A stretch of 64,000 nt of DNA from the NCBI RefSeq assembly GCF_900113015.1, contig NZ_FONV01000022.1, forward strand, positions 1 through 64,000. Direction: 5' to 3'. The DNA comes from Actinoplanes philippinensis (GTDB lineage: Bacteria > Actinomycetota > Actinomycetes > Mycobacteriales > Micromonosporaceae). Positions within the stretch are counted from its first letter, which is position 1. Each line of letters opens with the position of its first letter. A model generated the notes under the pieces. It saw only the letters and a program-made list of their open reading frames with translations, was not told where the DNA came from and made no database searches. Of this stretch, positions 1 through 64,000 are shown in pieces. The position numbers and the translations under genes were made by a program.

Positions 1-88
1 CCTCGAAGGTCGAGCGAGCAGGGCGATGGCCCGACGGTCACCGGTGCACTCGAACCACCATCAGCTCGAGTGAGACAAGGGTGCACCA

Positions 89-829
89 ATGAGCAGCCTC
101 GTGGTCCTGGCCGTCGACGACGAGCCGCCGGCCCTCGACGAGCTGGCCTACCTGCTGAACGCGGACGGCCGGGTGGCGCACGTGCACCGGGCCGGTGACG
201 CGACCGAGGCGTTGCGGGTGCTGCGGGACACCGAGGTGGACGCGGTGTTCCTGGACATCCGGATGCCCGGCCTGGACGGCATGGAGCTGGCCCGGATCCT
301 GCGGCGGTTCGCCCAGCCACCGGCGATCGTCTTCGTGACCGCCTACGACGACGGCGCTGTGGACGCCTTCGACCTGGGTGTGACCGATTATGTGCGCAAG
401 CCGGTGCGTGCCGAGCGGCTGGCCGAGTCACTGCGCCGGGTGGCGGGTCTGCGGGCCGCGCCGGCGCCGTCCGTTCCGGCCGACGAGCCGGCCATCCCGG
501 TGGAGCTGGCCGGCACGACCCGCATGCTGCCGCGGTCGTCGGTGCGGTGGGTGGAGGCGCAGGGCGATTACGCACGGTTGCACACGGGCGAGGCCTCCCA
601 TCTGGTACGCGTTTCGCTGGCGACCCTGGCCGAGCGGTGGGCCAACGCGGGTTTCGTCCGGATCCACCGCTCGTATCTGGTGCAGCTACGCCTGGTGACC
701 GAGCTACGGCTGACCGGCTCGGGTTATGTGGTGGCGGTGGACGGTGTGGAGCTTCCGGTGAGTCGCCGGCACACGCGGGAGCTGAAGGATCGCCTGATCA
801 GAGCCGCAAAAAACGACTGGACTCGCTGA
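89..829 (+). CDS. LytTR-family response regulator
   Basis: 246-residue cytoplasmic response regulator. Residues 1-120 form a receiver domain: acidic pair DDE near residues 10-12, phospho-acceptor Asp56 in FLDIRMPG, and the conserved Lys in VRKPV. After a Pro/Ala linker, residues ~140-240 match a LytTR DNA-binding domain (RWVEAQGDYARLHT, FVRIHRSYLV). LytTR regulators usually pair with a LytS-type sensor kinase; none lies downstream, so the partner is probably left of the window. In actinobacteria such pairs often sit near acetate-type symporters, and two occur within 13 kb here; that regulatory link is only an inference. The start is the ATG at 89. Confidence 0.93.
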   Translation: MSSLVVLAVDDEPPALDELAYLLNADGRVAHVHRAGDATEALRVLRDTEVDAVFLDIRMPGLDGMELARILRRFAQPPAIVFVTAYDDGAVDAFDLGVTDYVRKPVRAERLAESLRRVAGLRAAPAPSVPADEPAIPVELAGTTRMLPRSSVRWVEAQGDYARLHTGEASHLVRVSLATLAERWANAGFVRIHRSYLVQLRLVTELRLTGSGYVVAVDGVELPVSRRHTRELKDRLIRAAKNDWTR

Positions 830-839
830 ATCCACACCG

Positions 840-990
840 TTGTCCACAGCCCCACAGGCTTGTCCACAGAGTTATCCACAGGCCGGGAGCGCCGGCTGGT
901 TCGAGCCTCCCGGATCAGTGCCAACGTGGGTCCGGGCCGCTCTGCCCGGGCGCGGCCCCTCACAGGATGCATCTCCACAGGTTGTTCACA
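840..990 (+). promoter_or_regulatory. Cluster of DnaA-box-like sites
   Basis: The gap between the LytTR regulator and the OmpR regulator contains TTGTCCACA at 840-848 and 860-868, the perfect box TTATCCACA at 872-880, and the one-mismatch TTGTTCACA at 982-990, all in the same orientation. TTATCCACA is the classic DnaA box and TTGTCCACA is the form favoured in high-GC actinobacteria. No dnaA or dnaN is adjacent, so this is more likely a DnaA-binding regulatory or titration locus than oriC. Binding itself is inferred. Confidence 0.6.
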
Positions 991-1099
991 TCTCCACCGC
1001 CGGCTCTGCGCAGGCGATCAATAGGCTTCTGGCCACCGGCCGGTGAGCCACGGGGGCGCACCGTCCGGGGACCAGGGTCGTCGGAGAGGTGCCAGAAGC

Positions 1100-1783
1100 A
1101 TGGAGATTGTCGAGCGGCGGGTTCTCGTCGTGGAGGACGAGCGCGCCATCGCGGACGCGGTGGCGGTACGCCTGCGTGCCGAGGGCTTCCTGGTCCAGGT
1201 CGTCGGTGACGGGCCCAGCGCGGTCGCGGCGGTCCGCCAGGCCCCGCCGGACCTGATGATCCTCGACGTCATGCTGCCCGGCTTCGACGGTCTCGAGGTG
1301 TGCCGCCGGATCCAGGACCAGCGGGTGCCGGTGCTGATGCTGACCGCCCGCGACGACGAGACCGACCAACTGGTGGGCCTCGCGGTCGGCGCCGACGACT
1401 ACATGGTCAAGCCGTTCTCGATGCGGGTGCTCACGGCCCGGGTGCACGCGCTGCTGCGGCGGGCCGACAAGGCGGCGGCCCCGGCTCCGTCGCCCGGCGT
1501 GCGACTCGGCGATCTGGAGATCAACCAGGCGGAGCGGCGGGTGCTGCGCGGCGGTGTCGAGGTGCATCTGACGCCGACCGAATTCGATCTGCTGACCCAT
1601 CTGGCCGGCCGCCCGCGTACCGTCGTGCCCCGCGAGCGCCTGCTGTCCGAGGTGTGGGGCTGGGCCGACACGTCCGGGACCCGTACGGTCGACAGCCACA
1701 TCAAGGGTCTGCGGCGCAAGCTGGGGGCGGACCTCATCCGTACGGTCCACGGGGTCGGTTACGCCCTGGAGGTGGACCGGTGA
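1100..1783 (+). CDS. OmpR/PhoB-family response regulator
   Basis: 227-residue response regulator. The receiver domain (residues ~6-120) shows VVEDE, phospho-acceptor Asp56 in LMILDVMLPG, and the conserved Lys in YMVKPFS. The C-terminal winged helix (~130-225) carries the usual TPTEFDLLTHLA and DSHIKGLRRKLG segments. ATG 1100 is preferred over an upstream GTG in the same frame because it puts MEIVERRVLVVEDE at the N-terminus and has GGAGAGG about 10 bp upstream. The stop overlaps the GTG start of the sensor kinase, so the pair is translationally coupled. Signal and regulon are not evident. Confidence 0.95.
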   Translation: MEIVERRVLVVEDERAIADAVAVRLRAEGFLVQVVGDGPSAVAAVRQAPPDLMILDVMLPGFDGLEVCRRIQDQRVPVLMLTARDDETDQLVGLAVGADDYMVKPFSMRVLTARVHALLRRADKAAAPAPSPGVRLGDLEINQAERRVLRGGVEVHLTPTEFDLLTHLAGRPRTVVPRERLLSEVWGWADTSGTRTVDSHIKGLRRKLGADLIRTVHGVGYALEVDR

Positions 1784-2841
1784 GCAACTGGCTGATCCTG
1801 CGCGTCCACAACCTGGTGGCGCCGCTGTTCGCCTGGCTGCCCCGGCCGCTCGACCCGGTCCGGTCGATCAAGGCGAAGCTCTCCCTGGCTCTGGGGTTCG
1901 CCGGCGGGGTGGGTCTGCTGGTGTTCCTGTGGAGCATCGACTTCTACCGGGTCGACCTGCTGTGGATAGCGATCGCGGCGGCTCTCGGCCTGGTCACGTT
2001 GCAGGTGATGGCGCACGGGGCGACGGTGCCGCTGCGGGAGATGACGGTCGCGGCCCGGGAGATGGCCCGCGGCGACTACACCCGGCGCATCCGGACCCGC
2101 TCGCAGGACGAGGTCGGTGAGCTGGCCACCGCGTTCAACCAGATGGCGGCGGATCTGGCAGCCTCCGACCGGCAGCGGCGGGAGCTGATCGCGAACGTGT
2201 CGCACGAGTTGCGTACGCCGATCACCGCCCTCCGTGGCCTGCTGGAGAACATCGTCGACGGGGTGGCCGCGGCCGAGCCGGAGACGATGGAGACCGCCCT
2301 GGCCCAGACCGAGCGGCTCAGCCGCCTGGTCACCGACCTGCTCGACCTGTCCCGGCTGGACGCCGGGGTGGTGCCGATGCGGAGCGAGCCGATCGACGTG
2401 CCGGCCTTCCTGGAGCGGGTGGCGCGGGAGGCGACGGTGAACGCCGGCGGCACCGGTCACGACGTGCGGTTCGAGGTGGCGTCGCCGCGGCTCGTGGTGC
2501 CCGGCGACCGGGAGCGCCTGCACCAGGTCTTCGCGAACCTGCTGGACAACGCGGCCCGGCACAGCCCGCCCGGCGGTCTCGTCACGGTCCGGGCCGAGCG
2601 CCACGACGATCATGTGGTGCTGGCCGTCGTGGATCAGGGCGACGGCATCCCGGTCGAGGAGCGCGAGCGGGTCTTCGAGCGTTTCACCCGGGGCGAGCGC
2701 GCCACCGGCGGCGGCACCGGGCTGGGCCTGGCGATCGCGCGCTGGGTGGTGCAGCTGCACCGGGGCACCATCGCCGTGGTCGAGCCGGACGACCAGCGCG
2801 GGTGCCACATCCAGGTACGCCTTCCGCTCCGAGCGGTCTGA
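1780..2841 (+). CDS. HAMP-domain sensor histidine kinase
   Basis: 353-residue membrane kinase and cognate partner of the preceding OmpR regulator. Two hydrophobic segments (roughly residues 30-50 and 55-75) are followed by a HAMP linker (PLREMTVAAREMARGDY), the dimerisation/phospho-acceptor box ANVSHELRTPITALRG, and the ATPase boxes NLLDNAARHSPPGG, DQGDGIP and GTGLGLAIARW. There is almost no extracytoplasmic sensing loop between the membrane segments, so the signal may come from within the membrane. The GTG start overlaps the regulator stop by 4 bp. Confidence 0.94.
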   Translation: MSNWLILRVHNLVAPLFAWLPRPLDPVRSIKAKLSLALGFAGGVGLLVFLWSIDFYRVDLLWIAIAAALGLVTLQVMAHGATVPLREMTVAAREMARGDYTRRIRTRSQDEVGELATAFNQMAADLAASDRQRRELIANVSHELRTPITALRGLLENIVDGVAAAEPETMETALAQTERLSRLVTDLLDLSRLDAGVVPMRSEPIDVPAFLERVAREATVNAGGTGHDVRFEVASPRLVVPGDRERLHQVFANLLDNAARHSPPGGLVTVRAERHDDHVVLAVVDQGDGIPVEERERVFERFTRGERATGGGTGLGLAIARWVVQLHRGTIAVVEPDDQRGCHIQVRLPLRAV

Positions 2842-2856
2842 GGAGAGCGATAACCC

Positions 2857-4428
2857 ATGTCCCTGGCCATCATGCAGCCTACGAACGGACAAATAGGACT
2901 TATACACGGACCGTGGCCTGCCGCGAGCCCGTGGAGCCGGCACTGGCCGGGACCGGGCCGCCCGGCCTCGCCCGCCACTGTCGTCGCCGTCCTCGCCGCC
3001 ACCGTGATCGCCGCCCTCAGCGTCCCGCTCGACCGGGCCGGGCTCGGCTGGCTCGTCACCGCGGTGGCCGGTGTCGGCGCCCTGGTCGCGGCCCGGGTGA
3101 TCGGCACGCCACCGGCGGTGCCGGCCCTGGTCCCCACCCGCGTCGACCACGGCGGCCCGGACCGGTTCGCCTGGGCCGCGGCCACGGTCGCGCTGCTCGC
3201 CGTCGGCACGTTCCGGGCGGCCGGCTGGCTTTTCGTGCTGTGCCTGCTGACCGCCACCCTGACCACCGCGCTGGCCCTCTCCTCCGGCCGCTCGCTGCGC
3301 TCGGTCGCCCTGACGTACGTGCTGGTCCCGGCCGCGGCCACACGGGGCGGGCTCTGGCTGGCCCGGGGCGCGGGACGACTGCGCGGCCGGAGCCGGAGCG
3401 GCAGCGCGCTGCGGGTCCTGGCCACCGTGGCGGTGTCGATCCTGCTGCTCGCCGTCTTCGGGGCGCTCTTCGTCTCGGCCGACGCCGCGTTCGCCCGGGT
3501 CTTCGAGGCGGCGATCCCCGACCTGCGCCCGATCACGATCATCCGCTGGATCTTCGTCTCGGCGGTCACCGCCCCGCTGCTGACCGCCGCCGCCTACCTG
3601 CGGGCCGCCCCGCCCGCGCCCGGCCGGCTGGACCGCACCGAGGGCCGCAAGGTCGGCCGGATGGAGTGGGCGGTCCCGCTCGGCCTGCTGGTGCTGCTGT
3701 TCGCCGCGTTCGTGACGATCCAGCTCGCCGTCCTCTTCGGAGGCGACCGGCACGTGGTGGAGACCGACGGCCTCACCTACGCCGAGTACGCCCGCAGCGG
3801 CTTCTGGCAGCTCTGCATGGTCACCGCGCTGACCCTCGTGGTGCTGGCCGGCGCGGCCCGCTGGGCGCCGCGGACCGGGCGCGCCGACCGGATGCTGCTG
3901 CGCGTGGTGCTCGGCGCGCTGGCCGCCCTGACCCTGGTGATCGTCGCCTCGGCGCTGCACCGGATGAACGTCTACACCGAGACCTACGGCCTGACCCGGC
4001 TGCGGCTGCTGGTCGCCTGCTGCGAGGCCTGGTTCGGCCTGGTGCTGCTGATGGTGCTGGTCGCCGGCATCCGGATCCGTGCGGCGTGGCTGCCCCGGGT
4101 CGCGATCGGGGTGGGGGTGCTGGCCCTGCTCGGGCTGGCCGCGGCGAACCCGGACGGGCTGATCGCGGCGAATCACGTCCAGCGCTTCGAGCGTACCCAG
4201 ACGATCGATGCCGGTTATCTCGCGGACCTCTCGCCGGACGCCGTGCCCGCGCTGACCGGCCTCGACGAGCCGGCCACCCGGGCCTGTCTGCTGGACGCGA
4301 TCGGCGCGGACATGCCGGCCGACGACTGGCGGGAGTTCAACACGGCGCGGGAGAGCGCCCGCGATCTGGTGGCGCGGTATCGGCCGGCCGACCCGGGCGC
4401 CTGCTCCCGGATGCTCGGGCGGTCTTGA
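2857..4428 (+). CDS. DUF4153/DUF4173-type polytopic membrane protein
   Basis: 523-residue integral membrane protein with about ten hydrophobic segments after a short Pro/Trp-rich N-terminus. The motif near residues 205-215 (FGALFVSADAAFARVF) and the later HRMNVYTETYGLTRLRLLV segment are typical of the DUF4173 family, whose biochemical role is unknown. It starts 15 bp after the histidine kinase stop, so it may be co-transcribed and could be a target or accessory of that two-component system. No catalytic residues can be assigned. Family placement is from recognised motifs. Confidence 0.8.
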   Translation: MSLAIMQPTNGQIGLIHGPWPAASPWSRHWPGPGRPASPATVVAVLAATVIAALSVPLDRAGLGWLVTAVAGVGALVAARVIGTPPAVPALVPTRVDHGGPDRFAWAAATVALLAVGTFRAAGWLFVLCLLTATLTTALALSSGRSLRSVALTYVLVPAAATRGGLWLARGAGRLRGRSRSGSALRVLATVAVSILLLAVFGALFVSADAAFARVFEAAIPDLRPITIIRWIFVSAVTAPLLTAAAYLRAAPPAPGRLDRTEGRKVGRMEWAVPLGLLVLLFAAFVTIQLAVLFGGDRHVVETDGLTYAEYARSGFWQLCMVTALTLVVLAGAARWAPRTGRADRMLLRVVLGALAALTLVIVASALHRMNVYTETYGLTRLRLLVACCEAWFGLVLLMVLVAGIRIRAAWLPRVAIGVGVLALLGLAAANPDGLIAANHVQRFERTQTIDAGYLADLSPDAVPALTGLDEPATRACLLDAIGADMPADDWREFNTARESARDLVARYRPADPGACSRMLGRS

Positions 4429-4459
4429 CATTCGGCCGGGGGCGGACAGACTGCCGGAC

Positions 4460-4849
4460 ATGGCCGTCGACGATCCGCCCCCGCGCCCACGCGTGACGGT
4501 CGTGCTCGCCGACGCCGCCTCCCGGCGTGGCGCGGCCGACCGTGGCAGCACCGACCTCACCGAGCAGACCCCGATCGGTGAGGCGCTCGTCAAGGGCCTG
4601 ATGCGCGCGCAACTGGCCCTCGCCTTGCGGCTCGCCCTGGTGGTGGCGGCCGCCCTGGGCACCCTGCCGCTGCTCTTCGCGGTCGCGCCGGCCGTCGGGG
4701 CGGTCAAGGTCTTCGGGGTGCATCTGCCCTGGCTGCTGCTCGGGGTGCTGTCGTTCCCGTTCCTGGTGCTGATCGGCGCCCTCTACGTGCGCTGGGCGGA
4801 ACGCAACGAGCAGGACTTCACGGCGCTCATCCGCAGGCCGGAACGGTGA
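4460..4849 (+). CDS. Small two-helix membrane protein, DUF485-like partner of symporter
   Basis: 129 residues: a ~45-residue charged N-terminus, then two hydrophobic helices (about 58-80 and 86-108) and a short basic tail. The stop overlaps the GTG start of the sodium:solute symporter by 4 bp. This position and layout match the small DUF485-type partners of acetate symporters, although sequence similarity to the second copy in this window (11.6 kb) is weak. A TTGACA at 4425-4430 with AGACT about 17 bp further on may be the promoter, ending just before the ATG. Function by context only. Confidence 0.7.
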   Translation: MAVDDPPPRPRVTVVLADAASRRGAADRGSTDLTEQTPIGEALVKGLMRAQLALALRLALVVAAALGTLPLLFAVAPAVGAVKVFGVHLPWLLLGVLSFPFLVLIGALYVRWAERNEQDFTALIRRPER

Positions 4850-6468
4850 ACCCGTACCTGGCGCCCGGCCTGGTCGTGGTGGTGCTGCTGACGGTCGCGA
4901 TCGGGGCGTACGGCCTGCGCTTCGCCCGGACCACATCGGACTTCCTGGTCGCCTCCCGATCGGTGAGCCCGTCCTGGAACGCGGCGGCGATCAGCGGCGA
5001 ATACCTGTCCGCGGCGTCCTTCCTGGGTGTAGCCGGGCTGGTCCTGCGCTACGGCGTCGACGTCCTCTGGTATCCGGTCGGGTTCGCCGCCGGCTATCTG
5101 GCGCTGCTGCTCTTCGTGGCGGCGCCGCTGCGCCGCTCCGGGGCTTTCACGCTGCCCGACTTCTGCCAGGTACGGCTCCGGTCGACCGCCCTGCGCCGGC
5201 TGGCGACCGCGTTCGTGCTGTTCATCGGCTGCCTCTACATGCTGCCCCAGTTGCAGGGAGCGGGCCTCACGTTCGCCACCCTGACCGGTGGGTCGTACGC
5301 CTGGGGCGCCCTGGTCGTCGCCGTGGTGGTGACGGCGAACGTGGCGTTCGGCGGGATGCGGGCCATCACCTTCGTGCAGGCGTTCCAGTACTGGCTGAAG
5401 CTGACGGCTCTGGCCGTACCCATCATCTTCCTGATCCTGCAATGGCAGGCCGACGGCCGGCCCGAGGTGACGCCGCCGCCGGGTGCGGTCTTCCCGGCCG
5501 CGACGACGGTGGTGATCCAGCAGGACGCGGTCCTCGACGGGGTGCGGCCGGTGAAGGAGGGGCAGGAGCTGCACTTCGCCGCCGGAGCGCCGGTGCCCGA
5601 GGTGAGCACTGTGGACGCCGAGTCGGGTGACGACTGGCTCCTCCCGGACAAAGGTGGCCTCTTCTCCACGTATTCCCTCATCCTGGCCACCTTCCTCGGG
5701 ACCATGGGGCTGCCCCACGTGCTCGTGCGGTTCTACACCAACCCGGACGGCGCCTCGGCCCGCCGCACCACCCTCGTCGTGCTGGCCATGGTCGGCCTGT
5801 TCTACCTGCTCCCGACCATGTACGGCGTGCTCGGCCGGATCTACACCCCGCAGCTGCTGATGACCGGCAACACCGACGCCGTGGTGCTGCTGCTGCCCGA
5901 GGCCGCGCTCGGTGACGGCCACCTGGGCCGGCTGCTCGGCGCCCTGGTCACCGCGGGCGCGCTGGCCGCCTTCCTCTCCACCTCGTCCGGCCTGCTCACC
6001 AGCGTCGCCGGGGTGATCTTCACGGATGTGCTGCGCCCCGGCCGCAGCGGCTCGATCCGCGACTTCCGGATCGCCACCCTGCTGGCCGCGTCGGTGCCGA
6101 CCGGGCTGGCGCTCTACGTGTCCGACATGGACGTCTCCCGGGTGGTGGGGCTGGCCTTCGCGGTCGCGGCGTCGAGCTTCTGCCCGCTGCTCGTGCTCGG
6201 CATCTGGTGGCGGCGGCTCACCGACGTCGGCGCGATCGCCGGGCTGATCGCCGGCGGGGGCGCGGCGATGGCGGCCGTGCTGCTGACCGTCCTGGGCCCG
6301 CCGCTGTCCGGCTGGCACGCCGAGGTCGTCGGCCAGCCGGCCGCCTGGACGGTGCCGCTGGCGTTCCTGGTGATGGTCACCGTCTCCCTGGCCACCGGCC
6401 GCCGGGTCCCGCCGGACGTGGGCGCCACGATGCTGCGCCTGCACGCCCCCGAGGCGCTCCGAACCTGA
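4846..6468 (+). CDS. Sodium:solute symporter family transporter (acetate-symporter-like)
   Basis: 540-residue protein with about 13 transmembrane segments and the SSS-family fold. The early segment TSDFLVASRSVSPSWNAAAISGEYLSAASFLG is the family signature region, and LGTMGLPHVLVRFYTNPDG near the middle is characteristic of ActP-type cation/acetate symporters. It probably imports a small monocarboxylate with Na+. A loop near residues 200-270 is longer than in the copy at 12 kb. The GTG start overlaps the preceding small membrane protein stop. Substrate is inferred from family resemblance only. Confidence 0.88.
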   Translation: MNPYLAPGLVVVVLLTVAIGAYGLRFARTTSDFLVASRSVSPSWNAAAISGEYLSAASFLGVAGLVLRYGVDVLWYPVGFAAGYLALLLFVAAPLRRSGAFTLPDFCQVRLRSTALRRLATAFVLFIGCLYMLPQLQGAGLTFATLTGGSYAWGALVVAVVVTANVAFGGMRAITFVQAFQYWLKLTALAVPIIFLILQWQADGRPEVTPPPGAVFPAATTVVIQQDAVLDGVRPVKEGQELHFAAGAPVPEVSTVDAESGDDWLLPDKGGLFSTYSLILATFLGTMGLPHVLVRFYTNPDGASARRTTLVVLAMVGLFYLLPTMYGVLGRIYTPQLLMTGNTDAVVLLLPEAALGDGHLGRLLGALVTAGALAAFLSTSSGLLTSVAGVIFTDVLRPGRSGSIRDFRIATLLAASVPTGLALYVSDMDVSRVVGLAFAVAASSFCPLLVLGIWWRRLTDVGAIAGLIAGGGAAMAAVLLTVLGPPLSGWHAEVVGQPAAWTVPLAFLVMVTVSLATGRRVPPDVGATMLRLHAPEALRT

Positions 6469-6529
6469 TTTAAGGATCTTTAATGTTCGACCCCCGACCG
6501 GAGGCGGTGACGTCCTCGTAATCACGGGC

Positions 6530-7195
6530 ATGAGACGCACCTACCGCCGCCCGGGCCGGACCGGGAGCAACCGCAAGATCGTGATCGGGCTCGTCGTGGC
6601 CGCCGTGGTCGGTGGCGGTATCGCCGTCGGAACCGGGCTGAGCAACGCCTCGTCCGTCTGTGACGGGATGGATCAGGCGATCCGGAACAACCAGGAGTTC
6701 ATCGCCACCCAGCGCGCCAACCCGAACTCGCAGACCGAGGCCATCGTCGCCAACCGGCAGGCCGTGATCGACCTGATCAACGTGCAGAAGAAGCAGGCCG
6801 GCTGCAGCGGGGCCGTGGCCGCGCCACCGGCCCAGCAGGCCACCACCAAGCCGCCGGCCCAGCAGGCCACGAAACCTCCCGCGCAGGCCACCAAGCCGCC
6901 GGCGCAGGCGACGACCCCGCCGGCGAACAACGGCGGCGGCGCGGCCGGGCAGGTCGTCTGCCCCGGCTCGACCGTCACGCTCTCCGGCGAGGGCGGCGCT
7001 CCCGCCGCGTCCAGCGGCACCTTCCCGATCGGCACGACGCTGCGGGTCCGGAACCTGGACAACAACAAGAGCATCACGGTCAAGGTGGCCAGCACCTCGG
7101 GCAGCTGCATCCTGCTCAACAACGCGGCCTTCGAGGAGGTCCGGGAGCCCGGCAAGTTCCTGATCCGCCGGGCCGTCATCGAGCGGGTCGGTTGA
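6530..7195 (+). CDS. Secreted or membrane-anchored protein with Pro/Ala/Lys repeats
   Basis: 221 residues. An Arg-rich start is followed by one hydrophobic helix (about residues 19-40), a globular stretch with two cysteines, and a low-complexity linker (about 102-137) made of repeated TKPPAQ/QATKPPA units. A C-terminal domain (about 140-220) holds two more cysteines and a predicted beta-rich fold. The layout suggests an extracytoplasmic domain on a flexible wall-spanning stalk. The AT-rich TTAAGGATCTTTAA upstream (around 6469-6483) may be part of its promoter. I do not recognise the family. Confidence 0.75.
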   Translation: MRRTYRRPGRTGSNRKIVIGLVVAAVVGGGIAVGTGLSNASSVCDGMDQAIRNNQEFIATQRANPNSQTEAIVANRQAVIDLINVQKKQAGCSGAVAAPPAQQATTKPPAQQATKPPAQATKPPAQATTPPANNGGGAAGQVVCPGSTVTLSGEGGAPAASSGTFPIGTTLRVRNLDNNKSITVKVASTSGSCILLNNAAFEEVREPGKFLIRRAVIERVG

Positions 7196-7201
7196 TCGGC
7201 T

Positions 7202-7231
7202 CGGGCGGTCCGGAGGTTTCCGGACCGCCCG
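7202..7231. terminator. GC-rich hairpin terminator
   Basis: A perfect 13-bp inverted repeat (CGGGCGGTCCGGA at 7202-7214 with its complement at 7219-7231) encloses a 4-base GGTT loop immediately after the secreted-protein stop codon. There is no U-tract, as is common for actinobacterial hairpin terminators. Confidence 0.75.
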
Positions 7232-7252
7232 CCGGCCCGATACGTTCTCTTC

Positions 7253-8025
<773 letters not shown>

Positions 8026-8035
<10 letters not shown>

Positions 8036-9627
8036 CCCCCGAGCCGGTCCGGGTCGGGGTGTGGCCGTTCGTCCGGCTGAAGCTGCGGATCACCGGAAAC
8101 GGTCTGCGCGGACGGCCCGCCCGGATCGTGATGTTCGTGCTGGGCCTGATCGCCGCCGGTCTCTTCGCGGTCCTCGGGCACACGATCTTCGCCGTGCCCG
8201 GCCTGCTGGACCGGCCGGAGGTGGGCGAGATCCTCTTCCCGTTCGGCGGGGCGGTGCTGATCCTCGGCTGGGTGTTCCTGCCACTGCTCTTCTTCGGCGT
8301 CGACAACACCCTCGATCCGGCACAGTTCGCGCTGCTCCCGCTGCGCCGCCGCACACTGATCGCCGGGATGGGCGTGGCCGCGCTGGCCGGTCTTCCGGCG
8401 CTGGCGACGTTCGCCGCCACGCTCGGCATGGTGACGTCGGCGGCCCAGCTCGGCGGTCCGGCCGCGGCGCTCGCGGGGCTGGCCGGGGTGGTCCTGGGGC
8501 TGGTGTTCTGCGTGGCGCTCAGCCGGGCGGTGATCAGCGCCTTCGCCACCGCGCTGCGCTCCCGGCGGGCCCGTGATCTGGCCACCATCATGCTCGCGGT
8601 GGTGGCCGCCTCGATCGGGCCGCTGGAGCTGACCCTGCTGGGGGTGCTGAACCGGGCGGACTGGGACTCGGTGGAGGTGATCGCCCGGGTGACCGGGTGG
8701 ACGCCGCTCGGCGCCCCGTACACGCTGGGGCTCGATGTCGCCGCGGGCCGGGCTTGGGCCGTACCCCTGAAGGTCTTGATCGTCCTCGCCGCCGTCGGCG
8801 GTCTGCTCTGGTGGTGGAGTCGCACGCTGGAGCAGGCGATGGTCGGCACGGCCGGTGGCTCGCGCGGCCGGACGGGGACCACCGACGCTCGCGGGCCGGT
8901 GGATCAGCTGCTGTTCCGCTGGTCGCCGCGGAGCCGGTTCGGCGCGCTCACCGCGCGGGAGGTCCGCTACTGGTGGCGAGAGACGCGGCGGCGGGCGGCG
9001 CTGGTGACGCTCGGCATGGCCGGCATCTTCCTGCCGATCTCCACGGCCTTCGCCGGGGGCGACGGCAGTGCCACCGGGCTGGCGTTCGTGGTCGGCGCCA
9101 TCGCTCCGATCGCTCTGGCCAACCAGTTCGGGTACGAGGGCAGCGCGTACGCCACCAACCTGGCCACCGGCGTTCCGGGACGCCTGGAGGTGCACTCGCG
9201 GGCCGCCGCGCACGCCCTGTTCACGGTGCCGTTGCTGCTGCTCGTGGCGGTGGTGACCGGCCTGCTGACCGACCGCCCGGGGGACATGGCGACGCAGTTC
9301 GGGACACTGCTCGCCACCTACGGCGCGGGCCTGGCGCTGGTGCTGCCGATCTCGGTGCGCGCCGCCTACGCCCTGCCGGACACGACCGGCCCGTTCTCGC
9401 TGTCGTCGGGTGGCGGGTTCAGCAAGACGCTGCCGGGTCTGGCCGCGCTCTTCGGTGCCCTGATCGCCGGTGTCCCGGTGCTGGTGCTGACGTCGTTCTG
9501 GCCGTGGCTGGGCCTGCCGGCCGGACTGGTCTACGGCGCCGGCGCCTACCTGCTCGGCGCGCACCTGGCCGGCACGATGCTGGACCGCCGCATGCCCGAG
9601 CTGCTGGCCGCCGTCACCCCACGCTGA
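8026..9627 (+). CDS. ABC transporter permease
   Basis: 533-residue polytopic permease with about 12 hydrophobic segments, partner of the ATPase just upstream. GTG 8026 was chosen because it overlaps the ATPase gene by 10 bp and removes an arginine-rich, non-membrane extension read from farther upstream. The protein begins ALTPEPVRVGVWPFVRLKLR and then enters its first membrane span. A cytosolic segment around residues 270-330 separates the two halves. It resembles ABC-2 exporters of unknown substrate. Confidence 0.9.
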
Positions 9628-9879
9628 TCAGCGCAGTCGCCGCAGGCCATCGCGTTTGACGAAGATGACCCGCCGCTCGGTCGCCTCACCGGTCGGCCCG
9701 AGCACGTAACCGTCGATCCACAGCCAGCCGTCATACGTGACTCGCGGGTCGACCCGGATGACCCGGAAGGTCAGCGCCCTCGCCCCGGCGAACTGGACAC
9801 TGGCCGGCGCGCCCACGTGGAGCACCTCCCCGGCCCGGGGCAACGCGTCGCTGATGGTCCGCCTCCCATCACTCGGCAC
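9628..9879 (-). CDS. Small uncharacterised protein, paralog of the 10.9-kb gene
   Basis: About 83 residues. The core HVGxxASVQFxGxRALTFRxIRVDPR followed by TYDGWxWxxGYVL is nearly identical to the paralog at 10682-10927; both share a C-terminal RRxIFVxxxGLRR. The two genes flank a GntR regulator. A longer reading frame to 9954 would run through the palindromic operator, so I trimmed it to the GTG at 9879. Homology begins only at 9855, where an ATC codon aligns with the paralog's ATG and has GGGAGG 6 bp upstream, so the exact start is open. The compact beta-rich sequence has no family that I recognise. Confidence 0.7.
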   Translation of the reverse strand: MPSDGRRTISDALPRAGEVLHVGAPASVQFAGARALTFRVIRVDPRVTYDGWLWIDGYVLGPTGEATERRVIFVKRDGLRRLR

Positions 9880-9885
9880 CCCGAC

Positions 9886-9904
9886 ATTACACAAAATGTG
9901 TAAT
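9886..9904. promoter_or_regulatory. 19-bp palindrome, probable GntR operator
   Basis: ATTACACA at 9886-9893 and TGTGTAAT at 9897-9904 are perfect complements around AAA. The AT-rich site stands out in a ~70% GC background and lies between the divergent small gene and the GntR gene, where an autoregulatory operator is expected. GntR-family dimers bind palindromes of this size. Assignment to this regulator is inferred. Confidence 0.65.
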
Positions 9905-9962
9905 CCGGTGACAGCCCGTGGATCGTCCACTTTCGAGCGAGGATGGGGCAGCATGATCTCTC

Positions 9963-10706
9963 ATGAACGGGCGCGACCCCGAGATACCCGACGATCGGCA
10001 TCGATCCCGGCAGCGCCAGCTCGCCGGTGACCTGCGGGCACTGATCCTCGCCGGCGACATCGGCCCGGATCAGCGACTGCCCAGCACCGCCGAGCTGACC
10101 CGACGCTACGCGGTCAACAATCAGACCGTCACCAGGGCGCTCGCCATCCTCAAGGCGGAGGGCCTGATCACCGGCCACAAGGGACGTGCGGTGGTGCCCA
10201 CCGGCCGGCGGCCCGCGGTGGTGCGCGCCGGCCACTGGCCGGCGCCGGTGACACCCGGCCGGGACGCGGTGACCCACCTGGTCGACGTGGGCGAGACGGG
10301 TGCGCCGGCCCAGGTGGCGCAGGCCTTCGGCATCGCCGCGGGCGAGCCGGTCACGGTCCGGCACCAGGTGCTCGTGCTGGACGGCGAGCCCGCCGAGCTG
10401 GTCTGGACCTACTATCCGGCCGGCCTGGCCCGGGGCACCGAGCTGGCCGAGAGCCGGCGGCTGCGGGGCGGCTCACCGGCCGTGCTGGCGGCGCTCGGGC
10501 ATCCGCTGCGGCACGCCGTCGACCAGGTCTCGGTCCGGCCGGCCACGGTCGCCGAGTTCCTGGCGCTGCAGCTGCCCGGGGACATCCCGGTGCTGCGGCA
10601 GTTCCGGATCGCCTACACCGACGGGGGCCGGCCGATCGAGGTGACCGTCATGATCAAAGCCGGTCAGCAGTTCGAGATCCGTTACGAGTTGCCGGCGCCG
10701 GGCTGA
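9963..10706 (+). CDS. GntR-family transcriptional regulator with UTRA domain
   Basis: 247 residues. The N-terminal winged helix (about 15-85) has the GntR pattern: IRPDQRLPSTAEL-like, RYAVNNQTVTRALAILKAEGLI. A C-terminal UTRA ligand domain (about 100-245) ends GRPIEVTVMIKAGQQFEIRYEL. It probably binds a small effector and represses the divergent small gene through the palindrome at 9886-9904. Its 3' end overlaps the convergent paralog by 25 bp. The HutC/UTRA subfamily is a confident call; the effector is unknown. Confidence 0.92.
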   Translation: MNGRDPEIPDDRHRSRQRQLAGDLRALILAGDIGPDQRLPSTAELTRRYAVNNQTVTRALAILKAEGLITGHKGRAVVPTGRRPAVVRAGHWPAPVTPGRDAVTHLVDVGETGAPAQVAQAFGIAAGEPVTVRHQVLVLDGEPAELVWTYYPAGLARGTELAESRRLRGGSPAVLAALGHPLRHAVDQVSVRPATVAEFLALQLPGDIPVLRQFRIAYTDGGRPIEVTVMIKAGQQFEIRYELPAPG

Positions 10707-10927
10707 CCGCGCCGCAGGCCCACTTCACGGACGAAGATGCGACGGCGCTGCAGCGCGGTGCCGGTCGCGTCGAGGACGTAACCCTCCAGCCAGATCCAGC
10801 CGTCATAGGTGGCGCGCGGGTCGACCCGGATGATCCGGAAGGTCAGCGCGCGGTCGCCGGAGAACTGGACGCTCGCCTCCGGGCCGACGTGAACGACGTC
10901 CCCGGGGCGCAGCATCACCTGGCTCAT
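10682..10927 (-). CDS. Small uncharacterised protein, paralog of the 9.6-kb gene
   Basis: 81 residues. It aligns end to end with the gene at 9628-9879: RPGDVVHVGPEASVQFSG, RALTFRIIRVDPR, TYDGWIWLEGYVL and RRIFVREVGLRR. It converges on the GntR gene with a 25-bp overlap. GAGGG lies directly against the first ATG, so translation may begin at a GTG three codons later. Unlike its paralog, it has no clear copy of the ATTACACA palindrome upstream. The family was not recognised; the two copies look like a duplication around the regulator. Confidence 0.75.
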   Translation of the reverse strand: MSQVMLRPGDVVHVGPEASVQFSGDRALTFRIIRVDPRATYDGWIWLEGYVLDATGTALQRRRIFVREVGLRRGQPGAGNS

Positions 10928-10999
10928 CCCTCGAAAATAGTTGTTGATCTATTGAATCGGATAGCGGCATGCGCAATCTGTAATCGGGAGAATGATCGG

Positions 11000-11524
11000 A
11001 TGACGTCCGACGAGCCGGGTGGCCGCATCCACTCCACCGATCCGTTCGCTGTTCCGGAGACCGAGAAGTCCCAGGTGCGGCGCCTGCGTGGGCGGTTCGC
11101 CGCGACCGTGACGCTGTGGACGGCGCCCGGTCCGGCGGGCCTCACCGTGTCCTCCGCGATGATCGCCGACGGCGAGCCCGGCCGGGTCCTCGGCCTGATC
11201 GACGAGGAGAGCGACTTCTGGGAGGCGGCGTCGGCGGCCGGCCGGTTCGCGGTCACCCCGCTCACCCCGGACGACCGGCAACTGGCCGACCGGTTCGCGG
11301 GCCTCTTCCCGGCGCCGGGCGGGTTGTTCGCGTCGGGCGAGTGGGAGCAGACCGCGTACGGCCCGGTGCCCGCCCATGCCACCACCTGGGCGGGATGCGC
11401 CCTGACCGACAGCCGCCCGTGCGGGTGGGCGATGCTGCTCGACGGGGTGATCGAGACGGTCCGGGCCGGCTCCGGCGGCTCCCCTCTGGTCCACTATCGG
11501 GGTAGGTACACCGGGTTGGCCTGA
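11000..11524 (+). CDS. Flavin-reductase-like (FMN-binding split-barrel) protein
   Basis: 174 residues. RLRGRFAATVTLWTAPGPAGLTVSSAMIADGEPGRVLGLID is the typical opening of the flavin reductase-like split barrel, followed by FAVTPLTPDDRQLADRFAG and a late CALTDSRPCGWAMLLDGVIE. Members bind FMN and reduce flavins or act as nitroreductase-like proteins. ATG 11000 has CGGGAG about 8 bp upstream and is preferred over an earlier in-frame start lying in the promoter of the divergent small gene. No oxygenase partner is adjacent. Confidence 0.82.
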   Translation: MTSDEPGGRIHSTDPFAVPETEKSQVRRLRGRFAATVTLWTAPGPAGLTVSSAMIADGEPGRVLGLIDEESDFWEAASAAGRFAVTPLTPDDRQLADRFAGLFPAPGGLFASGEWEQTAYGPVPAHATTWAGCALTDSRPCGWAMLLDGVIETVRAGSGGSPLVHYRGRYTGLA

Positions 11525-11641
11525 CTGCCGCTCAGCGCAGTCAGACCACCACTCAGCGCAGACCCCGACCGGCGGACGGTGACACGGCTCACTCCTTCGT
11601 ACGGTGCCGGAAAGTCATCCCCCACGAAGGTGGTGAATCCC

Positions 11642-12001
11642 GTGCCGGCATCCGCCGAGAGATACCTCGAAGTGCAGCGCTCCGAGGAGTTCGCTCAACT
11701 ACGTCACCGACTGCGCAGCTACATCTTCCCCACGACGATCGCGTTCATCGTCTGGTACTCGCTGTACGTCCTGCTCTCCGCGTACGCGCGGGACTTCATG
11801 GCGATCAAGGTGATCGGCAACATCAACGTGGCGCTGATCTTCGGCGTCCTCCAGTTCGTCTCGACGTTCCTGATCGCGTGGCACTACTCGCGGTACGCGG
11901 CCCAGAAGCTCGACCCGCTGGCCGACGAGATCCACAGCACCCTAGAGAGCGGCCCGGCGGCCGAGGCCGCGGCCACCACGACCGACGGGGGCAAGGCCTG
12001 A
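11642..12001 (+). CDS. DUF485 domain membrane protein
   Basis: About 119 residues from the GTG at 11642, which has GAAGG 11 bp upstream; GTG codons at 11630 and 11579 are in-frame alternatives. RSEEFAQLRHRLRSYIFPTTIAFIVWYSLYVLLSAYARDFM is the hallmark DUF485 sequence, followed by a second helix and a Glu/Ala-rich tail. These proteins are encoded just before acetate-type symporters (like E. coli YjcH-ActP). The stop overlaps the symporter ATG by one base (TGATG), so the two are translationally coupled. Confidence 0.9.
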   Translation: MPASAERYLEVQRSEEFAQLRHRLRSYIFPTTIAFIVWYSLYVLLSAYARDFMAIKVIGNINVALIFGVLQFVSTFLIAWHYSRYAAQKLDPLADEIHSTLESGPAAEAAATTTDGGKA

Positions 12002-13677
12002 TGGCACCGCAGATCCTCGCGGCCGAGGCGGACGCCGCCGGCTCCCGTTCGCTGACCATCACGCTGTTCCTGGTCTTCGTGGCGATCACCCTGGGCATCA
12101 CCATCTGGGCCAGCCGCCAGACCAAGACGGCCACCGACTTCTACGCCGGCGGCCGGCAGTTCTCCGGCTTCCAGAACGGCATGGCGATCGGCGGCGACTA
12201 CATGTCCGCGGCGTCGTTCCTCGGCATCGCCGGCATCATCGCCCTGTACGGCTACGACGGCTTCCTCTACTCGATCGGCTTCCTGGTCGCCTGGCTGGTG
12301 GCGCTGCTGCTGGTCGCCGAGTTCCTGCGCAACTCGGGCCGGTTCACCATGGCCGACGTGCTCGCCTTCCGGATGCGCCAGCGCCCGGTCCGTACCGCCG
12401 CCAGCGTCTCCACCATCGTGGTGTCGATCTTCTACCTGATCGCCCAGATGGTCGGCGCGGGCGCCCTGGTCTCGCTGCTGCTCGGCATCAAGCCGGGCGC
12501 CACGTTCCTGGGCATGGACGCGAACACCGCCAAGGTCGCCACGATCATCCTGGTCGGCGCCCTGATGATCATCTACGTGACGGTCGGTGGCATGAAGGGC
12601 ACCACCTACGTGCAGATCGTCAAGGCGTTCATGCTGATGACCGGCGCCCTGATCATGGTGCTGCTGGTGCTGGCGCACTACAAGTTCAACCTGTCGGCGC
12701 TGCTCGGTGACGCCGCCACCCGCTCCGGCAAGGGCTCGGCGTTCCTGGAGCCGGGCCTGCGTTACGGCGTCGAGACCGCGGGCGACGCGGCCAAGACGTT
12801 CTACAGCAAGATGGACCTGCTCTCGCTGGGTCTCGCGCTGGTCCTCGGCACCGCCGGCCTGCCGCACATCCTGACCCGCTTCTACACCGTGCCGACCAGC
12901 CGCATCGCGCGTAAGAGCGTGCTCTGGGCGATCGGCATCATCGGCACGTTCTACCTGTTCACCCTGGCCCTGGGCTTCGGCGCGGCGGCTCTGGTGGGTG
13001 GCAAGGAGATCACCGCGCAGGACAAGGCCGGCAACACCGCGGCCCCGCAGCTCGCCCAGAAGCTCGGTCTCGACTACCTCGGTGGCGAGACGGGTGGCGC
13101 GATCATGCTGGCCGTGATCGCGGCGGTCGCCTTCGCCACCATCCTGGCCGTGGTCGCCGGTCTCACCCTGGCCTCGTCGTCGAGCCTCGCGCACGACTTC
13201 TACGCCAGCGTGATCAAGCGGGGCAACGCCTCCGAGCGGGACGAGGTCCGGGTCGCCCGATACTCCGCCCTGCTCATCGGCGCGGTCTCGATCGCCCTGT
13301 CGATCTTCGCGCAGAGCCTGAACGTCGCCTTCCTGGTGGCGCTCGCGTTCGCGGTGGCGGCCTCGGCGAACCTGCCGGCGATCCTCTACAGCCTGTTCTG
13401 GCGCCGGTTCAACACGGCGGGCGCGCTCTGGTCCATCTACGGCGGCCTGATCTCCGCGGTGGTCCTGGTGTTCTTCTCGCCGGTGGTGTCCGGCTCGGCC
13501 ACTGCCATGTTCCCGAACTCGGACTGGCACTTCTTCCCGCTGTCCAACCCGGGCATCATCTCGATCCCGCTCGGCTTCTTCTTCGGCTGGCTCGGCACGA
13601 TCCTCTCCAAGGAGACCGACCCGGAGAAGTACGCGGAGCTCGAGGTCCGGGCCCTGACCGGCCACGGAGCGCACTGA
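12001..13677 (+). CDS. Cation/acetate symporter (ActP-like, SSS family)
   Basis: 558 residues with about 13 transmembrane segments. ATDFYAGGRQFSGFQNGMAIGGDYMSAASFLGIAG is the family signature and GTAGLPHILTRFYTVP the ActP-like helix. It likely couples Na+ or H+ entry to uptake of acetate or a related monocarboxylate. ATG 12001 overlaps the DUF485 stop; an upstream extension in this frame is antisense-like and rejected. This is the second symporter module in the window and is closer to canonical ActP than the copy at 4846. Confidence 0.92.
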   Translation: MAPQILAAEADAAGSRSLTITLFLVFVAITLGITIWASRQTKTATDFYAGGRQFSGFQNGMAIGGDYMSAASFLGIAGIIALYGYDGFLYSIGFLVAWLVALLLVAEFLRNSGRFTMADVLAFRMRQRPVRTAASVSTIVVSIFYLIAQMVGAGALVSLLLGIKPGATFLGMDANTAKVATIILVGALMIIYVTVGGMKGTTYVQIVKAFMLMTGALIMVLLVLAHYKFNLSALLGDAATRSGKGSAFLEPGLRYGVETAGDAAKTFYSKMDLLSLGLALVLGTAGLPHILTRFYTVPTSRIARKSVLWAIGIIGTFYLFTLALGFGAAALVGGKEITAQDKAGNTAAPQLAQKLGLDYLGGETGGAIMLAVIAAVAFATILAVVAGLTLASSSSLAHDFYASVIKRGNASERDEVRVARYSALLIGAVSIALSIFAQSLNVAFLVALAFAVAASANLPAILYSLFWRRFNTAGALWSIYGGLISAVVLVFFSPVVSGSATAMFPNSDWHFFPLSNPGIISIPLGFFFGWLGTILSKETDPEKYAELEVRALTGHGAH

Positions 13678-13699
13678 CCTGAGCTTTCCTCGCAGTGCC

Positions 13700-13731
13700 A
13701 CGGACCGGCGCAGTCGCCAGCGCCGGTCCGT
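13700..13731. terminator. GC-rich hairpin terminator after the symporter
   Basis: A perfect 12-bp stem (ACGGACCGGCGC at 13700-13711, complement at 13720-13731) with an 8-base loop lies 23 bp after the symporter stop and before the LCP gene promoter. Confidence 0.75.
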
Positions 13732-13803
13732 GTCCGTGTCGTCACTCCTCCCACCTTCGTGCCGAAGGCGCGGCGACCGCCCGGATCAACGCCCGGCACT
13801 ACG

Positions 13804-13809
13804 TAACCT
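13804..13809 (+). promoter_or_regulatory. Probable -10 element, leaderless LCP gene
   Basis: TAACCT ends 7 bp before the ATG at 13817, with no ribosome-binding site between. This supports 13817 as both the translation start and the approximate transcription start, and argues against the longer frame beginning at 13730. Confidence 0.5.
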
Positions 13810-13816
13810 GGGTGAC

Positions 13817-15001
13817 ATGTCTGCCACCACCTCTCCCAGCGGCAATTCCTCCGGACGCGCGTCCGTGCCCGGGCCGGGACGTCCCGACCGGGGTCAGCCC
13901 CCGCACGGCACGCCCTACGGTGGTGACGACTTCCAGCCGGCCGGCCCGCGCGGGCCACGGCCTCCCGGTGCCACCGGCCGCGCCTACGGCGGTGGCGGCG
14001 GCCGCCGGCCGCGTCCCCGCTGGGGACGCATCGCCCTCGTCGCGGGCGGCATCGTCCTGGTTCTCGCGATCGTCGCGGGCATCTCGGCGTACGGCTACTT
14101 CTCCGGCCTCGACGACGATCTGAAGCGGACCAACGCCTTCTCCGGGATCACCGCGGACCGGCCGAACAAGGCCGTCGAGGGCGCCTTCAACATCCTGCTG
14201 ATCGGCACCGACTCGCGTGACCCGGACGCCGTGCAGGACAAGGCGAACCAGTGGCGCGCCGACACGCTGATCCTCATGCACGTGCCGGCGGACCACAAGT
14301 CCGCCCAGCTCATCTCGATCCCCCGGGACCTGTGGGTGAGCATCCCGACCGAGGACAACGCGCCGTGCGGCACCAGCAGCCGGGCGAAGATCAACGCCGC
14401 GTTCGCCTTCGGTGGCATCCCGCGCGCCGTGCGGACCGTCGAGTGCATGACCGACGTGCGCATCGACCACGTGATGACCATCGACTTCAGTGGCTTCAAG
14501 GAGGTCACCGACGCGCTCGGCGGCGTCGACCTCAAGGTCGAGCAGGACATCACCTCGATCCACAAGCCCTTCCGCGAGTTCAAGAAGGGCATGATGCACA
14601 TGAACGGGGCGCAGGCCCTGGACTGGGTGCGGCAGCGCAAGCAGTTCGCCCGGGGTGACTTCGCCCGCATGCAGCACCAGCAGGACTTCCTGAAGGCGAT
14701 CATGGACAAGGCGGCGAGCAGCGGCACGCTGACCAGCCCCACCAAGCTCGACGCCTTCCTCGGCTCGGTGACCAAGGCGGTCACGGTCGACGAGACGTTC
14801 TCGCTCACCGACATGGCGGTCCAGTTCCGCAACCTGCGTGGCGAGAATCTCACCTTCCTCACCAGCCCCAACAGCGGCAGCGACACCATCGACGGCCAGT
14901 CGGTCGTCGTCGCCGACCGGGAGAAGGCGCTGGCCCTCTACAAGGCGGTGGCCGACGACAAGATGGCGGAGTGGCTCGCGGCCAACCCGGTGAAGAAGTA
15001 G
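13817..15001 (+). CDS. LytR-CpsA-Psr (LCP) family protein
   Basis: 394 residues. A Gly/Pro/Arg-rich cytosolic tail (1-70) is followed by one transmembrane helix (about 72-98) and an extracytoplasmic LCP domain. Visible LCP motifs are FNILLIGTDSRDP, RADTLILMHV, SIPRDLWV, KINAAFAFGG and ALDWVRQRKQFARGDFARMQHQQ. LCP enzymes transfer undecaprenyl-linked glycopolymers to peptidoglycan. The conserved Arg/Asp residues are present. A second LCP gene follows 113 bp downstream, so the two may share wall-polymer substrates or be partly redundant. Confidence 0.93.
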   Translation: MSATTSPSGNSSGRASVPGPGRPDRGQPPHGTPYGGDDFQPAGPRGPRPPGATGRAYGGGGGRRPRPRWGRIALVAGGIVLVLAIVAGISAYGYFSGLDDDLKRTNAFSGITADRPNKAVEGAFNILLIGTDSRDPDAVQDKANQWRADTLILMHVPADHKSAQLISIPRDLWVSIPTEDNAPCGTSSRAKINAAFAFGGIPRAVRTVECMTDVRIDHVMTIDFSGFKEVTDALGGVDLKVEQDITSIHKPFREFKKGMMHMNGAQALDWVRQRKQFARGDFARMQHQQDFLKAIMDKAASSGTLTSPTKLDAFLGSVTKAVTVDETFSLTDMAVQFRNLRGENLTFLTSPNSGSDTIDGQSVVVADREKALALYKAVADDKMAEWLAANPVKK

Positions 15002-15114
15002 GCGCCGGCTGTCCGAGAGCTATGACTTCATCTTGAAACAAGAAAGATCTTCAGCTGGCGTATGAGCCGTCCGTAAGGTGATGCAGCCCCCGATCTCTCC
15101 CCCTGGAGTGCTGC

Positions 15115-16269
15115 ATGACCGTCACGGCGAACCGGCCGTCGCCTCCTGTCGTGCCTCCGTCACCCCCCGAGACGATCCGCAAGCGCCGGTCACCGCTCTG
15201 GGCGCGGCTCTCCGCCGCGGCCGGGGCGGTGCTCGTCATCGCCAGCGGGGGCGGTCTGGTCGGCGGCAAGATGCTGATCAGCCAGACCACCGAGACGATC
15301 GAGGTCAAGAACCTCACCGGCGACGCGAAGAAGACGGTCGAGGAGGGCGGCGGCGCCACCATCGACGGCGCGATCGACCTGCTGCTGATGGGCGTCGACA
15401 AGCGGGCCAGCTGGTCCGACGACACCCTGCACGCGGACACCATCATCATCCTGCACATCCCGGCCACCCACGATCAGGCTTTCCTCATCTCCGTCCCGCG
15501 GGACACCGAGGTCGAGACGCCGGCCTTCGCACCGAGCAGGTGGGAGGGCGGCACGGTCAAGGCGACCGAGGCGTTCTACTGGGGCGCGCAGAACGGCGCC
15601 GGCGCGGCGGGCGGGGCGCAGCTGCTGGCCAAGACGCTGAAGAACATGACCGGCATCAGCTTCGACGGCGCCGCGATCATCAACTTCAACGGCTTCAAGG
15701 GTGTGATCGACGAGCTGGGCGGCGTGGACATGTGCGTCGACCAGCAGGTCACCTCGAAGCACCTGGGCCTGATCGACGGCAAGCCGGTCTACCTCACCGA
15801 CGCCCGGAAGGAGGGCCTGAGCCCGAAGCCGGTGGTGCACAAGGTCGGCTGCCGGAAGATGGAGGGCTGGGAGGCGCTCGACTACGCCCGCCAGCGCTAC
15901 GGGCTCAAGAACGGTGACTACGACCGGCAGCGTCACCAGCAGCAGCTGCTCAAGGCGATGGCCAAGAAGGCGTCGGACAGTGGCGTGATGACCAACCCGA
16001 TCAAGATCAGTTCGCTGATCAAGTCGGCGGGCAAGGCCTTCACCCTGGACATCGGCGACATCGAACTGCCCGACTTCGCGCTGGGCCTCAAGAACGTGGC
16101 CGCCAACGACATGGTGCTGCTGCGGACCAACAGCGGCACGTTCTCCAGCAACGGCAACGGGCGTGAGCAGTTCCAGGAGATCAGTCTGCAGATGTTCCAG
16201 GCGGCCAAGAAGGATCAGCTGGGCCAGTTCGTGCTCGACCATCCCGAGGTCGTCGCGAACGAGAAGTAG
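15115..16269 (+). CDS. LytR-CpsA-Psr (LCP) family protein, second copy
   Basis: 384 residues: a short cytosolic tail, one transmembrane helix (about residues 27-48) and an LCP domain. Motifs are DLLLMGVDKRASW, HADTIIILHI, SVPRDTEVE and EALDYARQRYGLKNGDYDRQRHQQQ. It has an extra loop with the cysteine pair MCVDQQ...VGCRKM, not seen in the first copy, which could form an extracytoplasmic disulfide. The ATG has CTGGAG about 8 bp upstream. Role is attachment of wall glycopolymers, by family. It is probably transcribed with, or parallel to, the preceding LCP gene. Confidence 0.93.
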   Translation: MTVTANRPSPPVVPPSPPETIRKRRSPLWARLSAAAGAVLVIASGGGLVGGKMLISQTTETIEVKNLTGDAKKTVEEGGGATIDGAIDLLLMGVDKRASWSDDTLHADTIIILHIPATHDQAFLISVPRDTEVETPAFAPSRWEGGTVKATEAFYWGAQNGAGAAGGAQLLAKTLKNMTGISFDGAAIINFNGFKGVIDELGGVDMCVDQQVTSKHLGLIDGKPVYLTDARKEGLSPKPVVHKVGCRKMEGWEALDYARQRYGLKNGDYDRQRHQQQLLKAMAKKASDSGVMTNPIKISSLIKSAGKAFTLDIGDIELPDFALGLKNVAANDMVLLRTNSGTFSSNGNGREQFQEISLQMFQAAKKDQLGQFVLDHPEVVANEK

Positions 16270-16290
16270 CCTGCCCCGTACGCTGATCAG

Positions 16291-16626
16291 GTGTTCGGAC
16301 CTCAGGTTCCCAGCGTCACCGCTGACCAAGTCGACCCCGGCGTCTACCTGCTCGACGTGCGCGAGCCCGACGAGTGGGAGGCCGGCCATGCGCCCGGCGC
16401 CCACCACCTGCCGATGATGGAGGTCCCGGCCCGGATGGCCGAGGTGCCCACCGACGGCGAGGTGGTCGTCGTGTGCCGCGCCGGCGGGCGATCCGGCCAG
16501 GTCGTGGCCTATCTGATGAACAACGGATGGGACAACGTGCGCAACCTCGACGGCGGCATGCAGTCGTGGGCGGCTCTCGGCAAGGACATGGTGACCGACA
16601 ACGGGCAGCCGGCCCGCGTGCTGTGA
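16291..16626 (+). CDS. Rhodanese-like single-domain protein
   Basis: 111-residue rhodanese domain. DVREPDEWEAGHAPGAHHLP is the CH2A-type entry motif, and the catalytic loop is VVCRAGGRSGQV with Cys near residue 63. Such proteins transfer sulfane sulfur or handle persulfides. TACGCT at 16279-16284 ends 6 bp before the GTG start, suggesting a leaderless transcript. The stop overlaps the next gene's GTG, coupling it to a glycerophosphodiesterase; a functional link between the two is not obvious. Confidence 0.92.
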   Translation: MFGPQVPSVTADQVDPGVYLLDVREPDEWEAGHAPGAHHLPMMEVPARMAEVPTDGEVVVVCRAGGRSGQVVAYLMNNGWDNVRNLDGGMQSWAALGKDMVTDNGQPARVL

Positions 16627-17414
16627 CCACCGGGTATCGCCCACTCGTCTTCGCCCACCGCGGTGGAGCCGACGCGCTGCCCGAGCACACGCTCGGCGCC
16701 TACCTTCGCGCTCTCGAGGAGGGCGCCGACGGCCTGGAGTGCGACGTCCGGCTGACCCGTGACGGGCATCTGGTCTGTGTGCACGACAGTAAGCTCGACC
16801 GCACCAGCGACGGCCGGGGCCGGGTCAGCTCCAAGACGCTGGCCGAGCTCGACGAGCTGAACTTCGGCTCGTGGCACCCCGGCTATCCGGCCGACGCCGA
16901 GCTGCCCGACCTGTCCCGGTTGCTCACGCTGGAGCGTCTGCTGGAGGCGGTGCGGTCGTCCGGTCGTCCGGTCCGGCTGCTGATCGAGACGAAACACCCG
17001 TCGCGCTACGGCGCCGAGGTGGAGCGCCGGCTGATCCGGATGCTGCGGCACCACGGCCTGGCCGATCCGAAGCCGGACGATGACGTACAGGTCACCGTGA
17101 TGTCCTTCGCGGCGCTCGCGCTGCGCCGGGTCCGGGCCCAGGCGCCCGGTCTGCCCACGGTCTATCTGATGGAGCTGGCGCCTCCGGGCGCCGGCCGGGG
17201 CCGGCTGCCGTTCGGCGCCCGGACCGCCGGGCCGGGCGTCGAGTTGATCAGGGCGCGTCCGTCACTGTTGCCGGCACTCCGGGCCGCAGGGCATCGGGTG
17301 TACGTCTGGACGGTCAACGACGAGGCGGATCTGAGTCTGGTGCTGGAGCACCGCGTGGACGGTGTGATCACTGACCGTCCCCGATTCGTGCTGGACCACC
17401 TCGATCGGATGTGA
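16623..17414 (+). CDS. Glycerophosphodiester phosphodiesterase family protein
   Basis: 263 residues with a GDPD TIM barrel. PLVFAHRGGADALPEHTLGAY, GLECDVRLTRDGHLVCVHD (metal-binding Glu/Asp and catalytic His) and LLIETKH are the family motifs, and VYVWTVND lies near the C-terminus. There is no signal peptide, so the enzyme is cytoplasmic, and it would release sn-glycerol 3-phosphate from deacylated phospholipids. The GTG start overlaps the rhodanese stop by 4 bp. Confidence 0.93.
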   Translation: MTTGYRPLVFAHRGGADALPEHTLGAYLRALEEGADGLECDVRLTRDGHLVCVHDSKLDRTSDGRGRVSSKTLAELDELNFGSWHPGYPADAELPDLSRLLTLERLLEAVRSSGRPVRLLIETKHPSRYGAEVERRLIRMLRHHGLADPKPDDDVQVTVMSFAALALRRVRAQAPGLPTVYLMELAPPGAGRGRLPFGARTAGPGVELIRARPSLLPALRAAGHRVYVWTVNDEADLSLVLEHRVDGVITDRPRFVLDHLDRM

Positions 17415-17498
17415 CGTACACCACTGAGCGCCGGTCAATGCCAGGATTCGCTCAGGTTCGTCTGCCGAAAATCGGGCGGGCGAGGCAAACTCGCAGGC

Positions 17499-18623
17499 AT
17501 GCCGGACCGCCCCGATTTCGCGGCCCTGACCCGCGGTCAGGTGGCGATCCTCGGTCGCCTCAACTCCGGCGAGGCGGGCCTGTCGGTGCTCCAGCAACTG
17601 GTCGCTCTGGCCGGGGAGTCGCTGGGCGCGAGCGGCGCCGCCTTCGTCGAGGCGGCGGCCGACCACGGCCGGATCATCGTGGCCACCGGGGTGTGGGCGC
17701 CCGCGCTGGGTCGCCGGGTGGGTCCGGGGCCCGACCCGGTCGCCGACCTCGTCGAGGGTGTCGACGCCACCCATGTGCTCGCGGTCGGGTGCGACCACCG
17801 CGGCCGGGCGGTCGGCTCACTGCACGTCTGCCTGCCGGCCGAGCCCACCGAGGAGTACGAGATCGTGCTCCGGCTGCTCGCCGGTCTGGTCGGCCGGCTC
17901 TACGGGCTCGACACCGGGCTCCCGGCACACGACGATCCCGAGCCCGACGCCGACCGTGACCTGTGGGTGGCGGTCACCAGCCACGAGCTGCGCACCCCGG
18001 TCACCGTGATCAAGGGATACGCCGACACGCTCACCAACCACTGGGAGAGCCTGGGCGAGCCGGGCCGGCGCGAGGCGGTCCGGGTGATCGGCGCCCGGGC
18101 CGGTGAGCTGGCCCGCCTGGTGGACCGGCTGCTCTCCGCGGCGAGCGAGGAGGACGGCGCGGTGGGCGCCGCTCCGGCCGGCCCGTTCGACCTGGTGGAG
18201 GCGCTGCGGGAGGCGGTGGCCACGCTGCCCGGCGATCTGCGGGAGCGTCTGGTGCTGTCGCACCTGCCGGACGGGCTGCCCAAGGCGTACGGGTCACGCG
18301 ACTCGATCGCCACCATCCTCACCGAGCTGGCCACCAACGCCGAGAAGTACTCGGATCCGGACGCCACGGTCGAGGTGTGCGCCGGGGTCGACGACGACAC
18401 GCTGCGGTTCCGGGTCTCCGATCGGGGCGCGGGGATCGCCCCCGAGCATGTGGAGCACGCCTTCGACCGCTACTGGCAGGCCGACTCGGGGCACCACCGC
18501 GCCGGCGCCGGGCTCGGCCTCTACCTGGTCAGGCGGCTGGTGGAGCGGCAGAACGGGTGGGTGTCGCTGCGCCCGCGGGAGGGCGGCGGCACGGTCGCCG
18601 AGGTGCGTCTGCCCCGCGCGTGA
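17499..18623 (+). CDS. Soluble GAF-like sensor histidine kinase (orphan)
   Basis: 374 residues with no transmembrane helix. The N-terminal ~150 residues resemble a GAF-type sensing domain (GAAFVEAAADHGRIIVATGVW, AVGSLHVCLPAEP). They are followed by the phospho-acceptor box AVTSHELRTPVTVIKGYADTL and ATPase motifs ELATNAEKYSDPDA, DRGAGI and AGLGLYLVRRLVE. No response regulator is adjacent. The stimulus is probably cytosolic, but no cofactor-binding residues can be named. Confidence 0.9.
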   Translation: MPDRPDFAALTRGQVAILGRLNSGEAGLSVLQQLVALAGESLGASGAAFVEAAADHGRIIVATGVWAPALGRRVGPGPDPVADLVEGVDATHVLAVGCDHRGRAVGSLHVCLPAEPTEEYEIVLRLLAGLVGRLYGLDTGLPAHDDPEPDADRDLWVAVTSHELRTPVTVIKGYADTLTNHWESLGEPGRREAVRVIGARAGELARLVDRLLSAASEEDGAVGAAPAGPFDLVEALREAVATLPGDLRERLVLSHLPDGLPKAYGSRDSIATILTELATNAEKYSDPDATVEVCAGVDDDTLRFRVSDRGAGIAPEHVEHAFDRYWQADSGHHRAGAGLGLYLVRRLVERQNGWVSLRPREGGGTVAEVRLPRA

Positions 18624-18693
18624 GCCACGGCGGAGCGACTTGGGGTGGCCCACGTCACCGCAACGCGGGAATGACCGCTTACCCTGGTTCCCC

Positions 18694-19569
18694 GTGAGCA
18701 AGCGTCGCAAGTCCCGCGAAACCGCACCGAAGACGAAGGTGCGCGACATCTTCGTCGCCCGCCCGTTCGAGGGCCTGGCCGACGAGACGGAATGGATCGC
18801 TCTGCGCGAGCTGGTTCCGGCCGCGTCCGCGCCGCTGACCCTCAAACCGGAGATCGTCGAGGAGTACGGCGACCGCTCGGTCACCCTGTCGACGGTGCTG
18901 CCGATGGCGTGGCCGGCCATGTCCCGCCGCGACGGGAAGGTCTTCATCGGCCTGCAGCGGCACGTCCAGTCCGGGGACGTGTCCCGTGACCTGGCCGTGG
19001 CGATCCTGGGCGCACTGCAGACGGAGCCCGGCAACACGGTGTCGGTGCCCGCCCTGCCCGGCGAGGGCCTGCGCCTGCAGGACATCCTGGTCGACAGCCC
19101 GCTCGAGATCACCATGCACGAGGGCTTCGAGTACTGGCTGGACCCGGAGCAGATGCAGGACGCCACCGTGAAGGCGTCCCTGGAGCGGGCCAACGCCTCG
19201 ATCTACCCGACCGTGCGGCTGTCCTCGGCCAAGGCGGCGTACTGGTGCCGTGTCGCCCCGGACAAGAGCCACGTCCGCTGGGTGCTCGGCGAGCCGGAGG
19301 ACCAGGCGCTGAACGCGCTGTCCCGGCTGTCCGCCGCGGGCGACCTGCTGCTCGGCGAGGACACCAAGTTCGCCGGCATGTTCCGGGCGCACGGCCTGCT
19401 CGTCCCGGTGTGGGACGTGCCGGGTGAGCCGGAGGGCGCCGAGTTCGAGGCGGCGCTGGCCGACTTCGCCAAGCGCTACTCGGACATCCTCGCCGTCGAC
19501 GAGCCGCTGGACGCCGCTGCCCGCCGCGCCAAGCAGGGCCTGATCGGCCGCCAGCTCACGCTGCGTTGA
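18694..19569 (+). CDS. DUF5926 family protein
   Basis: 291 residues. A basic N-terminus (SKRRKSRETAPKTKVRDIFVARPFEGL) leads into a conserved soluble domain with LVPAASAPLTLKP and VLPMAWPAMSRRDGKVFIGLQ, and a C-terminal FAKRYSDILAVDEPLD. I recognise this as the actinobacterial DUF5926 family, which has no defined biochemical role. TACCCT at 18680-18685 ends 8 bp before the GTG start. It is monocistronic: its terminator hairpin separates it from the convergent arginine deiminase gene. Confidence 0.8.
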   Translation: MSKRRKSRETAPKTKVRDIFVARPFEGLADETEWIALRELVPAASAPLTLKPEIVEEYGDRSVTLSTVLPMAWPAMSRRDGKVFIGLQRHVQSGDVSRDLAVAILGALQTEPGNTVSVPALPGEGLRLQDILVDSPLEITMHEGFEYWLDPEQMQDATVKASLERANASIYPTVRLSSAKAAYWCRVAPDKSHVRWVLGEPEDQALNALSRLSAAGDLLLGEDTKFAGMFRAHGLLVPVWDVPGEPEGAEFEAALADFAKRYSDILAVDEPLDAAARRAKQGLIGRQLTLR

Positions 19570-19575
19570 TTTCGT

Positions 19576-19604
19576 GGGTACGGCCGGGTGCTCCGGCCGT
19601 ACCC
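19576..19604. terminator. Bidirectional hairpin terminator between convergent genes
   Basis: GGGTACGGCCGG (19576-19587) pairs perfectly with CCGGCCGTACCC (19593-19604) around a 5-base loop. It lies between the convergent DUF5926 and arcA stops and could serve both. Confidence 0.78.
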
Positions 19605-19623
19605 CGCGAACCGGTCTTGATCT

Positions 19624-20808
19624 TCATCGCAGTGGATCACGTTGGATGGGGCAGCTCATGCAGCGTGGCCCGCCGCGGCCCGAGCCCAGCTCGGATCCGC
19701 TGATCCGGACCACCTCGATGCCGGCCCGCTCCAGCTGGGCGTTGGTCTCGACGTTGCGTTCGTAGGCGACGCAGAGCCGGGGCGCGATGGCGAGGGTGTT
19801 GTTGCCGTCGTCCCACTGCTCCCGCTCGGCGGTGACCGGGTCCAGGCCGGTGTCGATGACCCGGAGCCGGTCGATGCCCATCGCGTCGGCGGCCGCCTCC
19901 AGGAACGGGCGCGGCGGCCGGACCCGCAGTTCGTCACCGTCGCCGGTGATCGTCCACGCCCGCAGGCTGTCGGCGAGATTCGGATACATCACCACGGCGT
20001 CGACGTCCACCATGGTGCAGACGGTGTCCAGGTGCATGGTGGCGCGTTCCTGCGCGATCGGCACGGCCAGCACGGTGTGCGCGAGGCCGGCCGCGATGAC
20101 CCGCTGGGCGAGCCGCTCGGCGCCGGCCGGGGTGGTCCGCTCGCCGACGCCGATGGCGAGCACCTCCGGCGCGAGGACCAGCACGTCACCGCCCTCGACG
20201 TGCTCCAGCGACGGGTCGAAGAGCAGCTCGGCGCCGGCGAACCGGGGATGGTGCCGGTAGATCGCGTGAGTGAGGGTGGTCTCCCGGCGGCGGGCCCGCA
20301 TCGCGAGGCTGGTGACCGCCACCCGGTCGCGCACCCACACCGACGAGTCACGGGTGAACAGCAGGTTGGGCAGCGGATCGATGACGAACTCGTGCCGGTC
20401 CATCATCTCGTAGACCAGACCGCCACTCGACTTGATCTCCTCGTGGGCCAGGCCGGCGACCAGGATCTCACCCAGTCGGCCGGGCTCCTGATCGGCCAGA
20501 TAGCCGGCGACGACCGCACGCAGCGAGTCACCGAGCCGGCGGGCGGACAGGACACCGGCGGTCAGCTCGGCCCGCGCCTCGGGCAGCGTGAGGGTCTCGG
20601 CGAGCAGGTCGGCGAGGTAGAGCACCTCGACCCCACGACTCCGGAGCGCCTCGGCGAAGGCGTCGTGCTCCTCCTGTGCCCGGCTCACCCATGGAATTCC
20701 ATCGAAAAGGAGCGAATCGTTGTTCCGTGGTGTGAGCCGTGCGAGTTCCCCTGACGGACGGTGCAGCAGTACGGTACGGAGGCGGCTGACTTCACTGTCG
20801 ACGTACAC
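19624..20808 (-). CDS. arcA: Arginine deiminase
   Basis: 394-residue cytoplasmic enzyme hydrolysing L-arginine to citrulline and ammonia. Family motifs in order: [18 protein letters not shown] near the N-terminus, [35 protein letters not shown] with the catalytic His, [11 protein letters not shown], and the catalytic Cys in [10 protein letters not shown] near the C-terminus. Length is typical (about 400-410). No ornithine carbamoyltransferase, carbamate kinase or antiporter is adjacent, so this is an orphan deiminase rather than a full ADI operon. TAACGT (20821-20816) ends 7 bp before the GTG start. Confidence 0.95.
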
Positions 20809-20815
20809 ACGCCAG

Positions 20816-20821
20816 ACGTTA
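20816..20821 (-). promoter_or_regulatory. Probable -10 element of arcA
   Basis: TAACGT on the minus strand ends 7 bp before the arcA GTG, with no ribosome-binding site between, consistent with leaderless transcription. The rest of the 260-bp gap to the next gene holds GGTGCA/TGCACC (20910-20923) but no other clear element. Confidence 0.45.
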
Positions 20822-21068
20822 GTCCGTACCGAGCGCTATCGGGCCGTGACGTTGTGACTAGATCTTGGGACGGCCATGCATCGGCAGAGGGCGGGCGATA
20901 GCTTGGGAAGGTGCACATGCACCATCCGAAAGAAGATGTTGTCGTGAATGCGGCATTCATCCATACTCATTCCCCTTTCTTTCCCACCCACCGCCCTGTT
21001 CCGTAGGGACGCGAGCACGTACGGTAGTTGGAAAAGAGAGCCCGATTGACCTTTTGCCGGAGGTCGCA

Positions 21069-21785
21069 GTGACTGTCTTCCCCGCCCGCCCCGCGCTGCC
21101 CATGCCGTCACAAACGTCCACAGCCGTGGACCGAAGGCATCCGTCCTCTCTCGTGGACGAGCCGCCGCGCATCATCACACCCACCGAGTGGGCGCGCCGC
21201 CGTCGCGCCGAGCGTGGCGTCCGCCGCCTCGAGGCCGCCGGAGCCCGCGCTCTCACCAGGCTCGACCGTCTCGGGCCCAACTGGCACATCGTGGACTGGC
21301 CGCGGACCGATGTCTCGCAGGCCTACTACGAGCCCAACCCGGCCGACGAGCGTGCCGGATTCCTCGCGATCGGCCCCGGCGGCGTCTACGCCGTCACCGT
21401 GGTCGACCACGGCCGGTCCCGCGTCCTGATCGCCGGAGACGTGGTCCAGATCAACGGGAAGCGCCCGGAGTACGTGGTGGAGGCCCGCAAGGACGCCCGC
21501 CGTGCCGCCAAGGCGCTCACCTCCGTGGTCGGGCTCAACGTGCCGGTGACCGCCGTGCTCACCTTCGTGGGCAACGGCGTGATCAGCGTCCACGGCCTGC
21601 CCAAGGACTGCCTCGTCTCCACCGACAAGGAGCTCGACCGCCTGCTCATCGCCGGTGGCGCCAAGATCTCCCCGTCCACGGCGAACAAGCTGTCCGCCGT
21701 CGCCCACCATCCGGGCACCTGGTCGAACTACTCTTCGTACAGCAACGGACAGACGGCCGCTGACAAGCGGCTGAGCCGCCGGTAA
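21069..21785 (+). CDS. NERD-like (nuclease-related) domain protein
   Basis: 238 residues. GTG 21069 has GGAGG 5 bp upstream; longer frames lie in the arcA promoter region. After a ~50-residue disordered N-terminus, a basic helix (TEWARRRRAERGVRRLEAAGARAL) precedes a domain with GFLAIGPGGVYAVTVVD, DAPRRAAKAL-like helices and VPVTAVLTFVGNGVISVHGLP. This resembles the NERD/restriction-endonuclease-like fold, though the usual catalytic Asp/Glu-x-Lys is not obvious. It is a common actinobacterial protein without an assigned function. It is followed by a strong hairpin. Confidence 0.7.
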   Translation: MTVFPARPALPMPSQTSTAVDRRHPSSLVDEPPRIITPTEWARRRRAERGVRRLEAAGARALTRLDRLGPNWHIVDWPRTDVSQAYYEPNPADERAGFLAIGPGGVYAVTVVDHGRSRVLIAGDVVQINGKRPEYVVEARKDARRAAKALTSVVGLNVPVTAVLTFVGNGVISVHGLPKDCLVSTDKELDRLLIAGGAKISPSTANKLSAVAHHPGTWSNYSSYSNGQTAADKRLSRR

Positions 21786-21800
21786 CGTTCCTTGCGACGC

Positions 21801-21836
21801 CATCGCGGGCCGGCGTTCTGCGCCGGCCCTGCGATG
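21801..21836. terminator. Hairpin terminator
   Basis: CATCGC plus GGGCCGGCG (21801-21815) pairs with CGCCGGCCC and GCGATG (21821-21836), with a 5-base loop and one bulged T, giving about 15 bp of stem just downstream of the NERD-like gene. Confidence 0.7.
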
Positions 21837-21859
21837 TGAAGAGGAGCGAGGAGGAGCCG

Positions 21860-22321
21860 GTGGCGCATGTTGAGCTCTCCCTCTCGGGAGCGTTCGTCCC
21901 CCAGGCCCGGACACCGTCGGAGGCCGAGTTCATCACCAGCGTCGAGCGCTGGACGATGACGGTCGCGGCGGCCGACGAGCCCTGCCTGGTGATCGACGTC
22001 GAGGGCTCGATAGTCGCGGTGTCCCCATCCGGGAGCGAGTTGCTCGGCCTGGGCAAGCCCGCCGACGCGGTCGGCCGCCGGCTGAACGCCGCGGTGCACC
22101 TCATCGACTTCACCGCGGGCGCCGGCCGCTTGGAGGACCCGGAGGCGGAGAACATCCCGCCACTGCTCGCCCTGCGCAGTGAGCGGCTGGCCCGTGGCCT
22201 GATCCGGGTCGTCCCGGGCGAGGGTGAGGCCCCGCTGACCGTCGACGCGATCTCGACTCCGCTGATGGCCGGCGACCGGGTCGGCGGGACACTGACCTTC
22301 CTGTCCCCGGTACGGTACTGA
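21860..22321 (+). CDS. Small PAS-domain protein
   Basis: 153 residues. GTG 21860 has GAGGAGGAG about 5 bp upstream, better placed than the in-frame ATG at 21836, which sits in the terminator hairpin. The core SVERWTMTVAAADEPCLVIDVEGSIVAVSPSGSELLGL is PAS-like, with a second half ending DRVGGTLTFLSPV. No output domain is fused, so it probably works through partner proteins. No cofactor residues can be assigned. Confidence 0.75.
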   Translation: MAHVELSLSGAFVPQARTPSEAEFITSVERWTMTVAAADEPCLVIDVEGSIVAVSPSGSELLGLGKPADAVGRRLNAAVHLIDFTAGAGRLEDPEAENIPPLLALRSERLARGLIRVVPGEGEAPLTVDAISTPLMAGDRVGGTLTFLSPVRY

Positions 22322-22369
22322 CGTCCCTTTTGTTCCGTACGGTGTGTCCTTTGCCGCACGTGGCAACCG

Positions 22370-22398
22370 TTGGACGTTACAGATCCGCAACGTAGTCT
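22370..22398 (+). promoter_or_regulatory. Promoter for ACT-domain gene (leaderless)
   Basis: TTGGAC (22370-22375), a 17-bp spacer and TAGTCT (22393-22398) make a well-spaced housekeeping-type promoter. The -10 box ends 6 bp before the ATG at 22405, so the transcript should begin at or next to the start codon. Confidence 0.6.
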
Positions 22399-22404
22399 GC
22401 GAAC

Positions 22405-22791
22405 ATGCTCGATCTAGACCTGTTACCGGGTGAATACGCGGTGTGTCGGCTTCCGGCCGGTTCCACCCTGCCCGCCTCGCTGACCGCAGGTCCGGACGAC
22501 AAGAGCGTCATCTCGGTGACGTGGGGTGTCGACGAGCTCTCGGTCATCTGCCCCAACGACCGGGTGCCGGCGGACGCGGAGGTCGACACGGCGTGGCGAT
22601 GTCTGCGCGTGGCCGACCTCACGCTGGCCATGACCGGCGTGCTCGCGTCTCTGGTCGGGCCGCTCGCCGAGGCTCGGGTCAACATCGTCACCTTCTCGAC
22701 CTTCGACACCGACTATCTGCTCGTGCCGACGGTGCGGCTGACCGAGGCGGTCAACACGTTGACCGCGGCCGGGCACCGGATCGCCAGCTGA
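22405..22791 (+). CDS. ACT-domain protein
   Basis: 128 residues. It appears to contain two tandem ACT-like units: the N-terminal part has YAVCRLPAGSTLP and SVISVTWGVDELSVICP. The C-terminal part has GVLASLVGPLAEARVNIVTFSTFDTDYLLVP, which is the ligand-binding ACT pattern of ACT_7/CASTOR-type proteins. Such proteins sense amino acids. Prephenate dehydratase lies two genes downstream, but no direct link is visible. Confidence 0.83.
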   Translation: MLDLDLLPGEYAVCRLPAGSTLPASLTAGPDDKSVISVTWGVDELSVICPNDRVPADAEVDTAWRCLRVADLTLAMTGVLASLVGPLAEARVNIVTFSTFDTDYLLVPTVRLTEAVNTLTAAGHRIAS

Positions 22792-22815
22792 CGATTTCGC
22801 TCCTACCATGAGCGC

Positions 22816-23391
22816 GTGTCCCCCCGCACACGTCTGCTCCCGCTGGCCGCCGGCCTGCTGCTGCTGAGTGCCTGCGGCGCCCCGCCCGAGGAACTGCCGG
22901 CCTCGCCGCCGCTGCCGCGCGCCGGTGGCAGCCTGCCCGCGGGCAGCGTCCCGGCCGGTGGCCTGCCGCCGCCGTCGATCTACTCACCGCCGCCGGTGGC
23001 CACCCCGTCGTACCCGTATCCGACGAGCACGTACACGTATCCGACACCCCCGACGGTCCGGCCGACGACCACACCGCCGACCACCACGACCGGGCCGACG
23101 CCGTCCTACGCTCCCCGCTGCTCCGGGGAGCCGACCGCCGCGCAGATCGTCACCCTGGCCGAGAGCAGTCCCGCCGTGCCGGACGAGAACGTCAGCGTGC
23201 TGGACGGGCCGTATTGTGCGAGCGGCTGGAGCTTCGCCACGGTCGGGATGACCGGGGCCGAGCCGCTGTTCGTGGTCGCCACCGGCACCGGGGCGACGCT
23301 CACGCTGGTCACCGTGGGCACCGACGTGTGCAACCCGACGGTGAAGACGCGTGCGCCCGCCGGGATCAGGGCGATGGCCTGCGGTTCCTGA
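22816..23391 (+). CDS. Proline-rich putative lipoprotein
   Basis: 191 residues from GTG 22816. A hydrophobic signal (PLAAGLLLLSACGAPP) carries a lipobox with Cys about residue 22. A ~75-residue Pro/Ser/Thr-rich linker follows, then a C-terminal domain (about 97-191) with four cysteines including RCSGEP, YCASGW, VCNPT and ACGS. The layout suggests a membrane-anchored extracytoplasmic domain on a wall-spanning stalk. TACCAT at 22804-22809 ends 6 bp before the start. Family not recognised. Confidence 0.75.
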   Translation: MSPRTRLLPLAAGLLLLSACGAPPEELPASPPLPRAGGSLPAGSVPAGGLPPPSIYSPPPVATPSYPYPTSTYTYPTPPTVRPTTTPPTTTTGPTPSYAPRCSGEPTAAQIVTLAESSPAVPDENVSVLDGPYCASGWSFATVGMTGAEPLFVVATGTGATLTLVTVGTDVCNPTVKTRAPAGIRAMACGS

Positions 23392-23423
23392 GGTCGACCG
23401 GACTCTCGGGACCGCCGGTTGAC

Positions 23424-23429
23424 TAGACT
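23424..23429 (+). promoter_or_regulatory. Probable -10 element of pheA
   Basis: TAGACT ends 7 bp before ATG 23437 with no ribosome-binding site between. It supports that ATG over the TTG at 23419, which would overlap the element. Confidence 0.5.
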
Positions 23430-23436
23430 TCCGGGA

Positions 23437-24378
23437 ATGCCCGGTACGCCGCCCACGCGCTTCGCCTACCTCGGTCCCGAGGGCACCTTCACCGAAGCGG
23501 CCCTGCGCACCATTCCCGCGGCTGAGCGCGGTGTCCGTACCCCCGCGCGCAGTGTTCCCGAGGCCCTCGAGGCGGTCCGGGCCGGCGAGGCCGACGCCGC
23601 GCTCGTCCCCCTGGAGAATTCGGTGGGCGGCGCCGTCCCGGTCACCCTCGACGAGCTGATCACCGGCAGCCCGCTGATGATCACGCGGGAGGTGCTGCTG
23701 CCCGTCGAGTTCGTGCTCGCCGCCCGCGCCCTGACGCCCCTCGCCGCGATCCGCTCGGTCGCCGCGCACCCGCAGGCGTCCGCCCAGTGCCGGCGCTGGC
23801 TGCAGGCCAACGTGCCGGACGCGATCGTCGTCGACGTGCTCTCCAACGCGGCGGCGGCGATCAGCGCGGCCGCCGGCGAGCACGACGCGGCCCTGTGCGC
23901 GCCGATCGGGGTGGGCCGTAACAATCTGACCGTGCTGGCCGAGAAGGTGGCCGACCGCGCCGAGGCGGTCACCCGCTTCGCCCTGCTCACCCGGCCAGGG
24001 CCGCCGACCACGCCGACCGGCGACGACGTCACCTCGCTGGCCGTGTCGATCCGGCACGACCAGGTCGGCGCGCTCCTCGCGGTGCTCACCGAGCTGGCCG
24101 TGCGCGGTGTCAACCTGTCCCGGATCGAGTCCCGGCCGACCGGGGAGCAGCTGGGGACGTATGTCTTCTTCCTCGACTGCACCGGGCACGTGGCCGAGGC
24201 CCGCGTCGGCGAGGCCCTGCAGGGCCTGCGGCGTATCTGCGCGGAGGTCCGGTTCCTCGGCAGTTACCCGAAGCACCGCCTCCAGCCGGAGCCACCGGTG
24301 CCGGCGCCGCCGGGCCTGTCCGACCGCGACTTCGCCGACTCGGCGGCCTGGCTGGAGGGCCTGCGCACCGGAGGCTAA
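23437..24378 (+). CDS. pheA: Prephenate dehydratase
   Basis: 313-residue enzyme converting prephenate to phenylpyruvate in phenylalanine synthesis. RFAYLGPEGTFTEAAL, ALVPLENSVGGAVP and ENLTVLAEK-like (RNNLTVLAEKVADRAEAVTRFALL, with the conserved TRF triad) mark the catalytic domain (about 1-185). The regulatory ACT domain follows, with DQVGALLAVLTELAVRGVNLSRIESRPT, indicating feedback control by phenylalanine. Length is normal for the monofunctional form. A short C-terminal tail extends past the ACT domain. Confidence 0.96.
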   Translation: MPGTPPTRFAYLGPEGTFTEAALRTIPAAERGVRTPARSVPEALEAVRAGEADAALVPLENSVGGAVPVTLDELITGSPLMITREVLLPVEFVLAARALTPLAAIRSVAAHPQASAQCRRWLQANVPDAIVVDVLSNAAAAISAAAGEHDAALCAPIGVGRNNLTVLAEKVADRAEAVTRFALLTRPGPPTTPTGDDVTSLAVSIRHDQVGALLAVLTELAVRGVNLSRIESRPTGEQLGTYVFFLDCTGHVAEARVGEALQGLRRICAEVRFLGSYPKHRLQPEPPVPAPPGLSDRDFADSAAWLEGLRTGG

Positions 24379-24384
24379 GGGACC

Positions 24385-25122
24385 CTAGTCGTCGAAGAGG
24401 TCGCCCAGGATGCTGCCGCCGCCACCGGACTTCTTCTCGGCCACGCGGACCAGGCCGCCGGGCGGCTCCTCGGACGGCTGGACGATGACGAAGCCCTGAC
24501 CGGCGAAACTCATCGTGAAACGCTCGCCGGTGCTGCGGCCCAGCAGGGTGCCGAGGTTGAACTGCTCGGCCTTGTGGAAACCCGTCTGCAGGCTCGCCGA
24601 CCACGCGATGGCGGCCTGTGGGTCGACGTAGGTGGGCTGGTCGACGTTGAGCACCACGGGCGTGCCCCGGGTGGTGACCGCGATCCGGCCGTGCCCGCTG
24701 AAGACGCAGTTGAACAGGCCGGCGCTGGAGAACATGCCGGCGCCCTGGACCATCCTGATGTCGTAGTTGAGCGTCGAGTCGAAGGCCAGCACGTTCGCCC
24801 CGTTGATGGAGAGGGCGTCGCCGGGCTCCAGGTCGATCAGGTGGATGTCGGCCGCGTTCTCGGCGAGGAAGACGTCGCCGTTGCCGCGGATCCGCATCAG
24901 CGGGACACCCTCGCCGGTCAGTTTCTGCTTGAGGAACTTCCCGAGGCCGCCGGAGCCGAGCGCCTCGAACGTCACCTGCCCCTGGTAGGCGACCATCGAC
25001 CCGGTCCGGGCCAGGAATTCACCGTTCAGCTCGGCCTTGAGGAGCTTGGAGTTCTGCAGCCGCAGACCCGGCTGGCTGTGCTCTTTCTCCAAGTTGTCAG
25101 CTGAGAAGAGTTCGCTGCGCAT
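24385..25122 (-). CDS. AIM24 family protein
   Basis: 245 residues from ATG 25122. Beta-rich AIM24/TRAP-like sequence: LLKAELNGEFLARTGSMVAYQG, RIRGNGDVFLAENAADIHLIDLEPGDALSINGANVLAFDSTL, and the C-terminal GERFTMSFAGQGFVIVQPSEEP followed by a Gly/Ser tail. Bacterial members have no firm biochemical role. TACCCT (25135-25130) ends 7 bp before this ATG, favouring it over the upstream frame to 25149. It converges on pheA with only 6 bp between the stops. Confidence 0.9.
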   Translation of the reverse strand: MRSELFSADNLEKEHSQPGLRLQNSKLLKAELNGEFLARTGSMVAYQGQVTFEALGSGGLGKFLKQKLTGEGVPLMRIRGNGDVFLAENAADIHLIDLEPGDALSINGANVLAFDSTLNYDIRMVQGAGMFSSAGLFNCVFSGHGRIAVTTRGTPVVLNVDQPTYVDPQAAIAWSASLQTGFHKAEQFNLGTLLGRSTGERFTMSFAGQGFVIVQPSEEPPGGLVRVAEKKSGGGGSILGDLFDD

Positions 25123-25129
25123 GCCGTCG

Positions 25130-25135
25130 AGGGTA
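25130..25135 (-). promoter_or_regulatory. Probable -10 element of the AIM24 gene
   Basis: TACCCT on the minus strand ends 7 bp before the chosen ATG at 25122 and would lie inside the coding region if the longer frame were used, so it decides the start. Confidence 0.45.
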
Positions 25136-25164
25136 GGACCGCCCGACAAGCACGGGCGCCGGAA

Positions 25165-25518
25165 TCAGCCCCAGCCGAGGTCGTGCAGACGCTGGTCGTC
25201 GATGCCGAAATGGTGGGCGATCTCGTGGACGACAGTCACGGCCACCTCGTCGACCACGTCCTCCTCGGAGTCGCACATCTTGAGCGTGGGCAGCCGGAAG
25301 ATGGTGATCCGGTCGGGCAGCGCGCCGGCGTAGTCCCAGCCGCGATCGGTCAGCGCGGTCCCCTCATACAGCCCGAGAAGGTCGTCGCCACCGCCCGGCG
25401 GCAGATCCTCGACCAGGAAGACCACGTTGTTCATGAGCGACATCAGCTCGACGGGCACCTCGTCGAGCGCCTCGCCCACCAACTCCTCGAAGCGTTCAGG
25501 ACTCATATCGACCGGCAC
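25165..25518 (-). CDS. Zincin-like metallopeptidase family protein
   Basis: 117 residues starting PVDMSPERFEELVGEALDEVP. The HEXXH zinc motif is in TVVHEIAHHFGIDDQRLHDLGW near the C-terminus, with the downstream Asp as a possible third ligand. DRITIFRLPTL precedes it. This is the small DUF1025-type metallopeptidase common in actinobacteria, whose substrates are unknown. GTG 25518 is preferred over the frame up to 25551 because the extra residues look non-coding; an internal ATG at 25506 is also possible. Confidence 0.88.
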   Translation of the reverse strand: MPVDMSPERFEELVGEALDEVPVELMSLMNNVVFLVEDLPPGGGDDLLGLYEGTALTDRGWDYAGALPDRITIFRLPTLKMCDSEEDVVDEVAVTVVHEIAHHFGIDDQRLHDLGWG

Positions 25519-25573
25519 ACAACCATTGTGCCCGGGTCCCGGCGCGGCCACTCCCGGCCGCGCCGGGCGAGGG

Positions 25574-26002
25574 TCAGGCGAGCTTCGCGACCAGGCTGAT
25601 CTCGGCGCCCGGCTTCAGCAGCCGCGAGATCGGGCAGTTCTCCTTGGCCGCCTCGGCGAGCTCCTGGAACTGTGCGTCGTCGATGCCGGGGACATCGCCG
25701 ACGGTCTCCAGGTCGATGCGGGAGACGCCGAACCCGGCGTCGGTCTTGTCCAGGTGGACCTTCGCCACGGTCTCCACCGAGGTCGGCGTGAAGCCGGCGT
25801 CGGCGAGGCCCTTGGAGAAGGCCATCGAGTAGCAGCCGGCGTGCGCGGCCGCGATCAGTTCCTCGGGGTTGGTCCCCTCGCCCTCCTCGAAACGCGACTT
25901 GAACGAGTAGGCGCCGGAGAGGCCACCCTTGCCGGTCTTGACGGTGCCGGAACCCTCGGTGAGGTTCCCTTCCCAGCGGGCTGAAGAAGAACGAATAGGC
26001 AT
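25574..26002 (-). CDS. OsmC/Ohr-family organic hydroperoxide reductase
   Basis: 142 residues, the normal OsmC length. The two redox cysteines are in AAHAGCYSMAF and AKENCPISRLL. SSARWEGNLTEGSGTVKT opens the protein as in OsmC. It reduces organic hydroperoxides with a thiol cofactor. TAGCGT (26015-26010) ends 7 bp before the ATG, again consistent with a leaderless transcript. No OhrR regulator is adjacent; it stands alone between the zincin and a divergent membrane protein. Confidence 0.94.
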   Translation of the reverse strand: MPIRSSSARWEGNLTEGSGTVKTGKGGLSGAYSFKSRFEEGEGTNPEELIAAAHAGCYSMAFSKGLADAGFTPTSVETVAKVHLDKTDAGFGVSRIDLETVGDVPGIDDAQFQELAEAAKENCPISRLLKPGAEISLVAKLA

Positions 26003-26061
26003 GTGCAGAACGCTATCCGATATGCCGCCCGTTGGTTCGCAGACCGGGCCAGGGGTTCATC

Positions 26062-26739
26062 ATGGACGGCATGGAGGAGTCGGTCATCGCTTTCGGCGGC
26101 ACGGAGAAACCCCGGCGGGCGATCTTTCGTGACCTGGGGCGAGACCGGCGGCTGCCGTGGCTGGCCGCCGGTCTCGGCGGGGTCGCGGCCTTCGGCTCGC
26201 TGGTCTCCGAGTGGCAGGCGACGACGGTCAAATACATGAACGTCGTGAGCACCGAGGGCGAGACGCTCGCCGAGGACCGGGTGCTCACGGCCGACCTGAT
26301 GTCCCTCGGCCCGATGGGGGCCGGCTATCTGGCCGGGTTGCTGCTCCTGGCGGTGGCGGTCGCGCTCACCCTGTCCGGTCCGGCGCCCGGCCGGGCGTAC
26401 GCGAGGGTCGCCGGTTTCGCTGTCGGCGGCGTCCTGCTCGCGCTGGTCCTCTCGCTGACGCACCGGTTGAGCGGCGCCAGTCTGCAGCTCGCGGACCCGT
26501 TCGGGTTCGTCGAGTCGTCCGGCGTGGAGGTGGTTCGGATCACGCTCGGCCGGGGCCTGTGGTGCGCGGCGGCTGCCGCCGGTCTCGCGCTCGGCGCGCT
26601 CGGCATGTCCGCGCGGTCCCTTCCGGCCTACCGGGAGCCGCCGGCCACCGTGGCCGATGACGTGCTGGAGATGACCATCACACCGGCCACGCCGTTCGCG
26701 GGCCACCCCGGTGAGCTGGACCAGCCGCACCGATCGTGA
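26062..26739 (+). CDS. Uncharacterised four-helix membrane protein
   Basis: 225 residues from ATG 26062, which has AGGGG about 6 bp upstream. Four hydrophobic segments (roughly residues 34-52, 87-110, 120-142 and 168-190) are linked by a first extracytoplasmic loop containing [25 protein letters not shown]. The C-terminal ~35 residues are soluble and acidic. Family not recognised. It lies upstream of serS in the same orientation but with a separate promoter-like element between them. Confidence 0.75.
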
Positions 26740-26780
26740 CACCGGGGGATATCCGGGTGATGACCGGACCCGGACGCCGG

Positions 26781-26786
26781 TAGGCT
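26781..26786 (+). promoter_or_regulatory. Probable -10 element of serS
   Basis: TAGGCT ends 8 bp before the serS GTG at 26795 with no ribosome-binding site. It supports that start over the upstream frame beginning at 26711. Confidence 0.45.
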
Positions 26787-26794
26787 CGACAACC

Positions 26795-28048
26795 GTGATT
26801 GACCTGCGTCTGCTTCGTGAAGACCCCGACCTGATCCGCGCCAGCCAGCGGCTGCGCGGTGAGTCCACCGAGCTCGTGGATGCTCTGCTGAGTGCCGACG
26901 AGGAGCGCCGGGCCGCCACCCAGCGGTTCGAGACCGTCCGGGCCGAGCAGAAGTCCATCGGCAAGGAGGTCGCGAAGGCTTCCGGGGACGAGCGGGCGGC
27001 GCTGCTTGCCCGTACCAAGGATCTCGCCGTTGAAGTGAAGGCGGCCGAGGCCGCCGCGAGCGAGGCGGAGCAGGCCCTGCGGCGGGCACACCTCACCGTG
27101 TCGAACGTGGTGGAGGGCGCGCCGCCCGGGGGCGAGGACGACTTCGTCGTGCTCCGCGAGGTCGGCGACATCCCGCGGATCGACAACCCGAAAGACCACC
27201 TGGAGATCGGCGAGGCGCTGCGCGCGATCGACACCGAGCGTGGCGCGAAGGTGTCCGGGTCGCGCTTCTACTTCCTGACCGGGGTGGGCGCGCTGCTCCA
27301 GCTCGGCATGCTGCAGCTGGCCATCCAACAGGCGGTCGAGCACGGGTTCATCCCGTCGATCACGCCGACCCTGGTGCGCCCCGAGTCGATGGAGGGCACC
27401 GGTTACCTGGGCGCCCACGCCAGTGAGGTCTACCGGCTGGAGGCCGACGACCTCTACCTGGTCGGCACGTCGGAGGTAGCGCTCGCGGCGTACCACTCGA
27501 ACGAGATCCTCGACCTGGACGGGCCGCGCCGCTACGCCGGCTGGTCGTCGTGTTACCGCCGGGAAGCCGGGTCGCACGGCAAGGACGTGCGGGGCATCCT
27601 GCGCGTGCACCAGTTCGACAAGGTGGAGATGTTCTCGTTCTGCCGCCCGGAGGACGCCGCCGAGGAGCACCAGCGCCTGCTCGCCATGGAGGAGGAGATG
27701 CTGGCCAAGGTCGAAATCCCATACCGGGTGATCGACGTGGCGGCCGGCGACCTCGGGTCGAGCGCGGTCCGCAAGTTCGACTGTGAGGCGTGGGTGCCGT
27801 CGCAGCAGCGGTATCGGGAGGTCACCTCGACGTCGAACACCACCACGTTCCAGGCCCGGCGCCTCAACGTGCGGTACCGGGACGAGAACGGCAAGCCGCA
27901 GACCGCCGCGACCCTCAACGGGACCCTCGCGACGACCCGCTGGCTGATCCCGATCCTGGAGAACCACCAGCAGCCGGACGGGTCGGTGCGGGTGCCCAAG
28001 GCGCTCCAGCCGTTCCTCGGCGGCCGGGACGTGCTCGAACCGGCTTAA
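26795..28048 (+). CDS. serS: Seryl-tRNA synthetase
   Basis: 417-residue class II synthetase charging tRNA-Ser. The N-terminal coiled-coil arm (about residues 25-100) has the [23 protein letters not shown] and [16 protein letters not shown] helices. The core carries motif 2 ([32 protein letters not shown]), the [19 protein letters not shown] segment, and motif 3 ([19 protein letters not shown]). Length is normal. No tRNA gene or T-box leader is seen next to it. A 15-bp hairpin follows the stop. Confidence 0.97.
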
Positions 28049-28059
28049 TCGAGCGGCTA

Positions 28060-28101
28060 CCGATCGGCTACCAGTTGTCATAGATGCTGGTAGCCGATCG
28101 G
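28060..28101. terminator. Strong hairpin after serS
   Basis: A 15-bp perfect stem (28060-28074 with 28087-28101; core CGATCGGCTACCAG) and a 12-base loop lie 12 bp after the serS stop. GGCTACC also occurs just upstream (28054-28060), so an alternative pairing is possible. Most likely a terminator. Confidence 0.75.
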
Positions 28102-28156
28102 GTGTACCGTTCTCCTTCCGCCCTCCGCGGGGGTCAGTCGACCCACGGAGGTCTCG

Positions 28157-28966
28157 ATGAAGCCTGGGCTCCCCAAGCTGATCGCCACCGACCTGGACGG
28201 CACTCTCGTCCGCAGTGACGACACCGTCTCGGCGTACACCCATCAGGTCCTCGACCGGGTCCGGGCCGCCGGCATCCGGATCGTCGCCGCCACCGGCCGA
28301 GGCCCGCGTCTCACCTCGCTCACCCGCAACGACATCCGTGTCGCCGACTTCCTGGTGCTGGCCCAGGGCGGCTGGGTGCTCGACCTCGAGGACTCCCGCT
28401 ACCTGCGCCAGGCCCGCCTGCCCGGCCGGGCCCTCGGTGACGCGCTCGGCGCGCTGGAGTCGGTGGCCGGCCCGCTGTCGGTCATGTTCGAGGCTCTGGA
28501 GCACGACGACTCCCCGCTCTGGGGCGACTACGACCCGACCTGGCGCTACCCGGTCACCGTCGAGTCGAAGACCCGCGCCGAGTGCCTGTCCGGCGAGGTG
28601 ATCAAGGCGTTCGCGCGGTCGTTCGCGCTCGACGTCGACACGCTGCTGGAGCTGGCACATCGGGTGGTGCCGCCGGACCTGGCGACCGTCACCCAGGCCG
28701 GCCTCGACTACGTGGAGATCTGCCCGGCCGGCGTCGACAAGGGCACCGGCCTGTCGGTGGTGGCCGAGTCCGTCGGCGTCGACCCGTCGGACGTCCTGGT
28801 CTTCGGTGACATGCCCAACGACCTGCCGATGTTCGCGTGGGCCGGCTGGGGCCGGGTGGCCGTCGCCAACGCCCACCCGACGCTGCTGGCGGTGGCCGAC
28901 GATGTGACGCTCGCCAATGACGAGGACGGGGTGGCGGTCTATCTGGACCGGCTATTGTCGCGGTGA
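28157..28966 (+). CDS. HAD-superfamily phosphatase, Cof-type (first of tandem pair)
   Basis: 269 residues. Motif I is ATDLDGTLVRSD with the nucleophile Asp near residue 12; motif II Thr is in IVAATGRGPR, and motif IV is VLVFGDMPNDLPMFAWAG. The large C2-type cap between them is typical of Cof/sugar-phosphate phosphatases. ATG has GGAGG about 5 bp upstream. The stop overlaps the ATG of the next HAD gene (TGATG), so the two are coupled. Substrate unknown. Confidence 0.92.
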   Translation: MKPGLPKLIATDLDGTLVRSDDTVSAYTHQVLDRVRAAGIRIVAATGRGPRLTSLTRNDIRVADFLVLAQGGWVLDLEDSRYLRQARLPGRALGDALGALESVAGPLSVMFEALEHDDSPLWGDYDPTWRYPVTVESKTRAECLSGEVIKAFARSFALDVDTLLELAHRVVPPDLATVTQAGLDYVEICPAGVDKGTGLSVVAESVGVDPSDVLVFGDMPNDLPMFAWAGWGRVAVANAHPTLLAVADDVTLANDEDGVAVYLDRLLSR

Positions 28967-29760
28967 TGGGTTCCTTTCGTTTGGTCGCATCCGACATCGA
29001 CGGCACGCTGATCACCAGCGAGCGGGTTCTCAGCCCGCGCACGCTCGACGTCCTCGGCCGCGTTCCGGTCCCGGTGGTCGTGGTGACCGGCCGTCCGCTG
29101 CGCTGGCTCGGCCAGCTCTACGACCAGTTGCCGGCACCGCTGCCCGCCGTCTGCGCCAACGGCGCGGTGATCTACGACCCACACACCGACTCCGTCGTGC
29201 GCGCGTCGCCCCTCCCGGTCGAGCTGCTGCTCGAGGTCACCAAGACGCTGCGTGACACCGTGCCGGACATCTCCCTGGCCGTCGAGGTGGAGGACGGGCG
29301 CGCCTTCCTCCACGAGGACACGTGGACGATCCGGTGGGAGCACGACCACCGGGTCCGGGTGATCGCCGCGCCGGAGGAGCTGACCTCGGCGCCAGCGGTC
29401 AAGCTGCTGGCCCGCTCGTCGACCGCCGATCCCGACGACTTCCTGGAGCTTGTCAGCCATGCGCTCGGTGACCGGGCCGAGGCCACCCGGTCGTCGTCGT
29501 CCGCGCTCGTCGAGATCTCGGCGGCCGGGGTCACGAAAGCGGCCGGCCTCGCCTGGTATTGCGAGCAGGAAGGCATCACCGCCGACCAGGTCGTCGCCTT
29601 CGGCGACATGCCCAACGACATTCCGCTGCTGAGCTGGGCCGGTCGCGGCGTCGCGGTCGGCAACGCCCATCCGGCGCTCCGCGCGGTCGCCGACGACGTC
29701 ACCGGCACCAACGATGCCGACGGCGTCGCCGAATACCTCTCGTCCCTGTTCAACCTCTGA
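28966..29760 (+). CDS. HAD-superfamily phosphatase, Cof-type (second of tandem pair)
   Basis: 264 residues, clearly related to the preceding gene. Motifs are ASDIDGTLITSE, VVVTGRPLRWLG, KAAGLAWYCEQEGI with the conserved Lys, and VVAFGDMPNDIPLLSWAG. Both share the C-terminal pattern GNAHPxLxAVADDVTxxNDxDGVAxYL. The ATG overlaps the upstream stop by one base. A tandem duplication with divergence in the cap suggests different substrates. Confidence 0.92.
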   Translation: MGSFRLVASDIDGTLITSERVLSPRTLDVLGRVPVPVVVVTGRPLRWLGQLYDQLPAPLPAVCANGAVIYDPHTDSVVRASPLPVELLLEVTKTLRDTVPDISLAVEVEDGRAFLHEDTWTIRWEHDHRVRVIAAPEELTSAPAVKLLARSSTADPDDFLELVSHALGDRAEATRSSSSALVEISAAGVTKAAGLAWYCEQEGITADQVVAFGDMPNDIPLLSWAGRGVAVGNAHPALRAVADDVTGTNDADGVAEYLSSLFNL

Positions 29761-29800
29761 CCGTTCGGTACGGGTGGGGCCGCCCTTCGCGGCACTACCC

Positions 29801-30061
29801 CGTCCCGTAGCTGCCGCGCGACGTCCGCGGCGGTCCTGATCGCAGCGCGGCCGCCGGGCTCATGCGACGGCCGCAGCCTGCGCACGCCGTCCCGTAGCTA
29901 CCGCGCGACGTCCGCTGTGGTCCCGACCGCAGCGCGCCCGCCGGGCTCATGCGACAGCCGCAGCCTGCGCACGCCGTCCCGTAGCTACCGCGCGACGTCC
30001 GCTGTGGTCCCGACCGCAGCGCGCCCGCCGGGCTCATGCGACAGCCGCAGCCTGCGCACGC
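29801..30061. repeat. 87-bp tandem direct repeat, three copies
   Basis: Three copies begin at 29801, 29888 and 29975, each starting CGTCCCGTAGCT. Copies 2 and 3 are almost identical and copy 1 has a few changes. The period is exactly 87 bp (29 codons), so the minus strand reads as a 29-residue repeat, but no start or downstream domain makes that a convincing gene. A fragment of a fourth unit may follow 30061. Confidence 0.9.
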
Positions 30062-30254
30062 CGTTCCGACCGCAACGCGCCCCGCGCTCCCGGACCGCAG
30101 GCAACCCGGTATTCGGCTGCCCCTTCAGAACTGTCCCAGCGGGCCGAACACAGCGCTCACAGCCGGCCGGGGTCTCGGCTCGATACAGCACCGCGACCGG
30201 CTGTTTCGGCTCGGCGAGGACAGCTCCTACGGCTGGCGTAGCCTTGGCGGCAGT

Positions 30255-30339
30255 GGGCTGCGGTGGGCCGACGCATCAGCCCGGCGGGCGCGCTGCGGTC
30301 GGGACCGCCGCGGACGTCGCGGGGGAGCTACGGGACGGG
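30255..30339. repeat. Inverted copy of the 87-bp repeat unit
   Basis: Read on the minus strand, 30339-30255 matches the 87-bp unit (CGTCCCGTAGCT, then CGCGACGTCCGCGGCGGTCC, then CGCCCGCCGGGCTGATGCG) with scattered mismatches. It faces the direct repeats across ~200 bp. The whole 29761-30374 interval (614 bp) therefore holds only these repeats and a GC-rich spacer; I see no gene in it. Confidence 0.8.
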
Positions 30340-30374
30340 AGGAATCGGCGAAGGGCGGTGTCGTCCGTACCGAA

Positions 30375-30938
30375 TCAGAGGTATTGTCCTGTATTTCCCA
30401 GAATGTCGGACTGGCCCTGCTTGCCGGGGATGACGCCGCCCATCGGCAGTGCCGGGCGTCCGGGGACGCCGCCGCGCATCTGCTCGAGCTGGAGGCGCGC
30501 GGCCATCTGCTGGGCGACGAGCGCGGCCTGGATGCCGTGGAAGAGCCCCTCCAGCCAGCCGACCAGCTGGGCCTGGGCGATGCGCAGCTCGGACTCGCTC
30601 GGCGGGGTCTCGCCCTCGAACGGGAGGGAGAGGCGCTCGAGCTCCTCGCGCAGCTCGGGGGCGAGACCGTCCTCGAGCTCGGTGATGGAACGCTGGTGGA
30701 TCTCCCGCAGCCGGCCGCGGCTGGCCTCGTCGAGCGGAGCGGCCCGCACCTCTTCGAGCAGCTGCTTGATCATGCTGCCGATGCGCATGACCTTCGCCGG
30801 CTGCTCGATGAGGTTGCCCGGCTCCTCCGGAGTCAGGGAGCCGTCCGCCTCGACCGTGCCCATCGGGCGGCCGTCGGGGCCCACGACGATGACGGAGCCG
30901 TCTTCCTTGTGCTCAGTGGTGCGGGTGTCGTCGGTCAT
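30375..30938 (-). CDS. bpa: Bacterial proteasome activator Bpa/PafE
   Basis: 187 residues. LIEQPAKVMRIGSMIKQLLEEVRAAPLDEAS, LEDGLAPELREELERLSLPF and SESELRIAQAQLVGWLEGLFHGIQAALVAQQMAARLQLEQM match mycobacterial Bpa/PafE closely. It ends GNTGQYL, the GQYL/HbYX tail that docks into the 20S proteasome and opens its gate without ATP. The dodecameric ring delivers unfolded proteins. ATG 30938 is used; an ATG three codons earlier is equally possible. It lies 52 bp after ddaH on the same strand. Confidence 0.95.
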   Translation of the reverse strand: MTDDTRTTEHKEDGSVIVVGPDGRPMGTVEADGSLTPEEPGNLIEQPAKVMRIGSMIKQLLEEVRAAPLDEASRGRLREIHQRSITELEDGLAPELREELERLSLPFEGETPPSESELRIAQAQLVGWLEGLFHGIQAALVAQQMAARLQLEQMRGGVPGRPALPMGGVIPGKQGQSDILGNTGQYL

Positions 30939-30990
30939 GCGATCCATCTTTGCGCACGGCTTCGAGCGATGCTCGTGTGGTCGGTGCGCT

Positions 30991-31821
30991 TCAGGGCCGT
31001 AGTTCGGCGACGGCGCACTTGACGCTCCCACCGCCGCGCTTCAGCTCGGACAGATCCACGTGGACGGGCAGATATCCGGCGTCTCGCACCTTGTGTCCCA
31101 TGGCCACTGCCTCCGTGTTGAGAATCACGTGCCGGCCATCGCTGACGAGGTTCAGGCCGAAGGCTTCGGCGTCCTCCCGGTCGGCGAGAACGGCGTCCGG
31201 GAAGAGCTGGGCGAGCACCCGCTGAGAGGCCGGCGAGAAGGCGCCCGGGTAGTAGGTGACGTGCCGGTCGTCGAGGGCGGCGAGCGCGGTGTCCAGGTGG
31301 TAGAAAGCCGGGTCGACCAGCCGGAGCGAGACCACCGGCCGGCCGAGCGCCTCCTGGGCCTCGGCGTGCGCAGCCGGGTCGGTACGGAACCCGTAGCCCG
31401 CCAGGACGATGCCACCGTAGGCGCCAGGCAGGTACGCGAAGTCGCCCTCACCCTCGTTGACCTGCTCCGGAGCCACGAACCGCCAACTCTCGGCGGCCAG
31501 GTAGAACGCCTGGTGCGCGAGGGCCTCGGCGGACCGCTGCGGGTACTTGAACCGGGCGCCGTAGACGGTGCCGTCGACGGAGAAGGCCCCGTTCGCCGAG
31601 TAGACCATGTCCGGCAGGCCGGGCTCGGGGTCGAGGACGTGCACGACGTGACCGAGGTTGACGAGCGTGGTGCGGAGTTGCTCCCACTGCTTCAGCGCGA
31701 GGCCGGAGTCGACCGCGACAGTGGTGTCCATCCAGGGGTTGATGGCGTACTCGACCGTGAAATGCTCAGGGGGACACATCAGATATGTCCTGTTTCGCGG
31801 CAAGCGCTCCGTGTAGCTCAT
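30991..31821 (-). CDS. ddaH: Dimethylargininase / amidinotransferase-family protein
   Basis: 276 residues. YLMCPPEHFTVEYAINPWMD, MVYSANGAFSVDG, FYHLDTALAALDDRHVTYYPGAF (catalytic His) and the C-terminal GGGSVKCAVAEL (catalytic Cys) are the pattern of N-omega,N-omega-dimethylarginine dimethylaminohydrolase. It yields citrulline from methylated arginine; related enzymes use other guanidines. TACTCT (31835-31830) ends 8 bp before the ATG. A divergent Lrp-type regulator lies 68 bp away and probably controls it. Confidence 0.9.
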   Translation of the reverse strand: MSYTERLPRNRTYLMCPPEHFTVEYAINPWMDTTVAVDSGLALKQWEQLRTTLVNLGHVVHVLDPEPGLPDMVYSANGAFSVDGTVYGARFKYPQRSAEALAHQAFYLAAESWRFVAPEQVNEGEGDFAYLPGAYGGIVLAGYGFRTDPAAHAEAQEALGRPVVSLRLVDPAFYHLDTALAALDDRHVTYYPGAFSPASQRVLAQLFPDAVLADREDAEAFGLNLVSDGRHVILNTEAVAMGHKVRDAGYLPVHVDLSELKRGGGSVKCAVAELRP

Positions 31822-31889
31822 GAGGTTAAAGAGTAGGTAGGCTGCGTTGCAGCAAACAGCTCTAAATCTTGCTCCTCGGAGGCGAATCG

Positions 31890-32351
31890 TTGCAGATGGA
31901 CGCCGTCGACCAGCGAATCGTTGCGTTACTCGTCGCCGATGCCCGCGCTTCGTATGCCGAGATCGGCGCCAAGGTCTCGCTGTCCGCCCCCGCGGTGAAA
32001 AGGCGTGTCGACCGACTTCGATCCAGTGGCGTGATCAAGGGATTCACGGCCGTCATCGAGCCGTCCGCGGTCGGATGGACCACCGAGGCGTTCGTCGAGC
32101 TGTTCTGCACCGGGCGGACCACACCGGCACAGATCACCGTGGCCACCCGGCGGCATCCCGAGGTGGTCGGCGCCTACACGGTCTCCGGGCAGGCGGATGC
32201 GCTCGTGCACCTGCGGGCGGCCGACATCGGGCACCTGGAGCAGGCGCTGGAGCGGTTGCGGGCCGAGCCGTTCGTGACCTCGACCCGCAGCATGGTGGTC
32301 CTGTCGCGGCTGGTCGAGACCCCGGCCGCGATCCCCGCGGGCAACCCCTAG
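31890..32351 (+). CDS. Lrp/AsnC-family transcriptional regulator
   Basis: 153 residues. The start is the TTG at 31890: GGAGG lies at 31878-31882, 7 bp upstream; the ATG at 31896 would be too far. The helix-turn-helix is AVDQRIVALLVADARASYAEIGAKVSLSAPAVKRRVDRLRSSGVI, followed by an RAM ligand domain (PEVVGAYTVSGQADALVHLRA). It is divergent from ddaH, implying autoregulation and control of ddaH by an amino-acid-like effector. The gap holds GCTGC-GTT-GCAGC near 31840-31852 as a possible site. Confidence 0.92.
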   Translation: MQMDAVDQRIVALLVADARASYAEIGAKVSLSAPAVKRRVDRLRSSGVIKGFTAVIEPSAVGWTTEAFVELFCTGRTTPAQITVATRRHPEVVGAYTVSGQADALVHLRAADIGHLEQALERLRAEPFVTSTRSMVVLSRLVETPAAIPAGNP

Positions 32352-33430
32352 AGGTACATCCCCGGGCGGTGGCCCTCGTCCTCCTCGGCCTTCGGCGCGG
32401 CCGGCTTGTCGCCCTCACCGAAGAAGCGCTTGCCACCGAACTCGCCGTGCAGCCGGTCATCGAGCTCGTCGGCGAGCCCGGTCATCACCTGCACCGCCAG
32501 CATCAGGTGGATCGCCTGGAAGTTGCGGCCGAACACCGGGATCGACGCCCACACCGTGTCCTGCGCGCAGTAGAGGCGGCCGATCGGCATGCGGTTGGTC
32601 AACTCGGACAGCTTCACGTAGAGCTGCTCGGTCGGCTCGACCTCGGTCAGGATGGGCGAGAAGACGTCGACCAGCGGCGGGTTGTCGCGCACCCGGACGA
32701 AGACCATCGCCGAGCCGGCCCGGATGCCGATGTCACCGTCGGCGTCCACCTGGAGCTGGTCGATCGTGGTCTTGGACATGGTGGCGACGACCGTGCGGAC
32801 CCGCTCGTCCAGCGGGACCACGTCCTCGGTGACGCCGGCGAGAGCACGGTTCAGCGCGTCCTCGTCGTCGAGCGCGTCGAGGGCGATCTCGATGCTCGGC
32901 TCGTGCCGCGCGGTACCCAGCGGACTCGCGTCGATCGGCTCGTCCTCGTCGTCGTGCACCAGATAGACCAGGAAGGCGGGGTGCGGGGCGCCGTAGACGT
33001 CACGCAGCGTCCGGGTGACGGCGGTGGCCAGCGCGCCGACCTTGTCCTGAGCGGTGCGCATGCCGAACGAGTCACCGGACCCGGCCAGCACCCCCGGCGG
33101 CGACCAGCCGAGCGCGACCAGGTCGGCGACGGCGGCGCGATCCATCCGATACTCCTGCGGGAGCGCCGCGTTGCCGACCGCGAGCGCCTCGACGACGCCG
33201 TCGGCCAGGACCCGGATGCTAACCGAGTAGACCGCGGTGCCGGTGCCGGAGGCGGTGGGATCGAGGGTGAGATCGACATACGACCCCGGGGCCAGCGTCG
33301 GCAACAGCCCGGCCAGGGCACTGGCGAACTCACGCCAGGCCTGGGTGACCTTGGCCCGTAGGTCGGCCGTGGTCGGCTCGTCGAGCAGCACGCCCTCGTA
33401 TGTCTCGCCCGCGGCGCCTTCTGCCGTCAT
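32348..33430 (-). CDS. YbjN/T3SS-chaperone-like protein with a GMYL C-terminus
   Basis: 360 residues with two halves: an N-terminal domain (about 20-165, SYVDLTLDPTASGTGTAVYSVSIRVLADG) and a C-terminal YbjN-like domain (about 195-325, GSAMVFVRVRDNPPLVDVFSPILTEVEPTEQLYVKLSELTNRMPIGRLYC). This resembles the actinobacterial YbjN/type III secretion chaperone-like family. An acidic disordered tail ends GHRPGMYL. GxYL is the proteasome-docking tail seen on Bpa 1.4 kb away, so a proteasome link is possible (inference). The ATG has GGAGGTG about 5 bp upstream. Confidence 0.78.
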   Translation of the reverse strand: MTAEGAAGETYEGVLLDEPTTADLRAKVTQAWREFASALAGLLPTLAPGSYVDLTLDPTASGTGTAVYSVSIRVLADGVVEALAVGNAALPQEYRMDRAAVADLVALGWSPPGVLAGSGDSFGMRTAQDKVGALATAVTRTLRDVYGAPHPAFLVYLVHDDEDEPIDASPLGTARHEPSIEIALDALDDEDALNRALAGVTEDVVPLDERVRTVVATMSKTTIDQLQVDADGDIGIRAGSAMVFVRVRDNPPLVDVFSPILTEVEPTEQLYVKLSELTNRMPIGRLYCAQDTVWASIPVFGRNFQAIHLMLAVQVMTGLADELDDRLHGEFGGKRFFGEGDKPAAPKAEEDEGHRPGMYL

Positions 33431-33522
33431 GATCGCACCTCCGTTCCCGTCACCCTATCGAGCGACGGCGGGCCGTGGACGCCCGTCCCATCCCTATCCG
33501 GAATGTCCAGGGTGGAAGCGCT

Positions 33523-33762
33523 TCAGCCGGCGGGCGTGGCACGGCGCAGAGCCAGCGCGCTGATCTTGGCAGCGGCTTCGGCGGGATCGGCGCCCGCTCC
33601 GACGGCGAGGCCCAGAAGGTAGGCCGAAACCGGCGCTCCCGGCCGCAGCACGTTGTGTGCCACATCCCGCGCCACGTCGAGAACCTCCTTCACCGGCACC
33701 ACCGACCCGTCCAGCCCGAGCTCGGCGCTGACCTCGGCGACCCAGTCGTCCATCTCGCTCAT
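33523..33762 (-). CDS. DUF6457 family small protein
   Basis: 79 residues. SEMDDWVAEVSAELGLDGS and EVLDVARDVAHNVLRPGAPVSAYLLGLAVGAGADPAEAAAKISAL form an all-helical protein I recognise as DUF6457, usually encoded next to mobA in actinobacteria. The ATG at 33762 overlaps the mobA stop (ATGA), and GGAG lies 8 bp upstream. Consistent linkage suggests a role in molybdenum-cofactor handling; the mechanism is unknown. Confidence 0.82.
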   Translation of the reverse strand: MSEMDDWVAEVSAELGLDGSVVPVKEVLDVARDVAHNVLRPGAPVSAYLLGLAVGAGADPAEAAAKISALALRRATPAG

Positions 33763-34358
33763 CGAGCCCACTCCTCAGCCGTCCGCAGGTCGTCGTCGGT
33801 GTCGCAGTCGAACCAGGGTGGCGGCCCCGGCCGGCGCCAGGAGACCTCGGCCACCCGGGCATGCTCCAGCAGCGCCCGCACCGGCGCGCCGTGCAGACCG
33901 CCCCGGGACTCGGCGACCCGCGTGAGCGCGGCCCGCAGCCCGGCCGTCCGCCACACGCCGCAGAGGGTCTGCAGGTGCCCGTCGGTGTCCCGATAGACGG
34001 CGCCCTCCATCGGCGCCGACTCCAGCGTGAGGCGCAACACATCGACCGCCTCGCCGGTCAGCAGCGGCAGATCGGCGGCGAGCAGCGCCGTGTAGGTCAC
34101 GTGCGCCGGCACCAGGGCCAGGCCCGCCGAAGCGGCCGCAACCGGCCCGCCACCAGCGGGGTCCTCCCGGGTGACGTGCACCGGGACGGGGAAGTCGGTG
34201 GGTATTCGCCCGACCACGACACGGGGGTCGGCGTCGTGCACCGCCGCCAGCACCCGGGTGAGCATCGACTGGCCGGCCACCGTCAGGGTCGGCTTGTCGG
34301 CACCGCCCATCCGCCGTGCCGCACCACCGGCCAAGACCACCGCCGCGAATCCCCCCAC
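33759..34358 (-). CDS. mobA: Molybdenum cofactor guanylyltransferase
   Basis: 199 residues from GTG 34358. FAAVVLAGGAARRMGGADKPTL is the nucleotide-binding signature, TALLAADLPLLT holds the metal-binding Asp, and FDCDTDDDLRTAEEW is the terminal motif. It adds GMP to molybdenum-molybdopterin to give the bis-MGD form. TACGGT (34370-34365) ends 6 bp before this GTG, so the longer frame to 34397 is rejected. Divergent from fdhD by 82 bp, fitting joint control. Confidence 0.93.
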   Translation of the reverse strand: MGGFAAVVLAGGAARRMGGADKPTLTVAGQSMLTRVLAAVHDADPRVVVGRIPTDFPVPVHVTREDPAGGGPVAAASAGLALVPAHVTYTALLAADLPLLTGEAVDVLRLTLESAPMEGAVYRDTDGHLQTLCGVWRTAGLRAALTRVAESRGGLHGAPVRALLEHARVAEVSWRRPGPPPWFDCDTDDDLRTAEEWAR

Positions 34359-34364
34359 CCGAGT

Positions 34365-34370
34365 ACCGTA
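34365..34370 (-). promoter_or_regulatory. Probable -10 element of mobA
   Basis: TACGGT on the minus strand ends 6 bp before the mobA GTG. The facing fdhD element TAAGCT at 34429-34434 ends 6 bp before its ATG, so both promoters of the divergent pair fit in 82 bp. Confidence 0.45.
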
Positions 34371-34440
34371 TCCCGAGCGGGTGGCGGGTGTGACCACGCG
34401 CTCGGTTCGACGCCTTCAGGGGACCCCGTAAGCTCCCGCT

Positions 34441-35271
34441 ATGAGCAGGACCGCGAGCCGTCGCTCGGTGGTGACCGTCGATGTCACCGCGCCGTCGGGC
34501 AGCAGCAGGAGCCGCCAGGACCATCTCGCCGCCGAGGAGCCGTTGGAGATCCGGGTGCGGAAGCGGCCGCTCGCAGTGACCATGCGCACACCGGGGCACG
34601 ACATCGATCTGGCGATGGGGTTCCTGCTCAGCGAGGGTGTCATCGGCGAGGCCTCGGATGTGACGACGGCACAGCTCTGCGCCGGCACGGACACCCCCAA
34701 CACATACAACGTGGTGGACGTGGTCCTCGATCCGAGCGTGCCGCCGCCGGTGACCGATCCGAGCCGCAACTTCTACACCACCAGCTCGTGCGGGGTGTGC
34801 GGCAAGGCCAGCATCGACGCGGTGCGGACGAAGTCGCGTTTCGATGTCGCCGCGGATCCGCTGGCGATCCCGGCGACGACGCTGGCCGCGCTGCCGGCCA
34901 AGCTCCGGGCGGCTCAGCGCACCTTCGACCGCACCGGCGGCCTGCATGCCGCCGGCCTCTTCACCGCTGCCGGCGAGCTGCTGGTGCTGCGGGAGGACGT
35001 GGGCCGGCACAACGCGGTCGACAAGGTGCTCGGCTGGGCGCTGCGCGAGGGTCGCCTGCCGCTGACCGGTCACGTGCTGCTGGTGTCCGGGCGGGCCAGT
35101 TTCGAGCTGACGCAGAAGGCGTGGATGGCCGGGCTGCCCCTGCTGGCGGCCGTCTCCGCGCCCAGCACGCTGGCGGTCGAGCTGGCCGAGGAATCCGGCA
35201 TGACACTTGTCGGATTCCTTCGCGAACCGAAGATGAACATCTACGCCGGGGCTCATCGCGTCACCGTCTGA
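34441..35271 (+). CDS. fdhD: Formate dehydrogenase accessory sulfurtransferase
   Basis: 276 residues. [34 protein letters not shown] is the family opening, [14 protein letters not shown] carries the essential CxxC, and [19 protein letters not shown] plus [27 protein letters not shown] follow. FdhD passes sulfur to bis-MGD so that formate dehydrogenase becomes active. It is divergent from mobA, which makes bis-MGD. No formate dehydrogenase gene is in the window, so the target is elsewhere. Confidence 0.95.
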
Positions 35272-35309
35272 TCAGTTGTCGTTAACCCGGATCGCCAACG
35301 CTTCGACGT

Positions 35310-36938
35310 ATGCCGATTTCTCGCCGTGCCCTGCTGACCTCGGCCGCCGGCGCCGCCACCGTCATCCCGCTGGCCGGAGCCGCCACGCCGTACCGGGGTC
35401 CGCTGCGGACCGACCCGTTCACCCTCGGCGTCGCCTCCGGTGACCCGTCGCCGGACGGTTTCGTGCTGTGGACCCGTCTCGCCCCGTCGCCGCTGGCCGA
35501 GGACGGTCTGGGCGGCATGCCGTACCGCACCGTGCCGGTGGTGTGGGAACTCGCCGCCGACGAACGGTTCCGCAAGGTCGTCCGCCGGGGTGTCGCCCCG
35601 GCCCGCCCGGATCGCGCGCACAGCGTGCATGTCGAGCTGGACGGGCTGGCGGCGGGCCGGGAGTTCTTCTACCGCTTCCGGGCCGAGCGCTGGATCTCGC
35701 CGGTGGGCCGGACCCGTACCGCACCGGCGCGCTGGGCCCGTGAGCCGGAGCTGGCGATGGCGTTCGTCTCGTGCTCCCAGTTCGAGCACGGCTACTTCAC
35801 GGCCTACCGGCGGCTGGCCGAGGACGCGCCGGACCTGATCCTGCACCTGGGCGACTACCAGTACGAGTACGCCCCGGACACCTACAACATCCCCGGCGGC
35901 AACCCGCGCGACCACGAGGGCCCGGAGACCGTCACGCTCGCGAACTACCGGCAGCGGCACGCCCAGTACAAGACCGACCCCGACCTGCAGGCGGCACACG
36001 CCGTCGCGCCGTGGGCGGTGGTGTGGGACGACCACGAGACCGAGAACAACTGGGCCGACGAGGTGCCCGAGCAGCCCGACCCGAACTTCCTGGCCCGCCG
36101 CGTCGCCGCGTTCCAGGCGTACTACGAGAACATGCCGCTGCGCCGCGCCTCGGTCCCGAAGGGCATCGACATGCAGTTGTACCGGCGGCTGCACTGGGGC
36201 CGGCTGGCCACCTTCCACATGCTCGACACCCGGCAGTACCGGGACGACCAGGGCTGCGACGACGGCTACAAGGACTGCCCGGCCGCGTCCGACCCGGCCC
36301 GTACGATCACCGGCGCCGAGCAGGAGGCGTGGCTGCTCGACGGATTCCGCCGCTCGACCGCGCGCTGGGACATCCTCGGTCAGCAGGTCTTCTTCGGGCA
36401 GCGGGACAACAACTCGGGCCCGCAGAAGGTGCTGAGCATGGACTCGTGGGACGGATACCAGGGTTCGCGGGACCGGATCACCCGTGGCTGGGTGGATGCC
36501 GGTGTCCGCAACCCGGTGGTGCTCACCGGCGACGTGCACGCGCACTGGGCCGACGATCTCAAGCTGGACTGGAACGACCCGACCTCGCGGACCGTCGGCA
36601 CCGAGCTGGTCTGCTCGTCGATCACCTCCGGCGGTGACGGGGCCGACGTGGCGAGCGGCAACCACAGCTGGGCGGCCTGGAACCCGCACCTGCGGTTCTA
36701 CAACAACCAGCGCGGTTACGTCCGGACGCGGATCACCGCCGAGTCGATGACCGCCGACTTCGTGGTGCTGCCCTACGTCACCAGGCCGGGCGCCGCGGCA
36801 CACACCCGGGCCACCTTCGTGATCGAGGACCGGGTCCCGGGCCTGCACAAGATCGCGGACAACCCGACGCCGGGTGTCGCTCAGCGCTCCGCGGCCCCCG
36901 CCGAGGACACCGTCCGGCAGGAGACCGAGCGCCCCTGA
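35310..36938 (+). CDS. phoD: PhoD-type alkaline phosphatase/phosphodiesterase, Tat-exported
   Basis: 542 residues. A short twin-arginine signal (PISRRALLTSAAGAATVIPLAGAA) directs export of the folded enzyme. The N-terminal Ig-like domain (FTLGVASGDPSPDGFVLWTRLAP) precedes the metallophosphatase core with HLGDYQYEYAP, WDDHETENNW, FHMLDTRQYRDDQGC, GQQVFFGQ and TGDVHAHW. PhoD uses Fe3+ and Ca2+ and releases phosphate from mono- and diesters. No PHO box was recognised upstream. Length fits the family. Confidence 0.94.
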   Translation: MPISRRALLTSAAGAATVIPLAGAATPYRGPLRTDPFTLGVASGDPSPDGFVLWTRLAPSPLAEDGLGGMPYRTVPVVWELAADERFRKVVRRGVAPARPDRAHSVHVELDGLAAGREFFYRFRAERWISPVGRTRTAPARWAREPELAMAFVSCSQFEHGYFTAYRRLAEDAPDLILHLGDYQYEYAPDTYNIPGGNPRDHEGPETVTLANYRQRHAQYKTDPDLQAAHAVAPWAVVWDDHETENNWADEVPEQPDPNFLARRVAAFQAYYENMPLRRASVPKGIDMQLYRRLHWGRLATFHMLDTRQYRDDQGCDDGYKDCPAASDPARTITGAEQEAWLLDGFRRSTARWDILGQQVFFGQRDNNSGPQKVLSMDSWDGYQGSRDRITRGWVDAGVRNPVVLTGDVHAHWADDLKLDWNDPTSRTVGTELVCSSITSGGDGADVASGNHSWAAWNPHLRFYNNQRGYVRTRITAESMTADFVVLPYVTRPGAAAHTRATFVIEDRVPGLHKIADNPTPGVAQRSAAPAEDTVRQETERP

Positions 36939-36946
36939 CCGGCCGC

Positions 36947-37927
36947 TCATCGGCGCCATCGCCGGACCACGGCCGGGGAGATGGCGAACCCGAGCAGTTG
37001 GTGCAGCATGCCGGCGAGCTCGTGGCCGGGCTCCACGTCCAGGGCCCGGTCCACGGCGACCCGCGCCAGGGCCCCTCGCCCCAGCTGCCAGGCGGTGAAG
37101 CCGAGCAGGCAGGCGGGCGCCGGCACGTAGACCGGCTCGACCCGGCGCAGCACGTCGGTCCAGAGGCTGGCCCGCCACTCGTGCTCGCCGGTCCGGTCGA
37201 CGGCGTAGTCCTCCACCGCGAGGTCGGTGAGCAGCACCCCGAGCCAGGCCGTCTCGGCGTCGGTGAGGACCCCTCCGGAGCGGTAGCGCTTCTCGGCCTC
37301 GCGGACGGCGAGACGGCCGGCCTGCCGGATCCTCTTGGTGGCCCCGTCGCCCTCCAGCAGGCCATGGAAGCGCTTGCGGGCCCGCTCGGTCGCGGCCGTC
37401 ATCGCGACCCGGACCGGGCCGTCCAGCGACGCCACCTGAGCGACCAGGTCACGGCGGCTGGGCAGGGCGACCTGGCCGCGATAGGTGGCCTCGGCCGCGA
37501 TCACACTGTCCGGCGGCAGGCAGGGCGTGCCCTCGGCCGGACAGCACTCGCGATCCTCGCAGGCATACGACCACCAGCGGCCCTCGTGGACCCGGAGCAC
37601 GTCGTCGATCCGGACACCGACCGTCTGGAGCACCTCGGCGATCCGCAGCACCACCGGGGTGATCCGCGCCGGCGGGCCGTAGCCGACGATGACGAGCAGG
37701 TCCGGCTCCTGCCGCAGGATGCCGGCGACCACCTCGCGGGTCCGGCTCCGCAGGTCGGGCTCGGCGATGTCGGGCGGCGGCAGGTTGAAGCAGGCGCCGA
37801 AATCGATCCGGCCGTCGCGCATGCCGACCAGCGCGACGGTCTCGTGCGGGTGGTAACCCATCAGGAACGGCAGGACCGCGACGAGCTCGGCGGAGTTGTT
37901 GACGACGAGGGTGGTGTCGGCTCTCAT
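36947..37927 (-). CDS. DUF4192 family protein
   Basis: 326 residues from ATG 37927. VVNNSAELVAVLPFLMGYHPHETVALVGMRDGRIDFGACFNLPPPD is the DUF4192 opening. RVHEGRWWSYACEDRECCPAEGTP with four cysteines and VIAAEATYRGQVALPSRRDLVAQV follow, and ARVAVDRALDVEPGHELAGMLHQLLGF closes it. This is a large actinobacterial family of unknown function. The longer frame upstream is Arg/Pro-rich and rejected. An inverted CTGTGGAC/GTCCACAG pair lies 50-80 bp upstream. Confidence 0.87.
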   Translation of the reverse strand: MRADTTLVVNNSAELVAVLPFLMGYHPHETVALVGMRDGRIDFGACFNLPPPDIAEPDLRSRTREVVAGILRQEPDLLVIVGYGPPARITPVVLRIAEVLQTVGVRIDDVLRVHEGRWWSYACEDRECCPAEGTPCLPPDSVIAAEATYRGQVALPSRRDLVAQVASLDGPVRVAMTAATERARKRFHGLLEGDGATKRIRQAGRLAVREAEKRYRSGGVLTDAETAWLGVLLTDLAVEDYAVDRTGEHEWRASLWTDVLRRVEPVYVPAPACLLGFTAWQLGRGALARVAVDRALDVEPGHELAGMLHQLLGFAISPAVVRRWRR

Positions 37928-37978
37928 GCCGGCCAGCGTGGCCGTCCGGCGGCCTCCGCCGCGTGCCTCCCGCGCTTC

Positions 37979-38007
37979 CTGTGGACGACACGCCGGTCTG
38001 TCCACAG
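37979..38007. promoter_or_regulatory. Inverted repeat upstream of DUF4192 gene
   Basis: CTGTGGAC (37979-37986) and GTCCACAG (38000-38007) form perfect 8-bp arms around 13 bases in the 112-bp gap before the DUF4192 gene. Each arm contains most of a DnaA box (GTCCACA). It could be a DnaA site pair or an unrelated operator. Confidence 0.4.
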
Positions 38008-38039
38008 CGGCCGATCGGGAACGCGCAGCTAGCGGCGTT

Positions 38040-38540
38040 TCACGACCGGAAGGGCAACTCGTGCAGCTCCAGGCCGTGATGCCAGGGGTGCGTGTGCCGT
38101 TCGAGATCCATCGTCAGCTCGATCGACGAGACGACGTCGTATCCGGCCGCGTGCAGGCTGCGGATCGCGTCGATGTTGCGGGACTCGGGCGAGATGGTCA
38201 GCGCGGTCATGTTGCGGCGTTTCGCCTCGGCCGCGACGTGTTGCAGCAGCTTGCGGCCGACGCCCTTGTGCCGATGTGTGATGGTCACCACTACCGGGTC
38301 CACCTGGCCGGCCCGGCCGCGCATGATCAGCCCGACCATCCCGATCACCGCGTCGTCGGCGTGATCGGCGACCCACAGCCCGGAGAGGTCCAGCCGGGTG
38401 AGGTACTCCTCGAACCCGGCACCGCCGTCATCCCTGTGCTCGCCGTACATCTCGTTGTGCTGACGGGACAGCTCGGCCCACAGACGCCGGCACGCGGAGT
38501 GATCACTCGGCCGGTACGAGCGCACTACGACAGGGGTCAT
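38040..38540 (-). CDS. GNAT-family N-acetyltransferase
   Basis: 166 residues. VVVRSYRPSDHSACRRLWAELSRQHNEMYG opens the fold; LWVADHADDAVIGMVGLIMRGRAGQVDPVVVTITHRHKGVGRKLLQHVAAEAKRRNMTALTI contains the acetyl-CoA loop, where the usual Q/RxxGxG/A reads HRHKGVGRKLL. The C-terminal strand pair follows. Acceptor substrate unknown. The frame continues upstream into low-complexity sequence and is cut at ATG 38540. Confidence 0.9.
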   Translation of the reverse strand: MTPVVVRSYRPSDHSACRRLWAELSRQHNEMYGEHRDDGGAGFEEYLTRLDLSGLWVADHADDAVIGMVGLIMRGRAGQVDPVVVTITHRHKGVGRKLLQHVAAEAKRRNMTALTISPESRNIDAIRSLHAAGYDVVSSIELTMDLERHTHPWHHGLELHELPFRS

Positions 38541-38602
38541 GTCGCCATCTTGCCTCGAAATGGAGACGTACGTCACGGGAAGCGCAAGATAACCGGGTGG
38601 AC

Positions 38603-39481
38603 ATGGAGTACCTGCGCGCTCATCCCGAGCATCTCCCGACATTTCTGACACATCAACGCATTCGTGAGACTCCCGTGCACTCGGGGGTCTGCGCCGCGAG
38701 CCGACTGACCCTCGACGACGGCGTGTCGATCTTCGCCAAGACGTGGCCGTCCGGACCAGCTCCGACCGGCATGTTCGCGGCCGAGGCAGCCGGGCTCCGA
38801 TGGCTGCGCGAAGTGGGCGCCGTTGCCGTGCCGGAGGTGCTGGTCGCGCTGCCCGGGATCCTCGCGATGGAATGGGTCGAACCGGGCGAAGCGACCCTCG
38901 AAGCTGCTGCGCGATTCGGGCACGAGCTGGCCCGGCTGCATCGGTCCGGAGCCGATGCGTTCGGCGCTGAGCTGCCCGGATACATCGGGCCGCTGCCACT
39001 GGACAACACGCCCGGGGAGTCCTGGGCGTCGTGGTTTGCGGAACGGCGCCTGATTCCGTACCTCAAAACGTCTGTTGATCGGGGAGCGCTGGAAAAGTCC
39101 GACTCGGCGTCGGTCGAGAAGGTCATAAAAACCATGCATTTGTACGGTGGAGATGAACCGCCCGCACGCATTCACGGAGACCTGTGGCCGGGAAATGTGC
39201 TGTGGGCGGCCGACGGGCGTGGGTGGCTCGTCGACCCGGCCGCGCACGGCGGCCACCGCGAGACCGACCTGGCGACGCTCGCGCTCTTCGGCGGCGCCCC
39301 GCACCTGGACACGATCCTCGCCGCCTACCAGGAGGAATGGCCCTTGGCCGACGGCTGGCGGGAGCGGATCCCGTTGCATCAGCTGCATCTGTGGCTCGTC
39401 CACACCGCCGCCTTCGGCAGCGCATATCGATCCGGAGTACGGGCCGCGGTCGCCACGTTGTCCACAGGACGATATGCCTAG
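38603..39481 (+). CDS. Fructosamine-kinase-family phosphotransferase
   Basis: 292 residues. SIFAKTWPSGPAPTGMFAAEAAGLRWLREVGAVAVPEVL carries the ATP-binding Lys and Glu; GHELARLHRSGADAFG, the catalytic loop RIHGDLWPGNVLW with its Asp, and WLVDPAAHGGHRETDLATLALFGG are fructosamine/ketosamine-3-kinase motifs. It probably repairs glycated amines. A GTG two codons earlier is an alternative start. Its 3' end carries a TTGTCCACA DnaA-box sequence (39458-39466). Confidence 0.9.
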   Translation: MEYLRAHPEHLPTFLTHQRIRETPVHSGVCAASRLTLDDGVSIFAKTWPSGPAPTGMFAAEAAGLRWLREVGAVAVPEVLVALPGILAMEWVEPGEATLEAAARFGHELARLHRSGADAFGAELPGYIGPLPLDNTPGESWASWFAERRLIPYLKTSVDRGALEKSDSASVEKVIKTMHLYGGDEPPARIHGDLWPGNVLWAADGRGWLVDPAAHGGHRETDLATLALFGGAPHLDTILAAYQEEWPLADGWRERIPLHQLHLWLVHTAAFGSAYRSGVRAAVATLSTGRYA

Positions 39482-39560
39482 AGGCAGTACGGATGACGAG
39501 CGGCTAGATTCGATTGGTGCGCATCTCCCGGAGATCAGCAGAGCCGCAGTGGCGGCACGC

Positions 39561-40568
39561 GTGACCGTGCTCGCCGACCGATTCGGTCGCATCGCCACCG
39601 ATCTTCGTGTCTCACTCACGGATCGGTGCAATCTGCGCTGCACCTACTGCATGCCCGCCGAGGGCCTGGCCTGGATGCCGCAGCCCCAGCAGCTCACCGA
39701 TGACGAGGTGAAACGGCTCGTCCGGATCGCGGTCGAGCAGCTGGGCGTCACCGAGGTCCGGTTCACCGGCGGCGAGCCGCTGATCCGGCGCGGCCTGGTG
39801 GACATCGTGGCCGACGCGGCACGGCTCGATCCACGGCCCAAGCTGTCGGTCACGACGAACGGGATCGGGCTGGACCGGATCGCCGTATCCCTGCGCGAGG
39901 CCGGCCTGCACCGGGTCAACGTCTCGCTCGACACGCTCGACCCGGCCCGGTTCCACAAGCTCACCCTGCGTGACAGGCACTCCGACGTGCTGGCCGGTCT
40001 GCGCGCCGCGGCGGCCGCCGGCCTCACCCCCGTGAAGATCAATACGGTGCTGATGCGCGGGGTCAACGACGACGAGGCGCCGCAGCTGCTGCAGTTCGCG
40101 CTCGATCACGGCTATCAGCTCAGGTTCATCGAGCAGATGCCGCTCGACGCCCAGCATCAGTGGGACCGGCACGAGATGGTCACCGCTGAGGAGATCCTGG
40201 CCGCGCTCGAGCCGTTCGGGCTGCAGCCCGACGATGTTTCACGTGGAACAGCGCCGGCCGAGACGTGGCTGGTGCCGGGGTATGTCGACGCTGCCGGCGA
40301 GCCGGCCCGGGTCGGGGTCATCGCCAGCGTGACCCGGCCGTTCTGCGGCGACTGCGACCGGACCCGGCTGACCGCCGACGGTCAGGTCCGCAACTGCCTC
40401 TTCGCCACCGAGGAGAGCGACCTGCGAAAACTGCTTCGTGACGGGGCCTCGGACTCGGCGATCAGCGAGGCCTGGCGTGCCGCCATGTGGGGGAAGCGAG
40501 CGGGGCACGGCATCGATGACCCGACGTTCCTTCAGCCCGCTCGTCCCATGTCCGCGATCGGAGGCTGA
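39561..40568 (+). CDS. moaA: GTP 3',8-cyclase
   Basis: 335 residues from GTG 39561 (in-frame GTG 39549 and ATG 39474 are alternatives). The radical-SAM cluster motif is DRCNLRCTYCMPAEGL, the SAM-binding region is EVRFTGGEPLIRRG, and the C-terminal cluster is CGDCDRTRLTADGQVRNCL. The protein ends in GG, as MoaA needs. It begins molybdopterin synthesis from GTP, with MoaC (gene at 54.6 kb) completing cPMP. moaD follows 5 bp later, so both are on one transcript. Confidence 0.96.
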   Translation: MTVLADRFGRIATDLRVSLTDRCNLRCTYCMPAEGLAWMPQPQQLTDDEVKRLVRIAVEQLGVTEVRFTGGEPLIRRGLVDIVADAARLDPRPKLSVTTNGIGLDRIAVSLREAGLHRVNVSLDTLDPARFHKLTLRDRHSDVLAGLRAAAAAGLTPVKINTVLMRGVNDDEAPQLLQFALDHGYQLRFIEQMPLDAQHQWDRHEMVTAEEILAALEPFGLQPDDVSRGTAPAETWLVPGYVDAAGEPARVGVIASVTRPFCGDCDRTRLTADGQVRNCLFATEESDLRKLLRDGASDSAISEAWRAAMWGKRAGHGIDDPTFLQPARPMSAIGG

Positions 40569-40573
40569 GCACG

Positions 40574-40816
40574 ATGCTTACGGTCCGATATTTCGCTGGG
40601 GCCCGTGCGGCTGCCGGTGGCATCTCCACTGAGGTGGTCGAGGCCGCGAACCTGGATGAGCTGACTCAGGTGTTGAGTGGACGACACGGGGAGCGGCTGG
40701 CGTTGGTGATGAAGGCTGCGAGCTTTCTCGTCGACGGCCTCAACTGCCATGACCGGAGGGCTGCTCTGCCGGCTGAGGCCACTGTCGATGTGCTGCCGCC
40801 CTTTGCTGGTGGCTGA
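40574..40816 (+). CDS. moaD: MoaD/ThiS-family sulfur carrier
   Basis: 80 residues with the beta-grasp opening VRYFAGARAAAGGISTEVVEAANLDEL and the diglycine terminus VDVLPPFAGG, which is adenylated and thiocarboxylated. It is the small subunit of molybdopterin synthase; its partner MoaE is encoded 12 kb away at 52.5 kb. It is co-directional with moaA, with 5 bp between them. Confidence 0.93.
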   Translation: MLTVRYFAGARAAAGGISTEVVEAANLDELTQVLSGRHGERLALVMKAASFLVDGLNCHDRRAALPAEATVDVLPPFAGG

Positions 40817-40929
40817 GTAGACGGCCTCGGCGGCTGAGGCCGCAGCACGCGGGTTCGCTCACGCCAGGTCAGACGGTTTTGTCGTACCCCTCGGGCAGCA
40901 TATTCGGCGAGGCCTGAGGGAGGTTGGCG

Positions 40930-41490
40930 ATGTTGGTTCATGTCGCGAGTCGTCGGCGTAAGCCTGAGTCGGTGCGGGCGGCGTTCCCGGGCGCCACCGT
41001 CATCGACGTGACCTCGCGGGGGCCGGAGCCATGGGTGCGGTTCAGCCCGTTCTACCCGCACGGCGACATTCCGGTGCCGCTCACTCCCGGGGTCGTCGCC
41101 GCTTCGGTGGAGGGCATCTGGCAGGCGCTCAAGGTCTTCGATCAGGCTGATGTCGACCCGGGCAAGCTGTCGGTGACCTCGATGACCGGGTTGAAGCGCA
41201 CGGTCCGGCGATACGGGCCGGTCCGTGGGCATCGCGCTGGGCTGCACGGCGAAACACTGCTCGACTATCCGGCCGCTCGGCGGCAGATCTACCTGCCGGC
41301 CTACCGATGGGTGCTGGAGCACAGGCTGTCCGACCTGGTCGACCGGCTTCGTGGGCTGGCCGGTGACGGCGTGGTGCTCCTTGACTACACCACCAACGGC
41401 GACCCTTCGGACACTTCGAGCCCGCTCTCGCACGCCGCGCTGCTGGCCCGTCATCTCGCCGACCGGTGGCCGGCCGAGGCACCGTCCTGA
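40930..41490 (+). CDS. Conserved actinobacterial protein of unknown function
   Basis: 186 residues. ATG 40930 has GGGAGG 6 bp upstream. VHVASRRRKPESVRAAFPGATVIDVTSRGPEPWVRFSPFYPHGDIPVPLTPG is a striking conserved N-terminal region; the C-terminal half is helical (RRQIYLPAYRWVLEHRLSDLVDRLRGLAG). I believe this is an actinobacterial DUF (possibly DUF6939) but am not certain. No catalytic motif can be assigned. Confidence 0.75.
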   Translation: MLVHVASRRRKPESVRAAFPGATVIDVTSRGPEPWVRFSPFYPHGDIPVPLTPGVVAASVEGIWQALKVFDQADVDPGKLSVTSMTGLKRTVRRYGPVRGHRAGLHGETLLDYPAARRQIYLPAYRWVLEHRLSDLVDRLRGLAGDGVVLLDYTTNGDPSDTSSPLSHAALLARHLADRWPAEAPS

Positions 41491-41527
41491 GCGCCGAGCA
41501 GGCCCGGATCCCGGACTGGGGCGTGGC

Positions 41528-42328
41528 TCAGGGGTCACGGCCCTGCCATGTGGTCACGCAGACCTCGTTGCCCTCGCGGTCTGCCAGGACCCAGAAGGAC
41601 GGGGCCCACTCGTCGGAGACCAGGTGGCCACCGGCCGCGAGAGCGGCGGCCATGCGGCCCGCTGCCTCATCGTGGGGGACGCTGATGTCGAAGTGGATGC
41701 GGTTGCGCTGTGGGCGCGGCTCGGTCATTCGCTGGAACCAGACAGTCGGCCCTTGGCGCAGCGGGTCGACGAGCCGGTCCTCGGGGCCGTGCTTTCCTGG
41801 CTCGTCGGTGTATCCGAGGACCGCCTTCCAGAACGGCCGCACCGACGGGATGTCGAGCGCGTCGATGGCGACCTCCCACTCCTGCACCGAGCGGTTCCCG
41901 CCTGCCCCCGCCGTGTCCGCGGCGGACCGGGTCGTCGGCGGACCGCGGAGATCCAGCGGGTCCGAGGGGTCGGCTTCGGGTTGCGGCGCCGCGCCCGACG
42001 GCGACGAGGCGGAGAGCCGGCCGGGGGTCGTTCTCCGGCCGAGCGTCCGGACGGCTGCGGTGATCAGGTGTGCCAGTTCGGTGTCGCGGGCGGTCACTCC
42101 GCCGAAGGCGCGCGGGCGGAGCGTCAGAATGACGTGGGTCGGCCGGAGATCCAGGCGAAGGTGTTCGTCCGCGCCGACACCGCAGGCCCCGACAGCGCCG
42201 GCGGCCACCGCGGCGGCCTCGGCCAGCGAGTCGACCTGCACCGACGTTCGCAGGGTGCCCAGCACGAAACGCCAGCCCTGGTCGCCGACGGCCGCGGAGG
42301 CTTCGGTGCGGCTCAGAAACCGTTCCAT
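41528..42328 (-). CDS. Pterin-dehydratase-like / VOC (glyoxalase) fusion protein
   Basis: 266 residues. Residues ~1-98 resemble pterin-4a-carbinolamine dehydratase (GWRFVLGTLRTSVQVDSLAEAAAVAAGAVGACGV, then HLRLDLRPTHVILTLRPRAFGGVTARDTELAHLI), but the usual catalytic HHP is not seen. A ~45-residue Pro/Ser linker leads to a VOC domain (EWEVAIDALDIPSVRPFWKAVLGY, RNRIHFDISVPHDEA, FWVLADREGNEVCVTTW) with likely metal ligands His and Glu. The fusion occurs in other actinobacteria; the substrate is unknown. Confidence 0.82.
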   Translation of the reverse strand: MERFLSRTEASAAVGDQGWRFVLGTLRTSVQVDSLAEAAAVAAGAVGACGVGADEHLRLDLRPTHVILTLRPRAFGGVTARDTELAHLITAAVRTLGRRTTPGRLSASSPSGAAPQPEADPSDPLDLRGPPTTRSAADTAGAGGNRSVQEWEVAIDALDIPSVRPFWKAVLGYTDEPGKHGPEDRLVDPLRQGPTVWFQRMTEPRPQRNRIHFDISVPHDEAAGRMAAALAAGGHLVSDEWAPSFWVLADREGNEVCVTTWQGRDP

Positions 42329-42557
42329 GCCGCCAGGCTCTCAGATCGGCCGCCTCCGTGTCGCGGAGCCCGGTGCGGCGGGATCGAGCCCAACGCGCCA
42401 CCGGACGGGTGACCGCTGCCGCGGAGGCACATCGATGCTGAGACACCGCTGAGGGCGGGGTCCGCTGCCGTTGTCGGGAGGGCTCGGCGGTCGGGGACAC
42501 TTGGTCGGGCAAGTCGAGGGCTCGGCCACGGGAGTGGGCGGCGGGGGAGGGTCTGGG

Positions 42558-43901
42558 TTGTTGGTGTTCTTCGCAGTCGTTCTGGTGGGGATCGGTTTGA
42601 TCCACTACTACCTGTGGAAACGGCTGGTTCGGGATCCACTGCGGCCGGGGTGGGGACGGCGCGCCGGGACGGTGGTGGCCGTGCTGCTCTGCGTCCTCGC
42701 TCCGCTGACGATGATCGGGGTGCGCGCGGGCTACTTCACCTGGCTCTCGTGGCCCGGCTATCTGTGGATCGCCGTGATGTTCTACCTGCTCGTGGTGCTG
42801 GCGGTGCTGGAGATCCCGCGACTGCTGCTGATGCGTCTGTGGGCGGGCTCCCGGCGTACCACCGTGAAGTCACCGACCGCGACCGGCGACGTGCCCGCAC
42901 CGGTCCGCATCGCTGATGAGACGCGGCCCGGCACGAGTGAGCCGCAGCCGGTCGGCGTGGTGAGCCTGAGCGCGGACGGCGCCGGGCAGGCGGCAGGCGC
43001 CGGGACGGTGCCGACGGGGACGGCGGCCGGGGCGCAGACGGCGGCGGGCACGACGGACGACGCCGCGGAGGAGCGGCGCGGGATCGAGCGACGGCTGCTC
43101 CTGGCGCGTGGCACCGCGATCTTCGCGGGGCTGACGGCCGCGGGCATCACCGGCTACGGGGTGAAGACGGCGACCGGCGCGCCGCAGATCGATCGGGTTC
43201 AGCTTCCGATGGCCAAGCTTCCCCGGGCGATGGACGGCACCCGGCTCGCGGTGGTGTCGGACATCCACATCGGCCCGCTGACCGGGGTCAACCACGCGCA
43301 GCGCATCGTCCAGGTGATCAACTCGGTGAACGCGGACCTGGTCTGCGTCGTCGGTGACCTGGTCGACGGCAGTGTGGCCGAGCTGGGCCGGTTCGCCGCG
43401 CCGCTGGCCGGCATCGAGTCGCGGCACGGGGCGTTCTTCGTGACCGGCAACCACGAGTACTACTCGGGCGCCGAGGAGTGGGTCGACGAGGTGGCCCGGC
43501 TGGGTATCCGGCCGCTGCGCAACGAGCGGGTGGCGATCAACGGGCTGGACCTCGCCGGTGTGAACGATCTGAGCGGCGAGGACCACGGCGACGCCCCCGA
43601 TTTCGCCCGCGCGCTGGGCGACCGGGACACCGCCCGTCCCGTCGTGTTGATGGCCCACCAGCCGGTGGCCGTCGTCGAGGCCGCTCCCTACGGGGTGGAT
43701 CTGCAGGTCTCGGGTCACACGCACGGTGGTCAGATGGCCCCGTTCAACCTGCTCGTCAAACTCCAGCAGCCGGTAGTCTCCGGCTTCGGGGAGGTCGACG
43801 GCGTGCCGGTCTACGTGACCAACGGCGCGGGTTTCTGGGGGCCACCGGTGCGCGTGGGCGCACCCCCGCAGGTCACGGTCATCGAATTGCGTGTGGCATA
43901 A
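42558..43901 (+). CDS. YkuE-type membrane metallophosphoesterase
   Basis: 447 residues. The start is a TTG at 42558 with GGGGGAGG 7 bp upstream. Three N-terminal membrane helices (about 1-85), a ~75-residue cytosolic low-complexity linker and another helix (about 178-200) precede the phosphoesterase domain. Its metal motifs are VVSDIHIGPL, VVGDLVDGSV, VTGNHEYYSG, LMAHQP and SGHTHGGQ. It resembles YkuE-like phosphodiesterases acting at the membrane on an unknown substrate; the domain probably faces outward. Confidence 0.9.
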   Translation: MLVFFAVVLVGIGLIHYYLWKRLVRDPLRPGWGRRAGTVVAVLLCVLAPLTMIGVRAGYFTWLSWPGYLWIAVMFYLLVVLAVLEIPRLLLMRLWAGSRRTTVKSPTATGDVPAPVRIADETRPGTSEPQPVGVVSLSADGAGQAAGAGTVPTGTAAGAQTAAGTTDDAAEERRGIERRLLLARGTAIFAGLTAAGITGYGVKTATGAPQIDRVQLPMAKLPRAMDGTRLAVVSDIHIGPLTGVNHAQRIVQVINSVNADLVCVVGDLVDGSVAELGRFAAPLAGIESRHGAFFVTGNHEYYSGAEEWVDEVARLGIRPLRNERVAINGLDLAGVNDLSGEDHGDAPDFARALGDRDTARPVVLMAHQPVAVVEAAPYGVDLQVSGHTHGGQMAPFNLLVKLQQPVVSGFGEVDGVPVYVTNGAGFWGPPVRVGAPPQVTVIELRVA

Positions 43902-43975
43902 CCCATCAAGATCGGTAAGTGTGTTTGAGCGTGGCGAAGCATGGCGAGACCGACGGCCGTGACAGGATGCGGGGT

Positions 43976-46900
43976 GTGGAGGTCAGCACGGATACATATG
44001 TCGCGGACCTGCACATTCATTCGCGCTACTCACGGGCCTGCAGTCGTGATCTGACGCTGCCCAACCTGGCGTGGTGGGCGCGTCGTAAGGGCATCGCCCT
44101 GCTGGGCACCGGCGACTTCACCCATCCGGCGTGGTTCGAGCATCTCCGGGAGAGCTTGGAGCCGGCCGAGCCGGGCCTGTTCCGGCTCGCCGACGAGAAG
44201 CCGGTCACCAAGCGTCTTCCCGGTTCGCTGCGTGGCACCCTGCCGGCCCGGTTCATGTTGAGCGTGGAGATCTCGACGATCTACAAGCGCGACGACAAGA
44301 CCCGTAAGGTGCACCACCTGCTCTACGCTCCCGACTTCGCGTCGGTGGAGAAGATCAACACCGCGCTGTCCCGGATCGGGAACCTGACCGCGGACGGCCG
44401 GCCGATCCTGGGGCTCGACTCGCGCAACCTCCTGGAGATCACTCTGGAGGCGGGCGGCTATCTGGTCCCGGCGCACATCTGGACGCCGTGGTTCTCCGCC
44501 CTCGGCTCGAAGTCCGGGTTCGACGCGATCGCCGACTGCTACGCCGACCTGGCCGACCACATCACCGCGGTGGAGACCGGCCTCTCGTCGGACCCGGAGA
44601 TGAACTGGCGCGTCTCCAGCCTGGACCGGTATCGCCTGGTCTCGAACTCGGACGCGCACTCCCCGGCCGCTCTGGCCCGCGAGGCCACCCTGTTCACCGG
44701 CACCCCGGACTACTTCGCGGTGCGCGACGGCCTCGGCCTGGCCGGGACGCTGGAGTTCTTCCCGGAGGAGGGCAAGTATCACGCCGACGGCCACCGGGCC
44801 TGCGGGGTGAACTGGGAGCCGGCGAAGACCCGCGCGGCCAACGGCCGTTGCCCGGAGTGCGGCCGCCCGTTGACGGTCGGTGTGCTGAGCCGGGTCGAGG
44901 ACCTCGCCGACCGGCCGGTCGGCTTCCACCGGGACGACCACGTCGAGCACCTGATCCAGCTGCACGAGATCCTCGGCGAGATCCACGGTGTCGGCCCGAA
45001 GTCGAAGACGGTCGAGTCGCAGATGAACCATCTGGTGGCGACGCTCGGCGCGGAGCTGGACATCCTGCGGAAGGTGCCGGTCGAGGAGATCGGCAAGGCC
45101 GGCGGCGACGAACTGCGGGAGGCGATCACCCGGCTGCGGCGCGGCGACGTGCGGCGGGTGCCGGGTTACGACGGCGAGTATGGCGTGATCACCCTCTTCG
45201 ACCCGGGTGAGCTGCGCAACCGCAACAGCGCGCCGCAGATGGAGACGCTCTTCGACTTCCCCGCGGCAGACGCTCTCGCGGCGGCGCCGAAGCCCAGGGC
45301 GGAGCCGGTGAAGGAGAAGGCCAAGGCGAGACCGGTGAAGGAGAAGCCGGCCCCGCCGCCGCTGGCTCCGCCGCCGAGCCCGCACGAGCCGTTCGAGCCG
45401 ATGCTCGCCGGGATGGAGGAGGTCGGCACCGGCCTGCTGGACCGCCTCGACGCGATGCAGCGGGTGGCCGCGTCGGCGCCGGGCGGGCCGCTGCTGATCG
45501 TGGCGGGGCCGGGCACCGGCAAGACGCGGACTTTGACGCACCGTATGGCGTACCTCTGTGCCGAGCTGGGTGTCTTCCCGGAGCGCTGTCTGGCGATCAC
45601 GTTCACCCGGCGGGCCGCCGCCGAGCTGAAGGAGCGTCTGGAAGCGCTGCTCGGGGACGTGGCCGAGGACATCACCGTCGGTACGTTCCACTCGCTGGGC
45701 CTGACCGTGCTGAAGGAGAACGCGAAGGCCGCCGGGCTGGGTTCGGGCTGGCGTATCGCCGACGAGCACGAGCAGACGCAGGCCCGGGAGCAGGCCGGGG
45801 ACGACGACGCGGCGTACCGGAAGCTGCTGCGCCAGCAGGACCTGGTGGATCTGGACGATCTGATCAGCGTGCCGGTGTCGTTGCTGAGCGAGGATCCGGC
45901 GCTCGTCGAGAAGTACCGCAGGCGCTGGCAGTGGATCTTCGTGGACGAGTATCAGGACGTCGACGAGCTGCAGTATCAGCTGCTGCGCCTGCTCAGCCCG
46001 CCGGACGGCAACCTCTGCGCGATCGGTGACCCGGACCAGGCGATCTACTCGTTCCGTGGCGCCGACGTGCAGTACTTCCTCCGGTTCAACACCGACTTCG
46101 TGGACGCCCGGCTGGTCCGGCTGACCCGTAACTACCGGTCGTCGGCGCCGATCCTGGCCGCCGCGGTGCAGGCGATCGCGCCGACCACCCTGGTCAGCGG
46201 CCGCCGCCTGGACCCGGCCCGGCTGGATCCGGAGGCCTCGCTGGTCGGGCGATATGCGGCCCGCAGCGTCGCCGACGAGGCCGACTTCGTGGTCCGCACG
46301 ATCGACGAGCTGGTCGGCGGCCTGTCCCACCGGTCGCTCGACTCGGGCCGGGTCGACTCCCGTGCCGCGGCCGTCGGCAACCTGTCGTTCTCGGACATCG
46401 CGGTGCTCTACCGCACCGACGCGCAATCCGGCCCGATCGTCGACGCGCTGTCCCGCGCCGGCATCCCGGTGCAGAAGCGCTCGCACAACCGGCTGCGGGA
46501 CCGTCGCGGTGTCGCCGAGATCGCCCGGGAGCTGCGGCATGCCGGTGGCGCGAGCGGACCGTTGCGGGTCCGGGTGAAGGCGGCCGGTCAGGCGCTGGCC
46601 CAGCGTTATGCGGCGCCGACCCTGGACGGGGATCAGCCGGCCCCCGAGGATGTCCGGCTCGCCGCCGAGCTGCTGCTGCCGCTGGCCGACCGGACCGGCG
46701 ACGATCTGCCGCTCTTCCTCCAGCAGCTGGCGACCGGCGCCGAGGTGGACGCCCTGGACCCGCGGGCCGAGGCGGTCAACCTGCTCACCCTGCACGCTGC
46801 CAAGGGCCTGGAGTTCCCGGTGGTGTTCCTGGTCGGGTGCGAGGACGGGCTGCTGCCGCTGCGCTGGCCCGGTTCGACGCCGTCGGAGGAGGAGGTCGCC

Positions 46901-47104
46901 GAGGAGCGGCGGCTGTTCTTCGTCGGCCTGACCAGGGCCCAGGATCGGCTGTACGTCAGCAGCTCGGCGAAGCGGTTCCGGCACGGCAGCGAGCGGGAGC
47001 AGTCACCCACCCCGTTCCTCGACGTGATCGATTCCGGACTGTTCGAGAAACTGGGCGAGGCCGCCCCCGCCCGCCCGAAGGATCGCCAGCTCAGGCTGCT
47101 GTGA
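43976..47104 (+). CDS. Endonuclease Q-UvrD/Rep helicase fusion
   Basis: 1042 residues from GTG 43976. Residues ~5-420 are a PHP-like EndoQ domain: ADLHIHSRYSRACS, LLGTGDFTHP, VPAHIWTPWF, SNSDAHSP and zinc-finger cysteines 276, 292 and 295. EndoQ cuts DNA 5' of deaminated bases and abasic sites. After a Lys/Pro-rich hinge, residues ~480-1035 are a UvrD/Rep helicase: GPGTGKTRTLTHR (Lys516), FVDEYQDVDELQ, RLTRNYRSS, LTLHAAKGLEFPVVFLVG and FFVGLTRAQDRLYV. QMETLF (from Gln421) and the terminal QLRLL resemble sliding-clamp motifs. Confidence 0.93.
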   Translation: MEVSTDTYVADLHIHSRYSRACSRDLTLPNLAWWARRKGIALLGTGDFTHPAWFEHLRESLEPAEPGLFRLADEKPVTKRLPGSLRGTLPARFMLSVEISTIYKRDDKTRKVHHLLYAPDFASVEKINTALSRIGNLTADGRPILGLDSRNLLEITLEAGGYLVPAHIWTPWFSALGSKSGFDAIADCYADLADHITAVETGLSSDPEMNWRVSSLDRYRLVSNSDAHSPAALAREATLFTGTPDYFAVRDGLGLAGTLEFFPEEGKYHADGHRACGVNWEPAKTRAANGRCPECGRPLTVGVLSRVEDLADRPVGFHRDDHVEHLIQLHEILGEIHGVGPKSKTVESQMNHLVATLGAELDILRKVPVEEIGKAGGDELREAITRLRRGDVRRVPGYDGEYGVITLFDPGELRNRNSAPQMETLFDFPAADALAAAPKPRAEPVKEKAKARPVKEKPAPPPLAPPPSPHEPFEPMLAGMEEVGTGLLDRLDAMQRVAASAPGGPLLIVAGPGTGKTRTLTHRMAYLCAELGVFPERCLAITFTRRAAAELKERLEALLGDVAEDITVGTFHSLGLTVLKENAKAAGLGSGWRIADEHEQTQAREQAGDDDAAYRKLLRQQDLVDLDDLISVPVSLLSEDPALVEKYRRRWQWIFVDEYQDVDELQYQLLRLLSPPDGNLCAIGDPDQAIYSFRGADVQYFLRFNTDFVDARLVRLTRNYRSSAPILAAAVQAIAPTTLVSGRRLDPARLDPEASLVGRYAARSVADEADFVVRTIDELVGGLSHRSLDSGRVDSRAAAVGNLSFSDIAVLYRTDAQSGPIVDALSRAGIPVQKRSHNRLRDRRGVAEIARELRHAGGASGPLRVRVKAAGQALAQRYAAPTLDGDQPAPEDVRLAAELLLPLADRTGDDLPLFLQQLATGAEVDALDPRAEAVNLLTLHAAKGLEFPVVFLVGCEDGLLPLRWPGSTPSEEEVAEERRLFFVGLTRAQDRLYVSSSAKRFRHGSEREQSPTPFLDVIDSGLFEKLGEAAPARPKDRQLRLL

Positions 47105-47801
47105 GAGCTCCGGTGAGGGCTGGGGTGACGGTCGCCAGGAGGAAGCCCACGAGGAGGGCCGGCCCGAACGGGAGAGGCCGTCCCTTCCGAATCACCAGCA
47201 ACCAGGTGGCGACCACACCGTTGAGCAGGTGAGCGGTGCCGAGGCAGACGGCCACCGCCGGCCAGCCCGCGAACCCGAGCAGGAACGCCAGTGCCGCGCC
47301 CAGTTTCACGTCGCCGAGGCCGAGTCCGTGCCCGGGTAGCAGGGCGATCGCCAGATAGGCGGCGCCGACCAGCAGGCCCGCGGCCAGCGCCGGGACGATC
47401 CGGTCCGGCGCGAGCAGGGCGAGCGGGGCGCCCACGCCCAGGGCGATCGTGCCGACCAGCCGGTCGGGCAGGCGCAGGCAGCCGAGGTCGATCATCGCGA
47501 GCAGCAGCCCGGGAATCACCGCGAGCAGGTGGATCGGCAGTTGCGGCGTGGGACCGAGAGCGGCCGCCAGTACTCCGGCGATCAGGGCGAACGTCACCGG
47601 CGGCCAGTGTCCGCCGGCACCGCAGGCCGGTCCGGCGTGGATCCAGCCCGCTGCTCCGGATGGGTACGCCCGCCCGCACCGGCCACACGCGGAGCGGGCC
47701 GGTGATCCGAAGGGGACGGTCAGCCGGTGTGCGATCCGGGGCAGGAACGCGCCGGCCGCGGCACCGAAGAGCATCGACAAGATCACTAGTTGTGACGACA
47801 C
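47091..47801 (-). CDS. A24-family prepilin peptidase
   Basis: 236 residues with about seven membrane helices. The catalytic aspartates are in AMIDLGCLRLPDRL and LGLGDVKLGAAL (GxGDxK). Cytosolic cysteines SACGRCG and AGPACG resemble the zinc CxxC pairs of TadV/PilD, though spacing is irregular. It would cleave type IV or Flp pilin leaders; no pilin genes are in the window. The N-terminal methylase half appears shortened. Its 3' end overlaps the convergent helicase gene by 14 bp. Confidence 0.9.
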   Translation of the reverse strand: MSSQLVILSMLFGAAAGAFLPRIAHRLTVPFGSPARSACGRCGRAYPSGAAGWIHAGPACGAGGHWPPVTFALIAGVLAAALGPTPQLPIHLLAVIPGLLLAMIDLGCLRLPDRLVGTIALGVGAPLALLAPDRIVPALAAGLLVGAAYLAIALLPGHGLGLGDVKLGAALAFLLGFAGWPAVAVCLGTAHLLNGVVATWLLVIRKGRPLPFGPALLVGFLLATVTPALTGALTAA

Positions 47802-47877
47802 GAAGGTGAAAGGTATCCGATCGTCCGCCGCACGCTACGGTGTCAGGCGGCGTAGACCGCTTCTGGAAGGACCCCCG

Positions 47878-48465
47878 ATGTCGCAGAACGGGCCTTACCC
47901 CGGTCAGTCATGGCCGAGCGGTGGTCCTGATCAGCCATATTCGGAGCCCTCGGATCCGTGGGTCGGTCAGGCGCAGGACATTCCCCAGCAGGCGTTCGCG
48001 CCGCCGCCGGAGTGGCAGAAACCGGAGTGGAAGAAGCCGCCGGCCCGGCGCGGGTTCGCGATGGGCGCCACCGTCGCCGCGCTGAGCGTGCTGATCGGCG
48101 GGGGTGTGGCCACCGCGGCGTGGTTCACGCTGGGCGGCAAGAAGGAGCCGTCGGCCGCCGGCCCCGCGGCCACGGCGCCGGCCCCGCCGGGGGTCCGGCC
48201 GCAGCCGAGCGCTGACGCGCGGTTCGCGGCGAAGGGCCAGTGTGTCCGCAACGAGGGCTCGAACACCGAGCCGAAGCTGCGGATCGTGGTGTGCACGGCG
48301 AACACCTACGAGATCTTGAAGCGCATCGACGGTCGCACCACCGGCGAGAAGGATGCCGTCCGTAAGTGCGAAACCGTCCCTAAGTACACGAAGTGGTACT
48401 ACTACGACACCGAGTACGACGATGTCGACTTCGTCCTGTGCCTGCGCGAGTATGAACCCGTCTAG
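47878..48465 (+). CDS. LppU/SCO3897-like membrane-anchored protein
   Basis: 195 residues. ATG 47878 has GGAAGG 7 bp upstream. A Pro/Gln-rich cytosolic region (1-58) is followed by one helix (about 62-84), an Ala/Pro linker and an extracytoplasmic domain (about 110-195) with four cysteines: GQCVRNEG, VVCTANTYEILKRI, VRKCETVPKYTKWYYYD and VLCLREY. This matches the LppU/SCO3897 family of actinobacteria, function unknown. It is divergent from the prepilin peptidase gene. Confidence 0.85.
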   Translation: MSQNGPYPGQSWPSGGPDQPYSEPSDPWVGQAQDIPQQAFAPPPEWQKPEWKKPPARRGFAMGATVAALSVLIGGGVATAAWFTLGGKKEPSAAGPAATAPAPPGVRPQPSADARFAAKGQCVRNEGSNTEPKLRIVVCTANTYEILKRIDGRTTGEKDAVRKCETVPKYTKWYYYDTEYDDVDFVLCLREYEPV

Positions 48466-48470
48466 CGGTT

Positions 48471-48534
48471 TCTAGCCGTGACGCTAGACCCTCTTAGAGG
48501 GTGATATCGAGCGGACTCTAGCGCTGACGCTAGA
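48471..48534. promoter_or_regulatory. Paired CTAG palindromes plus a third palindrome
   Basis: Two 18-bp sites, TCTAGCCGTGACGCTAGA (48471-48488) and TCTAGCGCTGACGCTAGA (48517-48534), have inverted TCTAGC/GCTAGA arms and a shared TGACGCTAGAC end, centred 46 bp apart. Between them ACCCTCTTAGAGGGT (48488-48502) is a perfect 15-bp palindrome. CTAG is rare in GC-rich actinobacteria. The second site covers the expected -35 of the next gene (-10 TACGGT at 48543-48548), so it looks like a repressor site. Confidence 0.6.
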
Positions 48535-48556
48535 CAGCCCGATACGGTGCTACGTC

Positions 48557-49762
48557 ATGGATCCGGTGCGGAACCCGTACGCTCCCGGCGCCGGTCAGCG
48601 CCCACCCGAGCTGGCCGGGCGCGGCCGTGAGCTGGATGTCTTCGACGTCGTCCTGGAGCGGGTGGCCCGCGGTCGCCCCGAGCGCAGCCTCGTCCTGACC
48701 GGTCTGCGCGGCGTCGGCAAGACGGTGCTGCTCAACACTCTGCGCTCGGCGGCGATCGGCCGGCTGTGGGGCACCGGCAAGATCGAGGCCCGGCCGGACC
48801 AGTCGCTGCGCCGTCCGGTCTCGGGCGCACTGCACATGGCGATCCGCGAGCTGGCGCCCCACCACCGTGACCCGGACCGGGTCGACGAGGTGCTGGGGGT
48901 GCTCAAGGCCTTCGCGCTGCGGGCCAACGACGGCAACGCCAAGCTGCGCGACCGGTGGGCGCCCGGCATCGACGTGCCGCCGGCGCGCGGGCGTGCTGAC
49001 TCGGGCGACATCGAGATCGACCTGGTCGAGCTCTTCACCGACGCGGCGTCGCTGGCCACCGACGTGGGCACCGGGATCGCCCTGTTCATCGACGAGATGC
49101 AGGACCTGAGCGCCACCGACGTGTCGGCGCTCTGCGCGGCCTGTCACGAGCTGTCCCAGCTTGGCGCGCCGTTGATCGTGGTCGGGGCGGGGCTGCCGCA
49201 CCTGCCGGCCGTGCTGTCGGCGGCCAAGTCGTACTCGGAACGGCTCTTCCGTTACGCCCGGATCGACCGGCTCGACCGGGACGCGGCCGATCTGGCGCTC
49301 GGTGTGCCCGCCGAGCGGGAGGGCGTGGAGTACGACCAGGAGGCGCTCGACCTGCTCTACGAGAAGTCGGGCGGGTACCCGTACTTCGTCCAGGCCTATG
49401 GGAAGGCGACCTGGGACCACGCGCCGCAGACGCCGATCACCGCCGACGACGTGCGGGTGGCCGCGCCGGAGGCGGAGGGTGAGCTGGCGGTCGGATTCTT
49501 CGGCTCGCGGTTCGAGCGGGCCACCCCGGCCGAACGGGAGTACATGCGGGCCATGGCGGCGCTCTCCGACGATCCGGGCAACGACATGGACGCCGCGGTG
49601 CCGACCTCGGAGATCGCGATCTCGCTGGGCCGTAAGCCGGCGAGCCTGTCGCCGGCACGCGACGCGCTGATCAAAAAGGGACTCATCTACTCGGGCGAGC
49701 GCGGCACCGTCGCGTTCACCGTCCCGCACTTCGGCCGCTACCTCCGCACGCAACCGGTATGA
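48557..49762 (+). CDS. AAA-family ATPase, Orc/Cdc6- or STAND-like
   Basis: 401 residues. Walker A is LTGLRGVGKTVLLNTL (about residues 55-67) and Walker B is GIALFIDEMQDLSATDV; an arginine-containing segment PHLPAVLSAAKSYSERLFRYARIDRL follows, as in archaeal-type AAA ATPases. A C-terminal winged-helix-like region (PTSEIAISLGRKPASLSPARDALIKKGLIYSGERGTVAFTVPHFGRYL) suggests DNA or partner binding. TACGGT at 48543-48548 ends 8 bp before the ATG. Its regulatory palindromes suggest tight control. Role unknown. Confidence 0.85.
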   Translation: MDPVRNPYAPGAGQRPPELAGRGRELDVFDVVLERVARGRPERSLVLTGLRGVGKTVLLNTLRSAAIGRLWGTGKIEARPDQSLRRPVSGALHMAIRELAPHHRDPDRVDEVLGVLKAFALRANDGNAKLRDRWAPGIDVPPARGRADSGDIEIDLVELFTDAASLATDVGTGIALFIDEMQDLSATDVSALCAACHELSQLGAPLIVVGAGLPHLPAVLSAAKSYSERLFRYARIDRLDRDAADLALGVPAEREGVEYDQEALDLLYEKSGGYPYFVQAYGKATWDHAPQTPITADDVRVAAPEAEGELAVGFFGSRFERATPAEREYMRAMAALSDDPGNDMDAAVPTSEIAISLGRKPASLSPARDALIKKGLIYSGERGTVAFTVPHFGRYLRTQPV

Positions 49763-49789
49763 GGGCGCGGTTGCGGGTATAACCGGGTG

Positions 49790-50299
49790 ATGAGGCCCGT
49801 ACGCACCGCAGCCCGCGCGATGCTCGCATCGATCTTCATCGTCGAGGGCATCCGCACCCTGACCCGGCCGGAGTCCCGCGCCGATGCGGTCCGCCCGCTC
49901 ACCGACCGGGTGACCCCGCTGCTCGAGCGGACGGATCCACGCCTGCCGACCGACCCGCTCACACTGGTCCGGGTCAAGGCGGCCGCCGACGTGGTGGCCG
50001 GGCTCGCCCTCGCCACCGGGCGGTTCACCAGGCCGGCCGCAGCGGTGCTGGCGGCCGGGCTCGTGCCGCACACGCTGACCGAGAAGGGCGGCCGCGAGCC
50101 CCTGCTGCGCAACCTCGGGCTGCTCGGCGGGCTGCTGCTCGCGGCGGTCGACACGGAGGGCCGTCCGGGTATTCGTTATCGGACGTCGCATGCTGTCGAT
50201 CGGAGCCAGCGCTCGGTGCGGCGCGCTGTCCGTACCGCCCGTCGGGAAGCCAAGATCGCTGCTGCCTCGGCCGTGGCCGCGCGCAGATTGCCCGGATAA
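49790..50299 (+). CDS. DoxX-family membrane protein
   Basis: 169 residues. VRTAARAMLASIFIVEGIRTLTRP is the DoxX opening; four hydrophobic segments are spread over residues 10-125, including TLVRVKAAADVVAGLALATGRF and LRNLGLLGGLLLAAVDTEG. The C-terminal ~40 residues are Arg/Ala-rich. DoxX-like proteins act in redox or thiol metabolism at the membrane; this copy's role is not clear. The gene begins 27 bp after the AAA ATPase and may share its transcript. Confidence 0.85.
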   Translation: MRPVRTAARAMLASIFIVEGIRTLTRPESRADAVRPLTDRVTPLLERTDPRLPTDPLTLVRVKAAADVVAGLALATGRFTRPAAAVLAAGLVPHTLTEKGGREPLLRNLGLLGGLLLAAVDTEGRPGIRYRTSHAVDRSQRSVRRAVRTARREAKIAAASAVAARRLPG

Positions 50300-50480
50300 C
50301 AACCTTCTTGCGGCCTTTGCGTTAAAGCGGACGAGGGGCCGCGCGGTCGGTCAGCGCCTTCTAAGCTCGCTTCCGCTCGGCAACGCCCTGCCGCCGTCTC
50401 CGACCGCTGCGCTCCAGGCGCGAGCGGCCGGGCCGACCGGCAGGACGTGCCGTGCCCGGGGACGAGACGGGGGTCGCGCC

Positions 50481-52178
50481 ATGCCGGCAATCAGGAACAT
50501 CAGGCTCAGCGCTGCGCGCACGCGGTTCGGGCTGGTCGCCGTGAGCGTGCTGGTCACGGCCGCGATCATCACCCTTTACCTGCGGCGGTACGGCCTGAGC
50601 ACCCTCGCTGTCGAACATGAGGCGATCAGAGGCTGGCTGGCGGGGGACGGGCTCTACGCGTACCGCTCCCCGAAAAACGAATCGGGCGCCGCCCTGCCCC
50701 CCGCACTCGCGCTGATCGTCGCGCCCCTGACCCTGCTGCCGCTGCCCGCCGCGGGCGGTCTGCTGGCCCTCGCCGGGCTGGCCGCCCTGCTGCTCAGCAC
50801 CATGATCATCGCCGGTCCGGTGGCTCGCCGGCACGGTCGCCGGCGCGGCCTGTTCGTGCTGGCCGCGGCCGGTCTCGCGCTCCTCGCCGAACCGGTCCGC
50901 GCCGCCATCGGGCTCGGCCGCCCGGAGCTGGTCATCCTCGCCCTGCTCGCCGCCGATCTGGTCGGCCTGCGCCGGGCGGCCCGCGTCCGCGACCGCTCAC
51001 TGGCCGCCCTGCTGCGATCCCGCCGCTCCCCGCGGGGCCGATCGTCGCGTTCCCGCGGCGGCGAGCGCCCCCGTCGCGCCCGGATCGTCCACGCCTTCCG
51101 CGCCGCGCTGTTCTCCGGCATCACCCATCACGCCTCCAGCGCCGCCCATCAGGCCTCCAACGCGGGCCGTCACCTCTCCAGCGACGCCCAGCACTTCTCC
51201 GGTGATGCTCGGCACTTGTCCAGTGACGCCCCTCGCGCCTCCGGTGACGCCCTCCACGTCCCCGGTGACGCCCTCCACGTCCCCGGTGACGCCCTCCACG
51301 TCTCCAGCGACGCTCGACACGTCTCCAGCGACGCTCGTCACGTCTCCAGCGACGCCCGTCATGGCGAATCGTCGAAGCGCTCCCGCCGCGAGATCGAACC
51401 GTCCGGAAACTGGTGGAAACGGCTCGCGGCGAGCGGATCGTGGGCCGGCGTCGGCACCGGCCTGGCCGTCACGTTCAGCGCGACAGCCCTGCTCTTCGTC
51501 GGATATCTGCTGGTCACACGTCAGCGACGGGCCGCCCTCACCGCCCTGGCCACCGCCGCGCTGGTCATCGTCGGCATGCTGGCCGTGGCGCCCACCGAGA
51601 CCCTCACCTGGTACGGCACGACGATGTGGGAGCTGGCCCGCCCCGCCCCCGTCAGCGACGTCGACAACCAGTCCCTGGCCGGGATGATGGCCCGGCTGTA
51701 CGGCTTCCCCGCCCCACCGGTCCTGGTGTGGTTCGCCTTCGGCATCCTAATCGTGGCCGTCGGCCTGATCCGCGCCCGCTCCGCCCACAAAGACGGGGAC
51801 GAGGTCGCGGCCTTCACCCTGATCGGCCTGACCGCTGCCGTCGCCGGCCCGGTGACCACCCCCGCCGAGAGCCTGTGGCTGCTCCCCGCCGTCCTGATCC
51901 TCGCCGACACCGGTCTGCGCCGGCGGCTGAGTCTGCGCCCGGCCCGTCCGTCACGCTGGATCCGCCGCACCGGAACCGGGCATCTGGCCGCGGCCGCCGT
52001 CGGCTACCTGCTCCTGGTCACGGCGCCGGGCTGGGCGCTGCGCTGGAACGTGCCGGCCCTTGCCCTGATCCTGCTGGTCAACGCCTTGCCGTGGCGCCAG
52101 GGAGCACCCGCCGCCCTGCCGGCGGGCCGCTCCGCACCACACCGCCGCGCCGCGATCCCCCTACCCCGAGGCGGCTGA
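50481..52178 (+). CDS. GT87-like polytopic membrane protein with heptad minisatellite
   Basis: 565 residues. About ten transmembrane helices and an N-terminal extracytoplasmic YRSPKNESGAALPPALALIVAPL segment resemble the GT87/DUF2029 polyprenol-phosphate mannosyltransferases, which glycosylate outside the membrane. A cytosolic loop (about residues 165-315) is greatly expanded by Arg/Ser-rich sequence and 11 seven-residue repeats (217-293; consensus HVSSDAR). Family members lack such a loop. A catalytic Asp could not be placed with confidence. Confidence 0.75.
   Translation: MPAIRNIRLSAARTRFGLVAVSVLVTAAIITLYLRRYGLSTLAVEHEAIRGWLAGDGLYAYRSPKNESGAALPPALALIVAPLTLLPLPAAGGLLALAGLAALLLSTMIIAGPVARRHGRRRGLFVLAAAGLALLAEPVRAAIGLGRPELVILALLAADLVGLRRAARVRDRSLAALLRSRRSPRGRSSRSRGGERPRRARIVHAFRAALFSGITHHASSAAHQASNAGRHLSSDAQHFSGDARHLSSDAPRASGDALHVPGDALHVPGDALHVSSDARHVSSDARHVSSDARHGESSKRSRREIEPSGNWWKRLAASGSWAGVGTGLAVTFSATALLFVGYLLVTRQRRAALTALATAALVIVGMLAVAPTETLTWYGTTMWELARPAPVSDVDNQSLAGMMARLYGFPAPPVLVWFAFGILIVAVGLIRARSAHKDGDEVAAFTLIGLTAAVAGPVTTPAESLWLLPAVLILADTGLRRRLSLRPARPSRWIRRTGTGHLAAAAVGYLLLVTAPGWALRWNVPALALILLVNALPWRQGAPAALPAGRSAPHRRAAIPLPRGG
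51129..51359. repeat. 21-bp minisatellite, 11 in-frame units
   Basis: Eleven 21-bp units encode heptads: HASSAAH, QASNAGR, HLSSDAQ, HFSGDAR, HLSSDAP, RASGDAL, HVPGDAL twice, then HVSSDAR three times. Units 7 and 8 are identical and 9-11 differ only at wobble positions, so the 3' part expanded recently. Indels of whole units would keep the reading frame. Confidence 0.95.
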
Positions 52179-52457
52179 CCGGCGGCATCCCCTGCCGAGT
52201 CAGCTCACCGGCAGCGTTCCCCCGGCCCCGAGGCGACCGACCGGCGCGGCATCCCCTCCTGAGTCAGCTGACCGGCAGCGATTCCCGGCCTCGAAGCGAC
52301 CGACCGGGCAACCGTCCCATCACCCGGAGGCCGCTGACCGGCGGCCTCTCCCAGCCCCGAAGCGGCCGACCATCCCACCACCCCAGGCGGCTGACCGGCG
52401 GCCTCTCCCAGCCCCGAAGCGGCCGACCATCCCACCACCCCAGGCGGCTGACCCTGG
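52173..52457. repeat. Degenerate ~57-68 bp tandem repeat
   Basis: The 279-bp gap between two genes is filled by repeats each starting near CTGACCGGCGGC or CTCACCGGCAGCG: starts at about 52174, 52202, 52266, 52334, 52391 and 52448. The last two full copies (52334-52447) are a perfect 57-bp repeat; earlier ones are diverged and differently spaced. No gene or terminator is evident within it. Confidence 0.85.
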
Positions 52458-52907
52458 TCAGGGGCAGTTGACCCACTCCTCGGTGCCGTCGCGGAAGACC
52501 TGACGCTTCCAGATCGGCAGTCGCGCCTTGGCCTCGTCGACGAGCCGGCCGCACGCGGCGAACGCCGCCGCCCGGTGGGCCGTGCTGACCGAGGCGACCA
52601 GGGCCACGTCACCGATCTGCAGCGTGCCGATCCGGTGCGACACGGCGACCGCGTAGACGGCCGGGTCGGCGGCGATCTCTTCGGCCACCTCGCGCAGGAT
52701 CGCGGCGGCGGTCGGGTGCCCCTCGTACTCGAGGAGGGTGACACCCCGGCCGTGGTCGTGATCGCGGACCACGCCCTGGAAGGAGACGACCGCACCGGCC
52801 CGCGGGTCGGCGACGGCCGCCTCGTGCGCGGCCAGGTCGAGTGGCTCGTCCACGACCGCGGTCAATGCCACCAGACCGGGGACGGAAACATCTGCAGGAG
52901 TGGTCAC
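52458..52907 (-). CDS. moaE: Molybdopterin synthase catalytic subunit
   Basis: 149 residues. DPRAGAVVSFQGVVRDHDHGRGVTLLEYEGHPTA, AVAVSHRIGTLQIGDVALVASVSTAHR and the catalytic LPIWKRQVFRDGTEEWV are canonical MoaE. With MoaD it inserts the dithiolene sulfurs into cPMP. The GTG start overlaps the moeA stop by 4 bp, and it is the last gene of moaC-mog-moeA-moaE. The long reading frame shadowing its 3' end is only repeat sequence. Confidence 0.95.
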   Translation of the reverse strand: MTTPADVSVPGLVALTAVVDEPLDLAAHEAAVADPRAGAVVSFQGVVRDHDHGRGVTLLEYEGHPTAAAILREVAEEIAADPAVYAVAVSHRIGTLQIGDVALVASVSTAHRAAAFAACGRLVDEAKARLPIWKRQVFRDGTEEWVNCP

Positions 52908-54121
52908 GGGCGCTCCCCGGGCATCAGAGGAAGAGGCAGGAAGGGAACCGTGTCTCCGGCGGCGGCCTGGGTGCCGGGCCGGACCACGACGAAACCGTGC
53001 GAGTTGGCGAGCCCTCGGAGCATTGCCGACCCGACATGACCGGCCGGAGTGGCGGTCCGCCCGGAGGCGTCGAGAGCGGCCAGGGCCAGGTGGGTGAACC
53101 CGCCACGGCCGGCCACCTCGGCGCCGGCGGTGACCGACGGCAGCGCGGGCAACTCCCGGCCCTGGAGCCCGGCGAGCAGCGGCGCGACCAGCGTGACCAG
53201 GGCGATCACCGCGGACTGCGGGTTGCCCGGCAGACCGGCGAGGAAACGGGGCCGCCCGTCCGGCCCGGGCACGCGCGCCAGGAGCATCGGGAAGCCGGGT
53301 CGCACCGCGACGGTGTTGACGATGTACTCCGCGCCGAGCTCGGTCAGCGCCGGATGCAGGTGGTCGACCGGCCCGTGCATGGTGCCGCCGGTGGTGCAGA
53401 CCAGGTCGGCGGTGTCCAGAGCGGCACGGATGGCGTCGAGATGAGCGGTCAGGGTGTCCTTGACCGGGCCGTGCACCGACTCCACTGTCGCGCCGTATCG
53501 CCGCAGCCAGCCGGGCACCTGTGGCCCCAGGGAGTCGCGGACCCGGCCCGCGCCGGGTGGTCCGCTGGTGAGCAGCTCGTCACCGAAGACGAGCAGGGCC
53601 GCTCGGGGCGCCGACCGTACCGCAAGGGTCTCGTAACCGCAGGTGGCCGCGACGCCGATGACTGCCGGATCCACCGCGGCGCCGGCCGGGAAGAGCTCCT
53701 CGCCGCGGTGTGCCTCCTCGCCGGGCAGCCGCCAGTCGGGGATGGCGCGCGGCTCGCCGGAGACGCGCCCGTCAGCGGCGGTGACCGAATCCTCGATCCG
53801 GATCAGAGCGGTCGCGTTGTCCGGCACCATCGCGCCGGTGGCGATCTCGACGCACTCGCCGTCCGCGGTGAGCGGTGGCGGGGTCCCGCCGGCGAGCACC
53901 CGGCCGACCGGCCGCCACGGCCCGGCCCCGCGCACCGCCCATCCGTCGATGCTCGACGTCGGGAAGGCGGGCAGGTCGGTGAGGGCACGCAGCGGCTCGG
54001 CAAGGGTCCGGCCGTCGGCCGTGGCCAGCGGAATCTCCTCCGCGCCACCGGCCGCGTCACGGCCCGCCCGATAGGCGAGTGTGCGCGCCAGCTCCCAGTC
54101 CACAGGGGTCGACTCGGTCAC
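52904..54121 (-). CDS. moeA: Molybdopterin molybdotransferase
   Basis: 405 residues. The N-terminal lid region (PVDWELARTLAYRAG, LPAFPTSSIDGWAVRG, EIATGAMVPDNATALIRIED) precedes the catalytic MogA-like domain with GDELLTSGPPGAGRVRDSLGPQ and DLVCTTGGTMHGPVDHLHPAL (where GGTMHG replaces the usual GGxSxG). RPGFPMLLARVP and GLPGNPQSAVIALVTL follow, and a C-terminal domain. It ligates molybdate to adenylylated molybdopterin. Coupled to moaE. Confidence 0.94.
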   Translation of the reverse strand: MTESTPVDWELARTLAYRAGRDAAGGAEEIPLATADGRTLAEPLRALTDLPAFPTSSIDGWAVRGAGPWRPVGRVLAGGTPPPLTADGECVEIATGAMVPDNATALIRIEDSVTAADGRVSGEPRAIPDWRLPGEEAHRGEELFPAGAAVDPAVIGVAATCGYETLAVRSAPRAALLVFGDELLTSGPPGAGRVRDSLGPQVPGWLRRYGATVESVHGPVKDTLTAHLDAIRAALDTADLVCTTGGTMHGPVDHLHPALTELGAEYIVNTVAVRPGFPMLLARVPGPDGRPRFLAGLPGNPQSAVIALVTLVAPLLAGLQGRELPALPSVTAGAEVAGRGGFTHLALAALDASGRTATPAGHVGSAMLRGLANSHGFVVVRPGTQAAAGDTVPFLPLPLMPGERP

Positions 54122-54137
54122 CGGGAAAGCCTAACGC

Positions 54138-54614
54138 TCAGTGGTCGCCACCACGGATCTGGTCCACCGTGTGAGCGAGCAGCGGGCCGAGCACGGCCAG
54201 GCCATCCTTGGCGCCGCCGGTCGAGCCGGGCAGGTTGACGATCAGGGTGCGCCCGGCGACGCCGGCGAGCCCACGGGACAGCGCGGCGGCCGGCACCCGG
54301 TCACGGCTGTGGGCACGGATCGCCTCGGCGATGCCGGGGATCTCGAAGTCGAGCAGGCCACGGGTCGCCTCGGGGGTGCGGTCGGTCGGGGTGACGCCGG
54401 TTCCGCCGCTGGTCAGGACGACGTCGACACCGTCGGCGACCGCGGCACGGAGGGCTTCGGCGACGGGCTCCCCATCGGGTACGACCACCGGTGTGTCGTC
54501 GACATCACAGCCCAGCTCGCGGAGCCCGGCGACGAGGCGGGGGCCGCTGGTGTCGGCGTAGACCCCGGCGGCCGCCCGGTTCGAGGCGACGACGACTCTG
54601 GCCCTGATGGTCAC
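54138..54614 (-). CDS. mog: MogA/MoaB-type molybdopterin adenylyltransferase
   Basis: 158 residues. RARVVVASNRAAAGVYADTSGPRLVAGLREL, VLTSGGTGVTPTDRTPEATRGLLDFEIPGIAEAIRAH and LIVNLPGSTGGAKDGLAVLGPLLAHTVDQIRGGDH are the complete MogA/MoaB motifs. It adenylates molybdopterin before MoeA acts. The start overlaps the moaC stop by 4 bp; the stop is 16 bp from moeA. Mog and MoaB cannot be separated by sequence alone. Confidence 0.92.
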   Translation of the reverse strand: MTIRARVVVASNRAAAGVYADTSGPRLVAGLRELGCDVDDTPVVVPDGEPVAEALRAAVADGVDVVLTSGGTGVTPTDRTPEATRGLLDFEIPGIAEAIRAHSRDRVPAAALSRGLAGVAGRTLIVNLPGSTGGAKDGLAVLGPLLAHTVDQIRGGDH

Positions 54615-55102
54615 GGGCGGTCCTCCGGGCGTACCCAGTCTCCGGTCTTGCCGCCCTCCTTGCGCAGCACCCGGACGGCTTCCAGGCTGGCCGCGGGGTC
54701 GACCGCCTTGATCATGTCGATCATCGCCAGGCCGGCCGTCGCGACCGCGGTGAGGGCCTCCATCTCGACGCCGGTCCGGTCGGCGGTCTTGGTGATGGCG
54801 GTGATCTCCACGGTGTCGGTGGTGACCTCCAGTTCCACCTTCACGCCGTGGAGACCGATCGGGTGACAGAGCGGAATGAGATCCGGTGTCCGTTTCGCAC
54901 CCATGATCCCGGCGAGCCGGGCGACCGCGAGCGCGTCCCCCTTGGGCAGGCCGTCGCGGCGCAGCAGATCGACGACGTCGGTGGTGGTGCGGACCCGGCC
55001 CGCGGCGACGGCGCGGCGGTCGCTCACCGCTTTGGCGGACACGTCCACCATCCGCGCGGCGCCCGTCTCATCGACATGAGTGAGCTGGCTTTCCTGGGGC
55101 AT
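54611..55102 (-). CDS. moaC: Cyclic pyranopterin monophosphate synthase
   Basis: 163 residues. THVDETGAARMVDVSAKAVSDRRAVAAGRVR, DLIPLCHPIGLHGVKVELEV and RTGVEMEALTAVATAGLAMIDMIKAVD are the MoaC signature including the catalytic His and Lys/Asp. It works with MoaA (39.6 kb) to make cPMP. First gene of the moaC-mog-moeA-moaE operon. TAAGCT (55114-55109) ends 6 bp before the ATG, consistent with a leaderless mRNA for the operon. Confidence 0.96.
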   Translation of the reverse strand: MPQESQLTHVDETGAARMVDVSAKAVSDRRAVAAGRVRTTTDVVDLLRRDGLPKGDALAVARLAGIMGAKRTPDLIPLCHPIGLHGVKVELEVTTDTVEITAITKTADRTGVEMEALTAVATAGLAMIDMIKAVDPAASLEAVRVLRKEGGKTGDWVRPEDRP

Positions 55103-55368
55103 ACCGGGAGCTTAGTTCGCAACGCTGCCGCATTCGCTTCACACGCCGTCCACACTGCTCAGCGATGCTGCGGCGGCTATGGAAAATGGAATTCTGGATG
55201 CCCGGCCGCAGCGATTCCCATCGCATTGAGTCCCCATTCAGAAACTGTCCGTAACGAATCGTCACGCTATTGTCGCATTCTGCGCATAGCGACACGATCC
55301 ACTGGAAACCGGCACGGTCTAAGCCTAACTTCTGTCGTGTCAGGACGGCACGGACAAAAACGGAGGAA

Positions 55369-55401
55369 ATGGCCATGGCCAACAACCAAGAGTGGCTCTG
55401 A
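55369..55401 (+). CDS. Short upstream ORF with strong RBS (10 codons)
   Basis: ATG 55369 follows GGAGG by 2 bp, and a second in-frame ATG at 55375 is 8 bp away, better spaced. The frame reads MAMANNQEWL and stops at 55401, crossing the GTG start of the GGDEF/EAL gene in another frame. It could be a leader peptide used to regulate or reinitiate translation, or the best site for a frameshift if the first bases are misread. Whether it is translated is unknown. Confidence 0.35.
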   Translation: MAMANNQEWL

Positions 55402-57980
55402 AACCGACAGATGCGCGGACAGACGGATATGAATTACGTTGTGCCTTGAGCGACGAGACCATCGCGCTCGGCTACGACAAGGACCCCATGACTCGCGACC
55501 GAAGCGACGACAACGTGACCGATCAGTGGCTCCGGCCACTCGTCGGTCTCGTCGTCGTTTCCGGGCTCTGCACCACCGCCGGCTTCGCCGTCTACGCCGC
55601 GCTCCTGCCCGGCCCTCCGCCGCATCCCCTGGCCCTGGCCGTTCTCTGCGGCTCGCTGGTGGTCGCCAATCGGGTCCGCGTCTACGTCCGGGTCCTGTCC
55701 AGCGGCGACAGCACCACCTGGGGCGAGATCCCGGTCCTGATCGGCCTGGTGCTCTTCCCCGCGCCCTGGGTCATCCTCTGCGCCGTCGCCGCGATGGCCC
55801 TGATCCGCATCCTCGACTGGCGTGGCCTGCAGAAATCGACCTTCGCGGTGGCCAAGGAAGCGCTCACCTCGGGCTCGGCGGCCGCTGTCTTCCTCGCCTG
55901 CGGGGTGCAGCCTGACCTGACCCGCCCCGATCTTCCGGCCCTGCCGATCGTTCTGGCGCTGGTCACCTTCGTCGTCGTCGACCACGTCATCTTCGCCCCG
56001 GTGCTGTCGCTGGCGACCGGCACCAGCGTGTGGAAGGTCGCCTTCCACCACTGGACCAGCAAGGTCATCTGCTATCTCGGTGAGCTCGCCGCCGCTCTGC
56101 TCGTCGTCGGCGTCCTCGCCACCGGGGCGAGCGCCTGGATTCTGCTGGTCGTCCCGCTCGTTGTGCTCTGCATGCACCTGTGGCAGTCCCGCAGTGTCCG
56201 CACCCGGGAGGAACGGGAGTCCTGGCAGCGCCTCGCCAAGGCGACCGATGAGCTGAACGCTGTCGACCTCACCCAGGTCCTGCACTCGGCGACCACCCGG
56301 GCAGCGCAGATCTTCTCGGCCGCCGAGTCCGCGATCGACCTGGCCGGGCGGACGGTTCGCGCGACCGCGTCCCAGGTCCTCGCCGACGGCCCGCGCCCGC
56401 CCGGCGGAGTCACCCCGCCCGACGAGACGTCGGTCGACCTGGTCGCGCATGACGGCAGCGTCCGGGTCGGGGTGCTGCGCCTGCGGTTCGGTGGCACGGT
56501 CCGGCTCACCGAGGTCGAGCAGTACAAGCTGCGGACGTTCGCGTCGGCGGTGTGCACCGCCATCCGGAACGCGCAGGCGTACGCCGAACTCGCTCGCATC
56601 GCCGCCGAGAACGCGCACGCCGCCACCCACGACCCGCTGACCGGCCTGGCCAACCGCCGCCGGCTGTACGAGCAGGCCGAGCAGGTGTTCCGCTCCACCG
56701 GCCAGGGGCTGTTCGCCCTGCTGCTGATCGACTTGAACCACTTCAAGGAGGTCAACGACACGCTCGGCCACGCCGCCGGCGACCAGGTGCTGCGCGAGGT
56801 GGCGGCCCGCTTGCGGGATTCGGCCGATCCCGGCGACCTGGTGGCGCGGCTCGGCGGTGACGAGTTCGCGGTGCTGCTGACCGGCCTGCCCACACCCGCG
56901 CTGGCCGGGCACCGCGCGACCGGGATGCTCGCCACCCTCGACGCGACCATCGAGGTCGAAGGCATGCGACTGACCGTCGAGGCGGCCGGCGGCATCGCGC
57001 TGGCGGCCGGCACCGGCAGTGTCGAGGAGCTGATGCGCCGCGCCGACATCGCCATGTACCAGGCGAAACGTGCCGGCGAGCCGATCGTCGTCTACGCGCA
57101 CGCCCGGGACACCGCCGATCTGGAACGGCTGATGCTCACCGGTGAGCTGCGCCGGGCGGTCGCCGAGCACGAGTTCACCGTCGACTTCCAGCCGATCGTC
57201 GATCTCGGCACCGGCGAGGTCCTGGCGGCCGAGGCGCTGGCCCGCTGGCACCACCCCGACCAGGGCAGTCTCAGCCCGGTCCGGTTCCTGGAAACGGTCG
57301 AGCGGTCGGGTCAGCTGCCGGCGTTCGCCGACGCGGTCCTCGAGCAGTCGCTGATCGCCCGGCAGACCTGGCGCGACGCCGGGTTCGACCTGCCGATCGC
57401 GGTGAACGTGTCGCCGCGCAGCCTGCTGGACCCGACCTTCCCCGGCGCGGTGCTGGCCCGGCTCGCCCGCCACGACACGCCCGCCGACCGGCTGGTCCTG
57501 GAGCTCACCGAGACCCTCACCGTCAGTCAGCTCGACGTGGTCGAGCGCACCCTCGCCGAGCTGCGCAACGCCGGCGTGCGGCTGGCCATCGACGACTTCG
57601 GCACCGGCGTCTCGTCGCTCTCGGTGCTGTCGCGCATCCCAGTGCACCAACTCAAGATCGACCGCGAGTTCGTGGCCGCGGTGGAGACGTCCGCCGAGGC
57701 CGCCGCGGTCGTCCGGACCACCGTTGACCTGGCCCGCAACCTGCATCTGACGGTCGTCGCCGAGGGTGTGGAGAGCGAGCCGCAGCGCCGCGCGCTCTGG
57801 GCCCTCGGCTGCATCGCCGGCCAGGGTCACCTGTTCGCCCGGCCCTATTCCGCGGCACGCTTCGCCGGCATGCTGCAACGCGGCTCCGGCGGCCGGCCCG
57901 GCATGCTCGCGGCGGCTCTGCACGACGAGGGTTCGGTGGTCCGCCTGTCGGCGCGCCGTCTGCCAAACTTGCCCGCGTGA
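55392..57980 (+). CDS. Membrane GGDEF-EAL cyclic-di-GMP protein
   Basis: 862 residues from GTG 55392 (an ATG at 55488 is an alternative). About seven N-terminal hydrophobic helices (40-270) form a membrane sensor, followed by a GAF-like region (about 280-400). The GGDEF domain has RLGGDEFAVLL at 488-492 and the upstream DLNHFKEVNDTLGHAAGD. The EAL domain has AEALARWHHP (614-616), NVSPRSLLD, DDFGTGVSSL and AEGVESEPQ. Both motifs look intact, so it could both make and degrade c-di-GMP. The stop overlaps the next GTG. Confidence 0.92.
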   Translation: MALKPTDARTDGYELRCALSDETIALGYDKDPMTRDRSDDNVTDQWLRPLVGLVVVSGLCTTAGFAVYAALLPGPPPHPLALAVLCGSLVVANRVRVYVRVLSSGDSTTWGEIPVLIGLVLFPAPWVILCAVAAMALIRILDWRGLQKSTFAVAKEALTSGSAAAVFLACGVQPDLTRPDLPALPIVLALVTFVVVDHVIFAPVLSLATGTSVWKVAFHHWTSKVICYLGELAAALLVVGVLATGASAWILLVVPLVVLCMHLWQSRSVRTREERESWQRLAKATDELNAVDLTQVLHSATTRAAQIFSAAESAIDLAGRTVRATASQVLADGPRPPGGVTPPDETSVDLVAHDGSVRVGVLRLRFGGTVRLTEVEQYKLRTFASAVCTAIRNAQAYAELARIAAENAHAATHDPLTGLANRRRLYEQAEQVFRSTGQGLFALLLIDLNHFKEVNDTLGHAAGDQVLREVAARLRDSADPGDLVARLGGDEFAVLLTGLPTPALAGHRATGMLATLDATIEVEGMRLTVEAAGGIALAAGTGSVEELMRRADIAMYQAKRAGEPIVVYAHARDTADLERLMLTGELRRAVAEHEFTVDFQPIVDLGTGEVLAAEALARWHHPDQGSLSPVRFLETVERSGQLPAFADAVLEQSLIARQTWRDAGFDLPIAVNVSPRSLLDPTFPGAVLARLARHDTPADRLVLELTETLTVSQLDVVERTLAELRNAGVRLAIDDFGTGVSSLSVLSRIPVHQLKIDREFVAAVETSAEAAAVVRTTVDLARNLHLTVVAEGVESEPQRRALWALGCIAGQGHLFARPYSAARFAGMLQRGSGGRPGMLAAALHDEGSVVRLSARRLPNLPA

Positions 57981-59278
57981 CCAAGAAGCTGGACCTGGCC
58001 CTCTACGCCCTCTCTGCGGTCTTCGCGCTGGTCACCGCACTGACCTCGACACTGCTGCCGCATCGCGCGTGGGGTGCGGTGGCGGCGTGGGGTTATCTGG
58101 CGGCGGCTCTGCTGGTCTATCTGGTGCGGCGTCGCGACCTGCTGGCCTGGGCGGCCTGGGGTGCGGTGGCCCTGCTGCCGCTGGTGATCCAGTCGGTGCA
58201 GCGGGCCGCTGGGCGTACCGACCGGGCCCAGGAGGAGGTGCTGGTCGTCGAGCAGATGGGCGAATCGCTGCTGCACAGTGGCACGCCCTACCTCAGCCGT
58301 ACCGAGATCGCTGCGATCCCGCTCGACGAGCGCCTGCTGGGCTATCGCCCCTATCAGCCCGGAATGTCGCTCTTCGGCGTCCCGCGCGCCCTGACGGGCG
58401 ACCACTGGTTCACCGACGCCCGCGTCTGGTTCGCGATCACCGCGGTGGTCACCCTTGCCGCGGCCGTCACCCTCGTCCGGTCTCTGCCAACCCCTTCAGC
58501 GGTACGGTCCACGCGCCCCCTTTTCCAGCCGGCCCGCACGACCGCCCCCGTATCCCAGGCCGAGGCCCCCGCCGCCCCTCGCCCCGATTCGGGCGTGCCC
58601 GTGTCGCCCGCGCTGGTGCGGGCCATCCAGGCCGCCACCGTCCTGCCGGTGACCGCGCTGACCCTCGCCACCGGCGGCGACGACATCCCCGTCCTGGCCC
58701 TGTGCCTGCTGGCCCTGGCTCTGGCCGCGACCGGCCGTCCCGGCTGGTCCGGCGTGGCCGTGGGCGCCGCCGCCGCCTGCAAGCTCTTCGCCCTGCCCGT
58801 GGTCGCCGTCCTGATCGTGCACGCGGTCGTCACCGGATCGTGGCGTCGCCTGCTCCCCGGCGCCCTGGGCCTGCCACTGCTCGCCCTGCTGCCGCCGCTG
58901 CTGGTGGACGCGGACGCCCTGATCGAGAACGTCCTCCGCTTCCCGATGGGACACGGCCTGGTCACCAGCCCCGCCCAGTCCCCGTTCCCCGGATACCTGA
59001 TCTCCCAGTCGCTCCCCGGAGGCCGCTACATCGCCGCCGGCCTGCTGGTCCTCGCCGCCGCCGTGATCGGCATCCTGCTGCTGCGCCGCCCGCCACGAAC
59101 GGCCCGCGCCGCCGCCCTCTTCTGCGGTTACGGGCTCCTCACCGCGATCCTGCTGATGCCGACGACACGTTTCGGTTACCTGCTCTACCCCGCCGCTCTG
59201 CTGCTTTTCGCCCCGGCACTCAGCAAGGACACAGGTTCTTCGGCCCCACGGCATGACACGGCCTTGTACCGTCATTGA
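57977..59278 (+). CDS. GT87-family-like membrane glycosyltransferase
   Basis: 433 residues with about ten transmembrane helices. HSGTPYLSRTEIAAIPLDERLLGYRPYQPGMSLFGVPRAL is the first extracytoplasmic loop, as in GT87/DUF2029 enzymes; ATGGDDIPVLALCLLALALAATGRPGWSGVAVGAAAACKLFALPVVAVL and RFPMGHGLVTSPAQSPFPGYLI follow. It likely transfers a sugar from a polyprenol phosphate outside the membrane. The GTG start overlaps the GGDEF/EAL stop, an unexpected coupling. A cytosolic Pro/Arg loop sits between helices. Confidence 0.78.
   Translation: MTKKLDLALYALSAVFALVTALTSTLLPHRAWGAVAAWGYLAAALLVYLVRRRDLLAWAAWGAVALLPLVIQSVQRAAGRTDRAQEEVLVVEQMGESLLHSGTPYLSRTEIAAIPLDERLLGYRPYQPGMSLFGVPRALTGDHWFTDARVWFAITAVVTLAAAVTLVRSLPTPSAVRSTRPLFQPARTTAPVSQAEAPAAPRPDSGVPVSPALVRAIQAATVLPVTALTLATGGDDIPVLALCLLALALAATGRPGWSGVAVGAAAACKLFALPVVAVLIVHAVVTGSWRRLLPGALGLPLLALLPPLLVDADALIENVLRFPMGHGLVTSPAQSPFPGYLISQSLPGGRYIAAGLLVLAAAVIGILLLRRPPRTARAAALFCGYGLLTAILLMPTTRFGYLLYPAALLLFAPALSKDTGSSAPRHDTALYRH
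59267..59272 (+). promoter_or_regulatory. Probable -10 element of the zinc-ribbon gene
   Basis: TACCGT lies within the 3' end of the GT87-like gene and ends 7 bp before ATG 59280, with no ribosome-binding site. It favours 59280 over the earlier frame start at 59253. Confidence 0.4.
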
Positions 59279-59279
59279 A

Positions 59280-59666
59280 ATGCATATGACGTGTCCCAAG
59301 TGCCACGGCGAGATGCGGGTCTACGAGCGCAGCGGCGTCACGATCGACCAGTGCAGCGAGTGCCGCGGCATCTTCCTTGACCGTGGTGAGCTGGAGAAGC
59401 TGTTTGCTGCCGAGGCCAGCTACAACCGCGCCCCGTCCGGTGGCCAGGTTCCCCCGCCGCCGCCCGCCCCCCATGCTCCCCCGGCCCCACCGATGCACCA
59501 GCCCGGCTACGCGCCCCCACCGCCCCCGCCGCCGTATGGGGCTCCGCAGCCGCACGCCTACCCGCCGCCCGTCCCGGCTTACGGCCACCATGGCCACTAC
59601 CGGCGCGGCTACGGCCACCACGGCCACTACCGCCGTCGCAGTTTCCTGCACGACCTCTTCGACTGA
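59280..59666 (+). CDS. TFIIB-type zinc-ribbon protein with Pro- and His-rich tail
   Basis: 128 residues. The N-terminal ribbon is MTCPKCHGEMRVYERSGVTIDQCSECRGIFLDRGELEKL: CxxC-16-CxxC, as in the zf-TFIIB family. Residues ~50-95 are Pro/Ala/Tyr-rich, and the end has two copies of YGHHGHYRRG/R before SFLHDLFD. Such ribbons bind nucleic acid or partners; the His-rich repeats could bind metal. The ATG overlaps the previous gene by only its surroundings (2 bp after the stop). Confidence 0.88.
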   Translation: MHMTCPKCHGEMRVYERSGVTIDQCSECRGIFLDRGELEKLFAAEASYNRAPSGGQVPPPPPAPHAPPAPPMHQPGYAPPPPPPPYGAPQPHAYPPPVPAYGHHGHYRRGYGHHGHYRRRSFLHDLFD

Positions 59667-59807
59667 GCCTGCGACGCCACCCAGCTCCGCTTCGCTCCTC
59701 CGCGCAGCCGACAACGAACCGGACCAGGCCCAGCCACCCGGCCCCGTCGTGCAGCGGTGACGAAACGGAACCGGCCCAGGCACCGGGCTGCGTGACGAGG
59801 CCGTGCA

Positions 59808-59844
59808 GTCGGTGAGGAGGCAGTCACCTTGTCTCCTCACCGAC
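59808..59844. terminator. Hairpin with 12-bp perfect stem
   Basis: GTCGGTGAGGAG (59808-59819) pairs perfectly with CTCCTCACCGAC (59833-59844) around a 13-base loop, 140 bp after the zinc-ribbon stop. The surrounding 301-bp gap (59667-59967) otherwise shows nothing I can assign. Could be a terminator or a structured RNA element. Confidence 0.5.
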
Positions 59845-59967
59845 GGCGTCGTGGCCTGCCCGGCACCCTCGGGTCGCCGCCGGCCGGGCCGTGTGCCTGC
59901 CGGCTCTGCGGCACCCCGCGCCGGGCCACCGGCCTCTCGCGCTCGGTGATGTGGCACGGTGTGATCC

Positions 59968-60720
59968 GTGTCGGATGATCCTGCTGCCCTGGCTGCCCGG
60001 CTCGTGGCGGACCGGTTCCCACAAGCACACGCGGCGTTCCTCGGCGGCAGTTCGCCGACCGCCCGCCGAACCCCGTGGTCCGATCTGGACATCGTCGTCG
60101 TCCTGGACGGAAGGCCCGCCTCGTTCCGGGAGACGTTGCGACACGACGGTCAGCTGGTCGAGTGGTTCGTGTACACGCCGACGTCTCTCCGGCACTACTG
60201 GCAGCAGAACATCTCCCACCGGCGCACCCCACTTCTGCGGATGGTCGCCGAGGGCGTGACGCTGATCGAAGCCGACGGCCGGGCCGGGGCCTACCGCGCG
60301 GAGGCCACCGAGCTTCTCGCCGCCGGCCCGCCCGCACCGGCTGCCGACACGCTCGCCTTCCAGCGCTACCTGGTCACCGATCTGCTCGACGACCTGCGCG
60401 GCTGCGCCGACCCGGTCGAGATCGCCTTCCTCGCCGCGACCCTCGTCCTGGCCGCCTCAGACCTGCTGCTCCTGGCCGAGAACCGCTGGTCAGCCCGGGG
60501 CAAGTGGCTGCCCCGCCGACTGGCCGAACTCGACCCCGCCCTACCGGCTCAGCTCATGTCCGCCCAGCAGTCCGCCCTCACCGACGGCAACCGCGAACCA
60601 CTGGTGACCGCGATACTCGCCATCCTGAACCACACCGGCGGCCCACTGCAGGAAGGCTTTCGGCTGGAGGGCGAGGACCCCGCCGCGCCCTCACCGCCGA
60701 AGGCTCGACCCACGAACTGA
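59968..60720 (+). CDS. Nucleotidyltransferase-superfamily protein (MNT-like)
   Basis: 250 residues from GTG 59968. HAAFLGGSSPTARRTPWSDLDIVVVLDG is the GGS-x-DxD catalytic motif of minimal nucleotidyltransferases (Asp near residues 39 and 41). A helical C-terminal domain (about 110-240) follows with YLVTDLLDDLRGCADPVEIAFLAATLVLAASDLLLLAENRW. Members adenylate antibiotics, proteins or RNA. No HEPN partner is adjacent, so it is not an obvious toxin-antitoxin pair. Substrate unknown. Confidence 0.82.
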   Translation: MSDDPAALAARLVADRFPQAHAAFLGGSSPTARRTPWSDLDIVVVLDGRPASFRETLRHDGQLVEWFVYTPTSLRHYWQQNISHRRTPLLRMVAEGVTLIEADGRAGAYRAEATELLAAGPPAPAADTLAFQRYLVTDLLDDLRGCADPVEIAFLAATLVLAASDLLLLAENRWSARGKWLPRRLAELDPALPAQLMSAQQSALTDGNREPLVTAILAILNHTGGPLQEGFRLEGEDPAAPSPPKARPTN

Positions 60721-61151
60721 CCTCGCCGCCGGCTCTTTCCCGGCCGACCAGGTCAACGGCTGATGCCATGACCGACAGCGGCCCCCGGCCGACCGCCGGA
60801 GCGGCTCCCCTGCGGGCTCATCTCCACCGTGGGAAGCCGGGTCCACCCATAATTTTCTGCGCCCACAACCCGCGCCTCCGATACGCAGCGTCATGTCTCC
60901 GTTCGGACCGAAGCTCCACAGTGCCGGGTCCAGCTGCGGGAACTCGCGTGCGTCTCCGTGAAGCCCACCTCGAGGACGTGTTCTTACTCACTCTTGGTAG
61001 TCACAAGGCGGAACCGTATCGTCACTTAAAAGTGAGCTATTTCGATAAGCCTCTCTTTTCGTGTGCGTTACGAAGTTACCGGAATACGCAACGTCGCCGA
61101 TCTTGGGTATTCTCACGTCCGCCCCCTGTCGCGGCGAACGGAGGAAGAACC
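60721..61151. other. AT-rich noncoding stretch before the YbaB-like gene
   Basis: No convincing gene in this ~430-bp gap; the frame open across it lacks coding character. From about 60970 to 61130 the GC content falls well below the surrounding sequence. It contains a perfect TCACTT-AA-AAGTGA palindrome (61022-61035). This looks like the regulatory region of the YbaB-like gene, whose GTG has GGAGGAAG about 6 bp upstream, or a small acquired fragment. Confidence 0.6.
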
Positions 61152-61490
61152 GTGACTGAAACCGCTGATCGTGCGTCCGACCCCACTCTGCGCACCGATC
61201 TGGAAGACATCTACGGCCGATACGAGGAACTCCGCTCCGGAGTGGACGAACTTCAGCGCAGTGTTGCCACCATGCAGGTGAGCGCCGAGTCCGAGACCGG
61301 CGAGGTCCGCGCCACTGTGGACGCCGACGGCCGCCTCGTCGACCTGCGGCTCAACCAGGACGCCTGCCGGGAATGGCCGGTCGACACCCTCGCCCGCATC
61401 ATCGTGGAGACCGTCCAGCACGCCTCGGCCGGCAAGTCCCGCCAGATCGAGCAGCTGGTCGCCAACCACCGCTCCACCGACGGCGCCTGA
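61152..61490 (+). CDS. YbaB/EbfC-family DNA-binding protein
   Basis: 112 residues. DPTLRTDLEDIYGRYEELRSGVDELQRSVATMQVSAES forms the N-terminal helix; GEVRATVDADGRLVDLRLNQDACREWPVDTLARIIVETVQHASAGKSRQIEQLV is the YbaB/EbfC beta-sheet and C-terminal helix. These dimers bind DNA as nucleoid-associated proteins, or in actinobacteria support ESX-type clusters. No ESX genes are visible here. GTG 61152 has a clear GGAGGAAG ribosome-binding site. Confidence 0.85.
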   Translation: MTETADRASDPTLRTDLEDIYGRYEELRSGVDELQRSVATMQVSAESETGEVRATVDADGRLVDLRLNQDACREWPVDTLARIIVETVQHASAGKSRQIEQLVANHRSTDGA

Positions 61491-61828
61491 TCACGCCGGC
61501 ACGATCCCCCATGTGAAACCGGGCTCGATACGTCTGTTCAGCTCGACCTTCACCGAGAAACCAGTCTTCGGACCGCCGGCCCCCATCCCAGGGTCACCGG
61601 TCCACGCTCCCGCGCCGGGCCGCGGTTCCCACCCTCGATGCCGCGCCCGGCAACAATCCCTTTTTCCGGCATTCAGTGACGACGAACCTGTGCCTTTCGG
61701 AAATGTCGCCGTTTCCTGTACGCGCGTGAGCCGCCTTGGGGCCACGCATTACGCAGACGCCGCGGGGTAGGCCCGAAACGGACTCGGATGCGGTTGTGGA
61801 ACGCTCCCGACCGTACGAAAAAGGGCTT
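61491..61828. other. Unassigned gap between YbaB-like gene and dnaB
   Basis: About 338 bp between converging genes. Short frames exist on both strands but none has a recognisable domain or ribosome-binding site. It includes a T-run (CCCTTTTTCC near 61668) and a pyrimidine-rich end but no strong hairpin that I can see. Confidence 0.5.
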
Positions 61829-64000
61829 TCAGATCGCCATGTCGACGAACCGTGAGAGGTGCAGCTGCGCCGCCACCGTGATGGTGTCGGTCGGGCCGTT
61901 TCGGTGTTTGGCGACGATGAAGTCGGCCTCGCCGGCGCGTGGCGACTCCTTGTCGTAGTAGTCGTCACGGTGCAGCAGGATCACGACGTCGGCGTCCTGC
62001 TCGATCGAGTTGTGCACGGCGATTCCGTTGGCCACGAAGTTGTGCGCGCCGGCGACCGTGGCGTCATAGACCGTCTCGACCCCATCCGGTTCGATGGCGA
62101 CGATCTCGTCCCAAGTCACATCGTTGGTGGCGAGCATCTCCAGCTCATTGTCCTCCAGGAGCCGGGCGACCCGCGCGATACGGTCCCGGGACGGGTTGCT
62201 CTTCCACATAGCGCTTCCAGCGAACTGGGTCCCCATCGCGGAAGCGAATTCGCGGTGCGTCATGCCGCGCTCGTCGATGATGTCCCTGACCCGCTCCCAG
62301 ACCGCACGCGGAATCGTGTCGACGTTGGTGTTCGCCTTCATGTCGAACAACTTCTGGCGTAGCACTTCGGCTGTCTCACCTCGCGCGCCGTGCACACCGA
62401 TGACTCGGCAGAACGCCTCCTGATCGGCGACGCCGTACACATAGAGGTGATAGCCGTCGCGGTAGCCGCTCTTGCGAACCGTCTTGATCCGAGACTGGAT
62501 ACCGAACCGCCACAGAAGCCGCGCAACATCATCGACAAGGCGCCGGCTGGTGGATGCGTAATACACCTGTCCCACCGGGCCGTTCTTGCCTGGTGGGCGA
62601 ACCCAGACCGAGCCGTCTGTCGCCCACAGGTGACGCAGGAAGAGCGCGATCTGCTCTTTCGGCAGGGCGAAGACCTCATCCGGGACGAACTTCTCGTGGC
62701 TTCGTTTATCGAAAAGCCCGAGACCATCCATCCAAGCCGCAATCGGGTTCCGGCGTCCATGAGTCAACCGGTAGGGAGCCGGCAGCCGGAGGGTGGTGCA
62801 CCTCGCAGCCGCATACTCATCACGGACGGCGGTGATCCCGAAATACCGAGCGGCGTCGGTCATCACCTGAAGGTTCGCCTCATCGATGCTGGCGTAGCGG
62901 ATCGGCTGCCGTGCCACCATCGAGCCGTCACCGATCATGTGGGCGAGCAGGATCACCTGCCGGTCGTCCCACTGGGTGAGTTGCTCGGGTGCGCAGACAT
63001 GACGGGGGGCTGCGATCCGGCCACCGACGGACAGCTCACCGAGCGGAGTCCAGCCGTCGTAGGTCAGGAACGGATGGTTGGCGGTCGCACGAATTTCTCG
63101 ACCCGACGCGAGCCGCATACGGAAAACCGGCTTCTCTCCGGTGCTGAAGACGTGGGTCAGGTGGCGACGGACATACTTCAACCGCTCGTCGAGCGCCCAG
63201 ACGGGCACGTCTCGGGCCCCGGTCGCGAAGAGTTCACCCATCGTCGTCTCCGCACCGGTGTCGGCACGCAATACGCGGGTATCGGCGGTGAGGCAGCCAC
63301 TTTCACGCAGGTCGGACAGCTGGGGGCGCTTGTCCGTCCGCTGCTCGGGGCCACGGTTCAGCTGACTGACGCCGATCACCGGGCACTCGATCTCCTTGGC
63401 CAGCAGTTTGAGACCACGGGAGAGCTCGGAGACCTCCTGCTGACGGCTCTCGGTCTTTTTCGGCGAGGACATCAGCTGGAGATAGTCGATGACCAGGAGG
63501 CGCAGGTTGTGCCGCTGTTTGAGGCGGCGCGCCTTGGCCCGGATCTCCATCAGGTTCATGTTCGGCGTGTCGTCGACGAAGATCGGCGCCTGACTGATCT
63601 CGCCCATGCGCCGGGCGAGTTTGGTCCAGTCATCGTCGGAGAGCTGGCCGGAACGCAGTGTGTGCAACGGCACACGCGCCTCGGCGGAGAGCAGACGCAT
63701 GACCATTTCGATCTTGCTCATTTCGAGCGAGAAGATCGCGCTGGCGTGACCGTACTGAATAGCCGCATTGCGGGCGAAGTCCATGCTCGCCGTCGACTTA
63801 CCGAGACCGGGACGACCGGCCACGATGATCAGCTGGCCGGCATGCAGACCGTTGAGCAGACGATCCAGGTCTTGGAAGCCGGTCGGGATGCCGGTCATCA
63901 CACCGCCGGCCGCACCGACCGCCTCGATCTCGTCGAGGGTGGGCTGCAGCATGTCGCCGAGGGCCGCGAAGTCCTCGCTGACCCGTTTCTCGGTGACCTC
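61829..64000 (-). CDS. dnaB: Replicative DNA helicase DnaB, intein-containing (N-terminus beyond window)
   Basis: 723 residues are visible; the gene runs past the right edge (sequence continues in frame to 64000). Extein motifs: AGRPGLGKSTASMDFARNAAI (Walker A), FSLEMSK, VIDYLQLMSSPKKTESRQQEV (Walker B), VIGVSQLNRGPEQR, and DLRESG|SIEQDADVVILLHRDDYY around the insertion. The protein unwinds DNA ahead of the fork as a hexamer. Removing the 429-residue intein leaves 294 visible extein residues. The intein sits at the same ESG/SIEQ site used by the Synechocystis DnaB intein. Confidence 0.96.
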   Translation of the reverse strand, partial: EVTEKRVSEDFAALGDMLQPTLDEIEAVGAAGGVMTGIPTGFQDLDRLLNGLHAGQLIIVAGRPGLGKSTASMDFARNAAIQYGHASAIFSLEMSKIEMVMRLLSAEARVPLHTLRSGQLSDDDWTKLARRMGEISQAPIFVDDTPNMNLMEIRAKARRLKQRHNLRLLVIDYLQLMSSPKKTESRQQEVSELSRGLKLLAKEIECPVIGVSQLNRGPEQRTDKRPQLSDLRESGCLTADTRVLRADTGAETTMGELFATGARDVPVWALDERLKYVRRHLTHVFSTGEKPVFRMRLASGREIRATANHPFLTYDGWTPLGELSVGGRIAAPRHVCAPEQLTQWDDRQVILLAHMIGDGSMVARQPIRYASIDEANLQVMTDAARYFGITAVRDEYAAARCTTLRLPAPYRLTHGRRNPIAAWMDGLGLFDKRSHEKFVPDEVFALPKEQIALFLRHLWATDGSVWVRPPGKNGPVGQVYYASTSRRLVDDVARLLWRFGIQSRIKTVRKSGYRDGYHLYVYGVADQEAFCRVIGVHGARGETAEVLRQKLFDMKANTNVDTIPRAVWERVRDIIDERGMTHREFASAMGTQFAGSAMWKSNPSRDRIARVARLLEDNELEMLATNDVTWDEIVAIEPDGVETVYDATVAGAHNFVANGIAVHNSIEQDADVVILLHRDDYYDKESPRAGEADFIVAKHRNGPTDTITVAAQLHLSRFVDMAI
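62009..63295 (-). mobile_element. DnaB intein with LAGLIDADG homing endonuclease
   Basis: 429 residues between ESG and SIEQ. Splicing blocks: A is CLTADTRVLRADTGAETT (Cys1), B is EIRATANHPFLTYDGW (TxxH), F/G is VYDATVAGAHNFVANGIAVHN ending in Asn before Ser+1. Two LAGLIDADG-type helices, VILLAHMIGDGSM and LFLRHLWATDGSV, mark a homing endonuclease with the catalytic Asp in each. All splicing residues are present, so the intein looks active. It inserts at the conserved helicase ATP-site loop. Confidence 0.95.

Follow-up and report, generated by a model that had tools for sequence, protein, structure and literature searches.

A single gene of Actinoplanes philippinensis joins an endonuclease Q (EndoQ)-type nuclease to a UvrD-type helicase motor, and we favour, on balance, the view that its product is a lesion-directed nick-and-unwind repair enzyme working on the beta clamp, with the EndoQ part, the UvrD part, and the C-terminal tail acting as outlined below. 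The EndoQ active site, the UvrD-type motor, and a conserved clamp-like peptide at the C-terminus make a clamp-tethered enzyme that would nick and then unwind the best reading of this gene. A preliminary description of the window, i.e. the whole stretch of 64,000 nucleotides that was analysed, had proposed such a mechanism; these three elements were recovered in the sequence, while a second clamp motif (QMETLF) and a link to a cytosine-rich genome, which it had added, were not upheld. The gene occupies positions 43976..47104 including the stop codon and, like all features given below, lies on the plus strand. It forms one open frame of 1042 aa from a GTG at 43976 to the stop at 47102-47104; the sequence AGGA is found 8 nt 5' of this GTG, and a second in-frame GTG lies further 5' at 43919. 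The ORF, phmmer, Pfam, and PcrA alignments agree with the earlier notion of a single protein with an EndoQ-type PHP domain, a Lys/Pro hinge, and a UvrD motor. Residues 8-416 (43997..45223; phmmer, model) form the EndoQ domain with its PHP part, zinc finger, and C-terminal helical domain. They are followed by a Lys/Pro-rich linker (residues 418-484, 45227..45427), which is disordered in the model (pLDDT < 50), and by the UvrD/PcrA-type SF1A motor with shortened 1B and 2B subdomains (residues 485-1028, 45428..47059; Pfam, PcrA alignment, model). In the predicted structure each half has the expected fold (Z 38.0 against EndoQ and 44.8 against UvrD), and their arrangement relative to each other is left unfixed (pTM 0.55).

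The fusion is not a one-off. In several independent genome samples it was found in many, distant bacterial phyla, and out of 200 genomes from the Micromonosporaceae, the family of the window, 172 contain EndoQ itself. A locus scan with six sequence patterns gave 564 matches, of which 80 were listed; many of these are MAG contigs, the names of which may be wrong. The same architecture was seen in 78 of 79 loci among the matches listed, the exception being L055, which is frame-broken. A chance fusion or an assembly error was thus rejected, as these loci and the independent genome samples agree. For the motif counts, we used the window and 78 loci among the matches listed, minus L068 and L090, which run off their contigs, and with L055 dropped (set A, n = 77). 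A second set, fetched by EndoQ alone, contained 37 helicase-bearing frames (set U), namely 30 fused frames, L167, L147, and five separate helicases. Here, L167 is fused, though its EndoQ match was unlisted in the processing of the set, the EndoQ part of L147 is cut by the contig end, and L148 is the same gene as L082. Neighbouring frames served as controls (n = 494; called mechanically, some possibly spurious). Residue conservation was read from a 44-row alignment of the protein of the window with sequences sharing 47-95% identity with it.

The N-terminal half matches EndoQ of Pyrococcus furiosus (PfuEndoQ, 5zb8) over residues 10-407 (phmmer, E 8.4e-43), and the predicted structure superimposes on 5zb8 over 375 residues (Z 38.0, rmsd 3.0). 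In common with the EndoQ proteins of Pyrococcus, Thermococcus, and Bacillus (COG1379, TIGR00375), it has a PHP domain, a zinc ribbon, and a C-terminal domain, as well as the checked active-site and base-pocket residues. PfuEndoQ E76, H84, H139, G169, S171, and D193 correspond to E98, H113, H167, G202, S204, and D226, all of which are invariant across the 44-row alignment; D193 is the position that reads N in 7k30 according to the phmmer alignment. E98, H113, and H167 (44267..44476) are the catalytic zinc ligands, with roles taken from PMC8307549. The zinc finger H273-x2-C276 ... C292-x2-C295 (44792..44860) was located by the PfuEndoQ map, and its four positions are likewise invariant in the 44 rows. 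Compared to the four-Cys form, three cysteines are kept and the first (C249 in PfuEndoQ) is replaced by histidine, so that, unlike in the known enzymes, one putative zinc ligand is His; H273, C276, C292, and C295 plausibly form a different ligand set. The proposed EndoQ-type PHP domain was confirmed, with a putative zinc finger of this deviating form. It is conceivable, yet distinctly unlikely, that the domain now acts on another lesion or structure, for example as part of a mismatch- or ribonucleotide-directed nickase-helicase. Such a drift would fit a structure-based sequence identity to PfuEndoQ of 29%, the altered zinc finger, and conserved residues that differ from PfuEndoQ, such as H50 in place of N45, but the conservation of all six PfuEndoQ residues checked speaks against it. 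The TIGR00375 match reached 144.1 bits, below the curated cut-off of 326.6. Overall, the EndoQ domain probably nicks DNA beside damaged bases.

The C-terminal half was recognised by Pfam (PF00580, E 2.4e-65; PF13361, E 1.4e-31) and matches PcrA (1pjr) with E 1.4e-81; its model aligns with UvrD of D. radiodurans (4c30) over 508 residues (Z 44.8, rmsd 2.6). Pfam, the consensus, and invariant columns revealed AGPGTGKT, DEYQD, GDPDQAIYxFRGAD, NYRS, TLHAAKGLEF, and VGxTRA, which we take to be the motor motifs of UvrD/PcrA. Walker A (AGPGTGKT, residues 510-517, 45503..45526) is invariant in the 44 rows at seven of eight positions, the exception being T514, and in Walker B (DEYQD, residues 657-661, 45944..45958) D657, E658, Q660, and D661 are invariant. 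Compared to UvrD, the motor lacks about 110 residues. Alignment to PcrA 1pjr showed 10 instead of 55 aa for 1B, 54 instead of 128 aa for 2B, and a 15-aa tail in place of the 74 aa that follow PcrA residue 650. Since 1B and 2B are shortened and all equivalog cut-offs were missed (373.7 of 911.2 bits for the PcrA model), we regard the protein as a UvrD-like helicase and not as PcrA, UvrD, or Rep itself. The "complete UvrD helicase" suggested earlier thus holds for the motor motifs, but not for 1B, 2B, and the PcrA C-terminal part. In summary, the fusion shares the motor motifs and the predicted fold of the UvrD/PcrA/Rep SF1A helicases, but differs from them in its shortened 1B and 2B, the missing PcrA C-terminal part, the clamp-like tail, and the N-terminal nuclease.

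The last five residues of the protein, QLRLL (residues 1038-1042, 47087..47101), end a tail that is disordered in the model (residues 1029-1042, pLDDT < 50), and Q1038 and L1041 are invariant in the 44 rows. The peptide fits the clamp consensus given in a passage of PMC13254535 (Q-phi-x-[LM]-[FL] or Q-phi-x-[LM]-x-[FL]), and the site is terminal and flexible. A pattern Q..[LMF] within the last 12 aa was present in 75 of 77 frames of set A and in all 37 of set U, compared to 24 of 494 control frames. The strict motif Q[LMI].L[FLIM] within the last 15 aa was found in 72/77 and 23/37 frames, respectively, and in 0/494 neighbour frames; shuffled tails contained it in a mean of 0.2 of 77 and 0.1 of 37 cases. 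A looser tail pattern gave 75/77, 35/37, and 2/494. The published consensus itself was matched by 1/494 controls and by only 45/77 and 23/37 tails, partly because 25 tails of set A end in QLRLI. The two UvrD paralogues of the same genome have different C-terminal ends. These data substantiate QLRLL as a sliding-clamp-like motif, conserved in homologues as opposed to control frames, and the tail peptide probably grips the replication clamp. QMETLF (residues 421-426, 45236..45253), on the other hand, fails the consensus, and its Q is not general among homologues; this region matches the consensus in none of the 77 frames of set A and in 1 of 27 of set U, which does not support it as a second clamp motif. 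Mainly its LF is conserved, a conservation that is inflated in set A because QMETLFDF, unlike the tail, was among the six patterns of the scan behind this set. QMETLF could be what remains of the clamp motif that stand-alone EndoQ has at its C-terminus. According to passages in PMC4858679, archaeal EndoQ has a C-terminal PIP box and a PCNA link, and bacterial EndoQ has clamp-like motifs. TkoEndoQ measures 421 aa (PMC4357722). Unlike in these proteins, a linker and a helicase follow here, and the clamp-like motif stands at the helicase end.

Many EndoQs stand alone, and in 5 of 40 genomes with EndoQ in the Gastranaerophilales phylum no helicase adjoins the gene, which indicates that EndoQ does not need the motor. 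A quick tree with eight changes suggests that the fusion is old and that the helicase was repeatedly lost later; its resolution is weak, with good support for 32 of 89 inner branches. L146, labelled as stand-alone in this tree, is a fragment cut by the contig end, and long branches lead to L238, L140, and L153. Separate EndoQ and helicase genes can remain adjacent and overlapping (L143, L213-L216), and these separate helicases still end in QLKLF, QLSLF, or QLTLF. Loss or frame separation of the helicase while EndoQ is retained, together with the long, disordered linker, would also suit two tools without handover, in which EndoQ starts the excision of deaminated bases, the helicase does other clamp-linked work at gaps or forks, and the fusion mainly brings both to the clamp. 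The UvrD-family nuclease-helicase RecB, shown to bind the clamp in a passage of PMC13254535, is in line with this idea. However, the fused order and the tail motif of the helicase have been kept over large distances, which suggests joint use, and we regard an arrangement without handover as unlikely.

In 25 of the 40 EndoQ-bearing Gastranaerophilales genomes, an A9/A10 run lies at the EndoQ/helicase boundary and is a candidate slippage site that might yield EndoQ alone in addition to the fusion. The comparison with dnaX (tau/gamma) applies to this form of the fusion alone: a putative slippery run lies inside one gene, stops follow closely in the two alternative frames, and a short and a long product are predicted from sequence; unlike in dnaX, the long product would add a helicase. 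For dnaX of Thermus, passages in PMC5009743 report transcriptional slippage.

A LexA-like site was found upstream in 1 of 78 loci among the matches listed and none in the window, giving no indication of SOS control. None of the 14 largest neighbour clusters (frames of at least 200 aa) represents a partner gene conserved across phyla; apart from the fusion and one antisense frame, one cluster reaches two loci outside the Micromonosporaceae (L064, L066) and the others none. A metallophosphoesterase gene is nearby in 31 of 79 loci among the matches listed, all Micromonosporaceae by their titles. The window contains no RNA family at the gathering score and no tRNA. G+C contents of the 19 homologous loci checked range from 30 to 75%, which undoes the suggested connection to cytosine-rich DNA. 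UDG-superfamily genes are present in 19 of 20 fusion genomes; uracil repair is thus already covered there, and we rejected the fusion as a UDG replacement.

Passages of the review PMC8307549 state that bacterial EndoQ may join antiviral defence, and PADLOC GajB (UvrD-like) models match the helicase part. EndoQ could accordingly cut phage DNA with uracil or odd bases and the helicase unwind it for degradation, which we consider very improbable. EndoQ is common in the family, the sole match in the plasmid collection at E 1e-30 or better spans helicase residues only, and phage records gave no match to the EndoQ part. Moreover, the best GajB score (238.5 bits) is below that of PcrA, which indicates general UvrD likeness; Gabija was rejected on this ground, GajA having been looked for among four proteins only. 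The clamp motif would also better suit replication-linked repair.

EndoQ is known to cut on the 5' side of a lesion, leaving a 3'-OH and a 5'-P. In the nick-and-unwind reading, the EndoQ domain, judging from the residues kept, would flip out a nucleotide that is deaminated or abasic and cut 5' of it with the same ends. The linked 3'-5' UvrD-type motor would load onto the intact strand at the nick and, given UvrD polarity, peel off the lesion strand in the same direction as polymerase extension of the 3'-OH. The motif QLxL[L/F] on its floppy tail, by its consensus fit and conservation, would tether the enzyme to the beta sliding clamp, close to newly replicated DNA and to the polymerase and ligase needed to complete the patch. 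We infer the activities, the clamp binding, and the coupling of nick and unwinding from the protein sequence. AddAB, RecBCD, and AdnAB are double-strand-end exonucleases with PD-(D/E)xK nucleases. The fusion, which gave structural matches to them, likewise combines a nuclease with a UvrD-type motor, and resembles RecBCD additionally in its predicted clamp binding, given that of RecB (PMC13254535), but differs in its predicted lesion-specific PHP endonuclease at the N-terminus.

In the open-licence full texts searched, no description of an EndoQ-UvrD fusion was found. Passages in PMC4357722 and PMC4858679 present EndoQ as mainly archaeal, with homologues in few bacterial genera. Its occurrence in many bacterial phyla, joined to a motor and with a clamp motif, is wider than this picture. 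Tentatively, the fusion may represent a widespread glycosylase-free bacterial excision machine with a tunable ratio of nickase to nickase-plus-motor, adjusted in Gastranaerophilales by dnaX-like slippage at a selected A9/A10 boundary; the slippage-like site there offers a natural experiment on EndoQ function with and without the helicase. The fusion hints at a possible next step after nicking in bacteria, which is testable with single proteins, for which Actinoplanes and Micromonospora are culturable sources.

The frame at 43976-47104 on the forward strand joins an EndoQ domain and a UvrD-type helicase in one protein of 1042 residues, and both halves of this earlier reading were borne out. Residues 10-407 match the Pyrococcus enzyme PfuEndoQ (5zb8, E 8.4e-43), and from about residue 485 the protein matches the UvrD/PcrA families (PF00580, 2.4e-65; PF13361, 1.4e-31) and, with its motor half, PcrA (1pjr, 1.4e-81). 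Both folds were recovered in a structure model (mean pLDDT 82.4, pTM 0.55) predicted with a 44-row alignment as input; its two halves superimpose on 5zb8 (Z 38.0, 375 residues, rmsd 3.0) and on D. radiodurans UvrD 4c30 (Z 44.8, 508 residues, rmsd 2.6). The model leaves their mutual placing unfixed, because pLDDT is below 50 in the linker (418-484) and in the tail (1029-1042).

According to PMC8307549, E76, H84 and H139 of PfuEndoQ hold the catalytic zinc, and G169 and S171 line the base pocket. In the alignment to 5zb8, these residues and D193 correspond to E98, H113, H167, G202, S204 and D226 of the fusion, all of which are invariant in the 44-row alignment. Likewise invariant is the zinc finger (H273, C276, C292, C295), which differs from that of PfuEndoQ in that His replaces the first Cys. 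The same alignment shows hardly any variation in Walker A, DEYQD and the remaining motor motifs. The description of the motor as a complete UvrD helicase thus holds for its motifs but not for its size, as it is shorter than UvrD: compared to PcrA, 1B comprises 10 instead of 55 amino acids, 2B 54 instead of 128, and a 15-aa tail stands where PcrA has 74 aa. Its score falls far short of the equivalog cut-offs for PcrA, UvrD and Rep; the motor is therefore UvrD-like and none of these three.

A scan of genome contigs for the best 80 of 564 relatives gave 79 distinct loci, many of them from MAGs, with a single fusion frame in 78 (two of which run off the contig). Titles among these best 80 name Actinomycetota, Binatia, Acidobacteriota, Opitutae, Planctomycetota, Myxococcales, Alphaproteobacteria, Poribacteria, Endomicrobium, Achromatium and Gastranaerophilales. 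In the window, a metallophosphoesterase gene (42471-43901, forward strand) lies directly upstream of the fusion gene. A homologue is found near the fusion in 31 of the 79 loci from the best 80 of 564 relatives, all Micromonosporaceae by title, and is upstream on the same strand at the 12 positions listed. One 266-aa frame on the reverse strand (41528-42328) matches Glyoxalase_6 and, weakly and below the cut-off, pterin-4a-carbinolamine dehydratase.

With the EndoQ half alone as query, EndoQ was found in 172 of 200 Micromonosporaceae genomes; among the matches listed, four rows lie in frames of < 600 aa and the others in frames of at least 979 aa. For Actinomycetota the count was 11 of 396 genomes, comprising four matches at E 9e-5 to 7e-4 and seven strong ones, of which six are fused (one cut by the contig) and one is stand-alone. 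Four further phylum samples, each counting its own fusion-bearing centre, gave 10/140 around a Polyangium genome (eight frames > 1000 aa, two short), 20/299 around a Rhodospirillales genome (ten > 1000 aa, eight short, two fragments), 21/149 around a Blastopirellula genome (ten fused, ten short, one ambiguous) and 40/146 around a Gastranaerophilales genome (31 in-frame fusions, four with the helicase in another frame, five without a downstream helicase). A quickly built tree of 93 EndoQ rows, in which locus L146 carries a wrong label, good support is confined to 32 of 89 inner branches and the root position is not fixed, requires eight changes between fused or split and stand-alone forms. This suggests that the fusion is old and that the helicase was lost repeatedly later. 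Five related genomes (L208-L212) retain EndoQ and have no helicase downstream. In the Blastopirellula-centred sample, locus L238 (genome G1055) encodes a strongly diverged EndoQ-UvrD-like fusion of 1110 aa (26% identity, C-terminal QLQLF), which possibly arose independently. Full-text searches of open-licence papers brought up none that, judged by its title or the opening of its abstract, deals with the EndoQ-UvrD fusion; subscription papers lie outside these searches, and an earlier mention is possible. The available portions of PMC4357722, PMC4858679, PMC3820547, PMC8307549, PMC7776575, PMC7690668, PMC11354406, PMC13254535 and PMC5009743 do not mention it.

Separate genes also occur. In L143 (genome G688, Polyangium-centred sample), EndoQ and helicase are overlapping neighbours, and both C-termini are clamp-like (QISLFGGAA and QLKLF, respectively). 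In the Gastranaerophilales-centred sample (L188-L213 and L242-L255), an A9/A10 run marks the EndoQ/linker boundary in 25 of the 40 genomes that carry EndoQ, counts that are non-independent because these genomes are related. Among the 25, 21 have in-frame fusions and four the helicase in another frame; the 15 without the run comprise ten fusions and five genomes without helicase. Val-Lys-Lys at the boundary reads GTAAAAAAA in 23 of 23 loci, and two further loci hold A9 in another register. Over 168,786 nt, the same strand contains only four other runs of A9 or longer. Within the EndoQ part of the first 19 loci, GTA accounts for 22% of codons in invariant Val columns and is uniform in 0 of 15, all-AAA occurs in 1 of 16 invariant Lys columns, and in these loci the commonest base averages 53% at 76 fourfold sites. 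In 14 gene copies with A9 (11 genomes, three present twice), both other frames meet stops 10-32 codons past the anchor. Two of the four out-of-frame helicases have an ATG, GTG or TTG ahead of Walker A and two have none. Slippage is described for Thermus dnaX in PMC5009743, and the run fits a candidate site of dnaX-like transcriptional slippage, or of DNA phase variation, that would yield both EndoQ alone and EndoQ-helicase.

The C-terminal QLRLL of the window protein (1038-1042), proposed earlier as clamp-motif-like, fits the consensus for clamp binding published in PMC13254535, Q-phi-x-[L/M]-[F/L] or Q-phi-x-[L/M]-x-[F/L] (phi = Leu, Ile, Val or Ala). We compared 77 complete tails from the window and the scan loci (set A) and 37 from genomes found by EndoQ alone (set U) with 494 neighbouring frames of at least 200 aa and with shuffled tails. 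The strict pattern Q[LMI].L[FLIM] occurred in the last 15 residues of 72/77, 23/37 and 0/494, respectively, compared to shuffle means of 0.2/77 and 0.1/37; a looser pattern gave 75/77, 35/37 and 2/494. The published consensus was found in 45/77, 23/37 and 1/494, with 25 set A tails ending in QLRLI falling outside it. The final 12 residues contain Q..[LMF] in 75/77, 37/37 and 24/494, and the two exceptions in set A hold QLSLL and QLTLF slightly further from the end. Across the 44-row alignment Q1038 and L1041 never change, unlike the tail around them, and two UvrD paralogues encoded in the genome of the window protein end differently. Together, these patterns provide strong indirect evidence for a putative clamp-binding tail.

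The second proposed clamp motif, QMETLF (421-426), did not stand up, as it does not fit the published consensus and mainly its LF is kept. In set A, [LMF]F was present in 76/77, a count raised by the use of QMETLFDF as one of the scan patterns, and 40/77 also have Q two or three residues earlier. The region could be located by an anchor in 27 set U fusions; 18 of these have [LMF]F and eight the Q form. QMETLF may be the remnant of an ancestral EndoQ tail motif, left once a helicase with its own motif had joined, because 6 of the 29 complete short EndoQ tails listed end in QISLF, QLSLL, QKELF, QMRMF, QMRLF or QMKLF, and clamp-like motifs at bacterial EndoQ C-termini are reported in PMC4858679.

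EndoQ cleavage leaves a 3'-OH and a 5'-P (PMC4357722), and UvrD moves 3'-5' (PMC7776575). Going beyond this polarity, the motor would travel on the intact strand and displace the lesion strand as a polymerase extends the 3'-OH. The fit to a cytosine-rich genome suggested in the preliminary description, with the fusion as an answer to high G+C, fails, since 19 homologous loci span 30-75% G+C. UDG-superfamily genes are present in 19 of 20 fusion genomes; the fusion would therefore supplement uracil excision rather than replace it.
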